Made by a program: the position numbers and the translations under genes | Shown: positions 1-64,000 of the stretch, one piece after another | Layout of the letters: each line of letters opens with the position of its first letter | Numbering within the stretch: position 1 is the first letter of the stretch | Origin: Sphingobacteriaceae bacterium | GTDB lineage: Bacteria > Bacteroidota > Bacteroidia > Sphingobacteriales > Sphingobacteriaceae | Assembly: GCA_947463785.1 (NCBI GenBank) | Contig: CANHRG010000002.1 | Location: 248,001 to 312,000 of the forward strand | Reading direction: 5' to 3' | Length of the DNA stretch: 64,000 nucleotides | The notes under the pieces: generated by a model | Database searches by the model: none | What the model was told of the DNA's origin: nothing | The model's input: the letters and a program-made list of their open reading frames with translations, nothing else

Positions 1-2278
1 ACTCTCGAATTAGTTTCCGGAGTATACCATCGCCTTTACCGTGGATGATTTTTAGGCTTGAATATCCGGATACAATTGCCCTATCGAGTAATTTTTCAAT
101 ATCGGCTAAAGCTTCTTCTCCACGTTTACCACGCACATCAATTTCTGGACTAAATTGAGCAGAATCACTAATTGATAAGGTATTTGACTTTCTAATCGAT
201 TTGGGCACTTCAGCATTTTTTACTTTTTGCACCCGGTTCTTTTTAACCACCGAACGCAACTCGCCCATCGCCAAAATCAAATTGTCTTTAGCTAGGCCCA
301 TTACTTGTGCCAGAGTATCCGAATCTTCTAATTTCACCCAATCTCCAACGGCAAATTCCTGACTTTGTTGAGCAAGAGACTGTTGTTTAGGCTTCGATTT
401 GAGTTCGTGTTTTTGTAGCTCTTGAGCTAAATCTTTACGGAGTGCTTGTGTTTTAGCTTTATCAGCCTTTGAACTTTTAATTGCTGCAATGGTATTTTCT
501 ACCAGTTTGTTGGCATTTTTAATAATCTGTTGGGCTTCCAGTTTTGCTTCCTTCAAAATTGTTTTTTTCTGCTCGTCAAAATATGCTTTCAGCTGCCTAT
601 TCTCGTCTAATAAGGCTTTAACTTGGGTTTCCTGATGTGCAAGCTTCGTTTTCTGATCGATAAGTTCTTTTTTATCACGCTCCAGATCCACCAATAGCGT
701 ATCAACTTTTTTCTGTTGGGTACCAACTTTTTTCTTGGCTAAGTCTAGAATACTTGGATTGAGACCAATTTTTTGAGCAATTTCAAAAGCGTAAGAACTT
801 CCCGGTTTCCCAACTTCTAAGATGTAAAGCGGGTTCATTTGCTGATTATCAAACAGCATTGAGGCATTTTCTAATCCTTCTGTTGCACCGGCAAAATTTT
901 TCAGGTTAGAATAGTGCGTAGTAACCACTCCTCTTACCTTTTTACGATTTAAATTTTCTAAAACAGCTTCAGCCATGGGCCCACCAAACTGTGGATCGGT
1001 ACCAGTACCAAACTCATCAATCAATACCAGGGTTTTGGCATTTGCGAATTCCGTGAAATGCTTCATTTTAGACAAATGCGCACTGTATGTACTTAAATCA
1101 CTCTCAATCGATTGATCATCACCTATGTCTGCAAATAGTTGCTTGAAAATTCCGATACGGGAATTGGGATCTGCAGGAATAAGTAAGCCCGACTGAACCA
1201 TCATCTGCAACAGCCCCACAGTTTTCATACAAACCGATTTACCTCCGGCATTGGGTCCGGAAACCAGGATTACCCGGCTTTTTTCATCAATTTGAATATT
1301 TAAAGGAATAACCGATTGACCTTCTTCTTTCAAATTGAGATACAATAAAGGGTGACGAGCGTTTTTTAAATTAATACTTGATTCAGTGACCAATTCAGGA
1401 ATTTCACCTTCAATATCTCGAGCAAATAAGGCTTTAGCACGAACAAAATCTAGTTTAGTTAGCAGACCATGATACGAGAGCAATATGGGTACATGTGGGC
1501 GGAGTTGATCGGTAAGCTCCGTTAATATCCGAATCACTTCCCTCCTGCGGTCAAATTCTAAATCTCGAATCAGATTATTTAACTGAAAAACCTCCTCAGG
1601 CTCTATAAAAACTGTTTGTCCAGAGGCCGATTCGTCGTGTATAAAACCCTTCAGTTTACGTTTATTTTCTGCTAGCAAAGGAATACACAAGCGTCCCTCA
1701 CGCACAGTCAAACTCCCATCAGCAGTCCAACCATTATTTTGTGCTTGTTTAAAAACCTGATCAATCTTTTTTCGGGCATCCTGTTCTGCTTTAACCAAAC
1801 TGGCCGATAAATCAGCCAAAGCAGGCGAAGCATTTGGTTTAATCTTTCCTTTGGCGTCAATTACTCGCTCCACTTGCTGAACAATTGATTTTTCAATAGG
1901 AAGGTGTTCGAAAAGTGCTTCTAAGTTAGGATACAATTGTGCCCGCTCATTGAAATAACCAATTACCGAGAAAACGGTATTTAGCGATAGTAATACCTGA
2001 AAACACTCCTCCTCACTTAAAAAAGTACCTTCAATTTTTATCTTATCGGCAATCGATTTAATGTCGAATAAATGCGTGATCTGAAGCGGAGTATCCGATT
2101 CCAAAATCGTTTTAAACTCGCTGGTTTGCCGAAGAAATTTATTGATTTGATCAAAATTACTTTGCATGGTCATTTTCTCAACCATGTTTTGACCCATAGG
2201 GCTCAAGCAATGAGTTTTAATCAACTCTTTGATTTCACTAAAACCTAATTTATCGCTGGCATTCGATGGGTAAATCAT
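1..2278 (-). CDS. mutS2: Endonuclease MutS2 (3' end cut by window edge)
   Basis: MutS2 family ATPase/nuclease, known for suppressing recombination or for rescue of collided ribosomes. About 759 residues are visible; the C-terminus lies outside the window. Seen: an ATP-binding P-loop GPNAGGKS near residue 340, a Walker B region LVLIDEFGTGTD near 420, a long charged coiled region near 520-600, and at the edge the Smr signature HGKGDGIL, so the Smr nuclease domain has begun. The start ATG at 2278 gives MIYPSNASDKLGFSEI and lies 6 nt after the DUF4296 stop, so the two genes probably share a transcript. The domain order and Smr motif separate it from mismatch-repair MutS. Confidence 0.96.
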   Translation of the reverse strand, partial: MIYPSNASDKLGFSEIKELIKTHCLSPMGQNMVEKMTMQSNFDQINKFLRQTSEFKTILESDTPLQITHLFDIKSIADKIKIEGTFLSEEECFQVLLSLNTVFSVIGYFNERAQLYPNLEALFEHLPIEKSIVQQVERVIDAKGKIKPNASPALADLSASLVKAEQDARKKIDQVFKQAQNNGWTADGSLTVREGRLCIPLLAENKRKLKGFIHDESASGQTVFIEPEEVFQLNNLIRDLEFDRRREVIRILTELTDQLRPHVPILLSYHGLLTKLDFVRAKALFARDIEGEIPELVTESSINLKNARHPLLYLNLKEEGQSVIPLNIQIDEKSRVILVSGPNAGGKSVCMKTVGLLQMMVQSGLLIPADPNSRIGIFKQLFADIGDDQSIESDLSTYSAHLSKMKHFTEFANAKTLVLIDEFGTGTDPQFGGPMAEAVLENLNRKKVRGVVTTHYSNLKNFAGATEGLENASMLFDNQQMNPLYILEVGKPGSSYAFEIAQKIGLNPSILDLAKKKVGTQQKKVDTLLVDLERDKKELIDQKTKLAHQETQVKALLDENRQLKAYFDEQKKTILKEAKLEAQQIIKNANKLVENTIAAIKSSKADKAKTQALRKDLAQELQKHELKSKPKQQSLAQQSQEFAVGDWVKLEDSDTLAQVMGLAKDNLILAMGELRSVVKKNRVQKVKNAEVPKSIRKSNTLSISDSAQFSPEIDVRGKRGEEALADIEKLLDRAIVSGYSSLKIIHGKGDGILRKLIRE

Positions 2279-2284
2279 CAGCAA

Positions 2285-2638
2285 TTATTCAACGGGTTTA
2301 GTTTTCGAGGAAGGCTTTACTTGCTTTTCTAAGGCTCGGTATTCGGCAGCAATTTGACTGTACATCGAATCCAGCAAAATGGGCTGTTCCGAATAATAGC
2401 GCAAACTCTTCTCAAACGTGCGGTAATCTGTTTGATGATTTTTAAAGATCTGTTTAAAGTAAACAGGCGCTACCTTCTCCATACTATCCATCGGCAGGGT
2501 ATTTAAATACGCATTCGCCAAATGCATGTCTTTCAACACAGACTTCATATCCTGCTCATTCAATACCCCTTCAGGACGAGGCGAACTGCAGGAAAAAATG
2601 AAAATCAAGAGCGGAACAAGCTTTAATAATTGCTTCAT
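2285..2638 (-). CDS. DUF4296 domain lipoprotein
   Basis: Small exported protein of 117 residues. Residues 1-17 are a lipoprotein signal peptide ending in a lipobox-like FIFSCS, with Cys17 as the probable lipidated residue. The body begins with the DUF4296-type stretch LNEQDMKSVLKDMHLANAY, a family of unknown function restricted to Bacteroidota. It is the first gene of a two-gene minus-strand unit with mutS2 and is divergent from yggS. The family call rests on overall resemblance; no function can be given. Confidence 0.85.
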   Translation of the reverse strand: MKQLLKLVPLLIFIFSCSSPRPEGVLNEQDMKSVLKDMHLANAYLNTLPMDSMEKVAPVYFKQIFKNHQTDYRTFEKSLRYYSEQPILLDSMYSQIAAEYRALEKQVKPSSKTKPVE

Positions 2639-2686
2639 TTAGTAACTTAGCCAAATATCTGTAAAAACGATCAAAAGTACTCATAA

Positions 2687-3370
2687 ATGAGCATTGCAGC
2701 CAAGCTATCTTCACTCAAAAAAGAATTAGATCCGATAAAGGTAAAATTGATTGCCGTTTCCAAGACTAAACCCAATAGCGATATTCTTGAAGCATATGCT
2801 GCCGGACAACGCATTTTTGGAGAAAATCAGGTACAAGAGCTGGTAAAGAAATACGAAGAACTACCAAAAGACATTGAATGGCACCTCATCGGACATTTAC
2901 AGACCAATAAGGTAAAATACATTGTCCCTTTTGTAAGCCTCATTCATGGAGTAGATAGTTTGAAATTATTGATTGAGATCAATAAACAAGCATTAAAAAA
3001 CAACCGAATCATCGACTGTTTACTACAAATTTACATTGCCGATGAAGAAAGTAAATTTGGTTTAGACTTTGCAGAAGCTGTTGAACTCTTACGCTCTGAT
3101 GAGTTCAATGAACTAAAAAATATTCGCATAAGAGGTTTGATGGGCATAGCAACGAATACCGAAAACACCAAAAAAATTGCAGAAGAATTTTACGAGTTAA
3201 GAACCCTGTTTAAAGGAATCAAAACTTCGTTTTTCAGACATGATGATTATTTCACAGAATTATCAATGGGTATGTCTTCTGATTATAAAATTGCTATAGA
3301 ACAAGGCAGTACTATGGTTAGATTAGGCAGCACCATTTTTGGCGAGCGTAATTACAAAAAGAATAACTAA
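2687..3370 (+). CDS. YggS/PROSC-type pyridoxal phosphate homeostasis protein
   Basis: Cytosolic PLP-binding protein of 227 residues, the usual YggS length. The family is a single TIM-barrel that binds pyridoxal 5'-phosphate without known catalysis and balances vitamin B6 and amino-acid pools. Seen: LIAVSKTKP with the PLP-binding lysine (about residue 26), FGENQVQEL, WHLIGHLQTNK and the C-terminal LSMGMSSDY and GSTMVRLGSTIFG phosphate-binding motifs, all characteristic. It is the first of a plus-strand run continuing into the GNAT protein 4 nt downstream. Confidence 0.96.
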   Translation: MSIAAKLSSLKKELDPIKVKLIAVSKTKPNSDILEAYAAGQRIFGENQVQELVKKYEELPKDIEWHLIGHLQTNKVKYIVPFVSLIHGVDSLKLLIEINKQALKNNRIIDCLLQIYIADEESKFGLDFAEAVELLRSDEFNELKNIRIRGLMGIATNTENTKKIAEEFYELRTLFKGIKTSFFRHDDYFTELSMGMSSDYKIAIEQGSTMVRLGSTIFGERNYKKNN

Positions 3371-3374
3371 ACGT

Positions 3375-3854
3375 ATGAATCAGGTTAAACTTAGAGTAGC
3401 AGAAGAAAAAGATTGCCAACGCTTACTCGAATTGATTAAAGAATTGGCCGAATACGAAAGAGCACCTGAAGAGGTAACCGTTACTCTAGCCGAATTTAAA
3501 GATGCTGGTTTTGGCAAAAAGCCTGTATGGAAAGCTTTTGTTGCTGAGTTAGATGGAGTTATTCAAGGTTTTGCTTTGTACTACGTGCGGTACTCAACCT
3601 GGAAAGGCTGTCGCTTATATTTGGAAGATTTCGTGGTAACCGAGGCCTTAAGAGGAAAAGGAATTGGCAAACTGTTATTCGAAACAATCATCCAGGAAGC
3701 TCAAGATTTGGGTTTTAACGGAATGACTTGGCAAGTGCTCGACTGGAATGAACCTGCATTGAACTTTTACAGCAAATACGAAGCTAATATTGAACCAGGC
3801 TGGTTAAATGGATCTTTGAGCAAGGATCAGATTCGTAATTTTCAATCAACATAA
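3375..3854 (+). CDS. GNAT family N-acetyltransferase
   Basis: Predicted acetyl-CoA-dependent N-acetyltransferase of 159 residues. Seen: the acetyl-CoA binding motif RGKGIGKLLFE near residue 95, preceded by the LEDFVVTEALRG strand, and a C-terminal WNEPALNFYSKY typical of diamine/spermidine-type GNATs. I chose ATG 3375 (MNQVKLRVAEE) because the upstream in-frame extension to 3339 only overlaps yggS and does not look like GNAT sequence. The substrate is unknown; a polyamine or amino acid is possible. It is probably cotranscribed with yggS and the aspartate kinase. Confidence 0.9.
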   Translation: MNQVKLRVAEEKDCQRLLELIKELAEYERAPEEVTVTLAEFKDAGFGKKPVWKAFVAELDGVIQGFALYYVRYSTWKGCRLYLEDFVVTEALRGKGIGKLLFETIIQEAQDLGFNGMTWQVLDWNEPALNFYSKYEANIEPGWLNGSLSKDQIRNFQST

Positions 3855-3864
3855 AGTTTTGGTA

Positions 3865-5121
3865 ATGGCTCAAGTATTCAAATTTGGTGGTGCATCGGTA
3901 AAAGATGCCGAAGGCGTTCAGAACCTGGCACGAATTGTCAAGTTAAATCAGGATAAAGAACTGCTGATAGTTATTTCAGCGATGGGCAAAACCACCAATG
4001 CACTCGAACGCTTAAACCAGGCGCACCTCGAAGGAGCCTCCACCATAGAGATCTTAAACGAAATTAAAGAAGTGCACTTTAGTATTTTAAAAGCACTTTT
4101 TACCGATAGCAAGCATCCTATTTACGACGAAATAACCAACACTTTTGTAGAAATTGAATGGGTTCTAGAAGACGAGCCTCATCCCGATCCAGATTTCAAC
4201 TACGATCAACTAGTTTCAGTTGGTGAGTTACTTTCCACCAAAATTGTTGCGGCTTACTTGAATGAAACCGGACTAAAAACCAAATGGCTCGATGCCCGCA
4301 GCTATATTCAAACCGATAATACCTACCGCGAAGGACAGGTAAATTGGCAAAAAACGGAAGAACTCATTCAAAAATCGATTCCTCAACTACTCAAAGATCA
4401 GTTTTGTATAACGCAAGGCTTTATTGGGGGAACATCCGAAAACTTTACAACCACACTAGGCCGTGAAGGTTCTGATTATTCTGCTGCCATTTTTGCCAAG
4501 GCATTGGCTGCTGAAAATGTAACCATCTGGAAAGACGTTCCCGGAGTGCTGAATGCAGATCCGAAATTGTTCCCCAATACTGTGAAATTTGATCAGCTCA
4601 GTTATCTGGAGGCCATCGAAATGACCTATTATGGTGCAACCGTAATTCACCCTAAAACTATTAAACCATTGCAAAATGCGTGCATTCCGCTATGGGTTAA
4701 ACCCTTCGGCGATCCAGCAGCAAGTGGAACCATCATTTCTGATAAGCAACAAGAACAGCTTGTCCCTGCAGTTATTGTTAAAAAAGATCAGGTATTAATT
4801 TCTATATCAACTAAGGATTACTCTTTCATAACTGAGGATCATTTAAGCGAAATTTTTACCGCTTTCGCAGGATGTCATACCAAGATCAATATGATGCAGG
4901 TTTCGGCCTTGAGTTTTTCCGTTTGCATTGATCAGAACAGCAGACGATTCAAGCAACTCACCGAAATCCTATCCAATTCATTCAAGATTAAATACAACGA
5001 AGGCCTGCAATTGGTAACTATACGTCATTTTACTAAACAATTACTCGACGAATTAAGTGCCGATAAACGCATTTTTATGGAACAACTGAGTAGAAATACC
5101 GCTCAATTAGTTTTACAGTAA
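3865..5121 (+). CDS. Aspartate kinase (monofunctional)
   Basis: Phosphorylates L-aspartate at the start of lysine, threonine and methionine synthesis. The protein has 418 residues. Seen: the N-terminal KFGGASV motif (KFGGTS class), VSAMGKTTNAL, TTLGREGSDYSA and a KDVPGVLNADPK nucleotide/aspartate-binding stretch, followed by an ACT-like regulatory region in the last 120 residues. No homoserine dehydrogenase domain follows, so it is monofunctional. I chose ATG 3865 (MAQVFKFGG); the frame also offers TTG two codons earlier. It starts 10 nt after the GNAT stop and is followed after 1 nt by the methyltransferase gene. Confidence 0.94.
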   Translation: MAQVFKFGGASVKDAEGVQNLARIVKLNQDKELLIVISAMGKTTNALERLNQAHLEGASTIEILNEIKEVHFSILKALFTDSKHPIYDEITNTFVEIEWVLEDEPHPDPDFNYDQLVSVGELLSTKIVAAYLNETGLKTKWLDARSYIQTDNTYREGQVNWQKTEELIQKSIPQLLKDQFCITQGFIGGTSENFTTTLGREGSDYSAAIFAKALAAENVTIWKDVPGVLNADPKLFPNTVKFDQLSYLEAIEMTYYGATVIHPKTIKPLQNACIPLWVKPFGDPAASGTIISDKQQEQLVPAVIVKKDQVLISISTKDYSFITEDHLSEIFTAFAGCHTKINMMQVSALSFSVCIDQNSRRFKQLTEILSNSFKIKYNEGLQLVTIRHFTKQLLDELSADKRIFMEQLSRNTAQLVLQ

Positions 5122-5122
5122 G

Positions 5123-6304
5123 TTGAATCCGAACATCCTAGTACCCGAAGTGCAGCAATTTATTCAGGAAAACCTGAATATCGATTTAACACGGCTGGTA
5201 TTAAGTAAAAGCCCCTTCCTCAACATCAGTTCAAAAGAATTGGCTGAGCAAATTGCGGGTAAAAAAACAGCCGAGAAAAAGCTACCTAACTGGTTCAAAA
5301 CCCCGTTCGTGTATTATCCGCCGAAATTGGCCCTGGAACAATGTTCTTCTGAGCAAACTGCTGCCTATAAAAGCCGTCTGCTTAGAGGCACAACGCTAGT
5401 AGATTTAACCGGCGGTATGGGGGTTGATACCTTTGCTTTTGCTCGAAAAGCTGAACAGGTCATTCATATTGAAAAACAGACCCAACTATCTGAAATTACT
5501 AGGCATAATGCACAGACCTTAGGCTTAAAAAACATTCAATTTGTAGTTTCTGAAGCAGAAAATTGGCTTAAAAATAATTCAGGACATTGGGATACCGTCT
5601 ACCTCGATCCATCAAGAAGAATTTCGGGGCAAAAAGTTTTTAGACTAAGCGACTGTGAACCCAACATCGTTCAATTACAAGAAAAAATATTTGAGTTTAG
5701 TCCCTACATTATCGTTAAAACCGCTCCCCTGCTTGATCTTAAATCTGGCTTGACTGAATTAAAACAAGTGTGCGAAATACACGTGATCAGTGTAAACAAC
5801 GAAATGAAAGAAGTGCTCTGGGTTTTAGATAAAGATTTTAAGGGCACAGAGCCTACAATTCACTGTATTGGACTATCCAACTCAGAGGAGCAAAGTTTTG
5901 CCTTCAAGCTATCAGAAGAAAAAAATTATCAAATTGACCAGTATGCTAAAATTCAAGAATACTTCTATGAACCCGATGCCGCTTGGCTCAAAGCCGGTTG
6001 TTTTAAAATTATAACCCAGCAGTATAACGTAGGCAAATTGCATACACATACGCATTTATACACCTCAGATATTGTAATCAATAACTTTCCGGGGCGAAAA
6101 TTCAAGGTGAATCGTGTGTATTCTTACAAAGAATTCTGTAAATCTGAAATGCCCAAGCTGGCCAATATCAGTTGCCGCAATTTCCCACTAAATACAACTG
6201 AAATCCAAGCTAAGCATAAAATAAAAGATGGCGGTTTGCAGTATTTGTTTTTTTGTACCGACGAACAAAACGAACTTATTGTAGTAGAAACCCACAAGGT
6301 TTAA
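5123..6304 (+). CDS. THUMP-like/PG_1098 class I SAM-dependent methyltransferase
   Basis: Predicted SAM-dependent methyltransferase of 393 residues, typical of Bacteroidota. Seen: the SAM-binding motif DLTGGMGVDTFAFA near residue 95, an acidic strand VIHIEKQ, and YLDPSRR near residue 164 in the position of the catalytic motif IV. The C-terminal part resembles the PG_1098 ferredoxin-like/THUMP-like region (FPGRKFKVNRVYSYKEF). An RNA substrate is likely but unproven. It starts with TTG at 5123, one base after the aspartate kinase stop, which suggests translational coupling. It ends before the hairpin at 6312-6337. Confidence 0.86.
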   Translation: MNPNILVPEVQQFIQENLNIDLTRLVLSKSPFLNISSKELAEQIAGKKTAEKKLPNWFKTPFVYYPPKLALEQCSSEQTAAYKSRLLRGTTLVDLTGGMGVDTFAFARKAEQVIHIEKQTQLSEITRHNAQTLGLKNIQFVVSEAENWLKNNSGHWDTVYLDPSRRISGQKVFRLSDCEPNIVQLQEKIFEFSPYIIVKTAPLLDLKSGLTELKQVCEIHVISVNNEMKEVLWVLDKDFKGTEPTIHCIGLSNSEEQSFAFKLSEEKNYQIDQYAKIQEYFYEPDAAWLKAGCFKIITQQYNVGKLHTHTHLYTSDIVINNFPGRKFKVNRVYSYKEFCKSEMPKLANISCRNFPLNTTEIQAKHKIKDGGLQYLFFCTDEQNELIVVETHKV

Positions 6305-6311
6305 ACTAAAA

Positions 6312-6337
6312 AAGCCCCGCTAAACGTAGCGAGGCTT
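6312..6337 (-). terminator. Rho-independent terminator of the cold-shock gene
   Basis: An 11-bp stem with one mismatch (AAGCCCCGCTA / TAGCGAGGCTT, loop AACG). Read on the minus strand it is followed by a T-run, so it fits the end of the cold-shock transcript. It may also stop the convergent methyltransferase operon. Confidence 0.8.
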
Positions 6338-6360
6338 AAACCATGGTTATATAAGGTATA

Positions 6361-6558
6361 TTATACTTTCTTCACTTGTACAGCCTGTAAACCTTTACGA
6401 CCCTCTTCTACTTCATACTCCACATCATCATTGTCTTTCAAGGTACCATTTCCACCCTCAACGTCCTTAAAATGAACGAAGATATCAGTTCCATCCTCTT
6501 GAACGATAAAACCATAACCTTTTTGGGTGTTAAACCATTTTACTTTTCCAGTTTTCAT
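6361..6558 (-). CDS. Cold-shock domain protein (CspA family)
   Basis: RNA/single-stranded DNA chaperone of 65 residues made of one cold-shock domain. Seen: KVKWFNTQKGYGFI with RNP1 (KGYGFI) and DIFVHF (RNP2), then the typical end GLQAVQVKKV. I chose MKTGKVKWF at 6558 to match the family. An alternative ATG at 6570 (adding MPII) sits 8 nt after a one-mismatch -7 box and cannot be excluded. It is monocistronic, with its own terminator and about 170 nt of AT-rich upstream DNA. Confidence 0.93.
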   Translation of the reverse strand: MKTGKVKWFNTQKGYGFIVQEDGTDIFVHFKDVEGGNGTLKDNDDVEYEVEEGRKGLQAVQVKKV

Positions 6559-6740
6559 AATAATTGGCATTAAAGATTCTAAACTAAATTATGTCTTTTG
6601 ATTATTTAAAATAATTCGAATCAGTTATAAAAATTTATATTTAAAATGAAGATACTGAAAAGCTTATAGCTTTTACAAGTTTATTTTCATCTGAATGCAA
6701 TAATTGGCAATCCTCAGACTAAGAGCCATTTGGGAATTGA

Positions 6741-7337
6741 TTAGCAGTCCATAAAATCGGCGACAGATAAAACGTCTAATCCAAGCTGCTGGGCTTCTGT
6801 TAGGCTGGCTGAGCCAATGAATAAAACCTCAGCGGTGCTTAACTGATTTTCGGATAAAACGGCAGTTAACGACTCATATTCATCTGCAAAAAACACTCTA
6901 AGGTATTGCCCCAAACCCTTCCATTCTACTTGTCTGATTTTATTCAATTGGCCTTCAGGATTACCTTTCGTCCAGATAAAAATCTGTTTTCGATCTAAAA
7001 CTAATTCCTGTAGCAAACTCAAAACAGGAGGATGCAATTCTAGTTTTAAAGGTAATTGAGCAGTCAATAATAATCGATCCAGATTTTCACGATACTTTAC
7101 ATCCAATCCGAAAGCCGCTACAGCCCTATCAAAAACCAGCTCAGGCCCATGGTGCTCATACACCGTTTTCATAAAATTAGTCAAGTCTGTTGCCGGAGGT
7201 ACCGTTTCTACATATTCGATAAAATTGGCAAATAGGTAATAAACCTGCAGGTAAAAGTCTTGTTCAGGATACAAAACTCCATCGAGTTCAAAAATAAAAA
7301 CCTTCTTTTTGGGGGCTATATCAGCGTAAGTCAACAT
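6741..7337 (-). CDS. HAD-like protein with degenerate active site
   Basis: Protein of 198 residues with a HAD-superfamily fold signature but altered catalysis. Motif I reads FIFELDGVLYP, so the nucleophilic aspartate (first D of DxDG) is glutamate. Motif II is present as IWTKGNP. Motif IV reads VLFIGSASLTEA and lacks the acidic pair that binds magnesium. A phosphatase activity is therefore doubtful; a binding or regulatory role is possible. The start ATG at 7337 overlaps the TGA stop of the upstream gene by one base (TGATG), so translation is coupled. It is the last gene of the LolD-type operon. The region 6571-6740 behind it has only a weak AT-rich hairpin near 6658-6674. Confidence 0.75.
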   Translation of the reverse strand: MLTYADIAPKKKVFIFELDGVLYPEQDFYLQVYYLFANFIEYVETVPPATDLTNFMKTVYEHHGPELVFDRAVAAFGLDVKYRENLDRLLLTAQLPLKLELHPPVLSLLQELVLDRKQIFIWTKGNPEGQLNKIRQVEWKGLGQYLRVFFADEYESLTAVLSENQLSTAEVLFIGSASLTEAQQLGLDVLSVADFMDC

Positions 7338-7744
7338 CAATCACAAAGTAATAAATGTAAGTCGTGCTCATTATGCCAAAACAAACCATCAACACGTTTT
7401 TCCAATTGACGAAAAACCGTCGTCTCAAATATTGGTATCTGAGTCTGATCCAGCTTAGTAGGCAGAACTAATTGAATTCCATACTCCTCAAATAAAAGTT
7501 TTGCATTCATTAAAGCCAAAACCTCCTTACGTCGAATGGTATAAACTTGGGTAATATTTTCTTCAAGGCAAAATTTGAGAAAATCTGCAATGTAGCTCGC
7601 GGATGAAGGCGAAGGCAATATCCGTAAGCTCGGCATTGGTGGCAATGGTTCGTAATCTCCAAAAAGTAAGTTATCCGAATTAAAAAGCGACTTTACCTTG
7701 TATGCGGCAGCAGAAGCTGCACCGGTTACTAAAACAAAAGACAT
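7337..7744 (-). CDS. Uncharacterised protein resembling an isolated pre-ATP-grasp domain
   Basis: Protein of 135 residues that I do not recognise with certainty. The N-terminus VLVTGAASAAAYKVKSLF looks like a Rossmann strand-loop-helix, and the length and order (GDYEPLPP, ITQVYTIRRKEVLALMNAKLLFEEYGI) resemble the pre-ATP-grasp domain that precedes ATP-grasp modules in CarB-type ligases. No ATP-grasp domain follows. There is no signal peptide or membrane segment. It lies 3 nt after the LolD-type gene and overlaps the HAD-like gene by one base, so the three are almost certainly cotranscribed. Confidence 0.6.
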   Translation of the reverse strand: MSFVLVTGAASAAAYKVKSLFNSDNLLFGDYEPLPPMPSLRILPSPSSASYIADFLKFCLEENITQVYTIRRKEVLALMNAKLLFEEYGIQLVLPTKLDQTQIPIFETTVFRQLEKRVDGLFWHNEHDLHLLLCD

Positions 7745-7747
7745 TTC

Positions 7748-8401
7748 TTAACTACTAAATCTCCCATCCTGCATCACCAAACATCGATCTGCCAGGGCAG
7801 CCAATTGCTCGTTGTGGGTTACAATTACAAAAGTATGGTTGTACTCATCCCTTAACTTCAAGAAAAGTTCATGCAAAGCTTGGGCATTTGCAGAATCCAG
7901 ATTACCTGAAGGTTCATCTGCCAAAATCACAGAAGGTTTATTAACCAAGGCTCTAGCCACAGCAACACGCTGTTGTTCACCTCCAGATAGCGCATCTGGT
8001 TTGTGGTGCATTCGCTCTGAAAGACCAAGTAAATTCAACAATTCTTGAGCACGAAGTTCTGCTTCAGACCGGCTTATACCTTGAATAAAAGCAGGAATAC
8101 ACACATTTTCTAATGCAGTAAACTCAGGTAGTAAATGATGAAATTGAAATACAAAACCAATGTTGTGGTTTCGAAATGCGTCTAATTGGTTAAGAGATAG
8201 TTGAAGAACCTGCTGGTTGTTCAGGCTGATTTCACCTGAATCAGGACGATCCAGAGTTCCTAAAATTTGCAAAAAGGTACTTTTTCCGGCACCAGAGGGG
8301 CCAACAATCGCTACAATCTCCCCGGTTTTCACTTCCAGGTCCACTCCTTTTAGAATGGATAATTCTCCAAAAGATTTGTGAATTCCTTTAGCAACAAGCA
8401 T
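7748..8401 (-). CDS. LolD/MacB-type ABC transporter ATP-binding protein
   Basis: Cytoplasmic ATPase subunit of 217 residues, probably for lipoprotein release or another MacB-like exporter. Seen: Walker [10 protein letters not shown] near residue 35, Q-loop [18 protein letters not shown], signature LSGGEQQR, Walker [13 protein letters not shown] and switch VTHN. The [16 protein letters not shown] stretch is typical of LolD. No permease gene is adjacent, so its membrane partner must be elsewhere. It is the first gene of a three-gene minus-strand operon and is divergent from sucC. Confidence 0.92.
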
Positions 8402-8480
8402 GCGTGCAAGTTATTAATTAAAAGCAACAATTTAATGACTTATATCGTGACAATTAATTTTAAAAATGTGATCAAAATGT

Positions 8481-8488
8481 TAGTTTTG
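8481..8488 (+). promoter_or_regulatory. -7 promoter element of sucC
   Basis: TAGTTTTG matches the Bacteroidota sigma-factor -7 consensus TAnnTTTG and lies 17 nt before the sucC ATG, predicting a leader of about 10 nt. I see no clear -33 TTG. Confidence 0.5.
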
Positions 8489-8505
8489 GGACAAATTTAA
8501 ACCAA

Positions 8506-9699
8506 ATGAATATACACGAATATCAGGGCAAGGAAATTCTTAAATCTTTCGGCGTTCGCGTACAGGAAGGCATTGTTGCCGAAACACCTGCACAAGCTGT
8601 AGAGGCTGCCAAAAAAATGAAAACTGATTACAATTCAGACTGGGTAGTGGTAAAAGCTCAAATTCATGCAGGTGGCCGCGGAAAAGGCGGTGGTGTGAAG
8701 CTGGCTAAGAACCTCGACGAAGTAAAAGAAAAATCAGAGCAAATTATTGGTATGCAATTGGTTACCCCGCAAACCGGCCCAGAAGGTAAGCTGGTAAGTA
8801 AAGTACTCATTGCCCAAGACGTGTATTATCCGGGTGAATCAGAAACCAAAGAGTTTTACATGAGCGTATTGTTAGATCGTGCCAAGGGCCGCAACATCAT
8901 CATGTACTCTACCGAGGGCGGTATGGATATCGAAGAAGTTGCCGAGCACACTCCTCATTTAATTTTTAAAGAAGAAATTGATCCAAAAGTAGGTTTACAG
9001 GCTTTCCAAGCTCGTAAAATTGCCTTCAATTTGGGCCTTAGCGGCGATGCATTTAAAGACATGTGCAAATTCGTTGCAGCCTTGTATAAAGCATATGAGT
9101 CTACCGATTCTTCGATGTTTGAAATTAATCCGGTTTTAAAAACATCTGATAATAAAATATTAGCGGTTGATGCGAAAGTGAATTTGGACGATAACGCTTT
9201 ATACCGTCATGCCGACTATGCTGCCATGCGTGATGAGTCCGAAGAAGATCCAACTGAGGTTGAAGCAGGTAAATCTAACCTTAACTATGTGAAATTAGAC
9301 GGTAACGTGGGTTGTATGGTAAACGGAGCAGGTTTAGCGATGGCTACCATGGATATTATCAAATTAGCTGGTGGCGATCCTGCAAACTTTTTGGATGTAG
9401 GTGGAACTGCAAATGCAGAAACTGTAAACGCAGGATTTAATATCATCTTGAAAGATCCGAATGTTAAAGCCATTTTAATCAATATTTTTGGTGGTATTGT
9501 ACGTTGCGACCGTGTTGCACAAGGTGTTATTGATGCCTATAAAGAAATAGGCAATATTCCTGTGCCAATCATTGTACGTTTACAAGGAACAAATGCATCC
9601 GAAGCCAAGAAACTAATCGACGAGTCTGGTTTACAGGTTTACTCTGCTATTCAATTAAAAGAAGCGGCAGATTTAGTAACCAAAGTATTGGCTTCTTAA
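8506..9699 (+). CDS. sucC: Succinate-CoA ligase (ADP-forming) subunit beta
   Basis: TCA-cycle enzyme that couples succinyl-CoA hydrolysis to ATP or GTP synthesis; the beta subunit carries the ATP-grasp nucleotide site. It has 397 residues, the usual length. Seen: MNIHEYQGKEILKSFGV, VVKAQIHAGGRGKGGGVK, the grasp-domain FEINPV stretch, and GIVRCDRVAQGVI in the CoA-ligase domain. The alpha subunit gene is not in the window, so sucC and sucD are unlinked here. It is monocistronic, with its own promoter and the terminator at 9716-9748. Confidence 0.98.
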   Translation: MNIHEYQGKEILKSFGVRVQEGIVAETPAQAVEAAKKMKTDYNSDWVVVKAQIHAGGRGKGGGVKLAKNLDEVKEKSEQIIGMQLVTPQTGPEGKLVSKVLIAQDVYYPGESETKEFYMSVLLDRAKGRNIIMYSTEGGMDIEEVAEHTPHLIFKEEIDPKVGLQAFQARKIAFNLGLSGDAFKDMCKFVAALYKAYESTDSSMFEINPVLKTSDNKILAVDAKVNLDDNALYRHADYAAMRDESEEDPTEVEAGKSNLNYVKLDGNVGCMVNGAGLAMATMDIIKLAGGDPANFLDVGGTANAETVNAGFNIILKDPNVKAILINIFGGIVRCDRVAQGVIDAYKEIGNIPVPIIVRLQGTNASEAKKLIDESGLQVYSAIQLKEAADLVTKVLAS

Positions 9700-9715
9700 T
9701 TTTAAAAAGCAACAA

Positions 9716-9748
9716 TAAAAAGCCCTTCCAAATGGAAGGGCTTTTTAT
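9716..9748. terminator. Bidirectional terminator between sucC and the YbjQ gene
   Basis: A perfect stem containing AAAAAGCCCTTCC / GGAAGGGCTTTTT around the loop AAAT. T-runs follow on both strands, so it can serve both convergent genes. Confidence 0.92.
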
Positions 9749-9755
9749 TTGGTAT

Positions 9756-10094
9756 TTACTTGTTGGATTTTTCAACTACAACAGCTGTACCATACGCAAG
9801 TACTTCCGTTAACCCACTCATAACCTCATTGGCATCGTAGCGCATATTGATGATCGCATTTGCGCCCATTTGATGCGCATGTTGAATCAATAATTGAAAT
9901 GCTTCTTCTCTGGCCTTTTCGCATAATTCGGTGTAGATCGCACTTCGACCGCCAAAAATAGTCATAAACCCTCCGGCAATATTTCCAATTACACTTCTGG
10001 AACGAACTGTAATTCCTCTAACTAGACCCAATTGCTGGGTAATGTGGTAACCTTCTAATGAAGTGCTGGTAGTAATTAACATAGTTGTATTCAT
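9756..10094 (-). CDS. YbjQ/UPF0145 family protein
   Basis: Cytosolic protein of 112 residues of the YbjQ (DUF74, heavy-metal-binding-like) family, which forms pentameric assemblies of unknown role. Seen: GLVRGITVRSRSVIGNIAGG, the REEAFQLLIQHAHQMGANAI helix and the MRYDANEV...EVLAYGTAV end, all typical. It is monocistronic. The 208-nt region upstream holds a perfect 10-bp inverted repeat at 10201-10223 and the rplT terminator. Confidence 0.9.
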   Translation of the reverse strand: MNTTMLITTSTSLEGYHITQQLGLVRGITVRSRSVIGNIAGGFMTIFGGRSAIYTELCEKAREEAFQLLIQHAHQMGANAIINMRYDANEVMSGLTEVLAYGTAVVVEKSNK

Positions 10095-10200
10095 TAAGGA
10101 TGAAAAATCAGTTTAATTAAATTAAATTTAAATATACTCATACTCATTTTTAAAAACTATAGTTCCTGAGCTATCAAAATTAGTTTTAAATCTTCCAGAA

Positions 10201-10223
10201 TCTTCTAGTTTACAACTAGAAGA
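10201..10223. repeat. Perfect 10-bp inverted repeat
   Basis: TCTTCTAGTT and AACTAGAAGA flank the trinucleotide TAC. It lies 107 nt upstream of the YbjQ start and 32 nt beyond the rplT terminator stem. It lacks a downstream T-run in either direction, so an operator or RNA stem is as likely as a terminator. Confidence 0.7.
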
Positions 10224-10254
10224 AAAATCAATCTGAAATAACCGATTAAACAAA

Positions 10255-10283
10255 AAAAGCCTTCCAAAATTGGAAGGCTTTTC
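10255..10283 (-). terminator. Terminator of the thrS-infC-rpmI-rplT operon
   Basis: A long stem AAAAGCCTTCCAA / TTGGAAGGCTTTT lies 20 nt beyond the rplT stop. On the minus strand it is followed by a T-run. Confidence 0.9.
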
Positions 10284-10302
10284 TGTTATCCTTGATTTCA
10301 GC

Positions 10303-10647
10303 TTATTTTACTGCATCAATAACTGCTTTGAAAGCTTCTGGATTATTTAAAGCTAAATCAGCTAATACTTTACGGTTTAAACCGATTTCTTTAGCAGCTA
10401 ATTTACCGATCAACTGTGAGTACGAAATACCGTGCTGGCGTGCACCGGCATTGATACGCTGGATCCATAATGCTCTGAATTCTCTTTTCTTGGTTTTACG
10501 GTCGCGGTAAGCGTATTGCAAACCTTTTTCTACCGTGTTTTTAGCAATGGTGTAAACCTTGCTACGTGATCCCCAATAACCTTTGGCTAATTTTAAGATC
10601 TTTTTTCTTCTTCTTCTAGAAGCTACTGCGTTAACCGAACGTGGCAT
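10303..10647 (-). CDS. rplT: 50S ribosomal protein L20
   Basis: Large-subunit ribosomal protein of 114 residues needed early in 50S assembly, where it binds 23S rRNA. Seen: [53 protein letters not shown] and [14 protein letters not shown], which are near-invariant in L20. It is the last gene of thrS-infC-rpmI-rplT. In Gammaproteobacteria L20 represses this operon; I see no clear L20 operator here. The 74-nt gap to rpmI is gene-free. Confidence 0.98.
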
Positions 10648-10721
10648 TTTGTTTTGTTTTTTGGTAAGCGGTGTTCTTTTACAGAATCTTTAAACCGAGT
10701 ACCTGGTTAAAAATTAATTAA

Positions 10722-10922
10722 TTACTTGCCGATACAAAGCATGCGTTTCACATTGCCCATATCTGCGTCAGACACTAAGCTGGTCTGACCTAAAGCACGC
10801 TTACGTTTAGTGCTCATCTTGGTTAAGATGTGGCTCTTGTATGCGTTCTTTCTGGCGATTTTACCTGTTCCAGTAAGCGAAAAACGCTTTTTAGCACTGG
10901 AATTGGTTTTCATTTTTGGCAT
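10722..10922 (-). CDS. rpmI: 50S ribosomal protein L35
   Basis: Basic ribosomal protein of 66 residues. Seen: [42 protein letters not shown] and the end VKRMLCIGK. It lies between infC (35 nt upstream) and rplT, the conserved order. Confidence 0.98.
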
Positions 10923-10957
10923 AACCTGTTATTTATTTGTTGTTTGATAGTACTTGT

Positions 10958-11527
10958 TTATTTTTTGCCAGTTTTTGGAGCAACGGTTAAAAACATCCGT
11001 TTACCCTCCAATTTTGGCAATTGCTCCACTTTTCCGTACTCCTCTAAGGCTTGAGCAAATTTTAATAATAAAATTTCACCCATCTCTTTGTACACAATCG
11101 CTCTTCCTTTAAAATGAACGTAAGCTCTTACTTTTTCGCCATTTTCTAAAAAACTAATGGCGTGTTTGAGCTTAAACTGGAAATCGTGATCACTGGTGTT
11201 TGGCCCGAAACGGATCTCTTTAATCACCGTTTGCTTGGCGTTCGCCTTGATTTCCTTCATTTTCTTTTTCTGTTCGTACAGGAATTTGTTGTAATCAACA
11301 ACCTTACAAACAGGTGGAACAGCATTAGGAGAAATTTCTACTAAGTCAAGTTCCAATTCATCGGCAATGGCTAAAGCTTGTTGTAAAGAGTAAACACCTA
11401 CTTCAACATTATCGCCTACCAAACGTACTTCGGCTGCTTTAATGAATTCGTTAATGTTGTGCTCTGCCTCTTTCTTTTTGAAAGGTGGGCGGGGCCCTCT
11501 GTTAAATCCTGGTCTTCCTAATGCCAA
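10958..11527 (-). CDS. infC: Translation initiation factor IF-3 (UUG start)
   Basis: IF-3 binds the 30S subunit, prevents 50S joining and checks the start codon. It has 189 residues with an N-terminal basic extension ([19 protein letters not shown]), the N-domain and the C-domain ([28 protein letters not shown]). The start is TTG at 11527: the in-frame stop TAA lies two codons upstream, and the next ATG is far inside the conserved body. It begins 10 nt after the thrS stop. A non-AUG start in infC is the known basis of autoregulation in E. coli (AUU), because IF-3 itself discriminates against such codons. Confidence 0.95.
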
Positions 11528-11537
11528 TGGTTATTTC

Positions 11538-13463
11538 TTAAATTTTAATTTCGTTAATCAACTGATTTTGAAATTCTTGTATAGTCATACTGCCCAAATC
11601 ACCTGCACCATGTTTACGAACTGAAACCTTTCCTTCACTCATTTCTTTCTCTCCGATAATCAACATGTAAGGGATTTTTTTGATTTCGGCATCGCGAATT
11701 TTGCGTCCGATTTTCTCATCTCTCAAGTCGATTAGCCCGCGAATATCGGAATTATTTAGGTTTTCTAAAACTTTTTTGGCATAATCTTCATATTTCTCCG
11801 AGATTGGCAAAACAATAAATAGTTCAGGCGTAAGCCATAACGGAAAGTTCCCGGCACAGTGCTCAATCAATACGGCTACGAAACGTTCTAATGAACCGAA
11901 TGGAGCACGGTGAATCATTACCGGACGGTGTTTGGCATTATCGCTACCGGTATATTCTAATTCGAAACGTTCTGGTAAATTATAATCCACCTGTATGGTG
12001 CCCAATTGCCATTTTCGCCCCAGAGCATCACGCACCATAAAATCTAATTTTGGGCCATAAAAAGCGGCTTCTCCATATTCAATTACGGTTGGTAACCCTT
12101 TTTCTTCTGCAGCTTCAATAATTGATTTTTCTGCTAAATCCCAGTTTTCATCCGATCCAATATATTTCGAACGATTATTGGGGTCGCGAAGTGATACTTG
12201 TGCAGTGTAATTTTGAAAATCTAGCGCACCAAGTACATAAAGCACCAAATCGATTACTTTTTTAAACTCCTCTTTTACCTGGTCAGGTCGACAGAATAAG
12301 TGTGCATCGTCTTGAGTAAATCCACGAACTCGGGTTAAACCGTGCAATTCCCCACTTTGTTCGTATCGGTAAACGGTACCAAATTCGGCAAAACGAACAG
12401 GAAGATCTTTGTAAGAACGGGGCTTGGTTTTGTACAATTCGCAATGGTGGGGACAGTTCATCGGTTTCAAGAAGAACTCCTCACCTTCCTGTGGGGTTTT
12501 TATCGGCTGGAAAGAATCGGCACCGTATTTATCGTAGTGACCAGAGGTTACGTACAAATTTTTATGTCCGATATGCGGAGTAACAACTTGCTCGTAACCC
12601 ATTTTTTGTTGAGCTTTTTGCAAGAAATTAACCAGTTTTTCTCTCAATGCAGTTCCTTTAGGTAACCACATCGGCAAACCCATCCCCACTTTCTCAGAAA
12701 ATGTGAATAATTCTAATTCTTTACCCAGTTTACGGTGATCGCGTTTTTTAGCTTCTTCCACCATTTGCAGGTATTCGCTCAATTCGCTCTGCTTAGGGAA
12801 GGTAACTCCATAAATACGGGTCAATTGTTTACGACTTTCGTCTCCACGCCAGTATGCCCCGGCTACATTCATCAATTTAACAGCTTTGATAAAGCCGGTA
12901 TTCGGGATATGAGGTCCACGGCAAAGGTCGGTAAACTCACCCTGCGTATAAAAAGTGATCGTACCATCGGCCAGATCTTTGATCAGGTCTAGTTTGTACT
13001 CATCGCCTTTTTCGGTAAAGTATTTTTCAGCTTCGGCCTTGCTTACTGATCTACGAACGTAATCAGCTTTATTACGGGCCAATTCCAGCATTTTATCTTC
13101 AATTTGCTTAAATTCTTCAGAAGAAAATTCCCGATCGCCAAAATCTACATCGTAATAAAAACCTGTCTCAATAGCAGGTCCGATACCAAATTTGATACCC
13201 GGATAAAGAGCTTCGAGAGCTTCGGCCATCAAGTGAGCAGAAGAATGCCAAAATGTTGATTTCCCTTCGGAATCGTTCCAGGTTAGCAAACGCAATGAAG
13301 CATCCGACTCAATCGGTCTGCTGGCATCCCAAACTTCGCCATTTACTTCGGCGGCTAGTACGTTTCTGGCTAAACCCTCAGAGATAGAAAGGGCGATTTC
13401 GTGTGCGGAGGTTCCTTTGGCATATTCACGGACAGAACCATCCGGAAGTGTAATTTTGATCAT
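11538..13463 (-). CDS. thrS: Threonine-tRNA ligase
   Basis: Charges tRNA-Thr. The 641-residue protein has the full bacterial layout: N-terminal TGS domain ([18 protein letters not shown]), editing domain with [11 protein letters not shown], class II catalytic core with the zinc-site [10 protein letters not shown] and motif 2 [19 protein letters not shown], motif 3 [18 protein letters not shown], and a C-terminal anticodon-binding domain. It is the first gene of thrS-infC-rpmI-rplT. A good promoter lies at 13533-13567, giving a leader of roughly 60 nt that carries the hairpin at 13502-13522. Confidence 0.98.
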
Positions 13464-13501
13464 CTACAATATGATTTAGAGTTCGTAAAAATAGTTCACA
13501 A

Positions 13502-13522
13502 AAAATCCATACAAAGGATTTT
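13502..13522 (-). promoter_or_regulatory. Possible hairpin in the thrS leader
   Basis: AAAATCC and GGATTTT form a 7-bp stem around a 7-nt loop in the predicted 5' leader, about 40 nt before the ATG. It could be a regulatory stem of thrS, but it is AT-rich and short. Confidence 0.35.
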
Positions 13523-13532
13523 CATTTCAAGG

Positions 13533-13567
13533 CAAAAATAATATAATTTACGATTATAAGCCACAAA
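13533..13567 (-). promoter_or_regulatory. thrS promoter (-33 TTTG, -7 TATTTTTG)
   Basis: On the minus strand TTTG (13567-13564) is followed after 23 nt by TATTTTTG (13540-13533), a match to the Bacteroidota TTTG-N(17-23)-TAnnTTTG promoter. The -33 part overlaps the T-run of the neighbouring terminator. Confidence 0.6.
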
Positions 13568-13590
13568 AAAAGCCCCGGAATCGAGGCTTT
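13568..13590 (-). terminator. Terminator of the GLPGLI gene
   Basis: A stem AAAGCC(C)CG / CG(A)GGCTTT with one mismatch lies 8 nt after the gene stop and is followed on the minus strand by a run of seven T. Confidence 0.78.
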
Positions 13591-13597
13591 AAATCTT

Positions 13598-14392
13598 TTA
13601 TTGCTGTATACGGATTTCGCGTTGACCTCCGCCCATATTGCGGAAACGAGAGCGCATCTCTTCCATTTTCTTTTGGTACTCTTCCTGAGTAATCATTTTG
13701 GCATTTTTAGGTAGAGTAATCTCGCTATCCTTGATTTTTGTGTATTCAATAGAGGTTGCCGTGTATTTCATTCGTTCATTTTCGATGGCTAACACCACTC
13801 CATCAGTCCAAAAAGCGGCCATTGGTGATGCTTTGAAGGCCAAATCTGTGGTATACCATAAAGTTGTTTTTGAACCATTGCGACCCGTGACAATTGCTTT
13901 TTTGCAATCAAAACCAATAATTTTTCGAGTTTCCTCGGATTTTTCAACCTCTTTTGACTGAGTTCCTAATTGGGTTTCGAGCAAAAATTCTTCGCCACTC
14001 ATTTCAAAAGATTCGGTTATTTTATCTGTATTGGTAAAAAATACATCCCGATCTCCCCCGCCAAAACGCATCATCATCATACCTGCCGTTCCTGAAGGTG
14101 CATCTTCATCAATGGTTTTTTGAAATTTGGCACCATTCGGGTTAAATACGATTTCAAATTTATTAGTGATTTTATCAGGTACATTACCACTGCCGATGGC
14201 ATTCATGATCATGGTGCGTTGTTGACTGCTGACATTAATCTGTGGGCCGCCTTCGGTGCCCAATTGGGCAACAGACCCTTTGACATCAATAACCTGATCG
14301 TAATAAATTACACCAGAAGTTTTTTGTTGAGAAAAAACGTAGCTGCTCAAAGCAGTACAAAATAAAATAATGGTAAAAAATTGCTTGGTCAT
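13598..14392 (-). CDS. GLPGLI family exported protein
   Basis: Secreted or periplasmic protein of 264 residues of a Bacteroidota family named for a central GLPGLI-like motif; its function is unknown. Seen: signal peptide MTKQFFTIILFCTALSSYVFSQ, an early GVIYYDQVIDVKGS strand, and RKIIGFDCKKAIVTGRNGS...LWYTTDLAF, the usual core of the family. The end is rich in Arg, Gly and Gln (RNMGGGQREIRIQQ). ATG 14392 was chosen because it opens the signal peptide and lies 18 nt after the -7 box TACATTTG at 14418-14411. Confidence 0.82.
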   Translation of the reverse strand: MTKQFFTIILFCTALSSYVFSQQKTSGVIYYDQVIDVKGSVAQLGTEGGPQINVSSQQRTMIMNAIGSGNVPDKITNKFEIVFNPNGAKFQKTIDEDAPSGTAGMMMMRFGGGDRDVFFTNTDKITESFEMSGEEFLLETQLGTQSKEVEKSEETRKIIGFDCKKAIVTGRNGSKTTLWYTTDLAFKASPMAAFWTDGVVLAIENERMKYTATSIEYTKIKDSEITLPKNAKMITQEEYQKKMEEMRSRFRNMGGGQREIRIQQ

Positions 14393-14410
14393 AAGGTGTG
14401 AATTAGATCG

Positions 14411-14418
14411 CAAATGTA
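14411..14418 (-). promoter_or_regulatory. -7 promoter element of the GLPGLI gene
   Basis: TACATTTG on the minus strand matches TAnnTTTG, 18 nt before the ATG at 14392. It supports that start over the longer frame reaching 14413. Confidence 0.5.
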
Positions 14419-14463
14419 GTGCTAAAATTTTGTTAAAACTGTTAAAATAGGTTAAAAATACAG

Positions 14464-15192
14464 TTAAACATTGCCCCAGCCGTGTGCCAAAACATCAGCT
14501 AAGTGCATAGTTTTTAGTGAAAGTTGTTCTTTATCAATGTAGGCCTGCAAATGCATTAAACAAGAGGCATCGGTAGAAATGATATACTCGGCACCAGCAT
14601 CTACTGCATGATTCACTTTTTGTTGCGCCATTGCACTCGAAATTCCTTCAAATTTTACGGCAAAGGTACCTCCAAAACCACAGCATGTTTCGGTATCGGC
14701 CATTTCTACCAATTCTAGACCATGAACTTTTTCCAAAAGTTGGCGGGGTTCGGCTTTGATTTTGCATTCGCGTAAACCGGCACAAGAATCGTGGTAAACA
14801 GCCCTACCCTCCAATTCTGCTCCGAAGTAGTCTTTCTTCAACACATTAACCAAAAAATCAGAAAGTTCGTGGATATGACTTTGGATATTACGGCATCTGT
14901 TATGCACAGCGGTATTGGTAAATAAATCGTTGTAATAACCTTTCACCATGCCTACACAGGATGCCGATGGTGAGACGATAAACGTATTTTCGGAAAAGTC
15001 ATTCAAGAATTTGTTGCCCACGGCTTTTGCATCGTCCCAGAAACCTGCATTGAATGCCGGTTGACCGCAGCAGGTTTGCTCCGGATTGTAAACTACTTTA
15101 CAACCTGCTTTTTCAAGTATTTTAAAGGTATTTCGGGCAGTTTCTGGATAAACCTGATCTACAAAGCAAGGAATAAAAAGTTCTACGGTCAT
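14464..15192 (-). CDS. (Fe-S)-binding CCG-domain protein, LutA/YkgE-like
   Basis: Cytosolic protein of 242 residues with two cysteine-rich CCG domains, as in LutA of lactate oxidation and in heterodisulfide or glycolate oxidase subunits. Seen: ELFIPCFVDQVYP, TCCGQPAFNAGF (first CCG), YHDSCAGLRE, and TCCGFGGTFAVKF (second CCG). These cysteines bind an iron-sulfur cluster. lutB and lutC partners are not adjacent in the window, so the lactate role is inference. ATG 15192 is preferred to the in-frame TTG one codon upstream. The gene follows the MFS gene on the same strand. Confidence 0.88.
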   Translation of the reverse strand: MTVELFIPCFVDQVYPETARNTFKILEKAGCKVVYNPEQTCCGQPAFNAGFWDDAKAVGNKFLNDFSENTFIVSPSASCVGMVKGYYNDLFTNTAVHNRCRNIQSHIHELSDFLVNVLKKDYFGAELEGRAVYHDSCAGLRECKIKAEPRQLLEKVHGLELVEMADTETCCGFGGTFAVKFEGISSAMAQQKVNHAVDAGAEYIISTDASCLMHLQAYIDKEQLSLKTMHLADVLAHGWGNV

Positions 15193-15238
15193 CAATTGCG
15201 GTGTTTAGGGCCTAAATTTCGAAATTTTTATCAAAAAA

Positions 15239-16540
15239 TTAGGCTTTACTTAGGCTTTTTCGATTCGGAATCATCAAGAGCACAATGAGTCCGAGCGAAA
15301 AGAAAGTAACTAATGAAACCGCTGAATTGCGCATGTTACCCGTAAACTCTTCAATATAAGCAAAACTAAACAAGCCAATTACAATGGCTAGTTTCTCGGT
15401 AACATCATAAAAACTAAAGAACGAAGCAGTATCAGGCGTATTTTCTGGTAAAAATTTAGAATAGGTTGAACGTGATAAGGATTGAATTCCGCCCATCATT
15501 AATCCAACTACACAAGCCAAGGCATAAAATTGGTATTCGTTGGTAGTAAAATACGCGGCTATACAAACCAAAATCCAAATGCTTACCACAAAAGACAACA
15601 CTCGGATATTACCTATTTTTTGAGCTAAAGCAGACATTAAATACGCACCAGCAATAGCCACCAATTGGATAATGAGAATGGTGGCAATTAGCTTTGCTGA
15701 ACCTAAGTGCAATACCTTTTCACCAAAATTAGCTGCAACCAACATTATTGTTTGAACACCCATAGAATAAAAGAAAAAGGCAAATAGGAATCGTTTCAAA
15801 CTTTTCATCTCTTTAACCTGAATCCATACTTTATATAATTCTTCAAATCCACTATGAATCAATGATTTATTTATTTTTTTATAATTAGTGCTTCCAGCCG
15901 GCAGTTTGAAAAAGGGAATCTGTGCAAAACCAATCCACCACAAACCAACAAGCAGAAAAGACAAACGGGCAGGGAAAGAAGCATCGGTAATGCCGAAGCT
16001 TTCGGGCATGAGTACAAAAACAAAGCAAATAATCTGTAAGATCACACTACCGATATAACCCCAAGCATAACCTTTTGCACTTACTCGGTCTTGTTGATCA
16101 GGAGTGGCAATCTCAGGCAAATAAGAATTATTAAACAATACACCGCCAATCCATCCTGCGGCTGCCAAAGCAAAGCAAATAACGCCCCACTCCAGTGTTT
16201 CCAATTTAAAAAAGTATAGCCCAATACACGCTAAACCACCCAAATAGGTAAAAAACCTCATGAACACTTTTTTATTGCCGTGGTAATCGGATACCGAAGA
16301 TAAAATCGGTAATAAAATCACCATAACCAGATAAGCAGCAGACATGGCATAGTTGGACAATGCGGTATTCACAAAGGTTCTTCCAAAAAACTGGACTTTA
16401 TCGCCATGCTCCTGAGTGGTGGTAATCACGGTATAATAAACCGGAAAAATCGTAGAGGTAATCACCAGGCTATAAGCCGAGTTAGCCCAGTCGAACATTG
16501 CCCAGGCATTGATTAGTTTAGGGTTGTTTTTTTCTTGCAT
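15239..16540 (-). CDS. UMF1/Atg22-like MFS transporter
   Basis: Inner-membrane protein of 433 residues with about 12 hydrophobic segments. Seen: NAWAMFDWANSAYSLVI at the start, typical of the UMF1 family, SVSDYHGNKKVF as the MFS loop 2-3 motif, and GGIQSLSRSTYSKFLPENT in the second half. Substrates are unknown; the family includes amino-acid effluxers of yeast vacuoles. It probably shares a transcript with the CCG-domain gene 46 nt downstream. A one-mismatch -7 box (TACTTTAG) sits 7 nt before the ATG inside an inverted repeat. Confidence 0.9.
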   Translation of the reverse strand: MQEKNNPKLINAWAMFDWANSAYSLVITSTIFPVYYTVITTTQEHGDKVQFFGRTFVNTALSNYAMSAAYLVMVILLPILSSVSDYHGNKKVFMRFFTYLGGLACIGLYFFKLETLEWGVICFALAAAGWIGGVLFNNSYLPEIATPDQQDRVSAKGYAWGYIGSVILQIICFVFVLMPESFGITDASFPARLSFLLVGLWWIGFAQIPFFKLPAGSTNYKKINKSLIHSGFEELYKVWIQVKEMKSLKRFLFAFFFYSMGVQTIMLVAANFGEKVLHLGSAKLIATILIIQLVAIAGAYLMSALAQKIGNIRVLSFVVSIWILVCIAAYFTTNEYQFYALACVVGLMMGGIQSLSRSTYSKFLPENTPDTASFFSFYDVTEKLAIVIGLFSFAYIEEFTGNMRNSAVSLVTFFSLGLIVLLMIPNRKSLSKA

Positions 16541-16541
16541 A

Positions 16542-16557
16542 CTTACCCTAAAGTAAG
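16542..16557. repeat. Short inverted repeat at the MFS gene start
   Basis: CTTAC-N6-GTAAG lies directly upstream of the MFS gene start and overlaps its probable -7 box. It could be an operator, but five-base arms are easily found by chance. Confidence 0.3.
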
Positions 16558-16580
16558 GATAATACTGTTAAAGAAAAAAA

Positions 16581-16612
16581 GAAGGGTTATTCTAAGAATA
16601 GAACAACCCTTC
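16581..16612 (-). terminator. Terminator of the BaiN-like/recQ operon
   Basis: A stem GAAGGGTT / AACCCTTC continued by TTCTA / TAGAA after one mismatch, followed on the minus strand by a run of seven T. It lies 60 nt after the RecQ stop. Confidence 0.9.
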
Positions 16613-16671
16613 GGCTTATATGATGGAGTTACTTGTAAACTAAAAACGATTGGGCACAAGGATTGTTTCGA

Positions 16672-18567
16672 TTAAACGAAAAAATATTCGCCCTGTGTTT
16701 TGATTTGACCCGAATCTAATAATATCCGGAACTGAGCCAAACGTTCATCTTCTGTACCAATTTGCAATTTTGGAATCAATTCTTCCAACTTATGCGATTT
16801 TAAACCTAATACAGAAATGATTTCCTGTCGGATAGCTTCCATTTGTTCAGGATATTTTGCTTTCTTTTTCTGCTCAATGCACCAATCACAAACGCCACAA
16901 AAACCGGCATTTTGCTCATTAAAATAGTTTAATAATTGCTGCGACCTACAAACATCGGTTTGCGCATATTGAATAACAGCTGAAATTTGCTGACGATGAA
17001 TTTGCTGACGCTCTTTTAAAAACTGATGATCTATGGCAAGGTGATCGCGGTCCATCCTTGGCCTTAAAAACTGGAGCTGCGGTTTATCGGTTTGGGGCAT
17101 ATAGCTCACTAAATCCATATCCTGCATTTTAGCCAACAGCTCTCTAACCTCCAGAGTACTTAAGTCTGCCCTTTTTGAAATTTCTGATTCCTTAATGTTT
17201 GTAAAATGTTCGAATAAACCACCGTACGAACGTAAAAGTGTTTTCACAAGAGTATCGTAAACCGGTTCACTTATCTGTAGTTTATAAATTGTCTCTTGGT
17301 CTACTGTGATTTTCAGCCTGGATGGAAGGTAAACCGATTCACTCAAAGCAATGTGCTCTTCTCTTTCCAAAATTTTTAAAGCACTAAGGGTTTTCAAAAC
17401 TTCTAATTGGTATCGCTTGCAAAAATCAGCCAATTCAAAATCATAAATTAAACCCTCACCTGCACCATAAGCTAACTGAAAATAATTACCCAAGTGATGA
17501 TAAACCTGCTGAATTTCCTGAATTGAGGGTGAACTTTGCGATAAATTCTTCTCCAACTGCAAAATATCAGACTGGTTATACAACAAAACGGCATACGCTT
17601 TGTGCTCATCCCGTCCCGCTCTACCAGCTTCTTGGTAATAGGCTTCCAGACTTTCCGGCAAATCTAAATGAACAACATAGCGTACATCTGGCTTATCAAT
17701 ACCCATTCCAAAAGCATTGGTGGCTACTATCAGCGGCACCTTTCCACTTTTCCAATCGTCTTGACGTTGATTACGTTCTTCCGCAGATAATCCCGCATGG
17801 TAATGTGCAGCCGGAATACCTTGGACTTGTAGTTGGCGAGCCACTTCTTGCGTTTCACGTCGGTTTCGTACATAAATAATTCCACTCCCTTTTACCGATT
17901 GAATAACTTTGAGTAAACGCCTAAACTTGTTTTCTTCGTTAGCCACCACATAACTCAAATTGGCACGCTCAAAAGATTTGCGAAAAACCTGAAAACCTTT
18001 GCGAAAAGCCAGTTTTGTGCTAATATCTGCAGCTACTTTTTCGGTAGCCGTTGCTGTTAAAGCCAATATTTGCACTTTAGGATGCAATTCGCGTAAAGAA
18101 GCCAAATGCAGGTAAGGCGGCCTGAAATCGTAACCCCATTGCGAAATACAATGGGCCTCGTCAATGGCAAACAAATTCACGTTCATGTGTCGAATTCGTT
18201 CCTGAACCAAGGGAGAAAGTAATCGTTCTGGAGATAGGTATAAGAACTTTACCGGGCCGTAAATGCAGTTATCGAGTAAAATATCAATCTCTCTTTTACC
18301 CATACCCGAAAAGATGGCGACTGCTTCAATCCCTCTTTTTTTCAGGTTTTCTACCTGATCTTTCATGAGAGCAATTAGTGGCGAAACAACCACACAAATT
18401 CCATCCTGAGCCATTGCCGGAACTTGAAAACAGATGGATTTCCCTCCTCCTGTTGGCATCAAGGCCAGGGTATCGTGTCCATCCAAAACCGATTGGATGA
18501 TCTCTTCCTGCAAAGGCCGGAAGGCATCATACCCCCAATAGTGCTTTAAAACTTCGTGGATGGACAT
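16672..18567 (-). CDS. RecQ family DNA helicase, short form without HRDC
   Basis: ATP-dependent 3'-5' DNA helicase of 631 residues. Seen: LMPTGGGKSICFQVPA (motif I), AIDEAHCISQWGYDFRP (motif II), LTATAT, GIIYVRNRRETQ, NAFGMGIDKPDVRYV and QEAGRAGRD (motif VI), then the RecQ zinc-binding set (CRSQQLLNYFNEQ, CGVCDWC). After the winged-helix region it ends without the HRDC domain. A longer paralog with HRDC is at 26072-28261, so this copy is probably specialised. It starts 8 nt after the BaiN-like gene. Confidence 0.95.
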   Translation of the reverse strand: MSIHEVLKHYWGYDAFRPLQEEIIQSVLDGHDTLALMPTGGGKSICFQVPAMAQDGICVVVSPLIALMKDQVENLKKRGIEAVAIFSGMGKREIDILLDNCIYGPVKFLYLSPERLLSPLVQERIRHMNVNLFAIDEAHCISQWGYDFRPPYLHLASLRELHPKVQILALTATATEKVAADISTKLAFRKGFQVFRKSFERANLSYVVANEENKFRRLLKVIQSVKGSGIIYVRNRRETQEVARQLQVQGIPAAHYHAGLSAEERNQRQDDWKSGKVPLIVATNAFGMGIDKPDVRYVVHLDLPESLEAYYQEAGRAGRDEHKAYAVLLYNQSDILQLEKNLSQSSPSIQEIQQVYHHLGNYFQLAYGAGEGLIYDFELADFCKRYQLEVLKTLSALKILEREEHIALSESVYLPSRLKITVDQETIYKLQISEPVYDTLVKTLLRSYGGLFEHFTNIKESEISKRADLSTLEVRELLAKMQDMDLVSYMPQTDKPQLQFLRPRMDRDHLAIDHQFLKERQQIHRQQISAVIQYAQTDVCRSQQLLNYFNEQNAGFCGVCDWCIEQKKKAKYPEQMEAIRQEIISVLGLKSHKLEELIPKLQIGTEDERLAQFRILLDSGQIKTQGEYFFV

Positions 18568-18575
18568 ATACTAAA

Positions 18576-19769
18576 TTAAAGATTTTGAGCAATGACGTAA
18601 CCACTAGCCCAGGCCCATTGAAAATTGTAACCACCCAACCAACCGGTTACATCCACACATTCGCCGCCAAAATACATACCGGACAATTTTTTAGCCTCCA
18701 AAGTTTTTGATGACAATTCCTCCGTACTCACACCACCACGCATCACTTCAGCTTTATCGTAACCTTTGTCGCCAGCAGGTTTCACCTTAAAATAATGAAT
18801 CCATTGCTTGATTGTTTCCAGATCAGAATTGCTTAATGAGGCCAGATTTTTATCAATTGGCAGGAATTTACCCATGGCATCGGCTAATTTTTTAGAATAA
18901 ATCGCACTCAAAAAAGTACCGAATTGCTGCTTACCATTCGCATTTCGTTGGGTAATAATAGCTTCCGCGATGTCGCCATGCGGATACAGATCGATTTCTA
19001 TGCTTTCTCCTGGCCGCCAGTAGGATGAGATCTGCAAAATAGCTGGTCCACTCAATCCCCAATGGGTAAACAAAATATTTTCTTCAAAACTGATTTCTTC
19101 ATTGCTTACTCGACAAAAAACTGTATTCCCCGAAAGTTGAGCGTACCATTCGGCATCTTTACCCGTGATGGTTAAAGGCACCAATGCAGGAGCCGTTTCG
19201 GTTAGTTCTAAACCAAAAGAACGAGCCGTACGTAAGGCAAAATCGCTAGCACCCATTTTGGCAATTGGCAAACCTCCAGAAGCCATCACTACTTTCGGCG
19301 TAATGATTTGCTGTTGTATTCCTTGATGCTCAAAAGTTATTTCAAAACCTTCAAAAACCTGCTTTACACTTTTCACTTCGGCTTCGGTCAGCATATCCTG
19401 ACCTAAATCTGTACACAGATTTTCAAATACAGCTACAATATCTTTCGCTTTATTGGTAGTTGGGAAAAGCTGACCTAACGTTTTTTCTTGACCTTCAATG
19501 CCATACGTTTCAAAAAAGGAAAGAGTATCGGCAACCGTCCATTGCGAAAATGCCGATTTACAGAAGTGCGGATTTTCAGAAATAAAATTATCTGCGGAAG
19601 CATACAAATTAGTGTAATTACACCGCCCGCCACCAGAAATCAGGATCTTGGCTCCCACTTTTTCATTCTTTTCAAGCACAAGGGTTTGCTTGCCCAAAAA
19701 TCCGGCCTGAACGGCACACATTAGGCCGCACGCACCTCCACCAATAATGATTGCGTCGTATTGCTTCAC
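18576..19769 (-). CDS. BaiN/HI0933-family FAD-dependent flavoprotein
   Basis: Predicted NAD(P)/FAD-dependent oxidoreductase of 397 residues, related to BaiN, HI0933 and aminoacetone oxidase-like proteins. Seen: the dinucleotide-binding IIIGGGACGLMCAVQAG at the N-terminus, VLEKNEKVGAKILISGGGRCN typical of the family, and the C-terminal FAD contact GGVSTEEL...GGECVDVTGWLGGYN. The start is GTG at 19769; no ATG lies upstream in frame. A one-mismatch -7 box TAAATTCG (19781-19774) is only 4 nt away. It heads an operon with recQ and is divergent from lepA. Confidence 0.92.
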   Translation of the reverse strand: MKQYDAIIIGGGACGLMCAVQAGFLGKQTLVLEKNEKVGAKILISGGGRCNYTNLYASADNFISENPHFCKSAFSQWTVADTLSFFETYGIEGQEKTLGQLFPTTNKAKDIVAVFENLCTDLGQDMLTEAEVKSVKQVFEGFEITFEHQGIQQQIITPKVVMASGGLPIAKMGASDFALRTARSFGLELTETAPALVPLTITGKDAEWYAQLSGNTVFCRVSNEEISFEENILFTHWGLSGPAILQISSYWRPGESIEIDLYPHGDIAEAIITQRNANGKQQFGTFLSAIYSKKLADAMGKFLPIDKNLASLSNSDLETIKQWIHYFKVKPAGDKGYDKAEVMRGGVSTEELSSKTLEAKKLSGMYFGGECVDVTGWLGGYNFQWAWASGYVIAQNL

Positions 19770-19842
19770 ATGGCGAATTTAGGCTTTAATTTTAAATGAC
19801 CGAAGAGAACAGAAAAGGCTGAATAATATGCCCCTAATCTCC

Positions 19843-19850
19843 TATATTTG
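19843..19850 (+). promoter_or_regulatory. -7 promoter element of lepA
   Basis: TATATTTG is a perfect TAnnTTTG match ending 8 nt before the lepA ATG. The transcript would start at or within a few bases of the start codon. Confidence 0.6.
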
Positions 19851-19858
19851 CGCTTCGA

Positions 19859-21646
19859 ATGAAGCATATACGTAACTTTTGCATTATTGCACACATCGAT
19901 CACGGAAAGAGCACTTTAGCCGATCGATTATTGGAGTACACCAACACCATTACCCAGCGTGAAGCTCAGGCTCAATTGCTAGACGATATGGATTTGGAAC
20001 GTGAACGGGGCATCACCATAAAAAGCCACGCCATCCAGATGAAGTACAAGCTGGACGGACAGGATTATGTGTTGAATCTGATTGATACGCCCGGACACGT
20101 GGATTTCTCGTATGAGGTTTCCCGCTCCATTGCTGCTTGTGAAGGCGCTTTGTTGATTGTAGATGCTTCGCAAGGTATTCAGGCTCAAACCATTTCCAAT
20201 TTGTATTTGGCGCTGGAGCACGACCTAGAGATTATTCCGATCCTCAATAAAATGGACTTGCCTGGGGCTATGCCAGAGGAAGTAAAAGATCAGATTGTAG
20301 ACCTGATTGGCTGTAAACGTGAAGAAATCATCCCGGCATCGGGCAAAACCGGTCAGGGTGTAGACGATATTTTAAAAGCCATTGTTGAACGAATTCCTGC
20401 ACCTGTTGGTGAACCTCAGGGCGAATTACAAGCATTGATTTTCGATTCGGTATTTAATTCATTCCGTGGTATTATTGCTTATTTCAAAGTAGAAAATGGT
20501 GAAATACGAAAAGGAGATAAAGTAAAATTCATCGCTACTGGTAAAGAATATTACGCTGAAGAGATTGGAATCTTGAAATTAAATCAAGAAGCCCGTGATG
20601 TGATTAAGACCGGTGATGTGGGTTATATCATTTCGGGCATTAAAGAAGCTCGTGAAGTTAAAGTGGGTGATACGATTACCCAGGTAAATCGACCGGCTAA
20701 AGAAGCCATTCAAGGATTTGAAGAGGTAAAACCGATGGTATTTGCGGGTATTTACCCGGTAGATACTGAAGATTACGAAGAATTGCGTGAAAGCATGGCG
20801 AAGCTCCAGCTGAACGATGCTTCCATTGTTTTCGAGCCGGAATCTTCAGCAGCATTGGGTTTTGGTTTTAGATGCGGGTTCTTGGGAATGCTCCACATGG
20901 AGATTATTCAGGAGCGTTTGGAACGCGAATTCGACATGACGGTAATTACTACCGTACCTAACGTATCCTACAAAGCTTATACCACAAAAAGCGAAGAAAT
21001 CTTGGTTAATAACCCCTCTGACCTGCCCGATCCTAGCAAATTAGAATATGTGGAGGAGCCTTACATCAAAGCCAGCATCATCACCAAGGCCGAATTTGTA
21101 GGTCCGGTAATGTCTTTATGTATTCAGAAAAGAGGAATAATCATTAATCAATCGTACCTGACTTCAGATCGTGTAGAATTGATTTTTGAAATGCCGATGG
21201 GTGAAATCGTTTTTGACTTTTACGATCGATTGAAAACCATTTCCAAAGGCTATGCATCTTTTGATTACCACCAGATTGGTTACCGCCAGTCGGATTTGGT
21301 AAAATTGGATATTCGTTTAAACAGCGAACCGGTAGATGCACTTTCATCGTTGATTCACCGCAGTAATTCGTACGATTTCGGTAAGAAGATTTGCGAAAAA
21401 TTGAAAGAATTACTGCCCCGCCAGCAGTTTGAAATTATTATTCAAGCCTCTATCGGAGCGAAAATTATTGCCCGTGAAACGGTGAAAGCTTTGCGTAAAG
21501 ACGTAACCGCAAAATGTTACGGTGGCGATATCACGCGTAAGCGAAAATTACTAGAAAAGCAGAAAAAAGGTAAAAAACGAATGCGCCAAGTTGGTAACGT
21601 AGAAATTCCACAATCGGCATTTATGGCTGTGTTAAAACTGGATTAA
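19859..21646 (+). CDS. lepA: Elongation factor 4 (LepA)
   Basis: Ribosomal GTPase that back-translocates or remodels stalled ribosomes. It has 595 residues, the normal length. Seen: [15 protein letters not shown] (G1), [12 protein letters not shown] (G2), [14 protein letters not shown] (G3) and NKMDLPGA (G4), then domains II, III, V and the LepA-specific C-terminus [18 protein letters not shown]. It is probably cotranscribed with folD, which begins 1 nt after the stop. Confidence 0.98.
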
Positions 21647-21647
21647 C

Positions 21648-22529
21648 ATGCAATTATTAGACGGAAAATACGTTTCGAATAAGCTGAAGCAAGAAATTGC
21701 AGTCGAAGCTGTCGAATTAGCTCAAAAATTGGGTCGAAAACCTCATTTGGTAGCTATTTTGGTCGGGCATGATGGTGGCAGCGAAACTTATGTGGCCAGC
21801 AAGATGAAAAATTGCGAAACTGTTGGTTTCCGTTCTACGCTCATTCGTTTTGAAAATACCGTTACCGAAACTGAACTTTTACATCAAATCGAAAAACTAA
21901 ATCTTGATCATGAGGTTGACGGTTTGATCGTCCAATTACCCTTACCCAGCCACATTGATCCAGAACGGGTAACCGAAGCGATTGACTACCGAAAAGATGT
22001 GGATGGCTTCCATCCTATTAACCTAGGTCGGATGCAGCGTAACCTGCCCTGCTTTATTCCGGCTACGCCTTATGGCATTACCCTAATACTCAAAGAATAC
22101 GGCATTGAAACTGCCGGTAAGCATTGTGTGGTGGTTGGCCGTAGTCAGATTGTTGGCTTGCCGATGAGTATTTTAATGGCCCGTAACAGCCAGCCCGGGA
22201 ATTGCACAGTAACACTTTGCCATAGTAAAACCGAAAATATTGCCAGCTATACCCAAAATGCAGATATTTTAATCGTTGCCATCGGTAAAAAGAACTTTAT
22301 CACCGCCGATATGGTTAAGAAAGATGCAGTAGTAATAGATGTGGGTATGAATCGGGAAAGCTCAAACGAGACTAAATCCGGGTTTAAATTATATGGCGAT
22401 GTAGATTTTGAAGCAGTAGCATCTAAAGCTTCCTGGATTACACCCGTACCGGGTGGTGTTGGTCTAATGACCATAGTGGGCTTATTAAAAAACACGCTCT
22501 CTGCGGCGAGAAAAGAAATTTACGTTTAA
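21648..22529 (+). CDS. folD: Bifunctional methylene-THF dehydrogenase/methenyl-THF cyclohydrolase
   Basis: Interconverts 5,10-methylene- and 10-formyl-tetrahydrofolate. It has 293 residues. Seen: [20 protein letters not shown] with the catalytic lysine region, [27 protein letters not shown] and [20 protein letters not shown] (NADP site), and the end [19 protein letters not shown]. It lies 1 nt after lepA. Its TAA overlaps the TAA of the convergent NTF2-like gene by four bases (22526-22529). Confidence 0.98.
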
Positions 22530-22996
22530 AACTCCAACCAGGCTTCCGGCAATTTAAAGTCTTTACTCTCGTCACACCAGATGACGGAAGAAATCAGCCA
22601 TTTTTCTTCTTTTAAAATAAACTGAATCATACAGATGCCTTTTTTCCATGTTACATCAGCATTTTTTGTGTTACTAAACTCGTAAACACTCATCCTTTGG
22701 GCCAGAGTACCAAAAACCTGCGTATGATCTGCAATTTCCTGTTGGACAAAATAATCGGCATTCCCAGACTCAATTTGTTTCATTAAGGCCTGAATGAAAC
22801 TACTGAGTGTAAATTCCATGGTTTGCGCAAAAGAATGATCGATTAAATGTCCTTCTCCGAAGAATAATTCTTTCAAAGCATCCAAATTCGGAAAATGCTC
22901 CGCATCAAAGCCTTTGTACAAATAAAAATGTTCCGTTAGGTGATCTATTTGCTGAATTTGGGCCTCCAGATCCGCTTGATTAACTGTTTGAACCAT
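22526..22996 (-). CDS. NTF2-like (SnoaL-type) protein
   Basis: Small cytosolic protein of 156 residues with a nuclear transport factor 2-like fold by pattern: a helical N-terminus ([17 protein letters not shown]), then [25 protein letters not shown] and a final strand pair [12 protein letters not shown]. No catalytic assignment is possible. ATG 22996 was chosen; an in-frame ATG at 23008 adds MERI. Its first 52 nt overlap the end of the Rieske gene in another frame, so the two are translated from one message. It converges with folD by a four-base stop overlap. Confidence 0.75.
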
Positions 22997-23319
22997 GATT
23001 CTTTCCATCCGATATAAATTCCATCTTGGCGGATTTGGAGCGGATAAGTATCGATATAATCATCCTGACCGGGTGCACCTTTTCCACTTTGCAAATCATA
23101 TTCATAACGATGAAAAGGGCAAATTAGTTTGCCATTTTTACACCAACCCTGCGATAGGTCGGCTCCTGCATGTGGACATTTAGCTTGCGTTGCAAACCAG
23201 CGATCCTCAGTTTTGATCAAGCAAATGCGTTTTTTATTTACCTGAACAGATTTTACAAAATCATCATCGGGTAGTATTTCTAATTCAGAAAGCTTTATCC
23301 ATCTCAATTGCCGGGCCAT
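22945..23319 (-). CDS. Rieske [2Fe-2S] ferredoxin-like protein
   Basis: Electron-transfer protein of 124 residues with a single Rieske domain. Seen: CPHAGADLSQGWCKNGKL and CPFHRYEYDLQSG, giving the C-x-H and C-x2-H ligands of the [2Fe-2S] cluster. The absence of a signal peptide suggests a cytosolic ferredoxin of the NirD/dioxygenase type. Its partner oxidoreductase is not evident nearby. It is followed by the overlapping NTF2-like gene and is divergent from queE. Confidence 0.9.
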   Translation of the reverse strand: MARQLRWIKLSELEILPDDDFVKSVQVNKKRICLIKTEDRWFATQAKCPHAGADLSQGWCKNGKLICPFHRYEYDLQSGKGAPGQDDYIDTYPLQIRQDGIYIGWKESWFKQLIKRIWRPKFSK

Positions 23320-23324
23320 ATCTG

Positions 23325-23332
23325 TATATTTG
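23325..23332 (+). promoter_or_regulatory. -7 promoter element of queE
   Basis: TATATTTG is a perfect TAnnTTTG match 17 nt before the queE ATG at 23350. It supports that start over the in-frame ATG at 23308, which would lie upstream of the promoter. Confidence 0.6.
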
Positions 23333-23349
23333 TCCCTCTAATTTACGTT

Positions 23350-23973
23350 ATGCCGCACCAAATTCCAGCCGATGGCTCTTTATTACCGCTCATGGAAGAG
23401 TTCTACACCATTCAGGGTGAAGGATTCAATACCGGAAAAGCGGCCTATTTTATCCGCCTTGGTGGCTGCGATGTTGGTTGCCACTGGTGTGATGTAAAAG
23501 AAAGCTGGGATGCCGAATTGCACCCACTTACGCCTGCTGATGAGATTGTGAAGAATGCCGGAAAATATCCCGGAAAAGCAGTAGTGATTACCGGAGGCGA
23601 ACCTTTACTGTACAATTTAGATTATTTAACCGCCGAACTCCAAAAAAAAGGCATCAAAACCTTTATTGAAACTTCGGGAGCTTATCCCCTTTCGGGCAAT
23701 TGGGATTGGATCTGTTTATCGCCAAAAAAATTCAAATCACCACGACCTGATATTTTACCCTTGGCAGGAGAACTAAAAGTGATCGTATTTAATAAAAGTG
23801 ATTTCGCCTGGGCAGAAGAGCATGCTCAGCATGTATCTCCAACTTGCAAATTGTATTTACAACCAGAATGGTCGAAAGCGGCCGAAATGACTCCGCTAAT
23901 TATTGATTACGTAATGGAAAACCCAAGATGGGAAATTTCTTTACAAACACACAAATACTTAAACATCCCCTAA
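23350..23973 (+). CDS. queE: 7-carboxy-7-deazaguanine synthase (QueE)
   Basis: Radical SAM enzyme that converts carboxy-tetrahydropterin to 7-carboxy-7-deazaguanine for queuosine synthesis. It has 207 residues. Seen: FYTIQGEGFNTGKAAYFIRL, the cluster motif CDVGCHWC (CxxxCxxC), VVITGGEPLLY and the end WEISLQTHKYLNIP, which is typical of the family. ATG 23350 gives MPHQIPADG. queG lies 35 kb away at 58865. Its stop overlaps the next ATG by one base (TAATG). Confidence 0.95.
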   Translation: MPHQIPADGSLLPLMEEFYTIQGEGFNTGKAAYFIRLGGCDVGCHWCDVKESWDAELHPLTPADEIVKNAGKYPGKAVVITGGEPLLYNLDYLTAELQKKGIKTFIETSGAYPLSGNWDWICLSPKKFKSPRPDILPLAGELKVIVFNKSDFAWAEEHAQHVSPTCKLYLQPEWSKAAEMTPLIIDYVMENPRWEISLQTHKYLNIP

Positions 23974-24746
23974 TGATGAAAAAACTAAAAACACTTTTTA
24001 CCCTTGTATTGGGTTTATTAAGTATGGAAATTGCATTTGCTCAAGGCGGAAATGTTAAATACAAAGACGGCAATACCGCTTTAGAAGGTTATCTGGTAAA
24101 AACCAAAGCCGGTGCTCCGGGCGTGGTTATTTTACACCAATGGATGGGCTTAAGTGAGCACGAAAGAAATTCAGCGAATAAACTTGCTCAATTAGGCTAT
24201 AATGCCTTGGCGGCAGATGTATATGGCGAAGGTATTCGTCCGAAAAATGTTCCAGAAGCGGGTCAATTAGCCGGCAGCTACAAAAAAGATTATCAATTGT
24301 ACCAATCGCGAATCAAAGCTGCAATCGCCGAACTGATTAAACAGGGTGCTGATCCGAAGCGCATTGCCGTAATGGGGTATTGCTTTGGCGGAACCGGTGC
24401 CATTGAGGCTGCTCGTGGCGCATTGCCTATTGTCGGAGCTATCTCATTTCACGGATCTCTGTTAAAAGACAAAGCTCGGCCAAATGGTGCAATCCAAACT
24501 CAAGTATTGGTTTTACACGGTGCAGATGATCCATACGAAACTGAAGCTGAAATCAAAGATTTTCAGCAAGAAATGCGTGAAGCTAAGGCCGAGTGGGAAA
24601 TGGTATATTATGCCAATGCAGTCCATGCCTTTACCCAAATTGCAGCCGGCAACGATAATTCAAAAGGTGCGGCCTATAATGCTTTAGCTGACAAACGATC
24701 TTGGGAACGCTTAAAATCATTTTTAACAGAGATCTTTACTAAATAA
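23973..24746 (+). CDS. Exported dienelactone hydrolase family protein
   Basis: Alpha/beta hydrolase of 257 residues with a signal peptide (MMKKLKTLFTLVLGLLSMEI, cleaved near AFAQ). Seen: VVILHQWMGLSEHERN near the oxyanion region, the nucleophile elbow GYCFGG with cysteine in the dienelactone hydrolase position, VLHGADDPY with the acid and NAVHAFT with the histidine. The triad is therefore Cys-Asp-His. The natural substrate is unknown. The start overlaps the queE stop by one base. Confidence 0.92.
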   Translation: MMKKLKTLFTLVLGLLSMEIAFAQGGNVKYKDGNTALEGYLVKTKAGAPGVVILHQWMGLSEHERNSANKLAQLGYNALAADVYGEGIRPKNVPEAGQLAGSYKKDYQLYQSRIKAAIAELIKQGADPKRIAVMGYCFGGTGAIEAARGALPIVGAISFHGSLLKDKARPNGAIQTQVLVLHGADDPYETEAEIKDFQQEMREAKAEWEMVYYANAVHAFTQIAAGNDNSKGAAYNALADKRSWERLKSFLTEIFTK

Positions 24747-24760
24747 ACCTAAACCCCCAA

Positions 24761-25189
24761 ATGGAACAAAATTTTAAAAACCACAGCCGTATGGTACCAG
24801 GCTACCATTACGTATTAAGTTTAATGTTACTGGCCGGCCTTATTGGCTCTATCATCAATTTATGCCAATCTGAAGGTACAGCTGCCTACTATTCAGCGTC
24901 TTTAATTACCTTATTATTTGTAGTTGCAGTTTTTATCGCTGCATTTACCCGCTCTTTTGCATTAAAAGCACAGGATCGTGCCATCAGAGCTGAAGAGAAT
25001 TTCAGACATTATGTTTTAACCGGCAAAGTTTTACCTGCGGGTTTAAGCATCAGACAGATTGTGGGCTTACGCTTTGCCTCAGATGCTGAGATGCCAAAAT
25101 TGGCTGAAAAAGCTGCTAAAGAAGGCTTAAGTGAAAAAGCCATTAAACAAGAGATTAAAAACTGGAAAGCCGATACGTATCGGGTATAA
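24761..25189 (+). CDS. DUF6526-type small membrane protein
   Basis: Protein of 142 residues with two hydrophobic segments (about 16-35 and 47-66) and a charged cytosolic tail. The motif FRHYVLTGKVLPAGLSIRQI and RFASDAEMPKLAEKA resemble the DUF6526 family of Bacteroidota; the function is unknown. It follows the dienelactone hydrolase gene by 14 nt and ends before a strong bidirectional terminator, so it closes the queE operon. Confidence 0.8.
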   Translation: MEQNFKNHSRMVPGYHYVLSLMLLAGLIGSIINLCQSEGTAAYYSASLITLLFVVAVFIAAFTRSFALKAQDRAIRAEENFRHYVLTGKVLPAGLSIRQIVGLRFASDAEMPKLAEKAAKEGLSEKAIKQEIKNWKADTYRV

Positions 25190-25209
25190 TTCCGAATAAA
25201 TTAAAAGAA

Positions 25210-25237
25210 AAAGGCGATAAGAAATATTATCGCCTTT
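25210..25237. terminator. Bidirectional terminator between DUF6526 gene and kdsA
   Basis: A perfect 11-bp stem AAAGGCGATAA / TTATCGCCTTT with T-runs on both strands, placed between convergent genes. Confidence 0.92.
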
Positions 25238-25255
25238 TTTAATGCTTAAAACAAA

Positions 25256-26071
25256 TTACAGGATTGAGTGACGAACTCTGAGTAATTTGGCAAGTAATGT
25301 TTCCAGTTGGTCTAAAGGTAGCATATTAGCACCGTCAGATTTGGCATTTGCCGGATCTGGATGCGTTTCAATAAACAAACCATCGGCACCTACGGCAATA
25401 GCTGCTTTTGCAATAGTTTCGATTAATGCAGGTTTACCGCCAGTAACGCCGCTACCCTGATTGGGTTGCTGTAAGGAATGGGTACAATCCATCACCACCG
25501 GAACGCCAAATTCACGCATTTCAGGGATGCCTCTAAAATCAACGATCAAATCCTGATAACCAAAAGTATTACCGCGATCGGTTAAAATTACATTTGGGTT
25601 GCCCGAATCTTTAACCTTATCAACCGCAAATTTCATAGAACCCGCAGAGAGGAATTGACCTTTCTTGATATTAATGGCCTTCCCTGTATTGGCAGCAGCT
25701 ACCAATAAATCGGTTTGGCGACATAAAAACGCAGGTATTTGTAAAACATCTACATATTCTGCAGCCATGGCTGCTTCTCCACTTTCGTGGATATCGGTAA
25801 CGGTGGGCACACCAAACTCCTTGCTCACTTTAGCTAAAATTTTCAGCGCTTTTTCGTCACCAATGCCGGTAAATGAATCAATTCGTGATCGGTTGGCCTT
25901 ACGGTACGATCCTTTAAAGATGTAAGGAATCTGCAGTTTATCGGTAATGGTTACAATTCGCTCAGCAATGCGAAGCGCAATCTCTTCTCCTTCAATGGCG
26001 CAAGGTCCGGCCAATAAAAAAAAATTGTTTGTATCGGTAAATTTGATTTGGGGTATATTTTTCAGGTTCAT
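25256..26071 (-). CDS. kdsA: 3-deoxy-8-phosphooctulonate synthase
   Basis: Condenses arabinose 5-phosphate with phosphoenolpyruvate to Kdo 8-phosphate for lipopolysaccharide. It has 271 residues. Seen: FFLLAGPCAIEGEE, FKGSYRKANRSRIDSFTG, GFGVPTVTDIHES-like region, DVLQIPAFLCRQTDLL and VMDCTHSLQQPNQGSGVTGG. The ATG directly follows the RecQ stop (TAAATG), implying cotranscription and coupling with a helicase gene, an odd pairing. kdsD lies divergent on the far side of recQ. Confidence 0.97.
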   Translation of the reverse strand: MNLKNIPQIKFTDTNNFFLLAGPCAIEGEEIALRIAERIVTITDKLQIPYIFKGSYRKANRSRIDSFTGIGDEKALKILAKVSKEFGVPTVTDIHESGEAAMAAEYVDVLQIPAFLCRQTDLLVAAANTGKAINIKKGQFLSAGSMKFAVDKVKDSGNPNVILTDRGNTFGYQDLIVDFRGIPEMREFGVPVVMDCTHSLQQPNQGSGVTGGKPALIETIAKAAIAVGADGLFIETHPDPANAKSDGANMLPLDQLETLLAKLLRVRHSIL

Positions 26072-28261
26072 TTAGTTCCCTAATTCAGATAAAAATTTAA
26101 TTCGCATCAACTGAATTTCTTCCCGGGTATAGTCGTCTGTTCCGAGTTCATTCAGCGCCTCGTCGATAGAATCAAGCTCGGCACTGCGAAAATAATCATA
26201 AACTTCGTCTTGTCTATCTTCATCAATCATTTCGTCGATATAATAATTAAGATTGAGTTTGGTTCCGGAATTTACAATCGATTCAATTTCACGAATTATA
26301 TCATCGTAAGAGATCCCTTTTGAGGAAGCAATATCTTCTAAATCAATTTGTCGGTCGATATTTTGAATAATGGAAACTTTTAAGGCTGATTTGTTGGCCG
26401 CACTCTTAATCACGAGATCAACCGGACGATCGATGTCGTTTTCCTCTACATAGGCCTTAATTAAAGAAACAAAGGGTGCACCAAATTTCAGGGCTTTACC
26501 CGAACCCACGCCAGAGATCTGCTTTAGCTCATCAATATTGACCGGATAATGGGTACACATTTCTTCAAGTGATGGATCTTGGAAAATAACAAAAGGAGGC
26601 AGATTTTGCTGTTTGGAGATCTTTTTACGTAAATCTTTCAGCAACGCCATCAATTGCATATCCAAAGCAGCGGTACCCTGAGGTGCTTGCTCTTCAGAAT
26701 CCTCATCTGTGCCCCCCATTGGTATATTCAGGATAAATTTAACCGTGTGCGGATTGTTGATAAATACCAATCCCGATTTGGTCAGTTTTAATAATCCGTA
26801 GTTATCTATATCCTTATACAGATAATTATTTAAAACAGCTTGACGAAGTACAGATTTCCAAAGGAGTTCTCCATCTTCTTTTCCGCTTCCGTACAAAGAA
26901 TGCTGCTGATGTCCGTAGGATTGTATTTGTTGATTCTCTACTCCTAACATAAAGTTTAGGATGTATTGGTCATCAAATTTTTCACCAAATTCCTGAATCA
27001 CACTTAAAGCCTTATGCAGGGGGATTTCGGCATCAAAATGTTTAATTTCTGCCCTACAATTATCGCACATGCCGTTACAACCTGCTTCATTGAAGTTTTC
27101 GCCGAAATAATGCAAAATCTGTTTACGTCTGCAAACTGAGGATTCAGAATAATCAATTACCTCTTTGAGTATTTGTGTACCAATTTCACGTTCTGAAACC
27201 GGCTTATCTTTCATGAATTTGATTAGCTTATCAATATCCTTTTCAGAATAAAACGACAAACAAACACCTTCTCCACCATCACGTCCGGCACGACCAGTTT
27301 CCTGGTAATAACCCTCCATACTTTTAGGAATATCGTGATGGATCACATAACGTACATCCGGTTTATCAATGCCCATACCAAAAGCAATGGTGGCCACAAT
27401 CACGTCTACCTCTTCCATCAAAAATGCATCCTGTGTATCAGCACGTACTTTTGGTTCTAAACCAGCATGGTAAGGCAGGGCCTTGATACCGTTTAGGTTG
27501 AGTACTTCGGCAATTTCCTCTACTTTTTTACGGCTTAAACAATAGATAATTCCTGATTTTCCGGGTTGCGTTTTAATGTAGCGAATGATTTCCTTAACCA
27601 CATCCCTTTTGGCCCGTACTTCATAAAACAGGTTTGTCCGGTTAAAAGAAGACTTAAAAACCGTAGCATTATTCATTTGCAGGTTTTTTTGAATATCCTG
27701 CTGTACTTTAGGAGTAGCGGTTGCTGTTAACGCTATAATCGGTATATTTCCACCAAGGTTATTGATTACTTGACGTATTTTACGGTATTCAGGACGAAAA
27801 TCGTGCCCCCATTCGGAGATACAATGTGCTTCATCTACCGCCACAAAGGATACGGGAACGGATTGTAAAAATTCAATATTTTCAGCTTTGGCAAGCGATT
27901 CTGGAGCCACATACAAAAGTTTGGTTTCTCCATTCACAATATCTTGCTTAACCTGTGCAATTTCTGATTTATTGAGCGATGAATTTAAGAAATGTGCAAT
28001 ATGATCATCACCTCCAAAAGCTCTTAACTGATCTACCTGGTTTTTCATCAAGGCAATCAAAGGAGAAATAACAATAGCTGTACCCTCACTCATTAAGGCT
28101 GGCAATTGGTAACAAATAGACTTGCCGCCTCCGGTGGGCATAATTACAAACGTATCTTTCTTTTGAAGAATATTGGTGATAATCGCTTCCTGATCGCCCT
28201 TGAAATTATCAAAGCCAAAGAAATTTTGAAGATTGTCAAACAATGACTTTTTTACTTCCAT
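26072..28261 (-). CDS. recQ: RecQ family DNA helicase, long form with HRDC
   Basis: ATP-dependent DNA helicase of 729 residues. Seen: IMPTGGGKSICYQLPAL, VAVDEAHCISEWGHDFRPEY, LTATATPKVQQDI, GMGIDKPDVRYVIHHD and QETGRAGRDGGEG, then the zinc site (CRRKQILHYFGE, CNGMCDNC), the winged helix, an HRDC domain (about 550-630, LKQISGVGSGKALKFGAPFV) and about 90 further acidic residues typical of Bacteroidota RecQ. It is the canonical RecQ of the window compared with the short paralog at 16672-18567. kdsA follows immediately. Confidence 0.96.
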   Translation of the reverse strand: MEVKKSLFDNLQNFFGFDNFKGDQEAIITNILQKKDTFVIMPTGGGKSICYQLPALMSEGTAIVISPLIALMKNQVDQLRAFGGDDHIAHFLNSSLNKSEIAQVKQDIVNGETKLLYVAPESLAKAENIEFLQSVPVSFVAVDEAHCISEWGHDFRPEYRKIRQVINNLGGNIPIIALTATATPKVQQDIQKNLQMNNATVFKSSFNRTNLFYEVRAKRDVVKEIIRYIKTQPGKSGIIYCLSRKKVEEIAEVLNLNGIKALPYHAGLEPKVRADTQDAFLMEEVDVIVATIAFGMGIDKPDVRYVIHHDIPKSMEGYYQETGRAGRDGGEGVCLSFYSEKDIDKLIKFMKDKPVSEREIGTQILKEVIDYSESSVCRRKQILHYFGENFNEAGCNGMCDNCRAEIKHFDAEIPLHKALSVIQEFGEKFDDQYILNFMLGVENQQIQSYGHQQHSLYGSGKEDGELLWKSVLRQAVLNNYLYKDIDNYGLLKLTKSGLVFINNPHTVKFILNIPMGGTDEDSEEQAPQGTAALDMQLMALLKDLRKKISKQQNLPPFVIFQDPSLEEMCTHYPVNIDELKQISGVGSGKALKFGAPFVSLIKAYVEENDIDRPVDLVIKSAANKSALKVSIIQNIDRQIDLEDIASSKGISYDDIIREIESIVNSGTKLNLNYYIDEMIDEDRQDEVYDYFRSAELDSIDEALNELGTDDYTREEIQLMRIKFLSELGN

Positions 28262-28323
28262 TTTTTAGGGAACGAGCAAGAAATTAATGCGATTTTTGTG
28301 TGCTAATAAACTTGAAAATAACA

Positions 28324-28331
28324 TATTTTTG
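28324..28331 (+). promoter_or_regulatory. -7 promoter element of kdsD
   Basis: TATTTTTG matches TAnnTTTG, 34 nt before the TTG start of kdsD. A TTTG lies 25 nt upstream (28295-28298), slightly beyond the usual -33 spacing. Confidence 0.5.
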
Positions 28332-28365
28332 CGGATAATCTACCTTTTCATTAAAAATCTGACAA

Positions 28366-29331
28366 TTGAAAGATAATTCAAAAATCCTCGAGCTTGCTAG
28401 AAAAGCTTTAATACTTGAAATCGAAGGCATTAAACGTGTTTCGGAGTACTTAAATGACGACTTTGTTCGGGTTGTTCAATTGATCCTACAATTAAAAGGT
28501 AGAGTAATTGTTACCGGAATTGGCAAAAGTGCCATTATTGCTCAAAAGATAGTGGCTACGTTTAACTCCACTGGCACCCCTGCTGTTTTTATGCATGCAG
28601 CAGATGCTATTCACGGCGATCTGGGTATCATTCAATCAGATGACGTGGTGATTTGCATTTCTAAAAGTGGCAATACACCTGAAATTAAAGTACTTACACC
28701 ACTGCTTAAGCAAGCTGGACACCAATTAATTGGCATGGTTGGCGATCCAGATTCTTTTTTAGCCAAACAAGCCGATTTAATTTTAAATACTACAAATGCA
28801 CAGGAAGCTTGTCCGCATAATTTAGCCCCTACCACCAGCACTACGGCGCAGCTGGCCTTAGGCGATGCTCTTGCGGTTTGTTTGTTGGAATGCAGAGAAT
28901 TTAGCAGCGCTGATTTTGCTCGTTATCATCCGGGGGGATCTTTGGGTAAGCGATTGTACCTTAAGGTTGGAGATTTAGCCACACAGAATGAAAAACCTCA
29001 GGTAAACCGAACTACTCCCGTTAAGGAAGTAATTATCGAAATCACCAAAAACCGTTTGGGTGCGGTGGCAGTTGTGGAAAGCGGAACAATTGTGGGAATT
29101 ATTACCGATGGAGACATCCGGAGAATGCTCGAAAAAGAACAATTGACCGCCGATTTGAAAGCTGAAGACATTATGGGTAAAAACCCAAAAATTATTCAGG
29201 CCGCAGAACTTGCGGTAAATGCTTTGCAAATCATGCGTGACTACAATATTAGCCAATTATTGGTTGCCGATGATCAGCAGTATGCTGGAGTAATTCATTT
29301 ACACGATTTACTGAAAGAGGGAATTATTTAA
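28366..29331 (+). CDS. kdsD: Arabinose-5-phosphate isomerase, KpsF/GutQ family
   Basis: Converts ribulose 5-phosphate to arabinose 5-phosphate, the precursor used by KdsA. It has 321 residues: an N-terminal SIS sugar-isomerase domain (GRVIVTGIGKSAIIAQKIVA, HGDLGII, ISKSGNTPEI) and two C-terminal CBS domains (about 205-320). The start is TTG at 28366: an in-frame TGA lies two codons upstream and the N-terminus has the family length. It is divergent from recQ-kdsA and is followed after 9 nt by manC. Confidence 0.96.
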   Translation: MKDNSKILELARKALILEIEGIKRVSEYLNDDFVRVVQLILQLKGRVIVTGIGKSAIIAQKIVATFNSTGTPAVFMHAADAIHGDLGIIQSDDVVICISKSGNTPEIKVLTPLLKQAGHQLIGMVGDPDSFLAKQADLILNTTNAQEACPHNLAPTTSTTAQLALGDALAVCLLECREFSSADFARYHPGGSLGKRLYLKVGDLATQNEKPQVNRTTPVKEVIIEITKNRLGAVAVVESGTIVGIITDGDIRRMLEKEQLTADLKAEDIMGKNPKIIQAAELAVNALQIMRDYNISQLLVADDQQYAGVIHLHDLLKEGII

Positions 29332-29340
29332 CAGCTCACT

Positions 29341-30423
29341 ATGAAAAATTACTATGCTTTAATCATGGCTGGAGGTATCGGAAGTAGGTTTTGGCCTATT
29401 AGTCGTACCGCTCATCCAAAGCAATTTATCGATATACTGGGAACCGGAAAAACTCTGATTCAGGGCACTTATGAACGTTTTTCGAAGTTTATTCCAAAGG
29501 AGAACATTCTAATTGTTACCAACGAATCTTACATCGATTTAGTTAAAGCACAATTACCGGAAATTACCGATAAACAAATTCTGACTGAACCGGTTATGCG
29601 CAATACAGCACCATGTGTTGCCTACGGCATGTACAAAATAAAGCAACTTAACCCGGATGCCTCAGTTGTGGTTGCGCCATCTGATCATCTAATTTTAGAA
29701 GAAGATACCTTTAAAGATTACATTTTGAGGGCTCTGGATGAAGCTTCTAGAAGCGATTGCTTGATTACCTTAGGCATTAAACCAAGCCGCCCGGATACCG
29801 GATACGGCTACATCCAATACAATACGCAGAAAATTGCAGACGAGGTTTTCAAAGTAAAAACCTTCACCGAAAAACCAGATCTGGAAATCGCCAAATCTTT
29901 CCTCCAGAGTGGAGATTTCTTGTGGAATGCTGGAATTTTTGTTTGGTCGGTGAAAAGCATCATCAAAGCCTTTGCAGATCATCTTCCAGAAATGAATACC
30001 ATTTTCAAAGAAGGAATTGGCGCCTACAATACCCCTAAAGAGAAAGAATTTATCCAAAATGCGTATTACCAATGCACCAATATCTCCATAGACTATGGTA
30101 TCATGGAGAAAGCGGAAAATGTATATGTCATACCTGCTGCCTTTGGCTGGTCTGATTTGGGAACCTGGGCTTCTGTTTATGAATTGTCTGAAAAAGACTA
30201 CGTTGGCAATGCAGTTATTCCTGCTCAAGGCGTCATGATGTACGATTCTTCCAATTGCATGGTCAACATTCCGAAAGGGAAACTGGTCGTATTAAAAGGC
30301 TTACACGATTTTATTGTGGTTGAAGACAACAATACTTTACTGATTTGCCCTAGAGACGAAGAACAGAGTGTAAAGCAGATTGTTGCTGATGTGAAGCAGT
30401 GCTTAGGAAACGATTACATTTAG
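29341..30423 (+). CDS. manC: Mannose-1-phosphate guanylyltransferase
   Basis: Forms GDP-mannose from mannose 1-phosphate and GTP for surface polysaccharides. It has 360 residues. Seen: the pyrophosphorylase signature MAGGIGSRFWPISR at the N-terminus, EPVMRNTAPCVAYG, VVAPSDHLI, GYGYIQYN and the active-site FTEKPD, and NAGIFVW. There is no C-terminal isomerase domain, so it is the monofunctional form. It shares a transcript with kdsD. Its TAG overlaps the TAA of convergent rlmB by four bases. Confidence 0.95.
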   Translation: MKNYYALIMAGGIGSRFWPISRTAHPKQFIDILGTGKTLIQGTYERFSKFIPKENILIVTNESYIDLVKAQLPEITDKQILTEPVMRNTAPCVAYGMYKIKQLNPDASVVVAPSDHLILEEDTFKDYILRALDEASRSDCLITLGIKPSRPDTGYGYIQYNTQKIADEVFKVKTFTEKPDLEIAKSFLQSGDFLWNAGIFVWSVKSIIKAFADHLPEMNTIFKEGIGAYNTPKEKEFIQNAYYQCTNISIDYGIMEKAENVYVIPAAFGWSDLGTWASVYELSEKDYVGNAVIPAQGVMMYDSSNCMVNIPKGKLVVLKGLHDFIVVEDNNTLLICPRDEEQSVKQIVADVKQCLGNDYI

Positions 30424-31190
30424 TAACTTCCTCTTTGCCTTACCGCTTCGTAAAGGATAATGCCGGCAGAAACCGATACATTGAGCGATTCGATTTCCCC
30501 AAACATTGGAATCTTAGCCAGATGATCGCTGATGCGAATTAAATCATTGGAGATACCATCCTCCTCAGAACCCATAATTATAGCCGTTGGCGCCGTGTAA
30601 TCTGGCTTATAAAGATAATCTTCAGTCTTTTCAGTACAAGCAACCAGCTGCAAGCCAGATTCTTGCAAGAATCTGGCTGTTTTAGACAAACTTTCTACCC
30701 GACAAACTGGAATGGTGTACAAGGCTCCTGCCGAAGTTTTAATAGTATCTGGATTGATTTGAGCAGAACCTTTCGACGGAACCACGATAGCATGCACACC
30801 CGAACAAGCAGCTGTACGGGCAATAGCTCCCAGATTACGCACATCGGTGATGCCATCTAATACCAGAACTAGCGGAACTTCCCCATTTTCATAAATCGTA
30901 GGGATAATGTCCTCGATTTTTTGGTAGCTAATTGGTGAGATGAATGCGACTACACCCTGATGATTCTTAGGCGTTAGACGGTTTAATTTTTCAATGGGTA
31001 CTTGTTGTGCGCTAAGCTGATATTCGGTCATGAGCGCTTTTAACTCGTGAAAAATATCGCCTTTTAGGCCACGCTGAATGTATAAACTCTCAATTTCCTG
31101 TCCACTCTTTATCGCTTCAATTACTGCACGAATACCAAAAACCAGTTGGTTGCTTTCACGTTTTGGGCGATTAAAAGAGTTCGTGTACAT
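30420..31190 (-). CDS. rlmB: 23S rRNA (guanosine-2'-O)-methyltransferase, RlmB/SpoU type
   Basis: SPOUT methyltransferase of 256 residues expected to methylate the ribose of G2251 in 23S rRNA. Seen: an N-terminal substrate-binding domain (VFGIRAVIEAIKSGQEIE), DGITDVRNLGAIARTAACSG, IIMGSEEDGISNDLI and IPMFGEIESLNVSVSAGIIL, which are the three SPOUT motifs forming the trefoil knot. A -7 box TACCTTTG lies 20 nt before the ATG. It converges with manC by a four-base overlap. Confidence 0.95.
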   Translation of the reverse strand: MYTNSFNRPKRESNQLVFGIRAVIEAIKSGQEIESLYIQRGLKGDIFHELKALMTEYQLSAQQVPIEKLNRLTPKNHQGVVAFISPISYQKIEDIIPTIYENGEVPLVLVLDGITDVRNLGAIARTAACSGVHAIVVPSKGSAQINPDTIKTSAGALYTIPVCRVESLSKTARFLQESGLQLVACTEKTEDYLYKPDYTAPTAIIMGSEEDGISNDLIRISDHLAKIPMFGEIESLNVSVSAGIILYEAVRQRGSY

Positions 31191-31210
31191 TATTCCGTTT
31201 TGAGTAATCC

Positions 31211-31218
31211 CAAAGGTA
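31211..31218 (-). promoter_or_regulatory. -7 promoter element of rlmB
   Basis: TACCTTTG on the minus strand is a perfect TAnnTTTG match 20 nt before the rlmB ATG. Confidence 0.5.
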
Positions 31219-31339
31219 GCTATATTTTAAATGGAGGAGGAATTTTAGTAAATTTAAACTAAAGGTTAAATCGCTTATTAACAGGGTCAGTAATTTTAAA
31301 CATCTTCAATTCAGAAGAACTAGAGCTGATTTCAACATA

Positions 31340-31411
31340 GTATCCACAACTTATCCACAGCTAATGTGAATTATAAAGCTCAAATGAAGAAAATCTGCTC
31401 AATGTGTATAA
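31340..31411. promoter_or_regulatory. Cluster of DnaA boxes upstream of dnaB
   Basis: A perfect DnaA box TTATCCACA is at 31351-31359. An adjacent one-mismatch box GTATCCACA is at 31340-31348, 11 bp upstream in the same direction (one helical turn). A third, TTATACACA on the minus strand (31403-31411), fits the relaxed consensus TTATnCACA. They lie 67-138 nt before the dnaB ATG. DnaA control of dnaB, or a DnaA-titration site, is inferred. The rest of the 287-nt interval is gene-free. Confidence 0.6.
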
Positions 31412-31437
31412 AGCAAAAAAATTTACCTGTTCAGAAC

Positions 31438-31464
31438 TTTTTAAAATCCATTTTTTAAAATCTA
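31438..31464 (+). repeat. AT-rich 13-mer direct repeat before dnaB
   Basis: TTTTTAAAATCCA (31438-31450) and TTTTTAAAATCTA (31452-31464) are tandem copies at 14-nt spacing. They sit between the DnaA boxes and the dnaB -7 box and resemble the easily melted 13-mers of replication origins. Confidence 0.6.
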
Positions 31465-31472
31465 TATTTTTG
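31465..31472 (+). promoter_or_regulatory. -7 promoter element of dnaB
   Basis: TATTTTTG matches TAnnTTTG and ends only 5 nt before the dnaB ATG, predicting a leaderless or nearly leaderless transcript. Confidence 0.55.
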
Positions 31473-31477
31473 GATAC

Positions 31478-33043
31478 ATGAGCATCGACAACGAACAAGA
31501 TTTTAACCGCGAACAGAAAAGGACTGCCAGCCCGGGCCGCACCAGATTGAATAACCTGGTAAGCGGATTAGGAAAATTACCTCCCCAAGCAGTTGATTTG
31601 GAAGAAGCTGTATTGGGTGCATTGATGCTTGAAAAAGACGCCCTTTCTGCTGTTGTCGACATTTTGAAGCCGGAAGTTTTTTACAAAGACGGTCACCAGA
31701 AAATATTTCAGGCTATTCAAACACTTTTCGTTAAGTCATCTCCTATTGATATTTTAACCGTTACGGCTCAACTACGCCAACAAGGCGATTTAGAAATGGT
31801 TGGCGGTGCGTATTACATCACTGAGCTAACCAATCGGGTAGCCTCAGCGGCTAATATTGAATACCATGCTCGTATCATTTCTCAAAAATACATTCAACGT
31901 GAGCTGATTAAAATCTCTACCGAGATCATTAACAATGCTTACGAAGACACTACCGATATTTTTGATCTCTTAGACTCAGCAGAAAAAAATCTGTTTGAGA
32001 TCGCACAAAACAACTTGCGACGTGATTCTAGAAAAATGGATGACATTATTCGTGAATCGTTGGATTCGATAGAGAAACTGAAAGATAAAGTAGACGGTTT
32101 AACCGGCGTTGCATCTGGTTTTTCAGCCTTAGATAGCATTACTTCCGGCTGGCAACCCTCTGATTTGGTGATTATTGCAGCACGTCCGGCAATGGGTAAA
32201 ACGGCTTTCGTTTTAAGTTGTGCTCGTAATGCCGCAGTACAATTCAACAAACCGGTGGTAGTTTTCTCTCTTGAGATGTCTTCTGTGCAATTGGTCAACC
32301 GTTTGATTTCTGGAGAAACTGAAATTGAACAGGAAAAAATACGTAAGGGAAACCTGGCTGAATGGGAATGGCAACAATTGCACTCCAAAATTGGCAAATT
32401 AACCGAAGCCCCGCTCTTTATCGACGATACTCCTGCACTCAATATTTTTGAATTCAGAGCAAAATGTCGGCGTTTAAAGGCGCAATACGACATCCAAATG
32501 ATTATTGTAGATTATTTACAGTTGATGCATGGCAAAGGTGATGGTAAAGGCGGAAACCGTGAACAGGAAATTGGTAGCATTTCCAGAGCGTTAAAATCGG
32601 TTGCTAAAGAACTCAACGTACCTGTTATTGCGCTGTCTCAATTAAGTCGTGCGGTTGAAAACCGTCCGGGATCGAGCAAAAGACCAATGCTTTCAGATTT
32701 ACGTGAATCTGGATCAATTGAGCAAGATGCGGATATGGTATTGTTCTTGTACCGTCCGGAATACTACGGATTGGAAGAAGATGAACAAGGTCGATCTACT
32801 GCCGGTATTGGTGAGGTAATTATTGCTAAGCACCGTAATGGTGAAGTAGGTACCGTTCCACTGCGTTTTGTGGGCAAATACGTGAAATTTACAGATCTGG
32901 AAGATGATTTTAGCAATCCGGGTGGATTTGGTAATCCTGATCCTTTAGCAGGAATTGCTCCTTCTCAAGGTTTTGATAAGCCCAATAATTTCATCATTAA
33001 ACCATCCCGTATGGATGATATGGATGAAGATCCATTATTTTAA
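31478..33043 (+). CDS. dnaB: Replicative DNA helicase DnaB
   Basis: Hexameric 5'-3' helicase of the replication fork. It has 521 residues. Seen: an N-terminal domain starting [20 protein letters not shown], then the RecA-like domain with [19 protein letters not shown] (Walker A), [14 protein letters not shown] (H1a), IIVDYLQLM (Walker B), [12 protein letters not shown] (H3) and [20 protein letters not shown] (H4). The C-terminal 50 residues are a Bacteroidota-type tail. No intein is present. Its TAA overlaps the stop of the convergent ABC gene by four bases. Confidence 0.98.
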
Positions 33044-33768
33044 GCCATCTCTTTCAATCGGGCTGAAACCGATTTAATGTTTTTATTCAGCGTGTCGCTT
33101 TCAATAAGTCCATCTCGCATACGAACAATGCGGTGAGCATGTTGCGCAATATCTTCTTCGTGAGTTACCAAAATGATGGTATTTCCCTTTGCATGAATCT
33201 CTTCCATTAAACTCATAATCTCTACTGAGGTTTTAGAGTCCAAGTTTCCGGTAGGCTCATCGGCTAAAATGATTGACGGATTGTTAATCAAAGCACGAGC
33301 AACCGCTACACGCTGACGCTGACCACCCGATAGTTCATTCGGTTTGTGGTCTACCCGATTGCCCAAACCCACATTTTCTAAAGCTTTTAATGCACGGGCA
33401 TCACGTTCATCCTTTTTAATGCCGGCATAAACTAAGGGTAAGGCTACATTATCTAAGGCACTAGAACGAGGCAAAAGATTAAAAGTTTGAAATACGAATC
33501 CAATTTCCTGATTACGCACTTCAGCCAATTCACTGTCAGTCATTTCGCTCACGTTAATCCCATTCAAAATGTATTCGCCTTTGGTGGGTGTATCTAAACA
33601 ACCTAAAATATTCATCAAGGTTGATTTTCCAGAACCGGAAGGGCCCATCAATGCCACAAATTCCCCTTTTTGGATACTCAAGGTCACCGATTTTAAAGCA
33701 TGGATGGTTTCTGCACCAATTACATACTTACGACCAATATCTTTGATGGAAATGAGCTCTTTTGACAT
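33040..33768 (-). CDS. MacB/LolD-type ABC transporter ATP-binding protein
   Basis: Cytoplasmic ATPase of 242 residues. Seen: Walker [17 protein letters not shown]-loop [19 protein letters not shown], signature LSGGQRQR, Walker [13 protein letters not shown] and VTHEEDIA. The motif set is that of MacB-like exporters rather than importers. A permease partner is not adjacent. It is separate from the LolD-type protein at 7748-8401. It converges with dnaB by a four-base stop overlap. Confidence 0.92.
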
Positions 33769-33817
33769 AGTGGAAAATTTAATAGTAAGACAGCACTACC
33801 CCAGGTTTTGTTACACC

Positions 33818-34552
33818 CTATTTTGAAAAAGATTGCTGTTGCAGTTTCTGATAAACCTGGTCTTTCAGCAAATCTGCATCATCAATGGTCATTCCTGTAG
33901 TTTCAATAGGTTCGTGAACCCACAGTTGGCCTATGCCCGGGCGAGAACCGTATTTAAAACCATCGTCCCACATCAATTTCCAAAGATGATCGATGCTAAC
34001 CGGTATAATTGGAATTTGACGTTCAATTGCCAGCCTGAAGGGCCCATTTTTAAATTCGTGTAAAATGGGTGGATATTCATTCCCGATTTTTCCCTCAGGA
34101 AAAATAACCAGGCTCATGCCTGCTTGTAAATATTCATCTGCCTTCTTAAACGCTCTAAATGAAGCAATCTTGCTTTCGCGATTAACAGGAATGTCGATGG
34201 TTTTAAAAAAAATCCCCAATACCGGGTTTCTGACCAATTCTTCCTTACCTAAAAACGCAAAATTGCCCTGCATCAACAACGTAATAGCCGAGATGTCCAG
34301 GTTAGAGGTATGATTGGCACAAACAATATAAGGCCGATCCCAAACAATTGGTTGTTGAACACGATAACGGTAAAAGAATCCAGCCAGCGCTGAACTTAGA
34401 AAGCCAAAACCTTTACGGTATTTATTGAGAGTAGGAAAACGCTCTGGTTTACGTGAATAGTAGTAGAAAAATGGAAAAAAAAGCAAAAAACTAAATACTA
34501 CCGTCAGTATGTACCAGCAGGCATGTAGCTTTTTTAAAATTCGGATGATCAT
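33818..34552 (-). CDS. 1-acyl-sn-glycerol-3-phosphate acyltransferase (PlsC-like)
   Basis: Membrane-bound acyltransferase of 244 residues making phosphatidate, or acting on another lipid. Seen: an N-terminal hydrophobic segment (about 13-31), the catalytic NHTSNLD (HxxxxD), IDIPVNRES and the phosphate-binding VIFPEGKIGNEYPP, then IIPVSI. I chose ATG 34552 because the two preceding in-frame codons (TTG AGG) overlap or follow the -7 box TATTTTTG at 34563-34556. The gene is divergent from trpS with only 36 nt between starts. Confidence 0.9.
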   Translation of the reverse strand: MIIRILKKLHACWYILTVVFSFLLFFPFFYYYSRKPERFPTLNKYRKGFGFLSSALAGFFYRYRVQQPIVWDRPYIVCANHTSNLDISAITLLMQGNFAFLGKEELVRNPVLGIFFKTIDIPVNRESKIASFRAFKKADEYLQAGMSLVIFPEGKIGNEYPPILHEFKNGPFRLAIERQIPIIPVSIDHLWKLMWDDGFKYGSRPGIGQLWVHEPIETTGMTIDDADLLKDQVYQKLQQQSFSK

Positions 34553-34555
34553 CCT

Positions 34556-34582
34556 CAAAAATAGAAAAAATACTTACTTTCG
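34556..34582. promoter_or_regulatory. Divergent -7 elements for plsC-like gene and trpS
   Basis: TATTTTTG on the minus strand (34563-34556) ends 3 nt before the plsC-like ATG. TACTTTCG on the plus strand (34575-34582, one mismatch) ends 6 nt before the trpS ATG. Both predict transcripts that start at the initiation codon. Confidence 0.5.
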
Positions 34583-34588
34583 CGAGGT

Positions 34589-35584
34589 ATGGAAACTGTT
34601 GTTAGCGGTATTAGAAGTACCGGAAAGCTTCATTTAGGAAATTACTATGGTGCTGTGCAAAATTTTGTGCGGATGCAGCACGACTACAATTGTTTTTTCT
34701 TTATTGCCGATTACCATTCGCTAACCACCCACCCTACACCCGAGGATCTGCATGGCAATGTGAAGCAAGTTTTAGTAGAGTACCTGGCTGCCGGCTTAGA
34801 TCCTGAAAAAGCAACACTCTACATACAATCAGAGGTTCCAGAAGTAGCTGAGCTGTACTTATACCTGAATATGAATGCGTATTTAGGCGAGTTGGAACGT
34901 AGTACTTCTTTCAAAGACAAAGTACGTTCACAGCCCGATAATGTGAATGCCGGCTTACTTACCTATCCGGTATTGATGGCAGCTGATATTTTGATTCATA
35001 AAGCGACTAAGGTTCCCGTTGGAAAAGATCAGGAACAGCATTTGGAAATGGCACGCACTTTTGGTAATCGCTTCAACAGAATGTACCAAAACGACTATTT
35101 TCCAGAGCCTTATGCATTTAGTTTTTCAGCAAATTTGGTTAAAATACCCGGCTTAGATGGTAAAGGCAAGATGGGTAAATCGGAAGGTGAAGCCAATGCC
35201 GTTTACCTTTCTGACGATGTAGAAACCATTCGCAAAAAAGTAATGCGAGCAGTTACCGATAGCGGTCCGACGCAAGAAAATCAAGCAAAACCTGAAGTTA
35301 TTCAGAACTTGTTCGACTTGATGAAAGTGGTTTCTACTGAAGATACGTACCAGCATTTTGATCAATTATACAACACCTGCCAAATCCGTTACGGCGATTT
35401 TAAAAAACAATTGGCAGAAGATATAATTTTGGCTACCTCACCTATCAGAGAACGGATTGAAGCCATTGCCAATGACAAAACCTATTTACAAAAAGTATCC
35501 CGCTTAGGTACAGAAAAAGCCAGAGAGAGTGCTTCAAAAACCATCAAGGAAGTCCGGGAAATCATAGGCTTTAGAAGTTTTTAA
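34589..35584 (+). CDS. trpS: Tryptophan-tRNA ligase
   Basis: Class I synthetase that charges tRNA-Trp. It has 331 residues. Seen: SGIRSTGKLHLGNYYGAVQN with the HIGH-like LGNYYG, VPVGKDQEQHLEMARTF and GKMGKSEGEAN as the KMSKS loop. It is divergent from the plsC-like gene. There are 79 nt without features before the next gene. Confidence 0.97.
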   Translation: METVVSGIRSTGKLHLGNYYGAVQNFVRMQHDYNCFFFIADYHSLTTHPTPEDLHGNVKQVLVEYLAAGLDPEKATLYIQSEVPEVAELYLYLNMNAYLGELERSTSFKDKVRSQPDNVNAGLLTYPVLMAADILIHKATKVPVGKDQEQHLEMARTFGNRFNRMYQNDYFPEPYAFSFSANLVKIPGLDGKGKMGKSEGEANAVYLSDDVETIRKKVMRAVTDSGPTQENQAKPEVIQNLFDLMKVVSTEDTYQHFDQLYNTCQIRYGDFKKQLAEDIILATSPIRERIEAIANDKTYLQKVSRLGTEKARESASKTIKEVREIIGFRSF

Positions 35585-35663
35585 CGAAAATAGATTTAGC
35601 CTTGTTCTAAGCGATAATTTTAGTAATTTCATCCGATCACAATCAAACCCATTTTACTGAATC

Positions 35664-36278
35664 ATGCACATTGCCATCGTTGGAAACATAGGAGCCGGAA
35701 AAACAACACTTACTGAACTATTATCAAATCACTTTGCTTACGAAGCTCAGTTTGAAGCTGTAGATAACAATCCGTATCTGGAAGATTTTTACGGCGACAT
35801 GAAACGTTGGAGCTTCAATCTGCAGATTTATTTCTTGAATAGTCGTTTTCAGCAAATCATCGAATTGCAAAAAAGTCAGAAAAACATCATTCAGGATAGA
35901 ACTATTTATGAAGATGCTTACATTTTTGCTGAAAATTTGCACGATATGGGATTAATGAGTGGTCGTGATTACGAGAATTACCGGGCAATTTTTGACAATA
36001 TCACCTCTTTCATCAAAGCTCCTGATCTGTTGATCTATTTAAAGGCATCTGTTCCTACCTTGGTTAATAATATTCAGCGCCGTGGCCGAGAATACGAAAG
36101 TGGAATTCGCCTGGATTATCTATCTAAATTGAATGAGAAATACAAAAACTGGATTGATAATTACAAAGAAGGAAAATTGTTGGTATTGGATAAAGACAAT
36201 TTAGACTTTGCAAACAATCCAGAAGACTTGGGTGTGGTCATTCAGCGTATTGAACGCGAAATACACGGTCTTTTTTAA
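35664..36278 (+). CDS. Deoxynucleoside kinase
   Basis: Salvage kinase of 204 residues phosphorylating deoxynucleosides. Seen: P-loop VGNIGAGKTTL, the substrate-binding ENPYLEDFY-like NNPYLEDFYGDMKRWSFNLQ, the QDRTIYEDAYIFAENL motif (E/DR catalytic type) and the lid RRGREYESGI. Specificity (dA, dG or dC) cannot be read from the sequence. It is followed after 23 nt by kdsB and probably shares its transcript. Confidence 0.93.
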   Translation: MHIAIVGNIGAGKTTLTELLSNHFAYEAQFEAVDNNPYLEDFYGDMKRWSFNLQIYFLNSRFQQIIELQKSQKNIIQDRTIYEDAYIFAENLHDMGLMSGRDYENYRAIFDNITSFIKAPDLLIYLKASVPTLVNNIQRRGREYESGIRLDYLSKLNEKYKNWIDNYKEGKLLVLDKDNLDFANNPEDLGVVIQRIEREIHGLF

Positions 36279-36301
36279 CATAAAAACAAGGCCCATTACA
36301 C

Positions 36302-37042
36302 ATGAAAATTCTAGGGCTTATTCCTGCCAGATACGCTTCTACCCGATTCCCGGGTAAACCGCTAGTTGATATTTCCGGCAAAAGCATGATTCAGCGTGTT
36401 TATGAACAAGCGCTTAAAGCCAATTGCTTAACCAAAGTGGTGGTAGCTACCGACGATGAGCGGATTTTTTCGCATGTGGAAGCATTTGGCGGCAATGCTA
36501 TCCTGACTTCGAGCGAACACCAGAGCGGAACAGACCGCTGTGCTGAAGTAGCTGAACATTTTTCGGAGTATGAGGCCTTAATTAATATTCAGGGTGATGA
36601 ACCCTTAATTGACCCCAAACAGATAGACCTCTTGGGTGAAAAAATTAGTCAAACAGATGTTCGATTGGCTACACTCATCAAGAAAATCGACACACTGGAG
36701 GAGTTACAAAATCCAAATACACCGAAAGTCATCTGTAAAACCAGCGGTGAGGCCATTTATTTTAGTCGGCAAACAATCCCGCATATCCGGGAAACCGAAC
36801 CTGAAAAATGGTTAGAAAAGCATACCTTCTTTAAACATATTGGCATTTATGCCTACAAGCGAGAAACACTAAAGCAAATCGCAAAACTTGAACCTAGCAA
36901 ACTCGAAAAAGCAGAGAGTTTAGAACAATTGCGATGGATTGAGCATGGATTTCCAATTCACACAGTCGTAACAACCATCGAAACGCTGGCTGTTGACACT
37001 CCGGAAGACTTAAAACGGATAATTGAATTAATCCAATCTTAA
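36302..37042 (+). CDS. kdsB: 3-deoxy-manno-octulosonate cytidylyltransferase
   Basis: Activates Kdo to CMP-Kdo for lipid A core synthesis. It has 246 residues. Seen: LGLIPARYASTRFPGKPL, VVVATDDERI, GTDRCAEV, INIQGDEPLIDP, FSRQTIPHIRE, HIGIYAYKRETL and the end VDTPEDL. It is the third Kdo gene of the window, 10 kb from kdsA. Its TAA overlaps the stop of the convergent small membrane protein gene by four bases. Confidence 0.97.
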   Translation: MKILGLIPARYASTRFPGKPLVDISGKSMIQRVYEQALKANCLTKVVVATDDERIFSHVEAFGGNAILTSSEHQSGTDRCAEVAEHFSEYEALINIQGDEPLIDPKQIDLLGEKISQTDVRLATLIKKIDTLEELQNPNTPKVICKTSGEAIYFSRQTIPHIRETEPEKWLEKHTFFKHIGIYAYKRETLKQIAKLEPSKLEKAESLEQLRWIEHGFPIHTVVTTIETLAVDTPEDLKRIIELIQS

Positions 37043-37341
37043 AGAATTAGAATCAGTACCAAAATGATGATGATAATGGCTGCAACCGAGAGGTAAACCC
37101 CTCCGGATGTGAAGCCTTTCATTTCAGATTTGATTTGATACAATTCTTTTCTCAATGCCCTGCGTTGCACCGAACTCAGATGCGATTTGTCCATAGCCTT
37201 TATTTCCAACACACGAGATTGTAATTTCACGAGTCGAACTTGCTCCTGTTCGCTTAAATCTTCTTTTTTAGGAGAAGCAGAAAGGCGCTGATTCCCTAAA
37301 AGTATAAGGGAAAAACTCAATAGAATGATGATTTTTTTCAT
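37039..37341 (-). CDS. Small exported protein with C-terminal membrane anchor
   Basis: Protein of 100 residues that I do not recognise as a named family. It has an N-terminal signal-like segment (MKKIIILLSFSLILLGNQRL, then SASPKK), a charged middle rich in Lys, Arg and Glu that looks helical, and a C-terminal hydrophobic segment (about 83-100) with IIIIILVLILIL. It may be anchored in the inner membrane with its middle in the periplasm. It converges with kdsB by a four-base stop overlap. Confidence 0.72.
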   Translation of the reverse strand: MKKIIILLSFSLILLGNQRLSASPKKEDLSEQEQVRLVKLQSRVLEIKAMDKSHLSSVQRRALRKELYQIKSEMKGFTSGGVYLSVAAIIIIILVLILIL

Positions 37342-37402
37342 GGTGATCGTTTTAAACTAAAAACGACTTCGCACGATCAATATTTCATTGGCATCAAAAT
37401 TC

Positions 37403-38626
37403 TCAATTTGTTTTTGGTTTGGGTTTGCGATTCTTCCAATTTTTACCTCCCCGCCTTTTAAAGTCAGGTCTCTTAAGTTCGGGCTGATAAAGCGGACTTT
37501 CACCTAAACCTTCTGGCAGAGTCACTTTGGGAATTTCTTTACCAATGAGTGATTCGATACTGAAAAACTTGCGCTGATCGCGTTCATTGATAAAGGTAAT
37601 GGCTGTTCCGGTAGTAGCCGCTCTGGCCGTACGACCAATGCGGTGGATGTAATCTTCCGGATCTGGTGGAACATCGAAATTTATCACCAACTCGATCCCT
37701 TCCACATCAATGCCGCGTGAAAGCACATCGGTACCAATTAGAAATGGCAGTTGACGGGCTCGAAAGGCATTCAATAGGGTTTCCCGCTCCTCCTGATTCA
37801 AATCGGAATGGAAAGCTTTGGCCTGAATACCCGTTTTGCGCAAGGCCCGATCCAACTCTTTGACTTTATCTTTAGTAGACGAAAAAATAATACCACTTTG
37901 ATAGGTTTTATCCTTCAATAAAGATTCAATCAACGGTAATTTCTGATGATCGTAAGTAAGGTAAGCTTGCTGGGTAATGCCTTCAGCAGGTTTAGATATA
38001 GCAATATTTACTTCTAGGGGTTGGTTTAAAATCGCGTTAGCCAAACTCCTAATTTTGGGTGGCATGGTAGCCGAAAAAAGCAAGGTTTGCCGTTTTTTAG
38101 GTAGGTAAGAAATGATTCGCATGATATCGTCACTAAAACCCATATCGAGCATACGATCTGCCTCATCTAAGATTAAATGCTGTAAGTGATCTAAATTGAT
38201 GGCACCGGAGGTTAAATGGGCAATCAAACGGCCTGGAGTAGCAATAACTAGATCTACCCCATCTCTTAAAGCACGCTTTTGGGTTTCGTAAATGGCGCCA
38301 TCTCCCCCGCCGTAAACGGCAATGGAACTAATTCCAGTAAAATAAGCTAGACCCTCTACTTGTTGGTCAATTTGCTGGGCAAGCTCTCTAGTTGGAGCCA
38401 AGATCAAGGTATTGATGTATTTTTTATCGGTTTGAGCAATCTGGTGCAAAACAGGCAATAAATAAGAAGCCGTTTTACCTGTGCCCGTTTGTGCACAGGC
38501 AATCAGATCGTTTTTTTGCATGACTAACGGAATTGCTTCCTGTTGTATGGGAGTTGGAGTCTTGTATCCCATGCTCAGCAGGCCTTCCTGCAAATCGGGA
38601 TGAAAATTAAAATCGGAAAAGGTCAA
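37403..38626 (-). CDS. rhlE: DEAD-box RNA helicase, RhlE type
   Basis: ATP-dependent RNA helicase of 407 residues. Seen: Q motif FSDFNFHPDL...GYKTPTPIQQEAIP, motif I AQTGTGKTASYLLP, Ia PTRELAQQI, II LDEADRMLDMGF, III FSATMP, V GTDVLSRGIDVEG, VI HRIGRTARA, and a basic tail (KRRGGKNWKNRKPKPKTN). I chose TTG at 38626 (MTFSDFNF): the ATG at 38716 adds 30 atypical residues and lies upstream of a -7 box at 38659-38652. Confidence 0.94.
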   Translation of the reverse strand: MTFSDFNFHPDLQEGLLSMGYKTPTPIQQEAIPLVMQKNDLIACAQTGTGKTASYLLPVLHQIAQTDKKYINTLILAPTRELAQQIDQQVEGLAYFTGISSIAVYGGGDGAIYETQKRALRDGVDLVIATPGRLIAHLTSGAINLDHLQHLILDEADRMLDMGFSDDIMRIISYLPKKRQTLLFSATMPPKIRSLANAILNQPLEVNIAISKPAEGITQQAYLTYDHQKLPLIESLLKDKTYQSGIIFSSTKDKVKELDRALRKTGIQAKAFHSDLNQEERETLLNAFRARQLPFLIGTDVLSRGIDVEGIELVINFDVPPDPEDYIHRIGRTARAATTGTAITFINERDQRKFFSIESLIGKEIPKVTLPEGLGESPLYQPELKRPDFKRRGGKNWKNRKPKPKTN

Positions 38627-38651
38627 TTGTAGTTTATTTATTTTTGGATAG

Positions 38652-38659
38652 CAAAGATA
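38652..38659 (-). promoter_or_regulatory. -7 promoter element of rhlE
   Basis: TATCTTTG on the minus strand matches TAnnTTTG and lies 25 nt before the TTG start of rhlE. Confidence 0.55.
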
Positions 38660-38761
38660 CCATTTAAAAAAGGAAGCCATTTGATCGAAAAAATTGCGAC
38701 CATTGTCTTTATCCACAAAGCCTAATTTCTCAACAAGTTAGTACAGACATCAAAAATTACC

Positions 38762-38769
38762 TATCTTTG
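38762..38769 (+). promoter_or_regulatory. -7 promoter element of pyrG
   Basis: TATCTTTG matches TAnnTTTG and lies 64 nt before the pyrG ATG, predicting a leader of nearly 60 nt in which I see no clear structure. Confidence 0.55.
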
Positions 38770-38833
38770 AATCCCGTACAAATAGATGCTTTAAAGCCTT
38801 TTTGGTCTTTAAAAAATCGAAACCAAATCCATC

Positions 38834-40444
38834 ATGACCAAATATATTTTTGTTACGGGAGGCGTTACTTCGTCTTTAGGAAAAGGAATTATTTCCGCCT
38901 CATTAGCCAAACTACTTCAAGCACGCGGTTACCGTGTAACCATTCAAAAGTTCGATCCATATATCAATATCGATCCTGGAACGCTAAATCCATACGAACA
39001 TGGCGAATGCTACGTAACCGAAGATGGTGCCGAAACCGATTTGGATTTGGGTCATTACGAACGGTTTTTGAATGTGCCTACCTCACAAGCCAACAACATT
39101 ACCACCGGACGTATTTACCAGAATGTGATTAATAAGGAACGCGAAGGCGCATATTTAGGTAAAACTGTTCAGGTTGTACCGCATATTACCGATGAAATTA
39201 AACGGAATATGAAGATTTTGGGCGAAAGCGGTAAATACGATATTGTGATTACCGAATTGGGAGGAACCGTTGGTGATATTGAATCGTTACCATATGTTGA
39301 AGCTGTTCGTCAGTTGCGCTGGGAGCTTGGAACTAATAACAGTTTGGTTATCCACTTAACCTTGGTTCCTTACTTGGCAGCAGCCGGTGAATTAAAAACC
39401 AAACCCACACAACACTCGGTAAAACTTTTACTTGAATACGGGGTTCAGCCAGATATTTTGGTTTGCCGAACAGAGCATCATCTGTCTGCAGATATTCGTA
39501 GAAAAGTAGCCTTATTCTGTAACGTTGATAACAATGCCGTTATTGAGTCTATCGATGCCAGTACCATTTACGATGTGCCGCTTTTGATGCGCAAAGAAAA
39601 TTTAGATGGCATTGCACTCAAAAAACTTAAACTTTCTGCAAAAGGTGAACCCGATTTAGAAAGCTGGAAAGATTTCTTAGGCCGACTTAAGAATCCAACT
39701 GCAGAAGTAAAAATTGGATTGGTTGGTAAATACGTAGAATTACCTGATGCTTATAAATCCATTAACGAATCGTTTATTCATGCGGGTGCTAGAAACGAAT
39801 GCAAGGTTCGCGTAAAGTGTATTCACTCGGAAAGTATTACTAGCGAAAACGTTGCAGATAAATTAAAAGGATTGGATGGTGTTTTGGTAGCACCAGGTTT
39901 TGGAAGCCGTGGTATTGAAGGTAAAATTGAAGCTATCAAATACATCCGTGAACACCAAATTCCGTTCTTCGGAATTTGCCTTGGTATGCAATGTGCTGTT
40001 ATTGAATTTGGAAGAAATGTATTGGGATTAAAAGATGCTCACAGTACGGAGATGAACCCTGACACGAAAAATCCTGTGATTTCGATGATGGAAGAGCAGA
40101 AGAAAATTAAGAATAAAGGCGGAACCATGCGCCTAGGTGCATACACCTGCGAACTAAAAAAAGGAACCAAAGCTGCTTCTATTTACGGTAAAACCAAAAT
40201 AACTGAACGTCATCGTCACCGTTACGAATTCAACAATACATTTTTAAGCAAATATGAAAAAGCCGGAATGATTGCTTCGGGTATTAATCCGGAAAACAAC
40301 CTGGTGGAAATCGTGGAGCTAAAAGATCATCCATTTTTTGTTGCGGGTCAATTCCATCCAGAATTAAAATCAACTGTAGCTAATCCTCATCCGCTTTTTG
40401 TTAACTTTGTCGCCGCTGCTTTGGCTCACAGTCACAAAAAATAA
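38834..40444 (+). CDS. pyrG: CTP synthase
   Basis: Makes CTP from UTP, ATP and glutamine. It has 536 residues. Seen: the synthetase domain with [39 protein letters not shown] and [20 protein letters not shown], then the glutamine amidotransferase domain with [14 protein letters not shown], the nucleophile [12 protein letters not shown] and the FHPEL histidine/glutamate. The transcript probably continues into yidC 20 nt downstream. Confidence 0.98.
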
Positions 40445-40464
40445 ACGCAGCATTAAATAAGACT

Positions 40465-42285
40465 ATGGATAGAAATACATTTTGGGGTCTTTTTTTGATC
40501 CTGATAATTTTGGTTGGATCAACCTATTTGATGCAACCCAGCGAGGCTGAAATTAAACGTGAAAAACAGGTACAGGATTCAATTGCTCGATTGAAAGAAA
40601 ATCCTGAAAAGAAAAACAGCACTAAAACCGCTATTGCAGTAAGTACTGAAGCTGAAAAAACGATTGATACCACGACTTACACTGGTCCATTTGGTCGTGC
40701 TCATTCAGGAAATGAGGAGCGCATTGTTCTCGAGAACAACTTGATCAAGGTTAATATCAGCACCAAAGGTGGGCATGTTGAATCTGTAGAACTCAAAAAA
40801 TTCAAATCTTACGATGGTAAACCACTGATCATGTTCTCAGGAGAGCAGAATCAGTTTGGATTAAATTTTACTGCTCAAGGCACCAAAATCAATACACAAG
40901 ATCTATTCTTTAGTCCGGGCACAGAGAATACCGCTCAAAATGCCGAATTGAGACTATTTGACTCTGAAAACCGCTACATAGCTTACCAGTATAGCTTAGA
41001 AAAAGACACTTACAAACTGGGATTAACCATTAAGACCGAAGGTCTGCAAGGCCTGGTTAATCAACAGAAATTAACGCTAAACTGGCAAACACAGCTGAGC
41101 CAAAAAGAAAAAGATTTGGCCAGCGAGCAGCGTTACTCTACCGCTTATTTTAAACCAGTTGATGATGATGTAGACCATCTTAGTGTTAGTGAAGACGATA
41201 AAAAAGAGCTGAACGAGGGAAAAATTCAATGGATATCGTTCAAACAGCATTTTTTCTCAAACGTATTGGTTGCAAAAAACGGTTTTGACAGTGGTAACTT
41301 AAGCGTGAGCATACAAACCACCCCGAAAATTGTAAAAGGCTTTAGCGCCCAAATGACCTTGCCGTTTGATGCAACACAAAGCAATACATTTCCGTTAGAA
41401 TTCTATTTCGGACCGAATAAGTTCCAAACACTTCAAGCTCAAGGCTACGATATTGAACGTCAAGTTGATTTAGGCTGGGGTCCGTTGAAATACATTAACC
41501 GATACGTGGTTATTCCGGTATTTGATTTCCTTTCGGGATTTAATTGGAGCTACGGTTTAATCATTTTGGTATTGACCATTCTGTTGAAAGTGGTTTTGTT
41601 CCCACTTACCTATAAATCATACCTTTCAATGGCTAAAATGAGGGTATTAAAGCCTGAGATGGATGAGATTAAAGCTAAAGTTGGAGAAGACAACCCGACA
41701 TTATTGCAACAAGAATACCTTAAGCTTTACAAAAAAGCTGGTGTAAACCCGCTTGGAGGATGTTTGCCAATGCTCTTGCAATTGCCAATCATTATGGCAT
41801 TCTTCTTCTTCTTCCCTAACTTGTTTGATTTACGTCAGCAGAATTTCTTGTGGATGCAGGATCTATCAACCTATGACAACTTCTTCAATTTCGGGTTCAA
41901 TGTTCCGTTTTTAGGAAGCCACATTAGTTTAATGTGTATCCTGATGACCATTTCGACCCTAATTTATACGTATTTTAACAATCAAATTAGTGGTGCTACC
42001 GGTCAGATGAAATACATTGGTTACATCATGCCAATCATTTTCTTTGGCGTTTTGAATAGTTACCCAGCTGGATTGAATTACTACTACTTCCTAGCAAACT
42101 TATTAACTTTCGGACAGCAGTTTATGATTCGTCAGTTTGTAGACGATAATAAAATTCATGCTCAAATTCAGGAAAACAAGAAAAAGCCTGAATCTGAGAA
42201 AAAGAAGTCTAAGTTTCAACAGCGCATGGACGAATACATGCGCCAAGCACAGCAACAACAAAAAGCCAAACAAGGCAAAAAATAA
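40465..42285 (+). CDS. yidC: Membrane protein insertase YidC
   Basis: Inserts and folds inner-membrane proteins. It has 606 residues: an N-terminal membrane segment (MDRNTFWGLFLILIILVGS), a large periplasmic domain (about 70-350), and the conserved five-segment core with YGLIILVLTILLKVVLFPLT, KAGVNPLGGCLPMLLQLPII and NYYYFLANLLTFGQQFMIR. The tail is Lys/Gln rich, as often seen for ribosome contact. It ends before a terminator at 42293-42315. Confidence 0.97.
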   Translation: MDRNTFWGLFLILIILVGSTYLMQPSEAEIKREKQVQDSIARLKENPEKKNSTKTAIAVSTEAEKTIDTTTYTGPFGRAHSGNEERIVLENNLIKVNISTKGGHVESVELKKFKSYDGKPLIMFSGEQNQFGLNFTAQGTKINTQDLFFSPGTENTAQNAELRLFDSENRYIAYQYSLEKDTYKLGLTIKTEGLQGLVNQQKLTLNWQTQLSQKEKDLASEQRYSTAYFKPVDDDVDHLSVSEDDKKELNEGKIQWISFKQHFFSNVLVAKNGFDSGNLSVSIQTTPKIVKGFSAQMTLPFDATQSNTFPLEFYFGPNKFQTLQAQGYDIERQVDLGWGPLKYINRYVVIPVFDFLSGFNWSYGLIILVLTILLKVVLFPLTYKSYLSMAKMRVLKPEMDEIKAKVGEDNPTLLQQEYLKLYKKAGVNPLGGCLPMLLQLPIIMAFFFFFPNLFDLRQQNFLWMQDLSTYDNFFNFGFNVPFLGSHISLMCILMTISTLIYTYFNNQISGATGQMKYIGYIMPIIFFGVLNSYPAGLNYYYFLANLLTFGQQFMIRQFVDDNKIHAQIQENKKKPESEKKKSKFQQRMDEYMRQAQQQQKAKQGKK

Positions 42286-42292
42286 TCTACAA

Positions 42293-42315
42293 AGGCCTCA
42301 AAATAGTTGAGGCTT
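42293..42315 (+). terminator. Terminator of the pyrG-yidC operon
   Basis: The stem GCCTCAA / TTGAGGC is extended by A-T pairs and followed by TTTTG, starting 8 nt after the yidC stop. It overlaps the upstream in-frame extension of the next gene and so argues for the later ATG there. Confidence 0.78.
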
Positions 42316-42345
42316 TTGTATTTTAGAAAATACTATTCCAAAATC

Positions 42346-43584
42346 ATGGCGCTTAATTACGTTTGGATATCCTTTTTCATAATCGCTTTCGCGGTAGCAC
42401 TTTTCAAACTACTCGTTTTCGGCGATACGGAAATCTTTAAAGTACTGGTAGAAGGCTTATTCGATTCCACCAAAACCTCAGTTATGGATATCGCACTCCC
42501 TTTGGTTGGAACCATGGCATTTTGGTTAGGTGTGATGAATATTGGAGAAAAAGCCGGAGCCATCAATTTCTTATCCCGAATTGTAGGTCCGTTTTTTAGC
42601 CGTTTATTCCCTGAGGTACCCAAAAACCATCCGGCCTCCGGACAAATGATGATGAACTTCTCGGCCAATATGCTGGGCTTAGACAATGCGGCTACTCCCC
42701 TTGGGCTCAAAGCCATGGGAACCCTGCAAGAACTTAATCCAAAAAAAGATACCGCAACTAATGCGCAAATCATGTTTTTGGTTTTGCACACTTCGGGCTT
42801 GACCATATTGCCCATTTCCATTATCGCCCAAAGGGCAATTATGGGGGCGCAAAATCCAACCGATATTTTTATTCCGTGTATCATTGCGACCTTCGTAGCA
42901 ACCATCGCGGCAATGCTTATCGTTTCCATTTGGCAAAAAATCAATCTTTGGGATCGAGTAATTATTTCTTGGCTGCTGGGGCTTACGGCTTTTATCTGTT
43001 TGTTGGTTTGGTATTTTACCGCTTACCTCAGCAAAGAACAGATCAGCGAAGTATCTAAAGTGATCAGCAATGTGTTACTTTTTGCTATACCGGTAACATT
43101 CATTTTGGGTGCCATCCGTAAAAAGGTAAACGTTTTTGAAACATTTATTGAAGGCGCCAAAGGCGGATTCGAAACCTCGGTGAAAATTATTCCATATCTG
43201 GTAGCCATGTTGGCTGCCATCAGCGTGCTTAGAGCTTCAGGAGCTTTAGAATATGTAGTAGACGGCTTTAAATGGGGTTTTTCATTTTTGAATATCGATA
43301 CTCGCTTTACCGATTCACTGCCAGTGGCTTTGATGAAACCTTTGAGTGGTTCCGGCTCGAGAGCAATGATGCTCGATTCGATGAAAACCTTTGGTCCGGA
43401 TTCTTTTGTTGGCAGACTTTCTTGTGTATTCCAAGGTTCAGCAGACACCACTTTTTATATCGTAGCACTTTATTTTGGATCAGTAGGCATAAAAAAATCA
43501 CGTTATGCTATTACAGCGGGCTTGCTTGCAGATTTATTTGGAGTAATTGCTGCTATTTTGATTTCGTATTTATTCTTCGGATAA
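42346..43584 (+). CDS. SpmA-SpmB fusion, nucleoside-recognition (Gate) domain protein
   Basis: Inner-membrane protein of 412 residues joining sequences like SpmA (first half) and SpmB (second half) of Bacillus spore maturation. Seen: two Gate-type regions, one with GLDNAATPLGLKAM and the other with LRASGALEYVVDG and LPVALMKPLSGSGSRAMM, and about eight hydrophobic segments. The fused form is common in non-sporulating Bacteroidota and Proteobacteria; its function is unknown, with transport suspected. I chose ATG 42346 (MALNYVWIS) because the upstream frame runs through the yidC terminator. Confidence 0.87.
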   Translation: MALNYVWISFFIIAFAVALFKLLVFGDTEIFKVLVEGLFDSTKTSVMDIALPLVGTMAFWLGVMNIGEKAGAINFLSRIVGPFFSRLFPEVPKNHPASGQMMMNFSANMLGLDNAATPLGLKAMGTLQELNPKKDTATNAQIMFLVLHTSGLTILPISIIAQRAIMGAQNPTDIFIPCIIATFVATIAAMLIVSIWQKINLWDRVIISWLLGLTAFICLLVWYFTAYLSKEQISEVSKVISNVLLFAIPVTFILGAIRKKVNVFETFIEGAKGGFETSVKIIPYLVAMLAAISVLRASGALEYVVDGFKWGFSFLNIDTRFTDSLPVALMKPLSGSGSRAMMLDSMKTFGPDSFVGRLSCVFQGSADTTFYIVALYFGSVGIKKSRYAITAGLLADLFGVIAAILISYLFFG

Positions 43585-43608
43585 TTCTTGCTGTACCAAA
43601 ATATCTTT

Positions 43609-43667
43609 TTAGGAAATAAAACAATTTCTTAGGAAACAGTATTTAGTTAGGAAAATGTAAACCTAAC
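43609..43667 (+). promoter_or_regulatory. Three TTAGGAAA repeats and an inverted repeat before the GH9 gene
   Basis: TTAGGAAA occurs at 43609-43616, 43629-43636 and 43647-43654 (spacing 20 and 18 nt). The last copy is part of GTTAGG-N10-CCTAAC (43646-43667), whose right arm ends one base before the GH9 ATG. The group fills the 84-nt upstream region and looks like regulator binding sites or an RNA stem at the start codon. Confidence 0.5.
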
Positions 43668-43668
43668 T

Positions 43669-46600
43669 ATGAAAACTCTTTTCGAAACCATTGTTTGCAA
43701 CCTATGCTTAGGCATGGCTGCGATAACATGTGAAGCACAAAATCTTCAGCTTTGGAACGGAGAATATCCAACTGTTATTGATTGTAATTTTAGTAATGGA
43801 CAGGCAGATAATTCAAGCCCGAATAGTGGATTATGGGCCTTTAAAGGAAGTATAAACCAATGGAAATCTGCCACCATTAATCTTAAATGCCAAAACAATT
43901 GGAGAGTAGACCTCTCTAAATACTCCGAAATTCAATTTTATATTAAATCAGAAACACCGGGCATAGTGCTCAAATTCGGATTATCGGGCTGGCCATATAC
44001 CAGCAATATGGTTGATATTGCACCTTACATCCAAAATGGGCCAATAAATAACGCCTATAAATTGGTAAAGATTCCCCTGGAGGCATTAAAAACAGTAGAA
44101 TACAAATTAAACTCTGTTGAACACCTGCGTTTTGAAACTACAGGGACAGATCTTCAGGTAATCTATGCTGATGATTTTATGGCGATAGATTTAAGCCCGA
44201 ATGAAGTAGATTCAATTAATTTTCTAAATGATCAAGTGGTTAAACTGAATGTGAAAGATCTCTTCATAATGGAAGATGTTCAGCAAAATACGAACTACCA
44301 AATTATCAGTACCAACGATACCGATTTTTTACAGGGCCAAAATCCCTCCAAAATAGGCCGACATTTTTTCGTTAAAGAGTTCCCTGAAAATTCTACAAAT
44401 CCTATCACCAAAAACGAACTCTTCTTACAATTTGATCAAAAGCTAAAAAATGGCTATGAATATCAGCTTGTAATAAAAAATATTAAAGATTTATCAGGGA
44501 ATGACTTCAGTCAAGCTAAAACTATCGACTTTACATTTAACGATCAACAATTGATCAATCACTCTGTAAAAGTAAACCAGGTAGGCTATTTTACCTGGGG
44601 GCCAAAATATGGCTATGTTGGGAATTATTTGGGCGATGCTGGTCCTATGATAATTACACCCACACAATTTAAAATTCTCCATGCAAAAACTAATGAAACG
44701 GTATTGACTGGAATTCCGAAATTTAAAGGAAATGACCCGGTTAGAAGTGGTGAAATAGTGTTCGAATGCGATTTCAGCACCTTCAACAAACCCGGAAAAT
44801 ACTACCTGTATGTTCCGGGTATTGGTAGATCTTTTAATTTCGAAGTGAGTGAAAATGTATTGGATTCAACGTATTATACCTGTGCAAGAGGCCTATTTTA
44901 CCAACGTTGCGGCATCGATTTAGTTCCGCCTTATGCCGATGCCCGATGGTCACATCCGGCTTGTCATCAAAACGATGGTATATCACACAGTTCATGGTTC
45001 AATTCTCCGCTTTACAACGGCGAAGCAATTAATGCATACATACCCGCTAAATTAGGTTGGCACGATGCAGGAGATTATGGAAAATATACCGTAAGTGGCT
45101 GTAGTGCTGTTTACTATCTGCTAAATATTTTTGATTTGTTTCCAGAAAAATTTGGAGACAAAGAGCTAGACATCCCCGAAAGCGGAAATGGTGTGCCTGA
45201 TATTTTAGATCAGGCAAAATATGAGGTATCATGGCTAATGAATATGCAAGCTGCAGATGGAGGAGTTTTTGAACGCATTACAACTGTCAATTGGCCTACC
45301 ACCATGCCGCAAAATGACTTTGCTACCCGATATATTTCAGAAAAAACCACTCCGGCTACAGCCCAATTTGCTGCAGTTATGGCCATGGCCTATCGTTTAT
45401 TTTTAGCCTATTGGCCAGATCTAGCGAATCAATGCCTCAGTAAATCAAAACTAGCCCTGAATTTTTTATTGGCACATCCTGATGTACTTCCAGCGGGAGG
45501 TTACTATGGCGGAAACGTTGGAATAGGTGGCGGTAACTATTCTAGTGTAGGCAGTGATATCGATGAACGTGCTTGGGCTACAGCAGAATTGTACAAATCA
45601 ACCGGCGATCCGTATTATCATCAATTGTTTGACTCTTATTGGTCACCCAATCCTCCTAATTGGGGTTGGAATCCATTTTTAGACCATCAAATAAACGCAT
45701 CTATTACGTATGCCACTACCACAAAATACCCAACAGATCCAACTAAAATCAATTCCATTAAAAGTGTAATTTTAGGAAGCGCAACCAATAAATGGATAGA
45801 CAGATTATCAGTAAGTGATTACCGTAGTGCTTGCGGGCTTGATGTTGGTTTGGGATCTTACGGTCAGTCTTCACGTTATTCGTGGGACTTGATTATGGCC
45901 TATGCACTTTCTGGCGATGAAAAATATAGAAAATATGCGCTATTGAGCCTCGATGTACAGCTTGGCAATAATCCACAGAACAAAAGCTACATTACAGGAG
46001 TTGGGAGTAATTATCCGATGCACCCCTTACATCACCCCTCCTTACACGACGGCGAGATAGAACCTGTTCCTGGTATACCTGTATTTGGGCCATGTTCTCA
46101 TTTGGGATGGTCTAATCCTTTCAATATTATTGTACAGGATCCAAAATATTTGTATCCAAGCGGAGAAAAAACCGAAAGCCCCTATCCCATCTTAAGAAGG
46201 TATTACGATATCCCGTCAAATCCTGCAATGAGTGAATTCAATGTGATTGATGAAGCAATTACCTCAAGCGTTTTGGGCTTCTTTAAATCACCAGCACCAC
46301 AAACTACCATAGAGGAACCCATAACTAAACTGGATTATTTTTTAGGTAAATCTATTGATGACTATGTATTACTAAAATGGGAAATGGCAAGTGAGTTTCA
46401 GGTACTATCCTACCAAGTCGAATGGAGTCTGAATGGAGTGGATTTTACCCATTTCATGAGTTTAAATAGCTGGGGCGACAGTACAAGCCCACAACACTAT
46501 GTTACTACTGATAAAAATCCTACTGCTAAACTAATTTACTATCGTTTAAGGGTAAATCAACAAGATGGTAGCCATTTTTACAGCACAATCATTTCTATAA

Positions 46601-46881
46601 ATAGATTAGATAATAATAAAATCCATCTGAAACTTTATCCAAATCCAGTTACAGATAAATTACATATTGAATTTTCCAATCCATCCACCCAAAATCTAAT
46701 TGTAAAATGGAACGTAATGATCAGTGATGTACATGGTAAAATGGTTTTTGAAGATTTTAATAGTATAAATTCGATTAATGAAGAGGTCAATAAATTAGTT
46801 GATAAACTCCCACCAGACATCTATATCATCGAATTCAGAAATCAGGATGAAACGATTCGTGAAAAATTCATCAAAAAATAA
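43669..46881 (+). CDS. Secreted GH9 family glycoside hydrolase with T9SS sorting domain
   Basis: Predicted endo-beta-1,4-glucanase-type enzyme of 1070 residues. Order: signal peptide (1-23, ending CEAQ); a CBM-like beta-sandwich (about 30-180); an Ig-like CelD_N domain (about 298-385, VKVNQVGYFTWGPKYGYV); the GH9 catalytic domain (about 400-870); a fibronectin-like region (about 885-985); and a type IX secretion sorting domain (LYPNPVTDKLHIEF to the end). The active site is complete: Asp466/Asp469 in HDAGDYGKY, a His785 region MHPLHHPS, and acid Glu862 in DEAITSS. The substrate (cellulose, mixed-linkage glucan or xyloglucan) is inferred from the family. It is a lone accessory gene. Confidence 0.95.
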   Translation: MKTLFETIVCNLCLGMAAITCEAQNLQLWNGEYPTVIDCNFSNGQADNSSPNSGLWAFKGSINQWKSATINLKCQNNWRVDLSKYSEIQFYIKSETPGIVLKFGLSGWPYTSNMVDIAPYIQNGPINNAYKLVKIPLEALKTVEYKLNSVEHLRFETTGTDLQVIYADDFMAIDLSPNEVDSINFLNDQVVKLNVKDLFIMEDVQQNTNYQIISTNDTDFLQGQNPSKIGRHFFVKEFPENSTNPITKNELFLQFDQKLKNGYEYQLVIKNIKDLSGNDFSQAKTIDFTFNDQQLINHSVKVNQVGYFTWGPKYGYVGNYLGDAGPMIITPTQFKILHAKTNETVLTGIPKFKGNDPVRSGEIVFECDFSTFNKPGKYYLYVPGIGRSFNFEVSENVLDSTYYTCARGLFYQRCGIDLVPPYADARWSHPACHQNDGISHSSWFNSPLYNGEAINAYIPAKLGWHDAGDYGKYTVSGCSAVYYLLNIFDLFPEKFGDKELDIPESGNGVPDILDQAKYEVSWLMNMQAADGGVFERITTVNWPTTMPQNDFATRYISEKTTPATAQFAAVMAMAYRLFLAYWPDLANQCLSKSKLALNFLLAHPDVLPAGGYYGGNVGIGGGNYSSVGSDIDERAWATAELYKSTGDPYYHQLFDSYWSPNPPNWGWNPFLDHQINASITYATTTKYPTDPTKINSIKSVILGSATNKWIDRLSVSDYRSACGLDVGLGSYGQSSRYSWDLIMAYALSGDEKYRKYALLSLDVQLGNNPQNKSYITGVGSNYPMHPLHHPSLHDGEIEPVPGIPVFGPCSHLGWSNPFNIIVQDPKYLYPSGEKTESPYPILRRYYDIPSNPAMSEFNVIDEAITSSVLGFFKSPAPQTTIEEPITKLDYFLGKSIDDYVLLKWEMASEFQVLSYQVEWSLNGVDFTHFMSLNSWGDSTSPQHYVTTDKNPTAKLIYYRLRVNQQDGSHFYSTIISINRLDNNKIHLKLYPNPVTDKLHIEFSNPSTQNLIVKWNVMISDVHGKMVFEDFNSINSINEEVNKLVDKLPPDIYIIEFRNQDETIREKFIKK

Positions 46882-46882
46882 A

Positions 46883-46908
46883 AAAGCCTCGACTAAAGTC
46901 GAGGCTTT
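46883..46908. terminator. Terminator between the GH9 gene and tRNA-Arg
   Basis: A perfect 11-bp stem AAAGCCTCGAC / GTCGAGGCTTT with loop TAAA begins right after the GH9 stop. The tRNA-Arg 3' end is 3 nt away on the other side, and an A-run before it gives a T-run on the minus strand, so it serves both. Confidence 0.92.
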
Positions 46909-46910
46909 GG

Positions 46911-46984
46911 TACCCCCAACAGGATTCGAACCTGTGACCCACGGTTTAGAAAACCGTTGCTCTATCCAGCTGAGCTATGGAGGC
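46911..46984 (-). tRNA. tRNA-Arg (anticodon UCU)
   Basis: A 74-nt cloverleaf can be folded: acceptor GCCTCCA / TGGGGGT, D-stem GCTC/GAGC, anticodon stem ACGGT/ACCGT with loop TTTCTAA (anticodon TCT), and T-stem ACAGG/CCTGT with TTCGAAT. CCA is not encoded. It reads AGA and AGG codons. Confidence 0.97.
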
Positions 46985-47042
46985 AATTAATCGCAAAATT
47001 AGTTAATCAAACGAATTAATTAAAATTTGTTCGATCCATAAA

Positions 47043-47069
47043 AAAAGCCCTTAAAATTTAAGGGCTTTT
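47043..47069 (-). terminator. Terminator of the tRNA-Ser/tRNA-Pro transcript
   Basis: A near-perfect palindrome AAAAGCCCTTAAA / TTTAAGGGCTTTT with a T-run on the minus strand, 7 nt beyond the tRNA-Pro 3' end. Confidence 0.88.
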
Positions 47070-47075
47070 GTGTGG

Positions 47076-47149
47076 TCGGGGTGGCAGGATTCGAACCTAC
47101 GACCTCCACATCCCAAATGTGGCGCGATACCGGGCTACGCTACACCCCG
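47076..47149 (-). tRNA. tRNA-Pro (anticodon UGG)
   Basis: A 74-nt cloverleaf: acceptor CGGGGTG / CACCCCG with discriminator A, anticodon stem CCACA/TGTGG with loop TTTGGGA (anticodon TGG), and a TTCGAAT T-loop. The C1-G72 pair is a tRNA-Pro hallmark. Confidence 0.97.
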
Positions 47150-47222
47150 ATCTTCTTTCGAAGGACTGCAAAGATAGTAATTTTGCAGTTTTTTCAAACA
47201 AGGAAGAATTTAATCTTCTTTG

Positions 47223-47312
<90 letters not shown>

Positions 47313-47385
47313 AAGTGTTTCCCTTTCGGGGAGTGCAAATATAGCAATTCGGGGAAGCCTTCAAAAATGTTTTTTATTTCTCTCT

Positions 47386-49458
47386 TCAATAGGATAAACG
47401 AACATGAAAAATACTCATTAACATGGTTTTGAAGATGTCTTTTATCGCTTTAATGTCTTTGAGTGTAATGTCACTGTCGATCAATTGGTTTTGACTTAGT
47501 TTGTAGTCAACAATTCGATCTACAAGGGCAATAATCTGTGCTTCATCAGGATTATTCAGGCTTCTGGAAGCAGCTTCTACAGAATCTGCCAACATCAGTA
47601 CGGCAGTCTCTTTTGTAAAAGGAATAGGACCCGGATACCTGAATATATTCTCGTCAACAAGTTTTTCAGGAAAATTCTTCAAGAAAGACTGGTAAAAGTA
47701 ATCTACTCGTGTATTACCATGATGGGTTCTAATAAAGTCGACAATTAACTTAGGAAGGCGATATTTCTGAGCAATCTCTACTCCTTTGTATACATGTCGG
47801 ATGATAATCTGGGCACTCTTTTCATACGAAAGTTGATCGTGCGGATTAGATCCACTATTCTGATTTTCAATGAAGTATTGGGGATTCTCCATTTTACCAA
47901 TATCGTGGTATAAGGCTCCTGCCCTGACCAGCAAGGCATTACCCCCAATTTTATAAATTGCTGCTTCGGCCAGATTTGCCACTTGGAGTGAGTGTTGAAA
48001 AGTTCCGGGTGCCTTAAATGCCAGTTCTCTGAGCAGCGGTGAATTGGTATTACTCAACTCAATTAAGGTAATCTCAGAGGTAATTCCAAAAAGTTTTTCG
48101 AATCCGTAAATTAAGGGGTAAGCCAATAAGGTAAGGGTAACGCTAATCAAGAATGGCACAAAATTGACCCATTCGATTTTCGCAAACGAAGCATCTTTAA
48201 TCAATAAGATACCCAGGTATGCAACAATATAAGTTATTAGTATGACCAAGGCCGAAACGAAAAACTGTTCTCTACGGGTCAATTTTCTTATGCTGTAAAT
48301 TGCCGACATTCCTGCACAGATCTGTAAAAAAGCAAATTCAAAACTATTGGGCACTAAAAATGAAGCTATCAAAACAACCAGTAAATGAATATTTAAGGCC
48401 AAGCGACTGTCAAAAAGTACACGAATAATGATGGCTACAATGCAATACGGAATATAGTATAGACTGGGAATATCGAATTTAATGGCCCAAGATAGCGTAG
48501 CTAACATGCCTGTAATAATCAATAGTATAAGTGATAATTGTCGGATGTCCTGGTAAATATCTTTCCTAAAAAGCTTCAAAAAGTATACTAACAACATAAT
48601 TACTAGTCCAACCAGTAAAACTTGACCCAAGAAAAGCCACTGCCGATCTGCTCTCAAAAGTGGGTCACCTTCAAATGCAACACGAAGCGATTCTAACTTT
48701 TGAAAACTTTCAGCATTAATTACATCTCCTCTACTTATAATCAGTTCTCCTTTTTCTACCATACCTAAGGTTGGAGATATATTTTGATTGGCATCTGCTT
48801 CCACTTTTGCGGTCATCTCGACATCAAACAAAATATTAGGTCTAATTTGCGCTTGCAGCAAATTGGCTAACAACTTTTTATCATTAATTAACGGATCATC
48901 GGCTATTGACTGATTGATAAAGGTTATTGCCGTATTGACATCCAGAACTTCAAGAGTGTTTAAATCATGAGATTGATTTTGATCAAGTAAAATAAAATTA
49001 TAGTTAGGATTGAATCTCTGGTATTTCTTTTTCAGCTCAATAACCCCGTTATTGTAAATCTTGTCCAATAACTGCTGGGCGGTTTTTAAAAAATGTTCTT
49101 TTTCAAAATCGCTTAGGCCTAATTGGTCAGCTTCTGAATTAATTGCCACTTTTGAACTCTCAACAGCTTCTTTTGAGACTGTTTTCGCTAGTCGATAAAT
49201 CGGTTTAACCGATTTGAGTACTTCATTTTCATCTCGATCTAATTGCTCAGGCGTTTTCTGAATAGCAAATTCGAATGGAGAAATCAAATCTTCTTGGTTC
49301 CAAACCTTACCCTTTTCGTACTCGAATTTAAAACGAGCCTGTTTCGGAAGTATGAATGCAATAAATAATATCGTCAGTACAATCATCAGGTATTTAAAAC
49401 CATCCTGATAAGTTGTGTACAATGACTGAAAAAGGGAACGTTTAGTATTTTTTGCCAA
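47386..49458 (-). CDS. 7TM-HD phosphohydrolase (PgpH/YqfF-like)
   Basis: Inner-membrane protein of about 690 residues, related to PgpH, a c-di-AMP phosphodiesterase. Order: one N-terminal membrane helix (YLMIVLTILFIAFILP), an extracytoplasmic 7TMR-HDED domain (about 60-275), seven membrane segments (about 280-460) and a cytosolic HD domain with LLREL...GTFQHSLQVANLAE, GALYHDIGKMENPQYF and HHGNTRVDYFYQ. The start is uncertain: the frame opens at TTG 49479, but that codon lies inside the -7 box TAAATTTG (49484-49477), so I prefer TTG 49458. Confidence 0.88.
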   Translation of the reverse strand: MAKNTKRSLFQSLYTTYQDGFKYLMIVLTILFIAFILPKQARFKFEYEKGKVWNQEDLISPFEFAIQKTPEQLDRDENEVLKSVKPIYRLAKTVSKEAVESSKVAINSEADQLGLSDFEKEHFLKTAQQLLDKIYNNGVIELKKKYQRFNPNYNFILLDQNQSHDLNTLEVLDVNTAITFINQSIADDPLINDKKLLANLLQAQIRPNILFDVEMTAKVEADANQNISPTLGMVEKGELIISRGDVINAESFQKLESLRVAFEGDPLLRADRQWLFLGQVLLVGLVIMLLVYFLKLFRKDIYQDIRQLSLILLIITGMLATLSWAIKFDIPSLYYIPYCIVAIIIRVLFDSRLALNIHLLVVLIASFLVPNSFEFAFLQICAGMSAIYSIRKLTRREQFFVSALVILITYIVAYLGILLIKDASFAKIEWVNFVPFLISVTLTLLAYPLIYGFEKLFGITSEITLIELSNTNSPLLRELAFKAPGTFQHSLQVANLAEAAIYKIGGNALLVRAGALYHDIGKMENPQYFIENQNSGSNPHDQLSYEKSAQIIIRHVYKGVEIAQKYRLPKLIVDFIRTHHGNTRVDYFYQSFLKNFPEKLVDENIFRYPGPIPFTKETAVLMLADSVEAASRSLNNPDEAQIIALVDRIVDYKLSQNQLIDSDITLKDIKAIKDIFKTMLMSIFHVRLSY

Positions 49459-49476
49459 TGTGCTAAGATTTGCAAC

Positions 49477-49484
49477 CAAATTTA
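49477..49484 (-). promoter_or_regulatory. -7 promoter element of the PgpH-like gene
   Basis: TAAATTTG on the minus strand is a perfect TAnnTTTG match 18 nt before TTG 49458. It overlaps the alternative TTG start at 49479. Confidence 0.45.
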
Positions 49485-49620
49485 AACAAATATGGTGAAT
49501 GCCAATCGGTGTTTACCGATTAGTCCAAATCATTAAATTAGACTATGTTTCACAAGAATTTTACTTGAAGAGTAACCTTAATTAGCTAAATTGCGGGAAC
49601 AAAATTTATAACGAAAATCT

Positions 49621-50799
49621 ATGAAAGAAGTTGTAATTGTTTCTGCTCAAAGAACACCTATTGGCAGTTTTGGAGGAAGTTTAGCGTCATTTTCAGCCAC
49701 TCAGCTTGGCGCCATTGCCATAAAGGCTGCAGTTGAAAAAGCTGGCATCAAACCAGAACAAGTTGAAGAAGTATACATGGGCAATGTATTGTCGGCAAAT
49801 ATAGGTCAGGCCCCGGCTACACAAGCCGCAAAGTTTGCAGGATTACCCAATATTCCAACTACCACCATCAATAAGGTTTGTGCATCGGGAACCAAAGCCA
49901 TTATGTTAGCTGCTCAAAGCATCGCTTTGGGTGATAAAGAAATTGTGGTTGCTGGCGGTATGGAAAGCATGAGTAATGTGCCTTATTATTTAGATAAAGC
50001 CCGCAACGGCTATCGTTTAGGTAATGGTGAAATTATTGATGGTTTGGTTAAAGACGGACTTTGGGACGTTTACAACAATTACCACATGGGATCGGCGGCC
50101 GAATTGTGTGCTGCAGAATGCAACATAAGCCGCGAAGAACAAGATGCCTATGCCATTGAATCGTATACCCGTAGCCAAAAAGCGCAAGCTGAAGGAAAAT
50201 TTGCTTCTGAAATTATTCCCATAGAACTTAAGGATCGTAAAGGAGAAGTAACTCTTTTCCAACAGGATGAGGAAGTGAAGAATGTGAAATTTGAAAAAAT
50301 TCCTGGGTTAAAACCAGTGTTCAAAAAAGAAGGTACGGTAACTGCAGCTAATGCATCTACTTTGAATGATGGTGCCGCTGCCTTAGTATTGATGAGCAAA
50401 CAGAAAGCTGAGCAATTGGGTTTAAAACCTTTGGCACGCATTGTTTCTTATGCTGATGCACAACAAGCCCCGGAATGGTTTACCACTTCCCCATCAAAAG
50501 CTATTCCCCTAGCCTTGCAAAAAGCTGGATTAGGAGTTGATCAGGTTGACTTTTTTGAAATTAATGAGGCCTTTTCGGTAGTTTCGATTGCGAACAACCA
50601 GGCTATGAACTTAAATCCTGCCAAAGTAAACGTAAATGGCGGTGCAGTTTCCATTGGCCACCCGCTTGGCGCTTCAGGTGCCCGAATTGTGGTTACCCTG
50701 CTTCACGTTTTAAAACAAAATAAAGGCAAAATTGGTGTTGCTGGCATCTGCAATGGCGGTGGCGGTGCAAGTGCTTTAATTATTGAGAATTTGGATTAA
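49621..50799 (+). CDS. Acetyl-CoA C-acetyltransferase (thiolase)
   Basis: Thiolase of 392 residues that condenses two acetyl-CoA or cleaves beta-ketoacyl-CoA. Seen: VSAQRTPIGSFGG at the start, active-site Cys in NKVCASGTKA (about 89), GGMESMSNVPY, NEAFSVVS, His in GGAVSIGHPLGASGAR and the second Cys in GICNGGGGAS. A degradative or biosynthetic role cannot be decided from sequence; no other fatty-acid gene is adjacent. The next gene starts 4 nt after the stop. Confidence 0.96.
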   Translation: MKEVVIVSAQRTPIGSFGGSLASFSATQLGAIAIKAAVEKAGIKPEQVEEVYMGNVLSANIGQAPATQAAKFAGLPNIPTTTINKVCASGTKAIMLAAQSIALGDKEIVVAGGMESMSNVPYYLDKARNGYRLGNGEIIDGLVKDGLWDVYNNYHMGSAAELCAAECNISREEQDAYAIESYTRSQKAQAEGKFASEIIPIELKDRKGEVTLFQQDEEVKNVKFEKIPGLKPVFKKEGTVTAANASTLNDGAAALVLMSKQKAEQLGLKPLARIVSYADAQQAPEWFTTSPSKAIPLALQKAGLGVDQVDFFEINEAFSVVSIANNQAMNLNPAKVNVNGGAVSIGHPLGASGARIVVTLLHVLKQNKGKIGVAGICNGGGGASALIIENLD

Positions 50800-50803
50800 G
50801 TTA

Positions 50804-51733
50804 ATGCGATTCGGATTTGCACTTGCTTTCTTTTTACTACTGAGTTGCTCGGTATTTGCTCAAGCTAAATCAGGTGCTGAGAGACAACTTAAGCGATCTA
50901 CTTTACAAGATAGCCTAGTTAGACTGAGTAAAAAGTTTGTAAATCACGAATTGGAACCCGAACGCTACAACGCCAATTATCAATTCATCAAAACCTTGGT
51001 AAGTGCACTCAAAGAGCCTCGATCGTTCGATCTAAGTTTCGACTCTTTGAGTGCAATTTCTATTCAAACATCTCCCGATAAACAATTCCGCATATTTAGC
51101 TGGCACATTATGAACGATGATGGCTCCTACCGATTTTATGGTAGTATCCAGTTAAACACAGCCGATGGTAAACTTAAATTGTTTCCTTTGCTAGATTATT
51201 CGGCTTTGATCAAGCATCCGGAAGATACGACATGTACTCCTGACACATGGTATGGGGCTCAGTATTATCAAATTATTCCGGTAAATACCTCTTCTAAACA
51301 AGTGTATTATACCTTGCTGGGCTGGAAAGGCAGTAGCTCGAAATCGACTAAAAAAGTGATTGATATACTCTATTTTAAAGATGGAAATGCGTACTTTGGA
51401 TTACCGGTGTTTACAGGTAAAACCCATGATCAAGAAGAGAAAAGAATCGTATTTGAATACTCCAGACAGGTAAGCATGCATCTAAACTTTATTCCCGATC
51501 AGCAGAAAATCGTGTTCGATCATTTGGTTCCGATGGACACAAAGAGCAAAGAAGATTTTTCAAAATACGTTCCAGATATGACTTTTGATGGCTTCCAGTT
51601 ATCAAATGGACTATGGAAATTTCAAGAAAATTTGACCCTGAATAATGTACCATCCAAGATGGACGAGTACTACAATGACCCTAAGAAATTAACTAACAAC
51701 CCAAGTATTAAAAAAAACAATTCATCAAAATAA
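50804..51733 (+). CDS. Exported protein of unknown function
   Basis: Protein of 309 residues with a signal peptide (MRFGFALAFFLLLSCSVFAQ). I do not recognise its family. The mature part is beta-rich with many aromatic residues (FRIFSWHIMNDDGSYRFYGS, YYTLLGWKGSSSKS) and ends in a polar Asn/Lys tail. The cysteine in the signal is followed by SVFAQA, so signal peptidase I cleavage is more likely than lipidation. ATG 50804 is preferred to the in-frame start inside thiolase. It lies between thiolase (4 nt) and the S9 peptidase (6 nt). Confidence 0.82.
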   Translation: MRFGFALAFFLLLSCSVFAQAKSGAERQLKRSTLQDSLVRLSKKFVNHELEPERYNANYQFIKTLVSALKEPRSFDLSFDSLSAISIQTSPDKQFRIFSWHIMNDDGSYRFYGSIQLNTADGKLKLFPLLDYSALIKHPEDTTCTPDTWYGAQYYQIIPVNTSSKQVYYTLLGWKGSSSKSTKKVIDILYFKDGNAYFGLPVFTGKTHDQEEKRIVFEYSRQVSMHLNFIPDQQKIVFDHLVPMDTKSKEDFSKYVPDMTFDGFQLSNGLWKFQENLTLNNVPSKMDEYYNDPKKLTNNPSIKKNNSSK

Positions 51734-51739
51734 TCACTC

Positions 51740-53923
51740 ATGAAGAGAATTCTTATTTTATTACTGCTGCTTAGCAGCTTCAGTTTCGCACAAGAAGGCA
51801 AAAAGGACTATAGCCTTGAAGATATATTCAAAAAAGGCACATTTAGCGCCCGTGGAATTAGAGGGCTTCGGTCTTTGCAAGATGGTAAAACCTATTTATC
51901 TGTCGAAACCGATCCTCAAACCAAACTCAGGTATGTGGCCAAAAACAATTATAGTGATGGCAAGCTGAATAGCATTCTTTTCAGAGAATCTGATTTGATT
52001 TACAAAGGCGATACACTGCCGGTGAGCATCGATTTCAACAGTGACGAAACAAAAGTTTTAATTCCGGTTGGTGAAGAACAAATTTACCGACGCTCGTCTA
52101 AAGCGAATTATTTTGTTTTCGATTTAAAAAGCAAACAAATTACCGAAGTTTCAAGCCGCGGTAAGCAGTTATTTCCTAGCTTCTCTCCAGACGGTAATAT
52201 GGTAGCTTTTGTTAGAGATAATAATTTATTTATCAAAAATTTGAGCTCTGGAGAAGAAAAACAAATAACTCTTGATGGCAAGAACAATGAAATTATCAAT
52301 GGCCGTTCAGATTGGGTTTATGAGGAAGAGTTTTCATTTGCTCAAGCCTTTTACTGGAGCCCTGATGGTAAGCATATTGCATATTATAAATTTAACGAAA
52401 CTGAAGTTCCTGAATACTCCATGACCATGTTTGAAGGGCTATACCCCTACGACTACCGTTACAAATACCCTAAAGCTGGTGAAAAAAATTCGGTGGTGAG
52501 CATTCATATCTATTCTCTGGAAAATAATGCAACTAAATCCGTGGAAATAGGTTCTGAAAAAGATCAGTACATTCCGCGTATTCGTTGGACCCAAAATGCC
52601 AATACCTTATGTGTTTTACGCATGAATCGTCATCAAAATAAATTGGATTATTTATTAGCCGATGCAGCCAGTGGGAATAGCAAGTTGATGATGAGTGAAG
52701 AAGACAAGTATTACATTGACATTGAAAAGGAACAATTGACTTTCTTGACTAACGGCAAGCAATTTATCAATGTAAGTGAGCGTGACGGCTATAACCATTT
52801 GTATTTATACGATATGAATGGAAAACTGCTTAAACAGATTACCAAAGGAAATTGGGAAGTAACCGACATTTATGGTATAGACCAGAAAAAGGGTTTGATT
52901 TATTACCAATCTACCGAAAGCTCTCCATTGCAAAGGGATGTGTATGCCATTGGTCTAAACGGATCCGCTAAACGAAAAATAAACACTTTGAGTGGCACAA
53001 ATTCGGCATCTTTTAGTACCGATTTCAGTTATTACATTCTAAGCAATCATAGTGCAAAATCTCCTATTTACGTGTCACTGCACGAGAATAGCGGAAAAGT
53101 AATCCGTGTATTGGAAGACAACGCCAAAACCAAGAAAACATATGCTGAATACCAAATTAGTCCGACTGAGTTTTTTAGTTTCACAACATCAGAAGGTGTA
53201 AGTTTAAACGGTTACATGATTAAGCCCGCAAATTTTGATGCTTCCAAAAAATATCCAGTATTCCTCTATGTTTATGGCGGTCCGGGTAGTCAAAATGTGG
53301 CCGATGCTTGGGGCGGAGCCCGAAATGTTTGGTTCAATTATTTAGCACAAAAAGGCTATATCGTTGCTTGTGTTGATAATCGTGGAACCGGTTTTAGAGG
53401 TGCGGAATTCAAAAAAATGACTTACCTGAATTTGGGTAAATACGAAACTATCGATCAAATTGAAACCGGTAAATGGTTTGCAAAACAATCGTATGTAGAT
53501 GCAAGCCGGATTGGTATTTGGGGTTGGAGCTACGGTGGCTACATGTCTTCTTTGTGTATAACCAAAGGGGCCGATGTATTCAAATTGGCTATCGCGGTTG
53601 CACCTGTAACCACCTGGAGATTTTACGACAGTATTTATACCGAACGTTACCTGAGAACACCGCAGGAAAACAAAGCCGGTTATGACGATAACTCCCCTAT
53701 CAATTATGCAAAATTGTTAAAAGGCAAGTTTTTACTAATTCATGGTACAGGAGATGACAATGTACATTTCCAAAACAGCGTAATGTTCTCTGAAGCCTTA
53801 ATTCAGGCTAATAAACAATTTGAACAGGCTTACTATCCAAATAAAAACCACGGTATATCTGGTGGAAATACAACTATCCAACTGTACCGTAAAATGACCG
53901 ATTTTGTTTTAAACAACCTTTAA
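51740..53923 (+). CDS. Dipeptidyl peptidase IV-like S9 family peptidase
   Basis: Exported serine peptidase of 727 residues expected to release N-terminal dipeptides. Order: signal peptide (1-17, FSFAQ), DPPIV N-terminal eight-blade propeller (about 80-430, with DWVYEEEFSFAQAFYWSPDG carrying the EE substrate-anchoring pair) and the alpha/beta hydrolase domain. Catalytic residues are Ser597 in GWSYGGYMS, Asp672/673 in HGTGDDNVHF and His704 in NKNHGISGG. It is followed after 32 nt by a POT transporter, which suggests joint dipeptide release and uptake. Confidence 0.96.
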   Translation: MKRILILLLLLSSFSFAQEGKKDYSLEDIFKKGTFSARGIRGLRSLQDGKTYLSVETDPQTKLRYVAKNNYSDGKLNSILFRESDLIYKGDTLPVSIDFNSDETKVLIPVGEEQIYRRSSKANYFVFDLKSKQITEVSSRGKQLFPSFSPDGNMVAFVRDNNLFIKNLSSGEEKQITLDGKNNEIINGRSDWVYEEEFSFAQAFYWSPDGKHIAYYKFNETEVPEYSMTMFEGLYPYDYRYKYPKAGEKNSVVSIHIYSLENNATKSVEIGSEKDQYIPRIRWTQNANTLCVLRMNRHQNKLDYLLADAASGNSKLMMSEEDKYYIDIEKEQLTFLTNGKQFINVSERDGYNHLYLYDMNGKLLKQITKGNWEVTDIYGIDQKKGLIYYQSTESSPLQRDVYAIGLNGSAKRKINTLSGTNSASFSTDFSYYILSNHSAKSPIYVSLHENSGKVIRVLEDNAKTKKTYAEYQISPTEFFSFTTSEGVSLNGYMIKPANFDASKKYPVFLYVYGGPGSQNVADAWGGARNVWFNYLAQKGYIVACVDNRGTGFRGAEFKKMTYLNLGKYETIDQIETGKWFAKQSYVDASRIGIWGWSYGGYMSSLCITKGADVFKLAIAVAPVTTWRFYDSIYTERYLRTPQENKAGYDDNSPINYAKLLKGKFLLIHGTGDDNVHFQNSVMFSEALIQANKQFEQAYYPNKNHGISGGNTTIQLYRKMTDFVLNNL

Positions 53924-53955
53924 CCAATTCTAAAACCTAAACCAAAAATCAAAAC

Positions 53956-55467
53956 ATGAGTACTCCATCAACTCCATCAACAAGTCACCCGAAAGGCCTC
54001 TATGTGCTTTTTGCAACCGAAATGTGGGAGCGCTTTAGCTACTACGGTATGCGTGCCATATTGGTACTTTTCATGACCAAGGCTTTACTGTACGATAAAG
54101 TATTGGCCTCCAACCTTTACGGAAGTTATACCGGCTTGGTGTACCTTACTCCGCTTGTGGGTGGATATGTAGCCGACCGTTATTGGGGCAATCAAAAGTC
54201 AATCATTACCGGAGGATTATTGATGGCTTTAGGACAGTTCTTACTATTTTTCTGTGGTAGCACTTACCAAAGTGCTCCCGAATTGTCAACTGCATTATTT
54301 TTTGCAGGATTAGGATTTCTGATTGCCGGAAATGGCTTCTTTAAACCAAACATTTCGTCGATGGTGGGTCAGTTGTATGGAGCCGGCGATAAACGGGTTG
54401 ATGCCGCATACACCATTTTTTATATGGGTATTAACTTGGGTGGTGCATTGGGACCTATAGTTTGTGGATTAGCCGGAGATACCGGTAATCCTGCTGATTT
54501 CCGTTGGGGATTTATGGCTGCAGGTATTGGTATGCTGCTGAGTGTTATCATCTTCAAACAGTTAAAAGATAAATATGTGGTAGATCCGCAGGGCAAAACC
54601 TTAGGATTGGTACCTGGAGATAAAAAAGAGATCAAAACCTCTCAAATTTTAGCTTATGCTGGATTATTCGCTTTTTCTTTGGCCGTTATAGGTTTACTCT
54701 ATGTAGATGCCCGAGTTTTTGGAATTCTTTCGTATTTGCTGGTTGCTTCAGTATTAATTATTGGATTTATGATTATATCCGATAAGACTTTATCAGCAAC
54801 AGAAAAACAACGGATTGCGGTAATTTTTATCGTTTCTTTCTTTGTAATCTTTTTCTGGAGTGCTTTTGAGCAGGCTGGAGCTTCCTTAACTTTCTTTGCT
54901 GAAGAGCAAACACAAAGAGATTTGGGCTTTTTAACCGTTCCGGCAAGTTTATTCCAATCCTTGAATTCTATTTTCGTGGTATGCTTTGCTCCTATTGTTG
55001 CCTGGTTATGGATTAAATTAGGCAACCGCAATGCTGAGCCCTCATCACCTACCAAAATGGCGGTTGGTTTATTCCTCCTAGCCTTGGGCTACCTGATTAT
55101 TGCCTTTGGTGTTAAAGGAGTACAACCTGGCGTTAAAGTGAGCATGATGTGGTTAACCAGCATGTACGCCCTGCATACCTTAGGTGAATTGTGCTTGTCG
55201 CCCATCGGACTATCGTTAGTAAATAAATTGGCACCCTTCCGTTTTGCTTCTTTATTGATGGCTGTATGGTTTTTAGCCAATGCAGCGGCCAATAAATTTG
55301 CAGGCGTATTGAGTGCGCTATACCCCGAAGCAGGTAAAACACCTCAATTTTTAGGTTACCAGATCAATGGTTTATATGAATTTTTTATTCTGTTTGTTCT
55401 GATGGCCGGTGCCGCCTCCTTAATTTTGTTTATGGTGACCAAAAAATTGCAGAAAATGATGGCTTAA
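53956..55467 (+). CDS. POT family di-/tripeptide:proton symporter
   Basis: Inner-membrane carrier of 503 residues with about 14 hydrophobic segments. Seen: EMWERFSYYGMRAILVLFMT (ExxERFxYYG motif on helix 1), GGYVADRYWG, FKPNISSMVGQLY and FYMGINLGGALGPI (PTR2 signature), and a late FxxS-type helix. The neighbouring dipeptidyl peptidase supports di- and tripeptides as substrates. It ends before a strong terminator. Confidence 0.95.
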   Translation: MSTPSTPSTSHPKGLYVLFATEMWERFSYYGMRAILVLFMTKALLYDKVLASNLYGSYTGLVYLTPLVGGYVADRYWGNQKSIITGGLLMALGQFLLFFCGSTYQSAPELSTALFFAGLGFLIAGNGFFKPNISSMVGQLYGAGDKRVDAAYTIFYMGINLGGALGPIVCGLAGDTGNPADFRWGFMAAGIGMLLSVIIFKQLKDKYVVDPQGKTLGLVPGDKKEIKTSQILAYAGLFAFSLAVIGLLYVDARVFGILSYLLVASVLIIGFMIISDKTLSATEKQRIAVIFIVSFFVIFFWSAFEQAGASLTFFAEEQTQRDLGFLTVPASLFQSLNSIFVVCFAPIVAWLWIKLGNRNAEPSSPTKMAVGLFLLALGYLIIAFGVKGVQPGVKVSMMWLTSMYALHTLGELCLSPIGLSLVNKLAPFRFASLLMAVWFLANAAANKFAGVLSALYPEAGKTPQFLGYQINGLYEFFILFVLMAGAASLILFMVTKKLQKMMA

Positions 55468-55491
55468 ATTTAAGCAGCCAACACTGGAGAG

Positions 55492-55518
55492 CCCATAGCC
55501 CAAAAGCTATGGGTTTTT
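55492..55518 (+). terminator. Terminator of the peptidase-transporter operon
   Basis: A perfect 8-bp stem CCCATAGC / GCTATGGG followed by TTTTT, 24 nt after the transporter stop. Confidence 0.9.
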
Positions 55519-55537
55519 CTTTATCTGATTTTAACGC

Positions 55538-55545
55538 TATTTTTG
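55538..55545 (+). promoter_or_regulatory. -7 promoter element of the mannosyltransferase gene
   Basis: TATTTTTG matches TAnnTTTG and ends 7 nt before the ATG at 55553, predicting a leaderless transcript. Confidence 0.55.
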
Positions 55546-55552
55546 AAACAAC

Positions 55553-56305
55553 ATGACAGTCCAGCATTCCGACAGCATCGTACTCATCCCTACCTATAAC
55601 GAAAAGGAAAACATCGAAAAAATCATTCGTAAGGTGTTCTCTTTAAGTGTTCCCTTTCACGTACTCGTTATTGACGATGGTTCGCCGGATGGCACTGCAC
55701 ATATTGTAAAAAGCCTGCAGCAAGAATTTCCGGAGCAATTATTTATTGAAGAGCGAAAAGGTAAACTTGGTCTGGGTACTGCCTATATCCATGGATTTAA
55801 ATGGGCTTTAAAGCAGCATTACGACTATATTTTTGAGATGGATGCCGACTTTTCGCATAACCCTGATGATCTTCCTCGATTACGAGAAGCCTGTGTTGAA
55901 GGTGCAGACCTGGCTATTGGTTCCCGTTACATCAAAGGCGTAAACGTGGTAAACTGGCCAATGGGCCGTGTGTTGATGTCGTATTTTGCCTCGGTTTATG
56001 TACGATTAATTACCGGAATTAATATTCAGGATGCTACGGCAGGTTTTAAATGCTACCGTAGCCTGGTTCTACAAACCATTAAACTGAATAAGATCAAGTT
56101 TGTAGGCTATGCTTTTCAAATTGAAATGAAGTTTACCGCCATTCAGCACGGTTTTAAGGTGGTAGAAATACCCATCATCTTTACCGACCGCACCGAAGGT
56201 ACTTCTAAAATGAGTCCGCGAATTTTCCGGGAGGCCTTTTTGGGCGTTATCCAATTAAAAATTGGTTCTTGGTTCCGAAAATATCCGAAACCAAGAAACA
56301 CCTAA
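55553..56305 (+). CDS. Polyprenol-phosphate mannosyltransferase (Dpm1-like GT2)
   Basis: Family 2 glycosyltransferase of 250 residues that would transfer mannose from GDP-mannose to a polyprenyl phosphate. Seen: VLIPTYNEKENIEKI, VIDDGSPDGTA, GLGTAYIHGFKWAL, the metal-binding MDADFSHNPDDLP, DATAGFKCYRS and TDRTEGTSKMS. It has the soluble Dpm1 length without C-terminal membrane segments. manC in the same window can supply GDP-mannose. A role in protein or polysaccharide mannosylation is inference. It abuts the convergent LamG gene with no gap. Confidence 0.9.
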   Translation: MTVQHSDSIVLIPTYNEKENIEKIIRKVFSLSVPFHVLVIDDGSPDGTAHIVKSLQQEFPEQLFIEERKGKLGLGTAYIHGFKWALKQHYDYIFEMDADFSHNPDDLPRLREACVEGADLAIGSRYIKGVNVVNWPMGRVLMSYFASVYVRLITGINIQDATAGFKCYRSLVLQTIKLNKIKFVGYAFQIEMKFTAIQHGFKVVEIPIIFTDRTEGTSKMSPRIFREAFLGVIQLKIGSWFRKYPKPRNT

Positions 56306-56983
56306 TCATTTCAAATTATACAATTGTGTAACTTCTTCTTGGGTTAAAGCCCGATTGTAAATACGCAATTCGTCTATACTTCCTTTCCAATAAAAATCTA
56401 GGTCGTAGCCAATCTGTAGAAAATCATCGAAACCCGTAAATTGCGTATTTCCTGTATAAAGTATGCTTCCTTTAAAAGTACCATTCAAATAGAATTTAAT
56501 TGAGGTACCATCGTAAACCCCAACTATATGATACCAACTATTCATTTGAAAGGATGAGTCAAAGTATCCATCGAAACCTGGCAATGCTAAAAAAAATCCA
56601 ATTAGCTTATCTTTTATCGCAAATCCAAAACTACCGCCATTTTGTTGTTGAAAGTAAATGGGATACTTTAATCCGGGGTCATTACTATTTACCCAATATG
56701 AAACACTAATTTGATTACTTATTATAGGAGCATTAGACTTAAAGTTAACGAACTGATTAATTCCGTTAAACAATAGTGCTTTGCCATATTTTCCAGGTAT
56801 ATAGGCAATTGCACTTCCACTAAAAACACCATCATTGCTATAGGACTGTTGATCTTTTAAATTATCATCAAAATTGAAATACGAAATAAGGCCTTTAGTG
56901 ATATCAGGTGGAGTACTTTTATCTTTTTTACAACTTATTGCTACAACCAATAGCAACATAGTTAATACTAATTTTTGTTTCAT
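56306..56983 (-). CDS. LamG-domain lipoprotein (copy 1)
   Basis: Surface or periplasmic lipoprotein of 225 residues. It has a lipoprotein signal (MKQKLVLTMLLLVVAISCKK, lipidated Cys18) and one concanavalin A-like/LamG jelly roll: GLISYFNFDDNLKDQQSYSN, WYHIVGVYDGTSIKFYLNG and the end GSIDELRIYNRALTQEEV. This end motif is typical of LamG_3 domains. No catalytic residues are evident; glycan or protein binding is likely. ATG 56983 opens the signal peptide. It is a close paralog of the next gene upstream. Confidence 0.88.
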   Translation of the reverse strand: MKQKLVLTMLLLVVAISCKKDKSTPPDITKGLISYFNFDDNLKDQQSYSNDGVFSGSAIAYIPGKYGKALLFNGINQFVNFKSNAPIISNQISVSYWVNSNDPGLKYPIYFQQQNGGSFGFAIKDKLIGFFLALPGFDGYFDSSFQMNSWYHIVGVYDGTSIKFYLNGTFKGSILYTGNTQFTGFDDFLQIGYDLDFYWKGSIDELRIYNRALTQEEVTQLYNLK

Positions 56984-57076
56984 ATAAACTAACAGCGATA
57001 AAACAGTGCTATTGGTATCATCCAACAAAGTATATGTGGCAAATCATGGTAAGCTTATGCCAAAAACCATACCTAA

Positions 57077-57742
57077 TCAGTAATATTGATACAATTGCTG
57101 AACTTCTTGAGCATCTAAAGCCCGATTGTAAATTAATAGCTCATCAATTGTCCCCGTCCAGTTGCTTTGGGGATTAAAATTTCCGAGTAGAATAGCTGAG
57201 TTAAAGCCATCAATTGGCTCTGATTGTACCACAGATTCCTTCAAGACACCATTTACATAAATCTTAATGTTCGTACCATCGTAGGTACCTACAATGTGTT
57301 TCCATTCACTTCCTACTCCATCTCCAGACACCTGAACATCTATTGGGGTAACAATCCTGAACAGAAAATTATTCTGACTACCAGCAAATGCCCAGGAGCT
57401 TGTATTGGAGTTGTAATAAATAAAATACGTACCAATTAGATCTGTAGATTTAACCCAAAAAGCAATGGAAATACTCGTACTGGATTTTGGAATTTTAGGA
57501 GTAAATGTGAGGTATTGATCGGCAGCCGTGAAAGAAATAGCCTTACCCAATTTACCAGTTACAAAAACAGGGCTACCTGTTTTGATCCCGTCACTGCTGT
57601 AACCGTTCAAGTCTTTAAAATTATCATCAAAATTGATGTGTGATACTAAGCCTATGGTTGGATACGTGCGAGCTTTATCTTTTTTACACGTTGCTAGAAA
57701 GCATATGCCTGGAAGCAAAAGGAAGAGTATTATCTTTTTCAT
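57077..57742 (-). CDS. LamG-domain lipoprotein (copy 2)
   Basis: Lipoprotein of 221 residues with the same plan as copy 1: signal MKKIILFLLLPGICFLATCKK (Cys19), GLVSHINFDDNFKDLNGYSS, EWKHIVGTYDGTNIKIYVNG and GTIDELLIYNRALDAQEV. The two copies clearly share ancestry but are well diverged, so the duplication is old. They lie in tandem, 93 nt apart, and may be cotranscribed. The binding partner is unknown. Confidence 0.88.
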   Translation of the reverse strand: MKKIILFLLLPGICFLATCKKDKARTYPTIGLVSHINFDDNFKDLNGYSSDGIKTGSPVFVTGKLGKAISFTAADQYLTFTPKIPKSSTSISIAFWVKSTDLIGTYFIYYNSNTSSWAFAGSQNNFLFRIVTPIDVQVSGDGVGSEWKHIVGTYDGTNIKIYVNGVLKESVVQSEPIDGFNSAILLGNFNPQSNWTGTIDELLIYNRALDAQEVQQLYQYY

Positions 57743-57825
57743 AGTTGGTGTTTTTTTAATGTTATAACGTTTGGATCTTTAGCATAGTATAACATTCCCT
57801 GATTAAGTTTTTGTAATTTAGCCTT

Positions 57826-58851
57826 ATGCTTAACGAAAACCTGGATCCGAATCCTGAACATCTTTCTCCTGTTGACCGTGATATTGAAAAAGTATTGCGT
57901 CCGCAGGCTTTTGAAGATTTTACCGGGCAGCATAAACTGCTGGAAAATCTCCGCATTTTCGTTCAGGCGGCCAAACAGCGTGGTGAAGCCTTGGATCATG
58001 TATTGTTGCATGGCCCACCGGGATTGGGAAAAACTACCCTCTCACACATTATTGCCAATGAGATGAATGTGAACATCAAAATCACCTCAGGGCCTGTTTT
58101 GGATAAACCTGGTGATTTGGCGGGTTTGTTAACCAATTTGGAAGAGGGTGATATTTTATTTATCGATGAAATTCACCGATTAAGCCCTGTGGTTGAAGAA
58201 TATTTGTACTCGGCCATGGAGGACTTCAAGATTGATATCATGCTGGAGACCGGCCCTAATGCCCGTTCGGTACAAATTTCGCTGAATCCGTTTACCTTAG
58301 TGGGTGCCACTACCCGTTCGGGTTTATTAACGGCTCCATTACGAGCCCGTTTCGGCATCAATTCCAGGTTGGAATATTACGATGCGAAATTGTTAACCAC
58401 CATCGTTTTACGCTCTGCCTCTATACTTAAAACTCCTATCAGCGATGAAGGTGCTTATGAAATTGCTCGTCGCAGCCGTGGTACGCCCCGTATTGCCAAT
58501 GCCTTATTACGCCGTACCCGCGATTTCGCCCAAATTAAAGGTGATGGCACCATCGATACACCGATAGCAAAAGTAGCATTACATGCCTTGAATGTGGATG
58601 AACATGGTTTGGATGAGATGGATAATAAAATTTTGAGCACCATCATCGATAAATTTAAAGGCGGACCGGTAGGCTTAAAAACCATTGCCACAGCCGTTGG
58701 TGAAGATGAGGATACTATTGAAGAAGTGTATGAGCCTTTCTTAATTCAAGAAGGTTATTTGATGCGTACCTCCAGAGGACGGGAGTGTACCGAATTGGCT
58801 TATACGCATTTGCGTAAAGTTAAACCCGGCTCCAATCCTTCTTTGTTCTAA
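57826..58851 (+). CDS. ruvB: Holliday junction branch migration helicase RuvB
   Basis: AAA+ motor that drives branch migration with RuvA. It has 341 residues. Seen: [19 protein letters not shown], Walker [16 protein letters not shown], Walker [13 protein letters not shown], sensor 1 [20 protein letters not shown], arginine-finger region and a C-terminal winged helix ([20 protein letters not shown]). A one-mismatch -7 box (TAATTTAG) ends 4 nt before the ATG. It leads an operon with queG and a GNAT gene. Confidence 0.98.
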
Positions 58852-58864
58852 TTCGAGCAATCTG

Positions 58865-59812
58865 ATGCTCCAAAAAAGCAATGTATACAGCCAATTGATT
58901 AAAGAGGAAGCTAAACGTTTAGGCTTTCTGTTTTGTGGTATAGCTCCTGCTGGCTTTTTGGAAGAAGAAGCTCCTCTATTGGAAAATTGGCTCAAATCGG
59001 GTTACCATGGCGAAATGAGCTATATGGAAAATCATTTCGACAAACGCCTCGATCCGCGTTTATTGGTTGCTGGTGCTAAATCAGTCATCAGCCTTGGGCT
59101 CAATTATTATACGGAAGAAAATCAAGTTGATCCGGAAGCTCCCAAACTTTCGATGTATGCCTTCGGCGAAGATTACCATAGTGTGATCAAAAGCAAACTG
59201 AAAACCTTGCTGGAGAGCATCAATGCGCAAATTGGCGAAGTACATGGTCGTGCCTTTGTAGATTCGGCCCCGGTGTTGGACAAGGCCTGGGCAAAAAAAG
59301 CGGGCATGGGGTGGATAGGCAAGCACACCAACTTGATTAGTAAGCAAAAGGGATCTTACTTTTTTCTGGCTGAGCTGATTGTTGATCTAGAGCTTGCCTA
59401 CGACAGTCCGATGCTAACGGATCATTGCGGTAGTTGTACCCGTTGTATAGATGCATGCCCTACCGAAGCCATTGTTGCACCTTATGTGGTAGATGGCAGC
59501 CGTTGCATTTCTTACCTCACTATCGAATTGAAAAATGAGATTCCGACCGAATTTCAAGGTAAACTGGATAATTGGATGTTTGGCTGTGATGTTTGTCAGC
59601 AGGTTTGCCCATGGAACCGATTTTCAGTTCCACACCAGGAAAGCGCTTTTGAACCTCAGTTAGATTTGTTGGGTATGAATAAACAGGATTGGGAGGAAAT
59701 TACCGAAGAGGTTTTTTCAAAAGTGTTTTCAAAATCTGCGGTGAAGCGGACTAAATTTAGTGGCTTGAAGCGGAATATTGCGTTTTTGAAAAGCAGTGGT
59801 GAACTGGATTAA
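58865..59812 (+). CDS. queG: Epoxyqueuosine reductase (QueG)
   Basis: Cobalamin and iron-sulfur enzyme that reduces epoxyqueuosine to queuosine in tRNA, the last step of the pathway. It has 315 residues. Seen: [47 protein letters not shown] and two 4Fe-4S motifs ([15 protein letters not shown] and [13 protein letters not shown]). The C-terminal HEAT region is short, as in the non-proteobacterial type. It lies 13 nt after ruvB; queE is elsewhere in the window. Confidence 0.97.
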
Positions 59813-59827
59813 TTGGTTGTAAGTACG

Positions 59828-60349
59828 ATGAACGAGATTAAGCTTAGGAAAATTGGACCGGCCGAGGTTGAAGATTTGAAAAAAATTAGTGAGCAAACTT
59901 TTTCGGAGGCTTTTGCGGCAGCGAATACGGAGCAAAATATGAACTGGTATTTTGAAACTGCATACGCTGTTGAGCAATTGCGTTTTGAACTGATGGACTT
60001 GAACTCTGAATTTTATTTTGCGGAGCTTAACGAACGGGTAATTGGTTTTTTAAAGCTGAATTCGGGGATGGCGCAAACGGAATTGCAGGAAGAAAATGGG
60101 CTTGAAATTCAACGGATTTATGTTTTGAATGAGTTCCATGGCAAAAAAGTGGGTCAATTGTTGTTTGAAAAGGCATTGGATATTGCCCGATTGAAAGGTG
60201 CAGCTTATGTTTGGCTGGGCGTTTGGGAACATAACCCAAAAGCGATTCGTTTTTATGAGAAAAACGGCTTTGTGGCATTTGACGAGCATACGTTCCGTTT
60301 TGGTGATGAGGACCAGCGTGATATTATGATGAAACTGGTTTTGGACTAA
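59828..60349 (+). CDS. GNAT family N-acetyltransferase (PaiA-like)
   Basis: Predicted acetyltransferase of 173 residues. Seen: IQRIYVLNEFHGKKVGQLLFEKAL containing the acetyl-CoA loop, and YVWLGVWEHNPKAIRFYEKNGF typical of PaiA-like polyamine acetyltransferases. I chose ATG 59828 (MNEIKLRKI); an in-frame TTG at 59813 abuts the queG stop. It ends the ruvB-queG operon. The repeat array begins at its stop codon, so the array probably lies in this operon's 3' untranslated RNA. Confidence 0.88.
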   Translation: MNEIKLRKIGPAEVEDLKKISEQTFSEAFAAANTEQNMNWYFETAYAVEQLRFELMDLNSEFYFAELNERVIGFLKLNSGMAQTELQEENGLEIQRIYVLNEFHGKKVGQLLFEKALDIARLKGAAYVWLGVWEHNPKAIRFYEKNGFVAFDEHTFRFGDEDQRDIMMKLVLD

Positions 60350-60656
60350 AACTATTTGCTGGTGATGCTGTACTTTTTAGTAGTGCTACTGCACTCTTTA
60401 TAGTTTCTTTTGCACGAATTGTAAGTACTACTGTACTTTTTAAAAACTCTTCTGCACTATTTATAACTACACCTTCACTAATTGTGTGTTCTCATGCACT
60501 TTATAAAATCAGTGCTGCACTTTTTACAATTTGCCCTGCACTTTCTAATTTTAGAAATGCACTGATTACAACTACTTGTGCACTTATTATCAATCAATTT
60601 GCACTTTTTATTGGCTGCCCTGCACTTTGGCAGGATTACCTTGCACACTTTATGAC
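60349..60656. repeat. Degenerate direct-repeat array with exact 21-nt period
   Basis: The 348-nt gap between the GNAT stop and the BNR gene holds 14 units with core GCACTTTTTA. The invariant A of each core is at 60372 and every 21 nt up to 60645, with no slip. AC is present in 14 of 14 units, the first G in 13 and the ninth-position T in 13. A weaker unit (AAACTATTTG) sits 21 nt earlier, right after the GNAT stop. The roughly 11 nt between cores vary. One plus-strand frame is open through it as a heptad repeat (such as SAALFTI, CPALSNF) but lacks a good start. It is not a CRISPR array. Confidence 0.9.
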
Positions 60657-60660
60657 AAAA

Positions 60661-60690
60661 AAAAGCCCCGAGGGTTTCCTCGGGGCTTTT
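60661..60690. terminator. Bidirectional terminator between the repeat array and the BNR gene
   Basis: A perfect 13-bp stem AAAAGCCCCGAGG / CCTCGGGGCTTTT with loop GTTT and T/A-runs on both sides. It lies 8 nt after the BNR stop (minus strand) and right after the array (plus strand). Confidence 0.94.
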
Positions 60691-60697
60691 TGGTTTT

Positions 60698-63600
60698 TTA
60701 TTGAATCGGCTTGTATTCTTTAAAGAGGGAGACTTTTGTTTCTTCTACCTTTTTGCGGAAGGCTGGCCAATCTTTGGTGAAATAGGCATTTACCCGATCA
60801 ATGAATTGTTTACTCAATTCTTCGGCTTGCTCTACTAGTTTCACTTCCTGGGCACCGGGTGCTACCGGTTTTGCATTGATGGTACCCTGTGCCTCGTTCA
60901 GTTTTTGGAGGGCTGTTAATTGGTATGGACGACCATAGCCTTGTTTTTCTAAACGTTTGCCATTGAGCACTTCTTTGATGGTTTTGATGCTATCTTGTTG
61001 CGCTTTGGCTGCCTTTAAAAGCTCTTTGGCTTCTTTGGTATCCACTCCCGTTAATTGTGCAGCTACTTTAGTGGCAATATCGTTGCTTTCGTCTAGTTGA
61101 TCGGTGGCTTGGGTTAATTTTCCAAAGGTTTTAGCCAGGCGGTCAATTAGACTGCGTTTAGCTTGGTACACTTCTTTAGAGAAGGGTACTCTTGGATCGG
61201 CCATGAATTCTACTTGTACCGAATCTTTGAAACTGCCGTATTGTACTACTGCTTTGTATTGACCAGGCATTGCTGCTAGTCCACCTATTTCATCGGCCTG
61301 ACCTCTAGTTCTTTGTCTTCCCGGATAACGAACGCCTTTTTCGTCTAATCCCCAATCGATGAAGTTTAAACCGGTATCTATTCGGGTATCGGTTAGGGTT
61401 CTAATCAGTTTACCTTCTTGGGTATAGATACGTGCAAACAGGGTATCAGCCTTAGCTTTGGCATTGGCTGGCTTTTTTACATCATTTGCTGGGGTTTCGG
61501 CTTTTGCCGGAACTTTAACCAAGTATGGAATTCGGGCAAAACCGTTTGGACGATTTGGGGCTTCGTAGGTTGCGTCTGCTGCAAATTCTACACCTACTGG
61601 GGCCAAACTTCCTTTTACATCTACTGCCATTGCTGGATCAAAGAGCATTAGATCTTTGATGCCTTGTGCGGCGATTTTGCGTAATGGTTTGATATCGTCT
61701 AGAATCCAGATACCACGACCAAATGTAGCGATAGCTAAATCTGATTCGCGTTCTTGAATGGCTAAATCCATGGTTGATACGGATGGATAGGCATTTTTGA
61801 ATTGGGTAAAGGTTTTACCTTCGTCTATACTTACCCAAAGGCCATTTTCGGTTCCGGCAAACACCAATTTAGGCTGAACAGGATCTTGCAAAATACACAA
61901 TGCATAGCCTTTCACTTTTTTCTCGTCGAGTACACGCTCCCAGGTTTTACCAAAATCTTTGGTGCGGTAAACATAGGGTGCAAAATCGCCCTGACGGTAA
62001 TTGTTGGCTACCACCCAAGCTTCGGCGGCATTGTAGCGTGATGCCTGAATTTGAGGTATCCAGCTTTCTTTTGGTAATCCTTTAATGCTTGGTGTAAGGT
62101 TAGTCCAGGTTTTACCACCATCGCGGGTAAGTTGTACGTTACCATCGTCGGTACCTACCCAAATTACCTGGGCATCCAGTTTACTTGGTGCAATGGTTAA
62201 AATGGTGTTGTGATTTTCGGCTGCGGTAATGTCGATTGTTAAACCACCACTTTCTTCCTGTTTTTGTTGGGCAGGGTTGTTTGTGGTTAGGTCTGGGGAG
62301 ATGATTTCCCAGCTGATGCCTTTGTTGTTGCTTTTGTGTACAAACTGACTTCCATAATAAATTGTGGAAGTATTGGTGGGATCTTGAGCCAGGGCTGCGT
62401 TCCAATTAAAGCGCAGGCGTGTTTTCAAATCGGGTGCCGGCGGACGGAGGCTGTAGGTAAATCCGCTTTGTTTATCGTAACGGGCCAATGCTCCTCCTTG
62501 TGACATGGCATAGCCGTATCGGCTATTTTCCGGATCGGGCAACACATCAAATCCATCGCCACCTAAAACGGTTTGCCAATAGGCGTTACGTATTCCACCT
62601 TCTCTCCAGATGTATGCCGGACCTGTCCATGAACCGTTATCTTGTAATCCGCCGTATACATTGTAAGGCATTTCATTATCTACATTGATGTGGTAAAACT
62701 GGCCTAATGGTAAGGATTCTACATAGGTCCATTTTTTACCTCGATCGTGGGAAATGGCAATACCTCCATCGTTTCCATCGATAATGTATGAAGGATCTTT
62801 AGGGTTGATCCAGAAGGCATGGTGATCTGGGTGCACGCCTGAGTATGGGATAATTACTTCAAAGTTTTTTCCTCCGTCTTCGCTACGGGCTATCATTTGG
62901 TAGATGTTGTATAAACGGTTTTCGTTTTGCGGATCTACGGCAATGTCTTGAAAATAGAATGGACGGTTATTTACCCATTGTGGATCGGTATTGATTACTT
63001 CCCAGTGGTAGCCTCCATCGTCGGAGCGGTAAAGTGCATTTTTGGAAGATTCGATCATGGCGTATACACGATCTGGATTACTGGCTGCAATGGCGATACC
63101 AATTCTACCTAGTTCACCTTCCGGTATACCGTTGTTTTTATCGAGTTTAGTCCAGTTTTTACCACCGTCTACCGTCATGTAGAAACCTGAGCCCGGTCCA
63201 CCCGATTTGAAATCGTAGGGTGTACGGCGCATTTGCCACATGTTTACGAAAATTTTATTCGGATTGGTTGGATCCATGACCATGTCGCCTACTCCTGATT
63301 TTTCATTGGTGTAGAGAATCTTTGTCCAGGTTTCTCCTCCATCGGTGGTTTTGTAAACACCACGTTCCTGATGGTCGGCAAATGGGTTTCCGAGTACGCC
63401 TGCATATACGGTTTGCGGGTTTTGCGGATCAATTAAGATGCGGTGGATGCTTACTGATTTCTCCAGACCCATGCATTTCCAGGTACGCCCGCCATCTAAA
63501 CTTTTGTAAATGCCCTGCCCCAGATTGATGGAATTACGTGGGTTTCCTTCACCAGTGCCTACCCAAACGGTGTTGGGGTTATTTTGTTGAATGGCTATGG

Positions 63601-63871
63601 CTCCAATATTCACCGTGGCATTTGCATCGAAGATGCTCTTCCAGGTTGTCCCCCCGTTATCTGATTTCCAAACGCCGCCAGATGCTGCGCCAACGTAAAT
63701 AATATCTGGATTTTGTTCTACTGCGGCAATGGCTGTTACCCGGCCGCTCATGCTACCGGGACCGATGTTACGCGGTTTCATGGCTTTAAGCAGACTAAAA
63801 TCAATTTGCTGAGCTAATGCACTTAGTGAAAGCATGCTCAATACTAGTATACCCAAGTATTTTATTCTCAT
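60698..63871 (-). CDS. Secreted BNR/sortilin-like beta-propeller protein
   Basis: Exported protein of 1057 residues with signal peptide MRIKYLGILVLSMLSLSALA. The first 750 residues hold at least 11 Asp-box (BNR) motifs such as SDNGGTTWKSI, SLDGGRTWKCM, TTDGGETWTKI and TRDGGKTWTNL, which form propeller blades as in sortilin/VPS10 proteins and BNR glycosidases. About residues 750-900 are a beta-rich region and the last 150 are helical (SLIDRLAKTFGKLTQATDQL). There is no T9SS tail. Function is unknown; annotation as a glycosyl hydrolase would be inherited from the fold only. Confidence 0.9.
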   Translation of the reverse strand: MRIKYLGILVLSMLSLSALAQQIDFSLLKAMKPRNIGPGSMSGRVTAIAAVEQNPDIIYVGAASGGVWKSDNGGTTWKSIFDANATVNIGAIAIQQNNPNTVWVGTGEGNPRNSINLGQGIYKSLDGGRTWKCMGLEKSVSIHRILIDPQNPQTVYAGVLGNPFADHQERGVYKTTDGGETWTKILYTNEKSGVGDMVMDPTNPNKIFVNMWQMRRTPYDFKSGGPGSGFYMTVDGGKNWTKLDKNNGIPEGELGRIGIAIAASNPDRVYAMIESSKNALYRSDDGGYHWEVINTDPQWVNNRPFYFQDIAVDPQNENRLYNIYQMIARSEDGGKNFEVIIPYSGVHPDHHAFWINPKDPSYIIDGNDGGIAISHDRGKKWTYVESLPLGQFYHINVDNEMPYNVYGGLQDNGSWTGPAYIWREGGIRNAYWQTVLGGDGFDVLPDPENSRYGYAMSQGGALARYDKQSGFTYSLRPPAPDLKTRLRFNWNAALAQDPTNTSTIYYGSQFVHKSNNKGISWEIISPDLTTNNPAQQKQEESGGLTIDITAAENHNTILTIAPSKLDAQVIWVGTDDGNVQLTRDGGKTWTNLTPSIKGLPKESWIPQIQASRYNAAEAWVVANNYRQGDFAPYVYRTKDFGKTWERVLDEKKVKGYALCILQDPVQPKLVFAGTENGLWVSIDEGKTFTQFKNAYPSVSTMDLAIQERESDLAIATFGRGIWILDDIKPLRKIAAQGIKDLMLFDPAMAVDVKGSLAPVGVEFAADATYEAPNRPNGFARIPYLVKVPAKAETPANDVKKPANAKAKADTLFARIYTQEGKLIRTLTDTRIDTGLNFIDWGLDEKGVRYPGRQRTRGQADEIGGLAAMPGQYKAVVQYGSFKDSVQVEFMADPRVPFSKEVYQAKRSLIDRLAKTFGKLTQATDQLDESNDIATKVAAQLTGVDTKEAKELLKAAKAQQDSIKTIKEVLNGKRLEKQGYGRPYQLTALQKLNEAQGTINAKPVAPGAQEVKLVEQAEELSKQFIDRVNAYFTKDWPAFRKKVEETKVSLFKEYKPIQ

Positions 63872-63928
63872 GACAGGTTTAAGATTGGTGTGCTTTGAAA
63901 TTGTGAATTATATCTGAATTTTACAATA

Positions 63929-63952
63929 AAGCCCGTGTATTATCACGGGCTT
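63929..63952 (-). terminator. Terminator of a gene entering from the right edge
   Basis: A 9-bp stem AAGCCCGTG / CACGGGCTT begins one base after a minus-strand stop codon at 63954-63956. The T content behind it is modest. Confidence 0.7.
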
Positions 63953-63953
63953 G

Positions 63954-64000
63954 TTACAGTTTATTTGGAAATGAATCGGGTTCAATATTTCCTTTTGTAA
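63954..64000 (-). CDS. C-terminal fragment of an unidentified minus-strand gene
   Basis: The minus strand is open from the window edge for 15 codons and ends TKGNIEPDSFPNKL then TAA, immediately before a terminator hairpin. The hairpin position makes a real gene end plausible, but the fragment is too short to identify. Confidence 0.35.
   Translation of the reverse strand, partial: TKGNIEPDSFPNKL

Follow-up and report, generated by a model that had tools for sequence, protein, structure and literature searches.

The locus examined here raises the question of why 14 direct repeats, drifted in sequence and held in an exact phase of 21 bp, occupy the spacer between two convergent protein-coding genes of a Sphingobacteriaceae bacterium. 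The stretch analysed, referred to as the window, comprises 64,000 nucleotides (assembly GCA_947463785.1, contig CANHRG010000002.1, positions 248,001 to 312,000), and the features of the locus are located in it as follows:

59828..60349, + strand: GNAT acetyltransferase gene, left neighbour of the array, also beside the array in the sister species G004 and G005
60368..60661, no strand assigned: orphan array of 14 direct repeats of 21 bp each, defined by lag identity and a shuffle test, with the same unit as a gene-linked array
60660..60691, no strand assigned: bidirectional intrinsic terminator with a 14-bp stem, fitting both directions and abutting the array
60698..63871, - strand: sortilin/BNR-repeat protein gene, convergent right neighbour of the array, also present in G004 and G005

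The array starts 19 nt past the stop codon of the GNAT gene (TAA, 60347-60349), and its last unit overlaps the terminator. A preliminary description of this DNA had correctly placed the array between the GNAT stop and the terminator; the extent given there, 60349-60656, had to be corrected to 60368-60661. The base identity within the array was 0.56 at a lag of 21 compared with about 0.27 at other lags, and the periodicity score of the segment amounted to 16.8, whereas 1000 dinucleotide-preserving shuffles averaged 2.6 and never exceeded 6.1. The series of 14 or more units around a GCACTTTTTA core in exact 21-nt phase that had been described from the letters was recovered as 14 units in perfect register, with the consensus cTGCACTTTTTAtaaNTNcTN and the cores TGCACTTTTTA on the forward strand and TAAAAAGTGCA on the reverse strand. 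The drift reported between the cores was likewise borne out, as positions 13-21 of the unit carry little information with the exception of T17. Owing to this drift of the units, the Tandem Repeats Finder program reported just 2.6 copies. Elsewhere in the window, a weak 21-nt periodicity was observed within a coding region at 440-860 that resembles by eye the coiled-coil heptads of MutS2; it looks like a coding-derived period unrelated to the array. Additionally, two adjacent similar genes at 56306-57742 resemble by eye LamG-type lipoproteins and are likely the result of a tandem duplication.

The repeat unit of the window occurs once more in the same genome (G000), at about 136.1-136.4 kb of G000:C2, where a second array immediately follows an unannotated gene at L154:15349-16080 that encodes a protein of 243 amino acids (MSSTSETGHAKN...). 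This gene was the only member of its family detected in the genome. The profiles of the two arrays show a similarity of 0.87, compared with a best value of 0.53 outside the genus, and both arrays share an orientation, given for the window array by the reverse strand, in which a terminator is followed by AGTGCA units. Near-identical dispersed copies of the window array were not found in its own genome. An array of the same unit is also present in the same GNAT/BNR spacer of the sister species G004 and G005, both of which were reached by a search with the GNAT protein and not with the repeat; of the 13 genomes searched, only G000, G004 and G005 contain a gene closely related to the BNR gene. The preliminary description had deduced selection on spacing from the drift without insertions or deletions and had proposed to look for similar arrays in relatives. 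Such arrays do exist, at the same place in G004 and G005 and beside a gene in the same genome, and they speak in favour of that selection.

A scan of 151 genomes of the taxonomic family with the profile of the window core matched three species of the genus and gave one further weak match, which indicates that the core is close to genus-specific. Five 21-nt arrays were present in the 831 kb of the genome that were sampled, namely the window array, the gene-linked array and three orphans with other cores, and two 21-nt arrays were found in 300 kb of G003, in which no family gene was detected. Orphan arrays are therefore a feature of this small-genome genus. Moreover, a DNA pattern scan for TGCRCT units in 21-nt steps across 85k species returned 63 stretches, most of which are short, near-perfect and unrelated tandem repeats, and those of relevance were confined to the Bacteroidetes. 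Two degenerate Bacteroidetes arrays found by the DNA pattern alone (L068 and L085) proved to be adjacent to a family gene. Further arrays that were noticed include a 13-unit 21-nt array (AAGAGTGGATACTCAGACGCC) located just before an open reading frame of a genome from another family (G033, L046:1301-1573), in which the family protein was not found, as well as three arrays with the common unit TGCACTCACAACTCCCGAACG on different contigs of Aequorivita sp. SP75 (L072, L086 and L093), with no family gene within the stretches fetched.

The relation between gene and array was analysed across the Bacteroidota by locating the family through the 243-aa protein and the arrays through a period detector that is blind to the repeat sequence. 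A search with 17 aligned copies detected family members in 38 of 395 Bacteroidia genomes (about 10%), single genomes giving as many as six matches, and the distribution in the phylum is patchy, often with several paralogues per genome. An array was detected beside 56 of the 59 non-duplicate copies, located downstream of the gene in 51 cases and upstream in five, and relative to the linked gene it always has the same orientation. The usual site of such arrays is just downstream of one specific gene, and the interval between a stop codon and a terminator, whose generality the preliminary description had proposed to test, is not the rule. The period was 21 nt in 52 of the linked arrays and 22 nt, a spacing of one lineage, in three, and was reported as 42 nt, i.e. 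two units of 21, in one; 50 of 55 arrays consist of 10-14 units. Four arrays (L190, L199, L201 and L237) are composed of alternating A and B units, with a 42-nt period stronger than that of 21 nt. The copies devoid of an array are L197, L198, whose contig ends 23 nt past the gene, and the divergent L261. A later phylum-wide search provided seven new complete copies, of which L330, L331, L332 and L335 are accompanied by arrays and L336 by a weak one; L333 and L334 from this search are copies counted before. Neither of the two copies of G737, which belongs to another class outside the Bacteroidia, nor one copy in G010 is accompanied by a 21-nt array. Short 8-nt tandem repeats (CAATAATC at L329:1228-1340 and TGTTGGAG at L337:2202-2281) were noticed near the G737 gene copies.

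The single-contig chromosomes G761, G810 and G788 carry both gene and array. In 357 kb from three gene-bearing genomes only gene-linked arrays were present, and 400 kb of G011 and G020, complete genomes from the same family that lack the gene, contained no 21-nt array. The similarity of the arrays, compared on the same strand, rises with the identity of the proteins (Mantel p < 0.001): orthologues share a common repeat sequence on the same strand, whereas paralogues within one genome have different units, which are wholly different even where the proteins are 30-50% identical. The linkage to this protein family, which was invisible to the preliminary description, is the main finding of the present analysis.

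The spacing within the arrays is rigid. Among approximately 565 spacings between neighbouring units, 541 are 21 or a multiple thereof, and the spacing in the 22-bp arrays is 22 in 30 of 30 cases. Conservation within the unit oscillates at 10.5 bp with a z-score of 9.1, which is still 8.1 when the set is reduced to 41 non-redundant arrays. A conservation rhythm at 3 or 7 nt was not detected in the linked arrays, nor was a subrepeat of 10-11 nt found within the unit. Neither a neutral simulation nor 39 unrelated tandem repeats of 21 nt displayed the 10.5-bp rhythm; the latter, as controls preselected by pattern, are not ideal. The units are not palindromic, since their dyad score of 0.351 equals the null expectation of 0.348 (sd 0.004). 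Rigid spacing combined with conservation at 10.5 bp is expected for a protein that reads one face of the helix, and this argues against a function of the repeats as coding sequence or as RNA.

The conserved positions of 56 arrays match the overall base composition and are not enriched in A/T. A/T-tracts, which appeared by eye to be the conserved element of the window array, were not recovered as such across the 56 arrays, and many arrays contain no T-tract; DNA bending by phased T-tracts, as envisaged in the preliminary description, thus found no support as a general principle. A contiguous conserved half-unit was also rejected as a general rule. In the window array and the arrays closest to it, one half-unit is conserved and the two-peak 10.5-bp pattern of the population is missing. 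With respect to the preliminary description, its interpretation is partly supported: helical phasing in an iteron- or centromere-like binding array is the reading that gained from the arrays in relatives and from the occupation of the same spacer in two sister species.

The family proteins are basic, with a median pI of 9.5 and a net charge of +9, compared with a background median pI of 6.7 in the genome of the window. The 243-aa protein of this genome has no match in Pfam or NCBIfam and is built as a tandem duplication of a helical unit about 105 amino acids long. The homology of the two halves was detected by HHalign with an E-value of 6e-14 over 100 columns (0.18 for the reversed control), and each half includes a conserved Tyr-x-Pro motif and a conserved arginine. 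An AlphaFold2 model is all-helical and confident (pLDDT 92.1). Structure searches with this model gave a best E-value of 0.057 with Foldseek and a best Z-score of 8.4 with VIA-align, and a best E-value of 1.6 for a half-model; they retrieved only generic helical bundles, which alone does not prove a new fold. Convincing relatives were found neither in PHROGs, PADLOC nor by PDB sequence searches. The family protein contains no recognisable DNA-binding domain and, with respect to Pfam and NCBIfam matches, no transposase or nuclease signature; searches of Pfam and NCBIfam with 56 members gave no Rep initiator family. Weak matches to DUF6261 (PF19775) were obtained for two of the 56 members, with a best E-value of 8e-5. 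The DUF6261 proteins are of similar length and belong to the same phylum, whereas a possible 21-bp array was seen at only one of eight DUF6261 loci; judged from these matches, DUF6261 is a possible distant relative of the family.

No recurrent partner gene, and in particular no recurrent motor ATPase or GTPase gene, was apparent among the 97 nearest neighbours, for which the 25 commonest Pfam families were listed; the most frequent of these are secretion-signal and PKD domains. In three complete genomes (L340, L341 and L342) the pair of gene and array adjoins pnp, and the neighbours there vary and comprise, among others, a GmrSD-type enzyme and a SIR2/NB-ARC protein; the site is probably a hotspot for variable genes of defence. 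These variable neighbours may reflect an integration hotspot rather than a defence function. Other copies of the pair are located next to DNA methyltransferases or an integrase. Integration linked to tRNA genes was dismissed, as a tRNA gene is nearby at only three of 56 loci. No family copies were retrieved from plasmid, phage and viral collections with one or two queries (two for plasmids). Literature searches on the protein motif and on such arrays yielded no description in the literature searched.

Several other explanations of the array were weighed against this evidence. A heptad-repeat peptide, intact or decayed, could be encoded by a period of seven codons, and a frame of 103 codons is indeed open throughout the window array, as is one frame on each strand of the G005 array. 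This frame continues through the terminator, the corresponding frame is stopped in G004 and in the second array of the same genome, 22-bp arrays exist and the conservation is devoid of a 3-nt rhythm; the coding interpretation, likewise raised in the preliminary description, is thus hardly credible. The nearly homogeneous arrays L193, L203 and L170 demonstrate that turnover of units happens, and point drift free of indels can persist for a while, which would be compatible with a neutral minisatellite generated by slippage of a 21-bp unit and now decaying. Such an origin is very improbable in view of the linkage to one gene family, the narrow range of unit numbers, the fixed period of 21 bp (rarely 22 bp) and a conservation rhythm that neither the neutral simulation nor the control repeats displayed.

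The arrays might alternatively act as RNA, be it as a tandem 3' untranslated region, as a small-RNA sponge or as a precursor cut into pieces of 21-22 nt. The location of the window array between a stop codon and a terminator, sense to the GNAT gene, and the fixed orientation relative to the linked gene would suit such a role, which is nevertheless quite unlikely: 23 of 48 downstream arrays are separated from the gene by a hairpin, often followed by a T-run, 10.5 bp governs both spacing and conservation, and no Rfam family reached its gathering score. The patchy distribution, the paralogues within one genome and the orphan arrays, along with integrase or defence genes near some copies, three of them at the pnp-linked place, are consistent with a mobile or selfish repeat that is copied or stabilised by the protein in the manner of REPIN-RAYT, the orphans being scattered descendants that serve the cell in no way. 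This explanation is also unlikely, albeit less so, since the protein carries no transposase or nuclease signature, the unit has no dyad, near-identical dispersed copies were not found in the genome, and one or two queries retrieved no copies from plasmid, phage or viral collections.

The arrays are probably docking sites on double-stranded DNA for the small, basic, all-helical protein whose gene usually lies beside them. The window array is apparently an orphan, a stray copy of a widespread two-part element composed of the gene for the helical protein and about 12 repeats. One protein molecule might occupy each 21-bp unit, its two halves each touching one turn of the helix on a shared face, and some 12 molecules lined up side by side would form a cooperative nucleoprotein assembly. 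Paralogues would have diverged to private repeat sequences, which would allow several pairs to function in parallel within one cell. A putative binder encoded at a distance of 172 kb in this genome would then have an orphan second site in the window array, and this protein may therefore bridge or mark two chromosomal places. Counted against docking were the lack of a DNA-binding domain, the fact that helical bundles often do other things, arrays without the gene, gene copies without an array, the complete difference of the units between paralogues of 30-50% protein identity and the one-half pattern of the window array. Candidate roles may include chromosome anchoring or organisation, a partition-like function, local silencing or maintenance as a selfish stable element; anchoring or organisation is our first guess among them, and a rather doubtful one.

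We tentatively suggest that these pairs constitute an undescribed chromosomal class of gene-plus-array elements in the Bacteroidota, in which a helical-bundle protein, duplicated internally, would recognise DNA in a new manner and coat about 12 repeats, each paralogue with its private code, and orphan arrays would extend a set of centromere-like landmarks. If this is true, DNA is the partner of a whole unannotated protein family of a major bacterial phylum, and dozens of natural pairs that differ in their repeats and share one fixed geometry make it possible to test a fast-evolving protein-DNA code. Moreover, the protein would possibly provide a new DNA-binding fold, and the system may show a novel way in which bacteria organise or mark their chromosomes.

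Among known systems, REPIN-RAYT elements resemble the present one in that a protein gene adjoins its repeats and orphan repeats occur elsewhere. REPs are palindromic, dispersed and of high copy number, whereas the repeats described here are direct, non-palindromic, arranged in tandem and few, and no match to the RAYT (tyrosine) transposase was obtained in the Pfam and NCBIfam searches of the family members. The partition centromeres of the ParR-parC and TubR-tubC systems and the ParB iterons of pMF1 share with the Bacteroidota pairs a gene with its own neighbouring array, dispersed extra sites, which for pMF1 have been described in addition to the iterons (PMC3235114), and system-specific sequences. 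Unlike partition systems, the pairs are chromosomal, consist of 21-bp direct repeats, have no recurrent motor gene and show no match to a known centromere-binding family. Plasmid iterons are bound by Rep, a winged-helix protein, at plasmid origins and are few in number (up to seven in the examples of PMC4980987), as opposed to about 12 units here; in contrast to Rep replicons, the present arrays are chromosomal, usually located downstream of the gene and represented by several paralogues per genome, and the helical-bundle protein has no Rep match. Because the protein and the context thus differ from the features that define iterons and centromeres, the element was not filed as a member of either. 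Its likeness to plasmid iterons lies in phased direct repeats (17-22 bp in iterons) beside a gene, the iterons being bound by a protein that their own element encodes, and in the iterons of RK2, R6K and pPS10 the cooperativity of Rep depends on helical phase and is abolished by a half-turn (PMC4980987).
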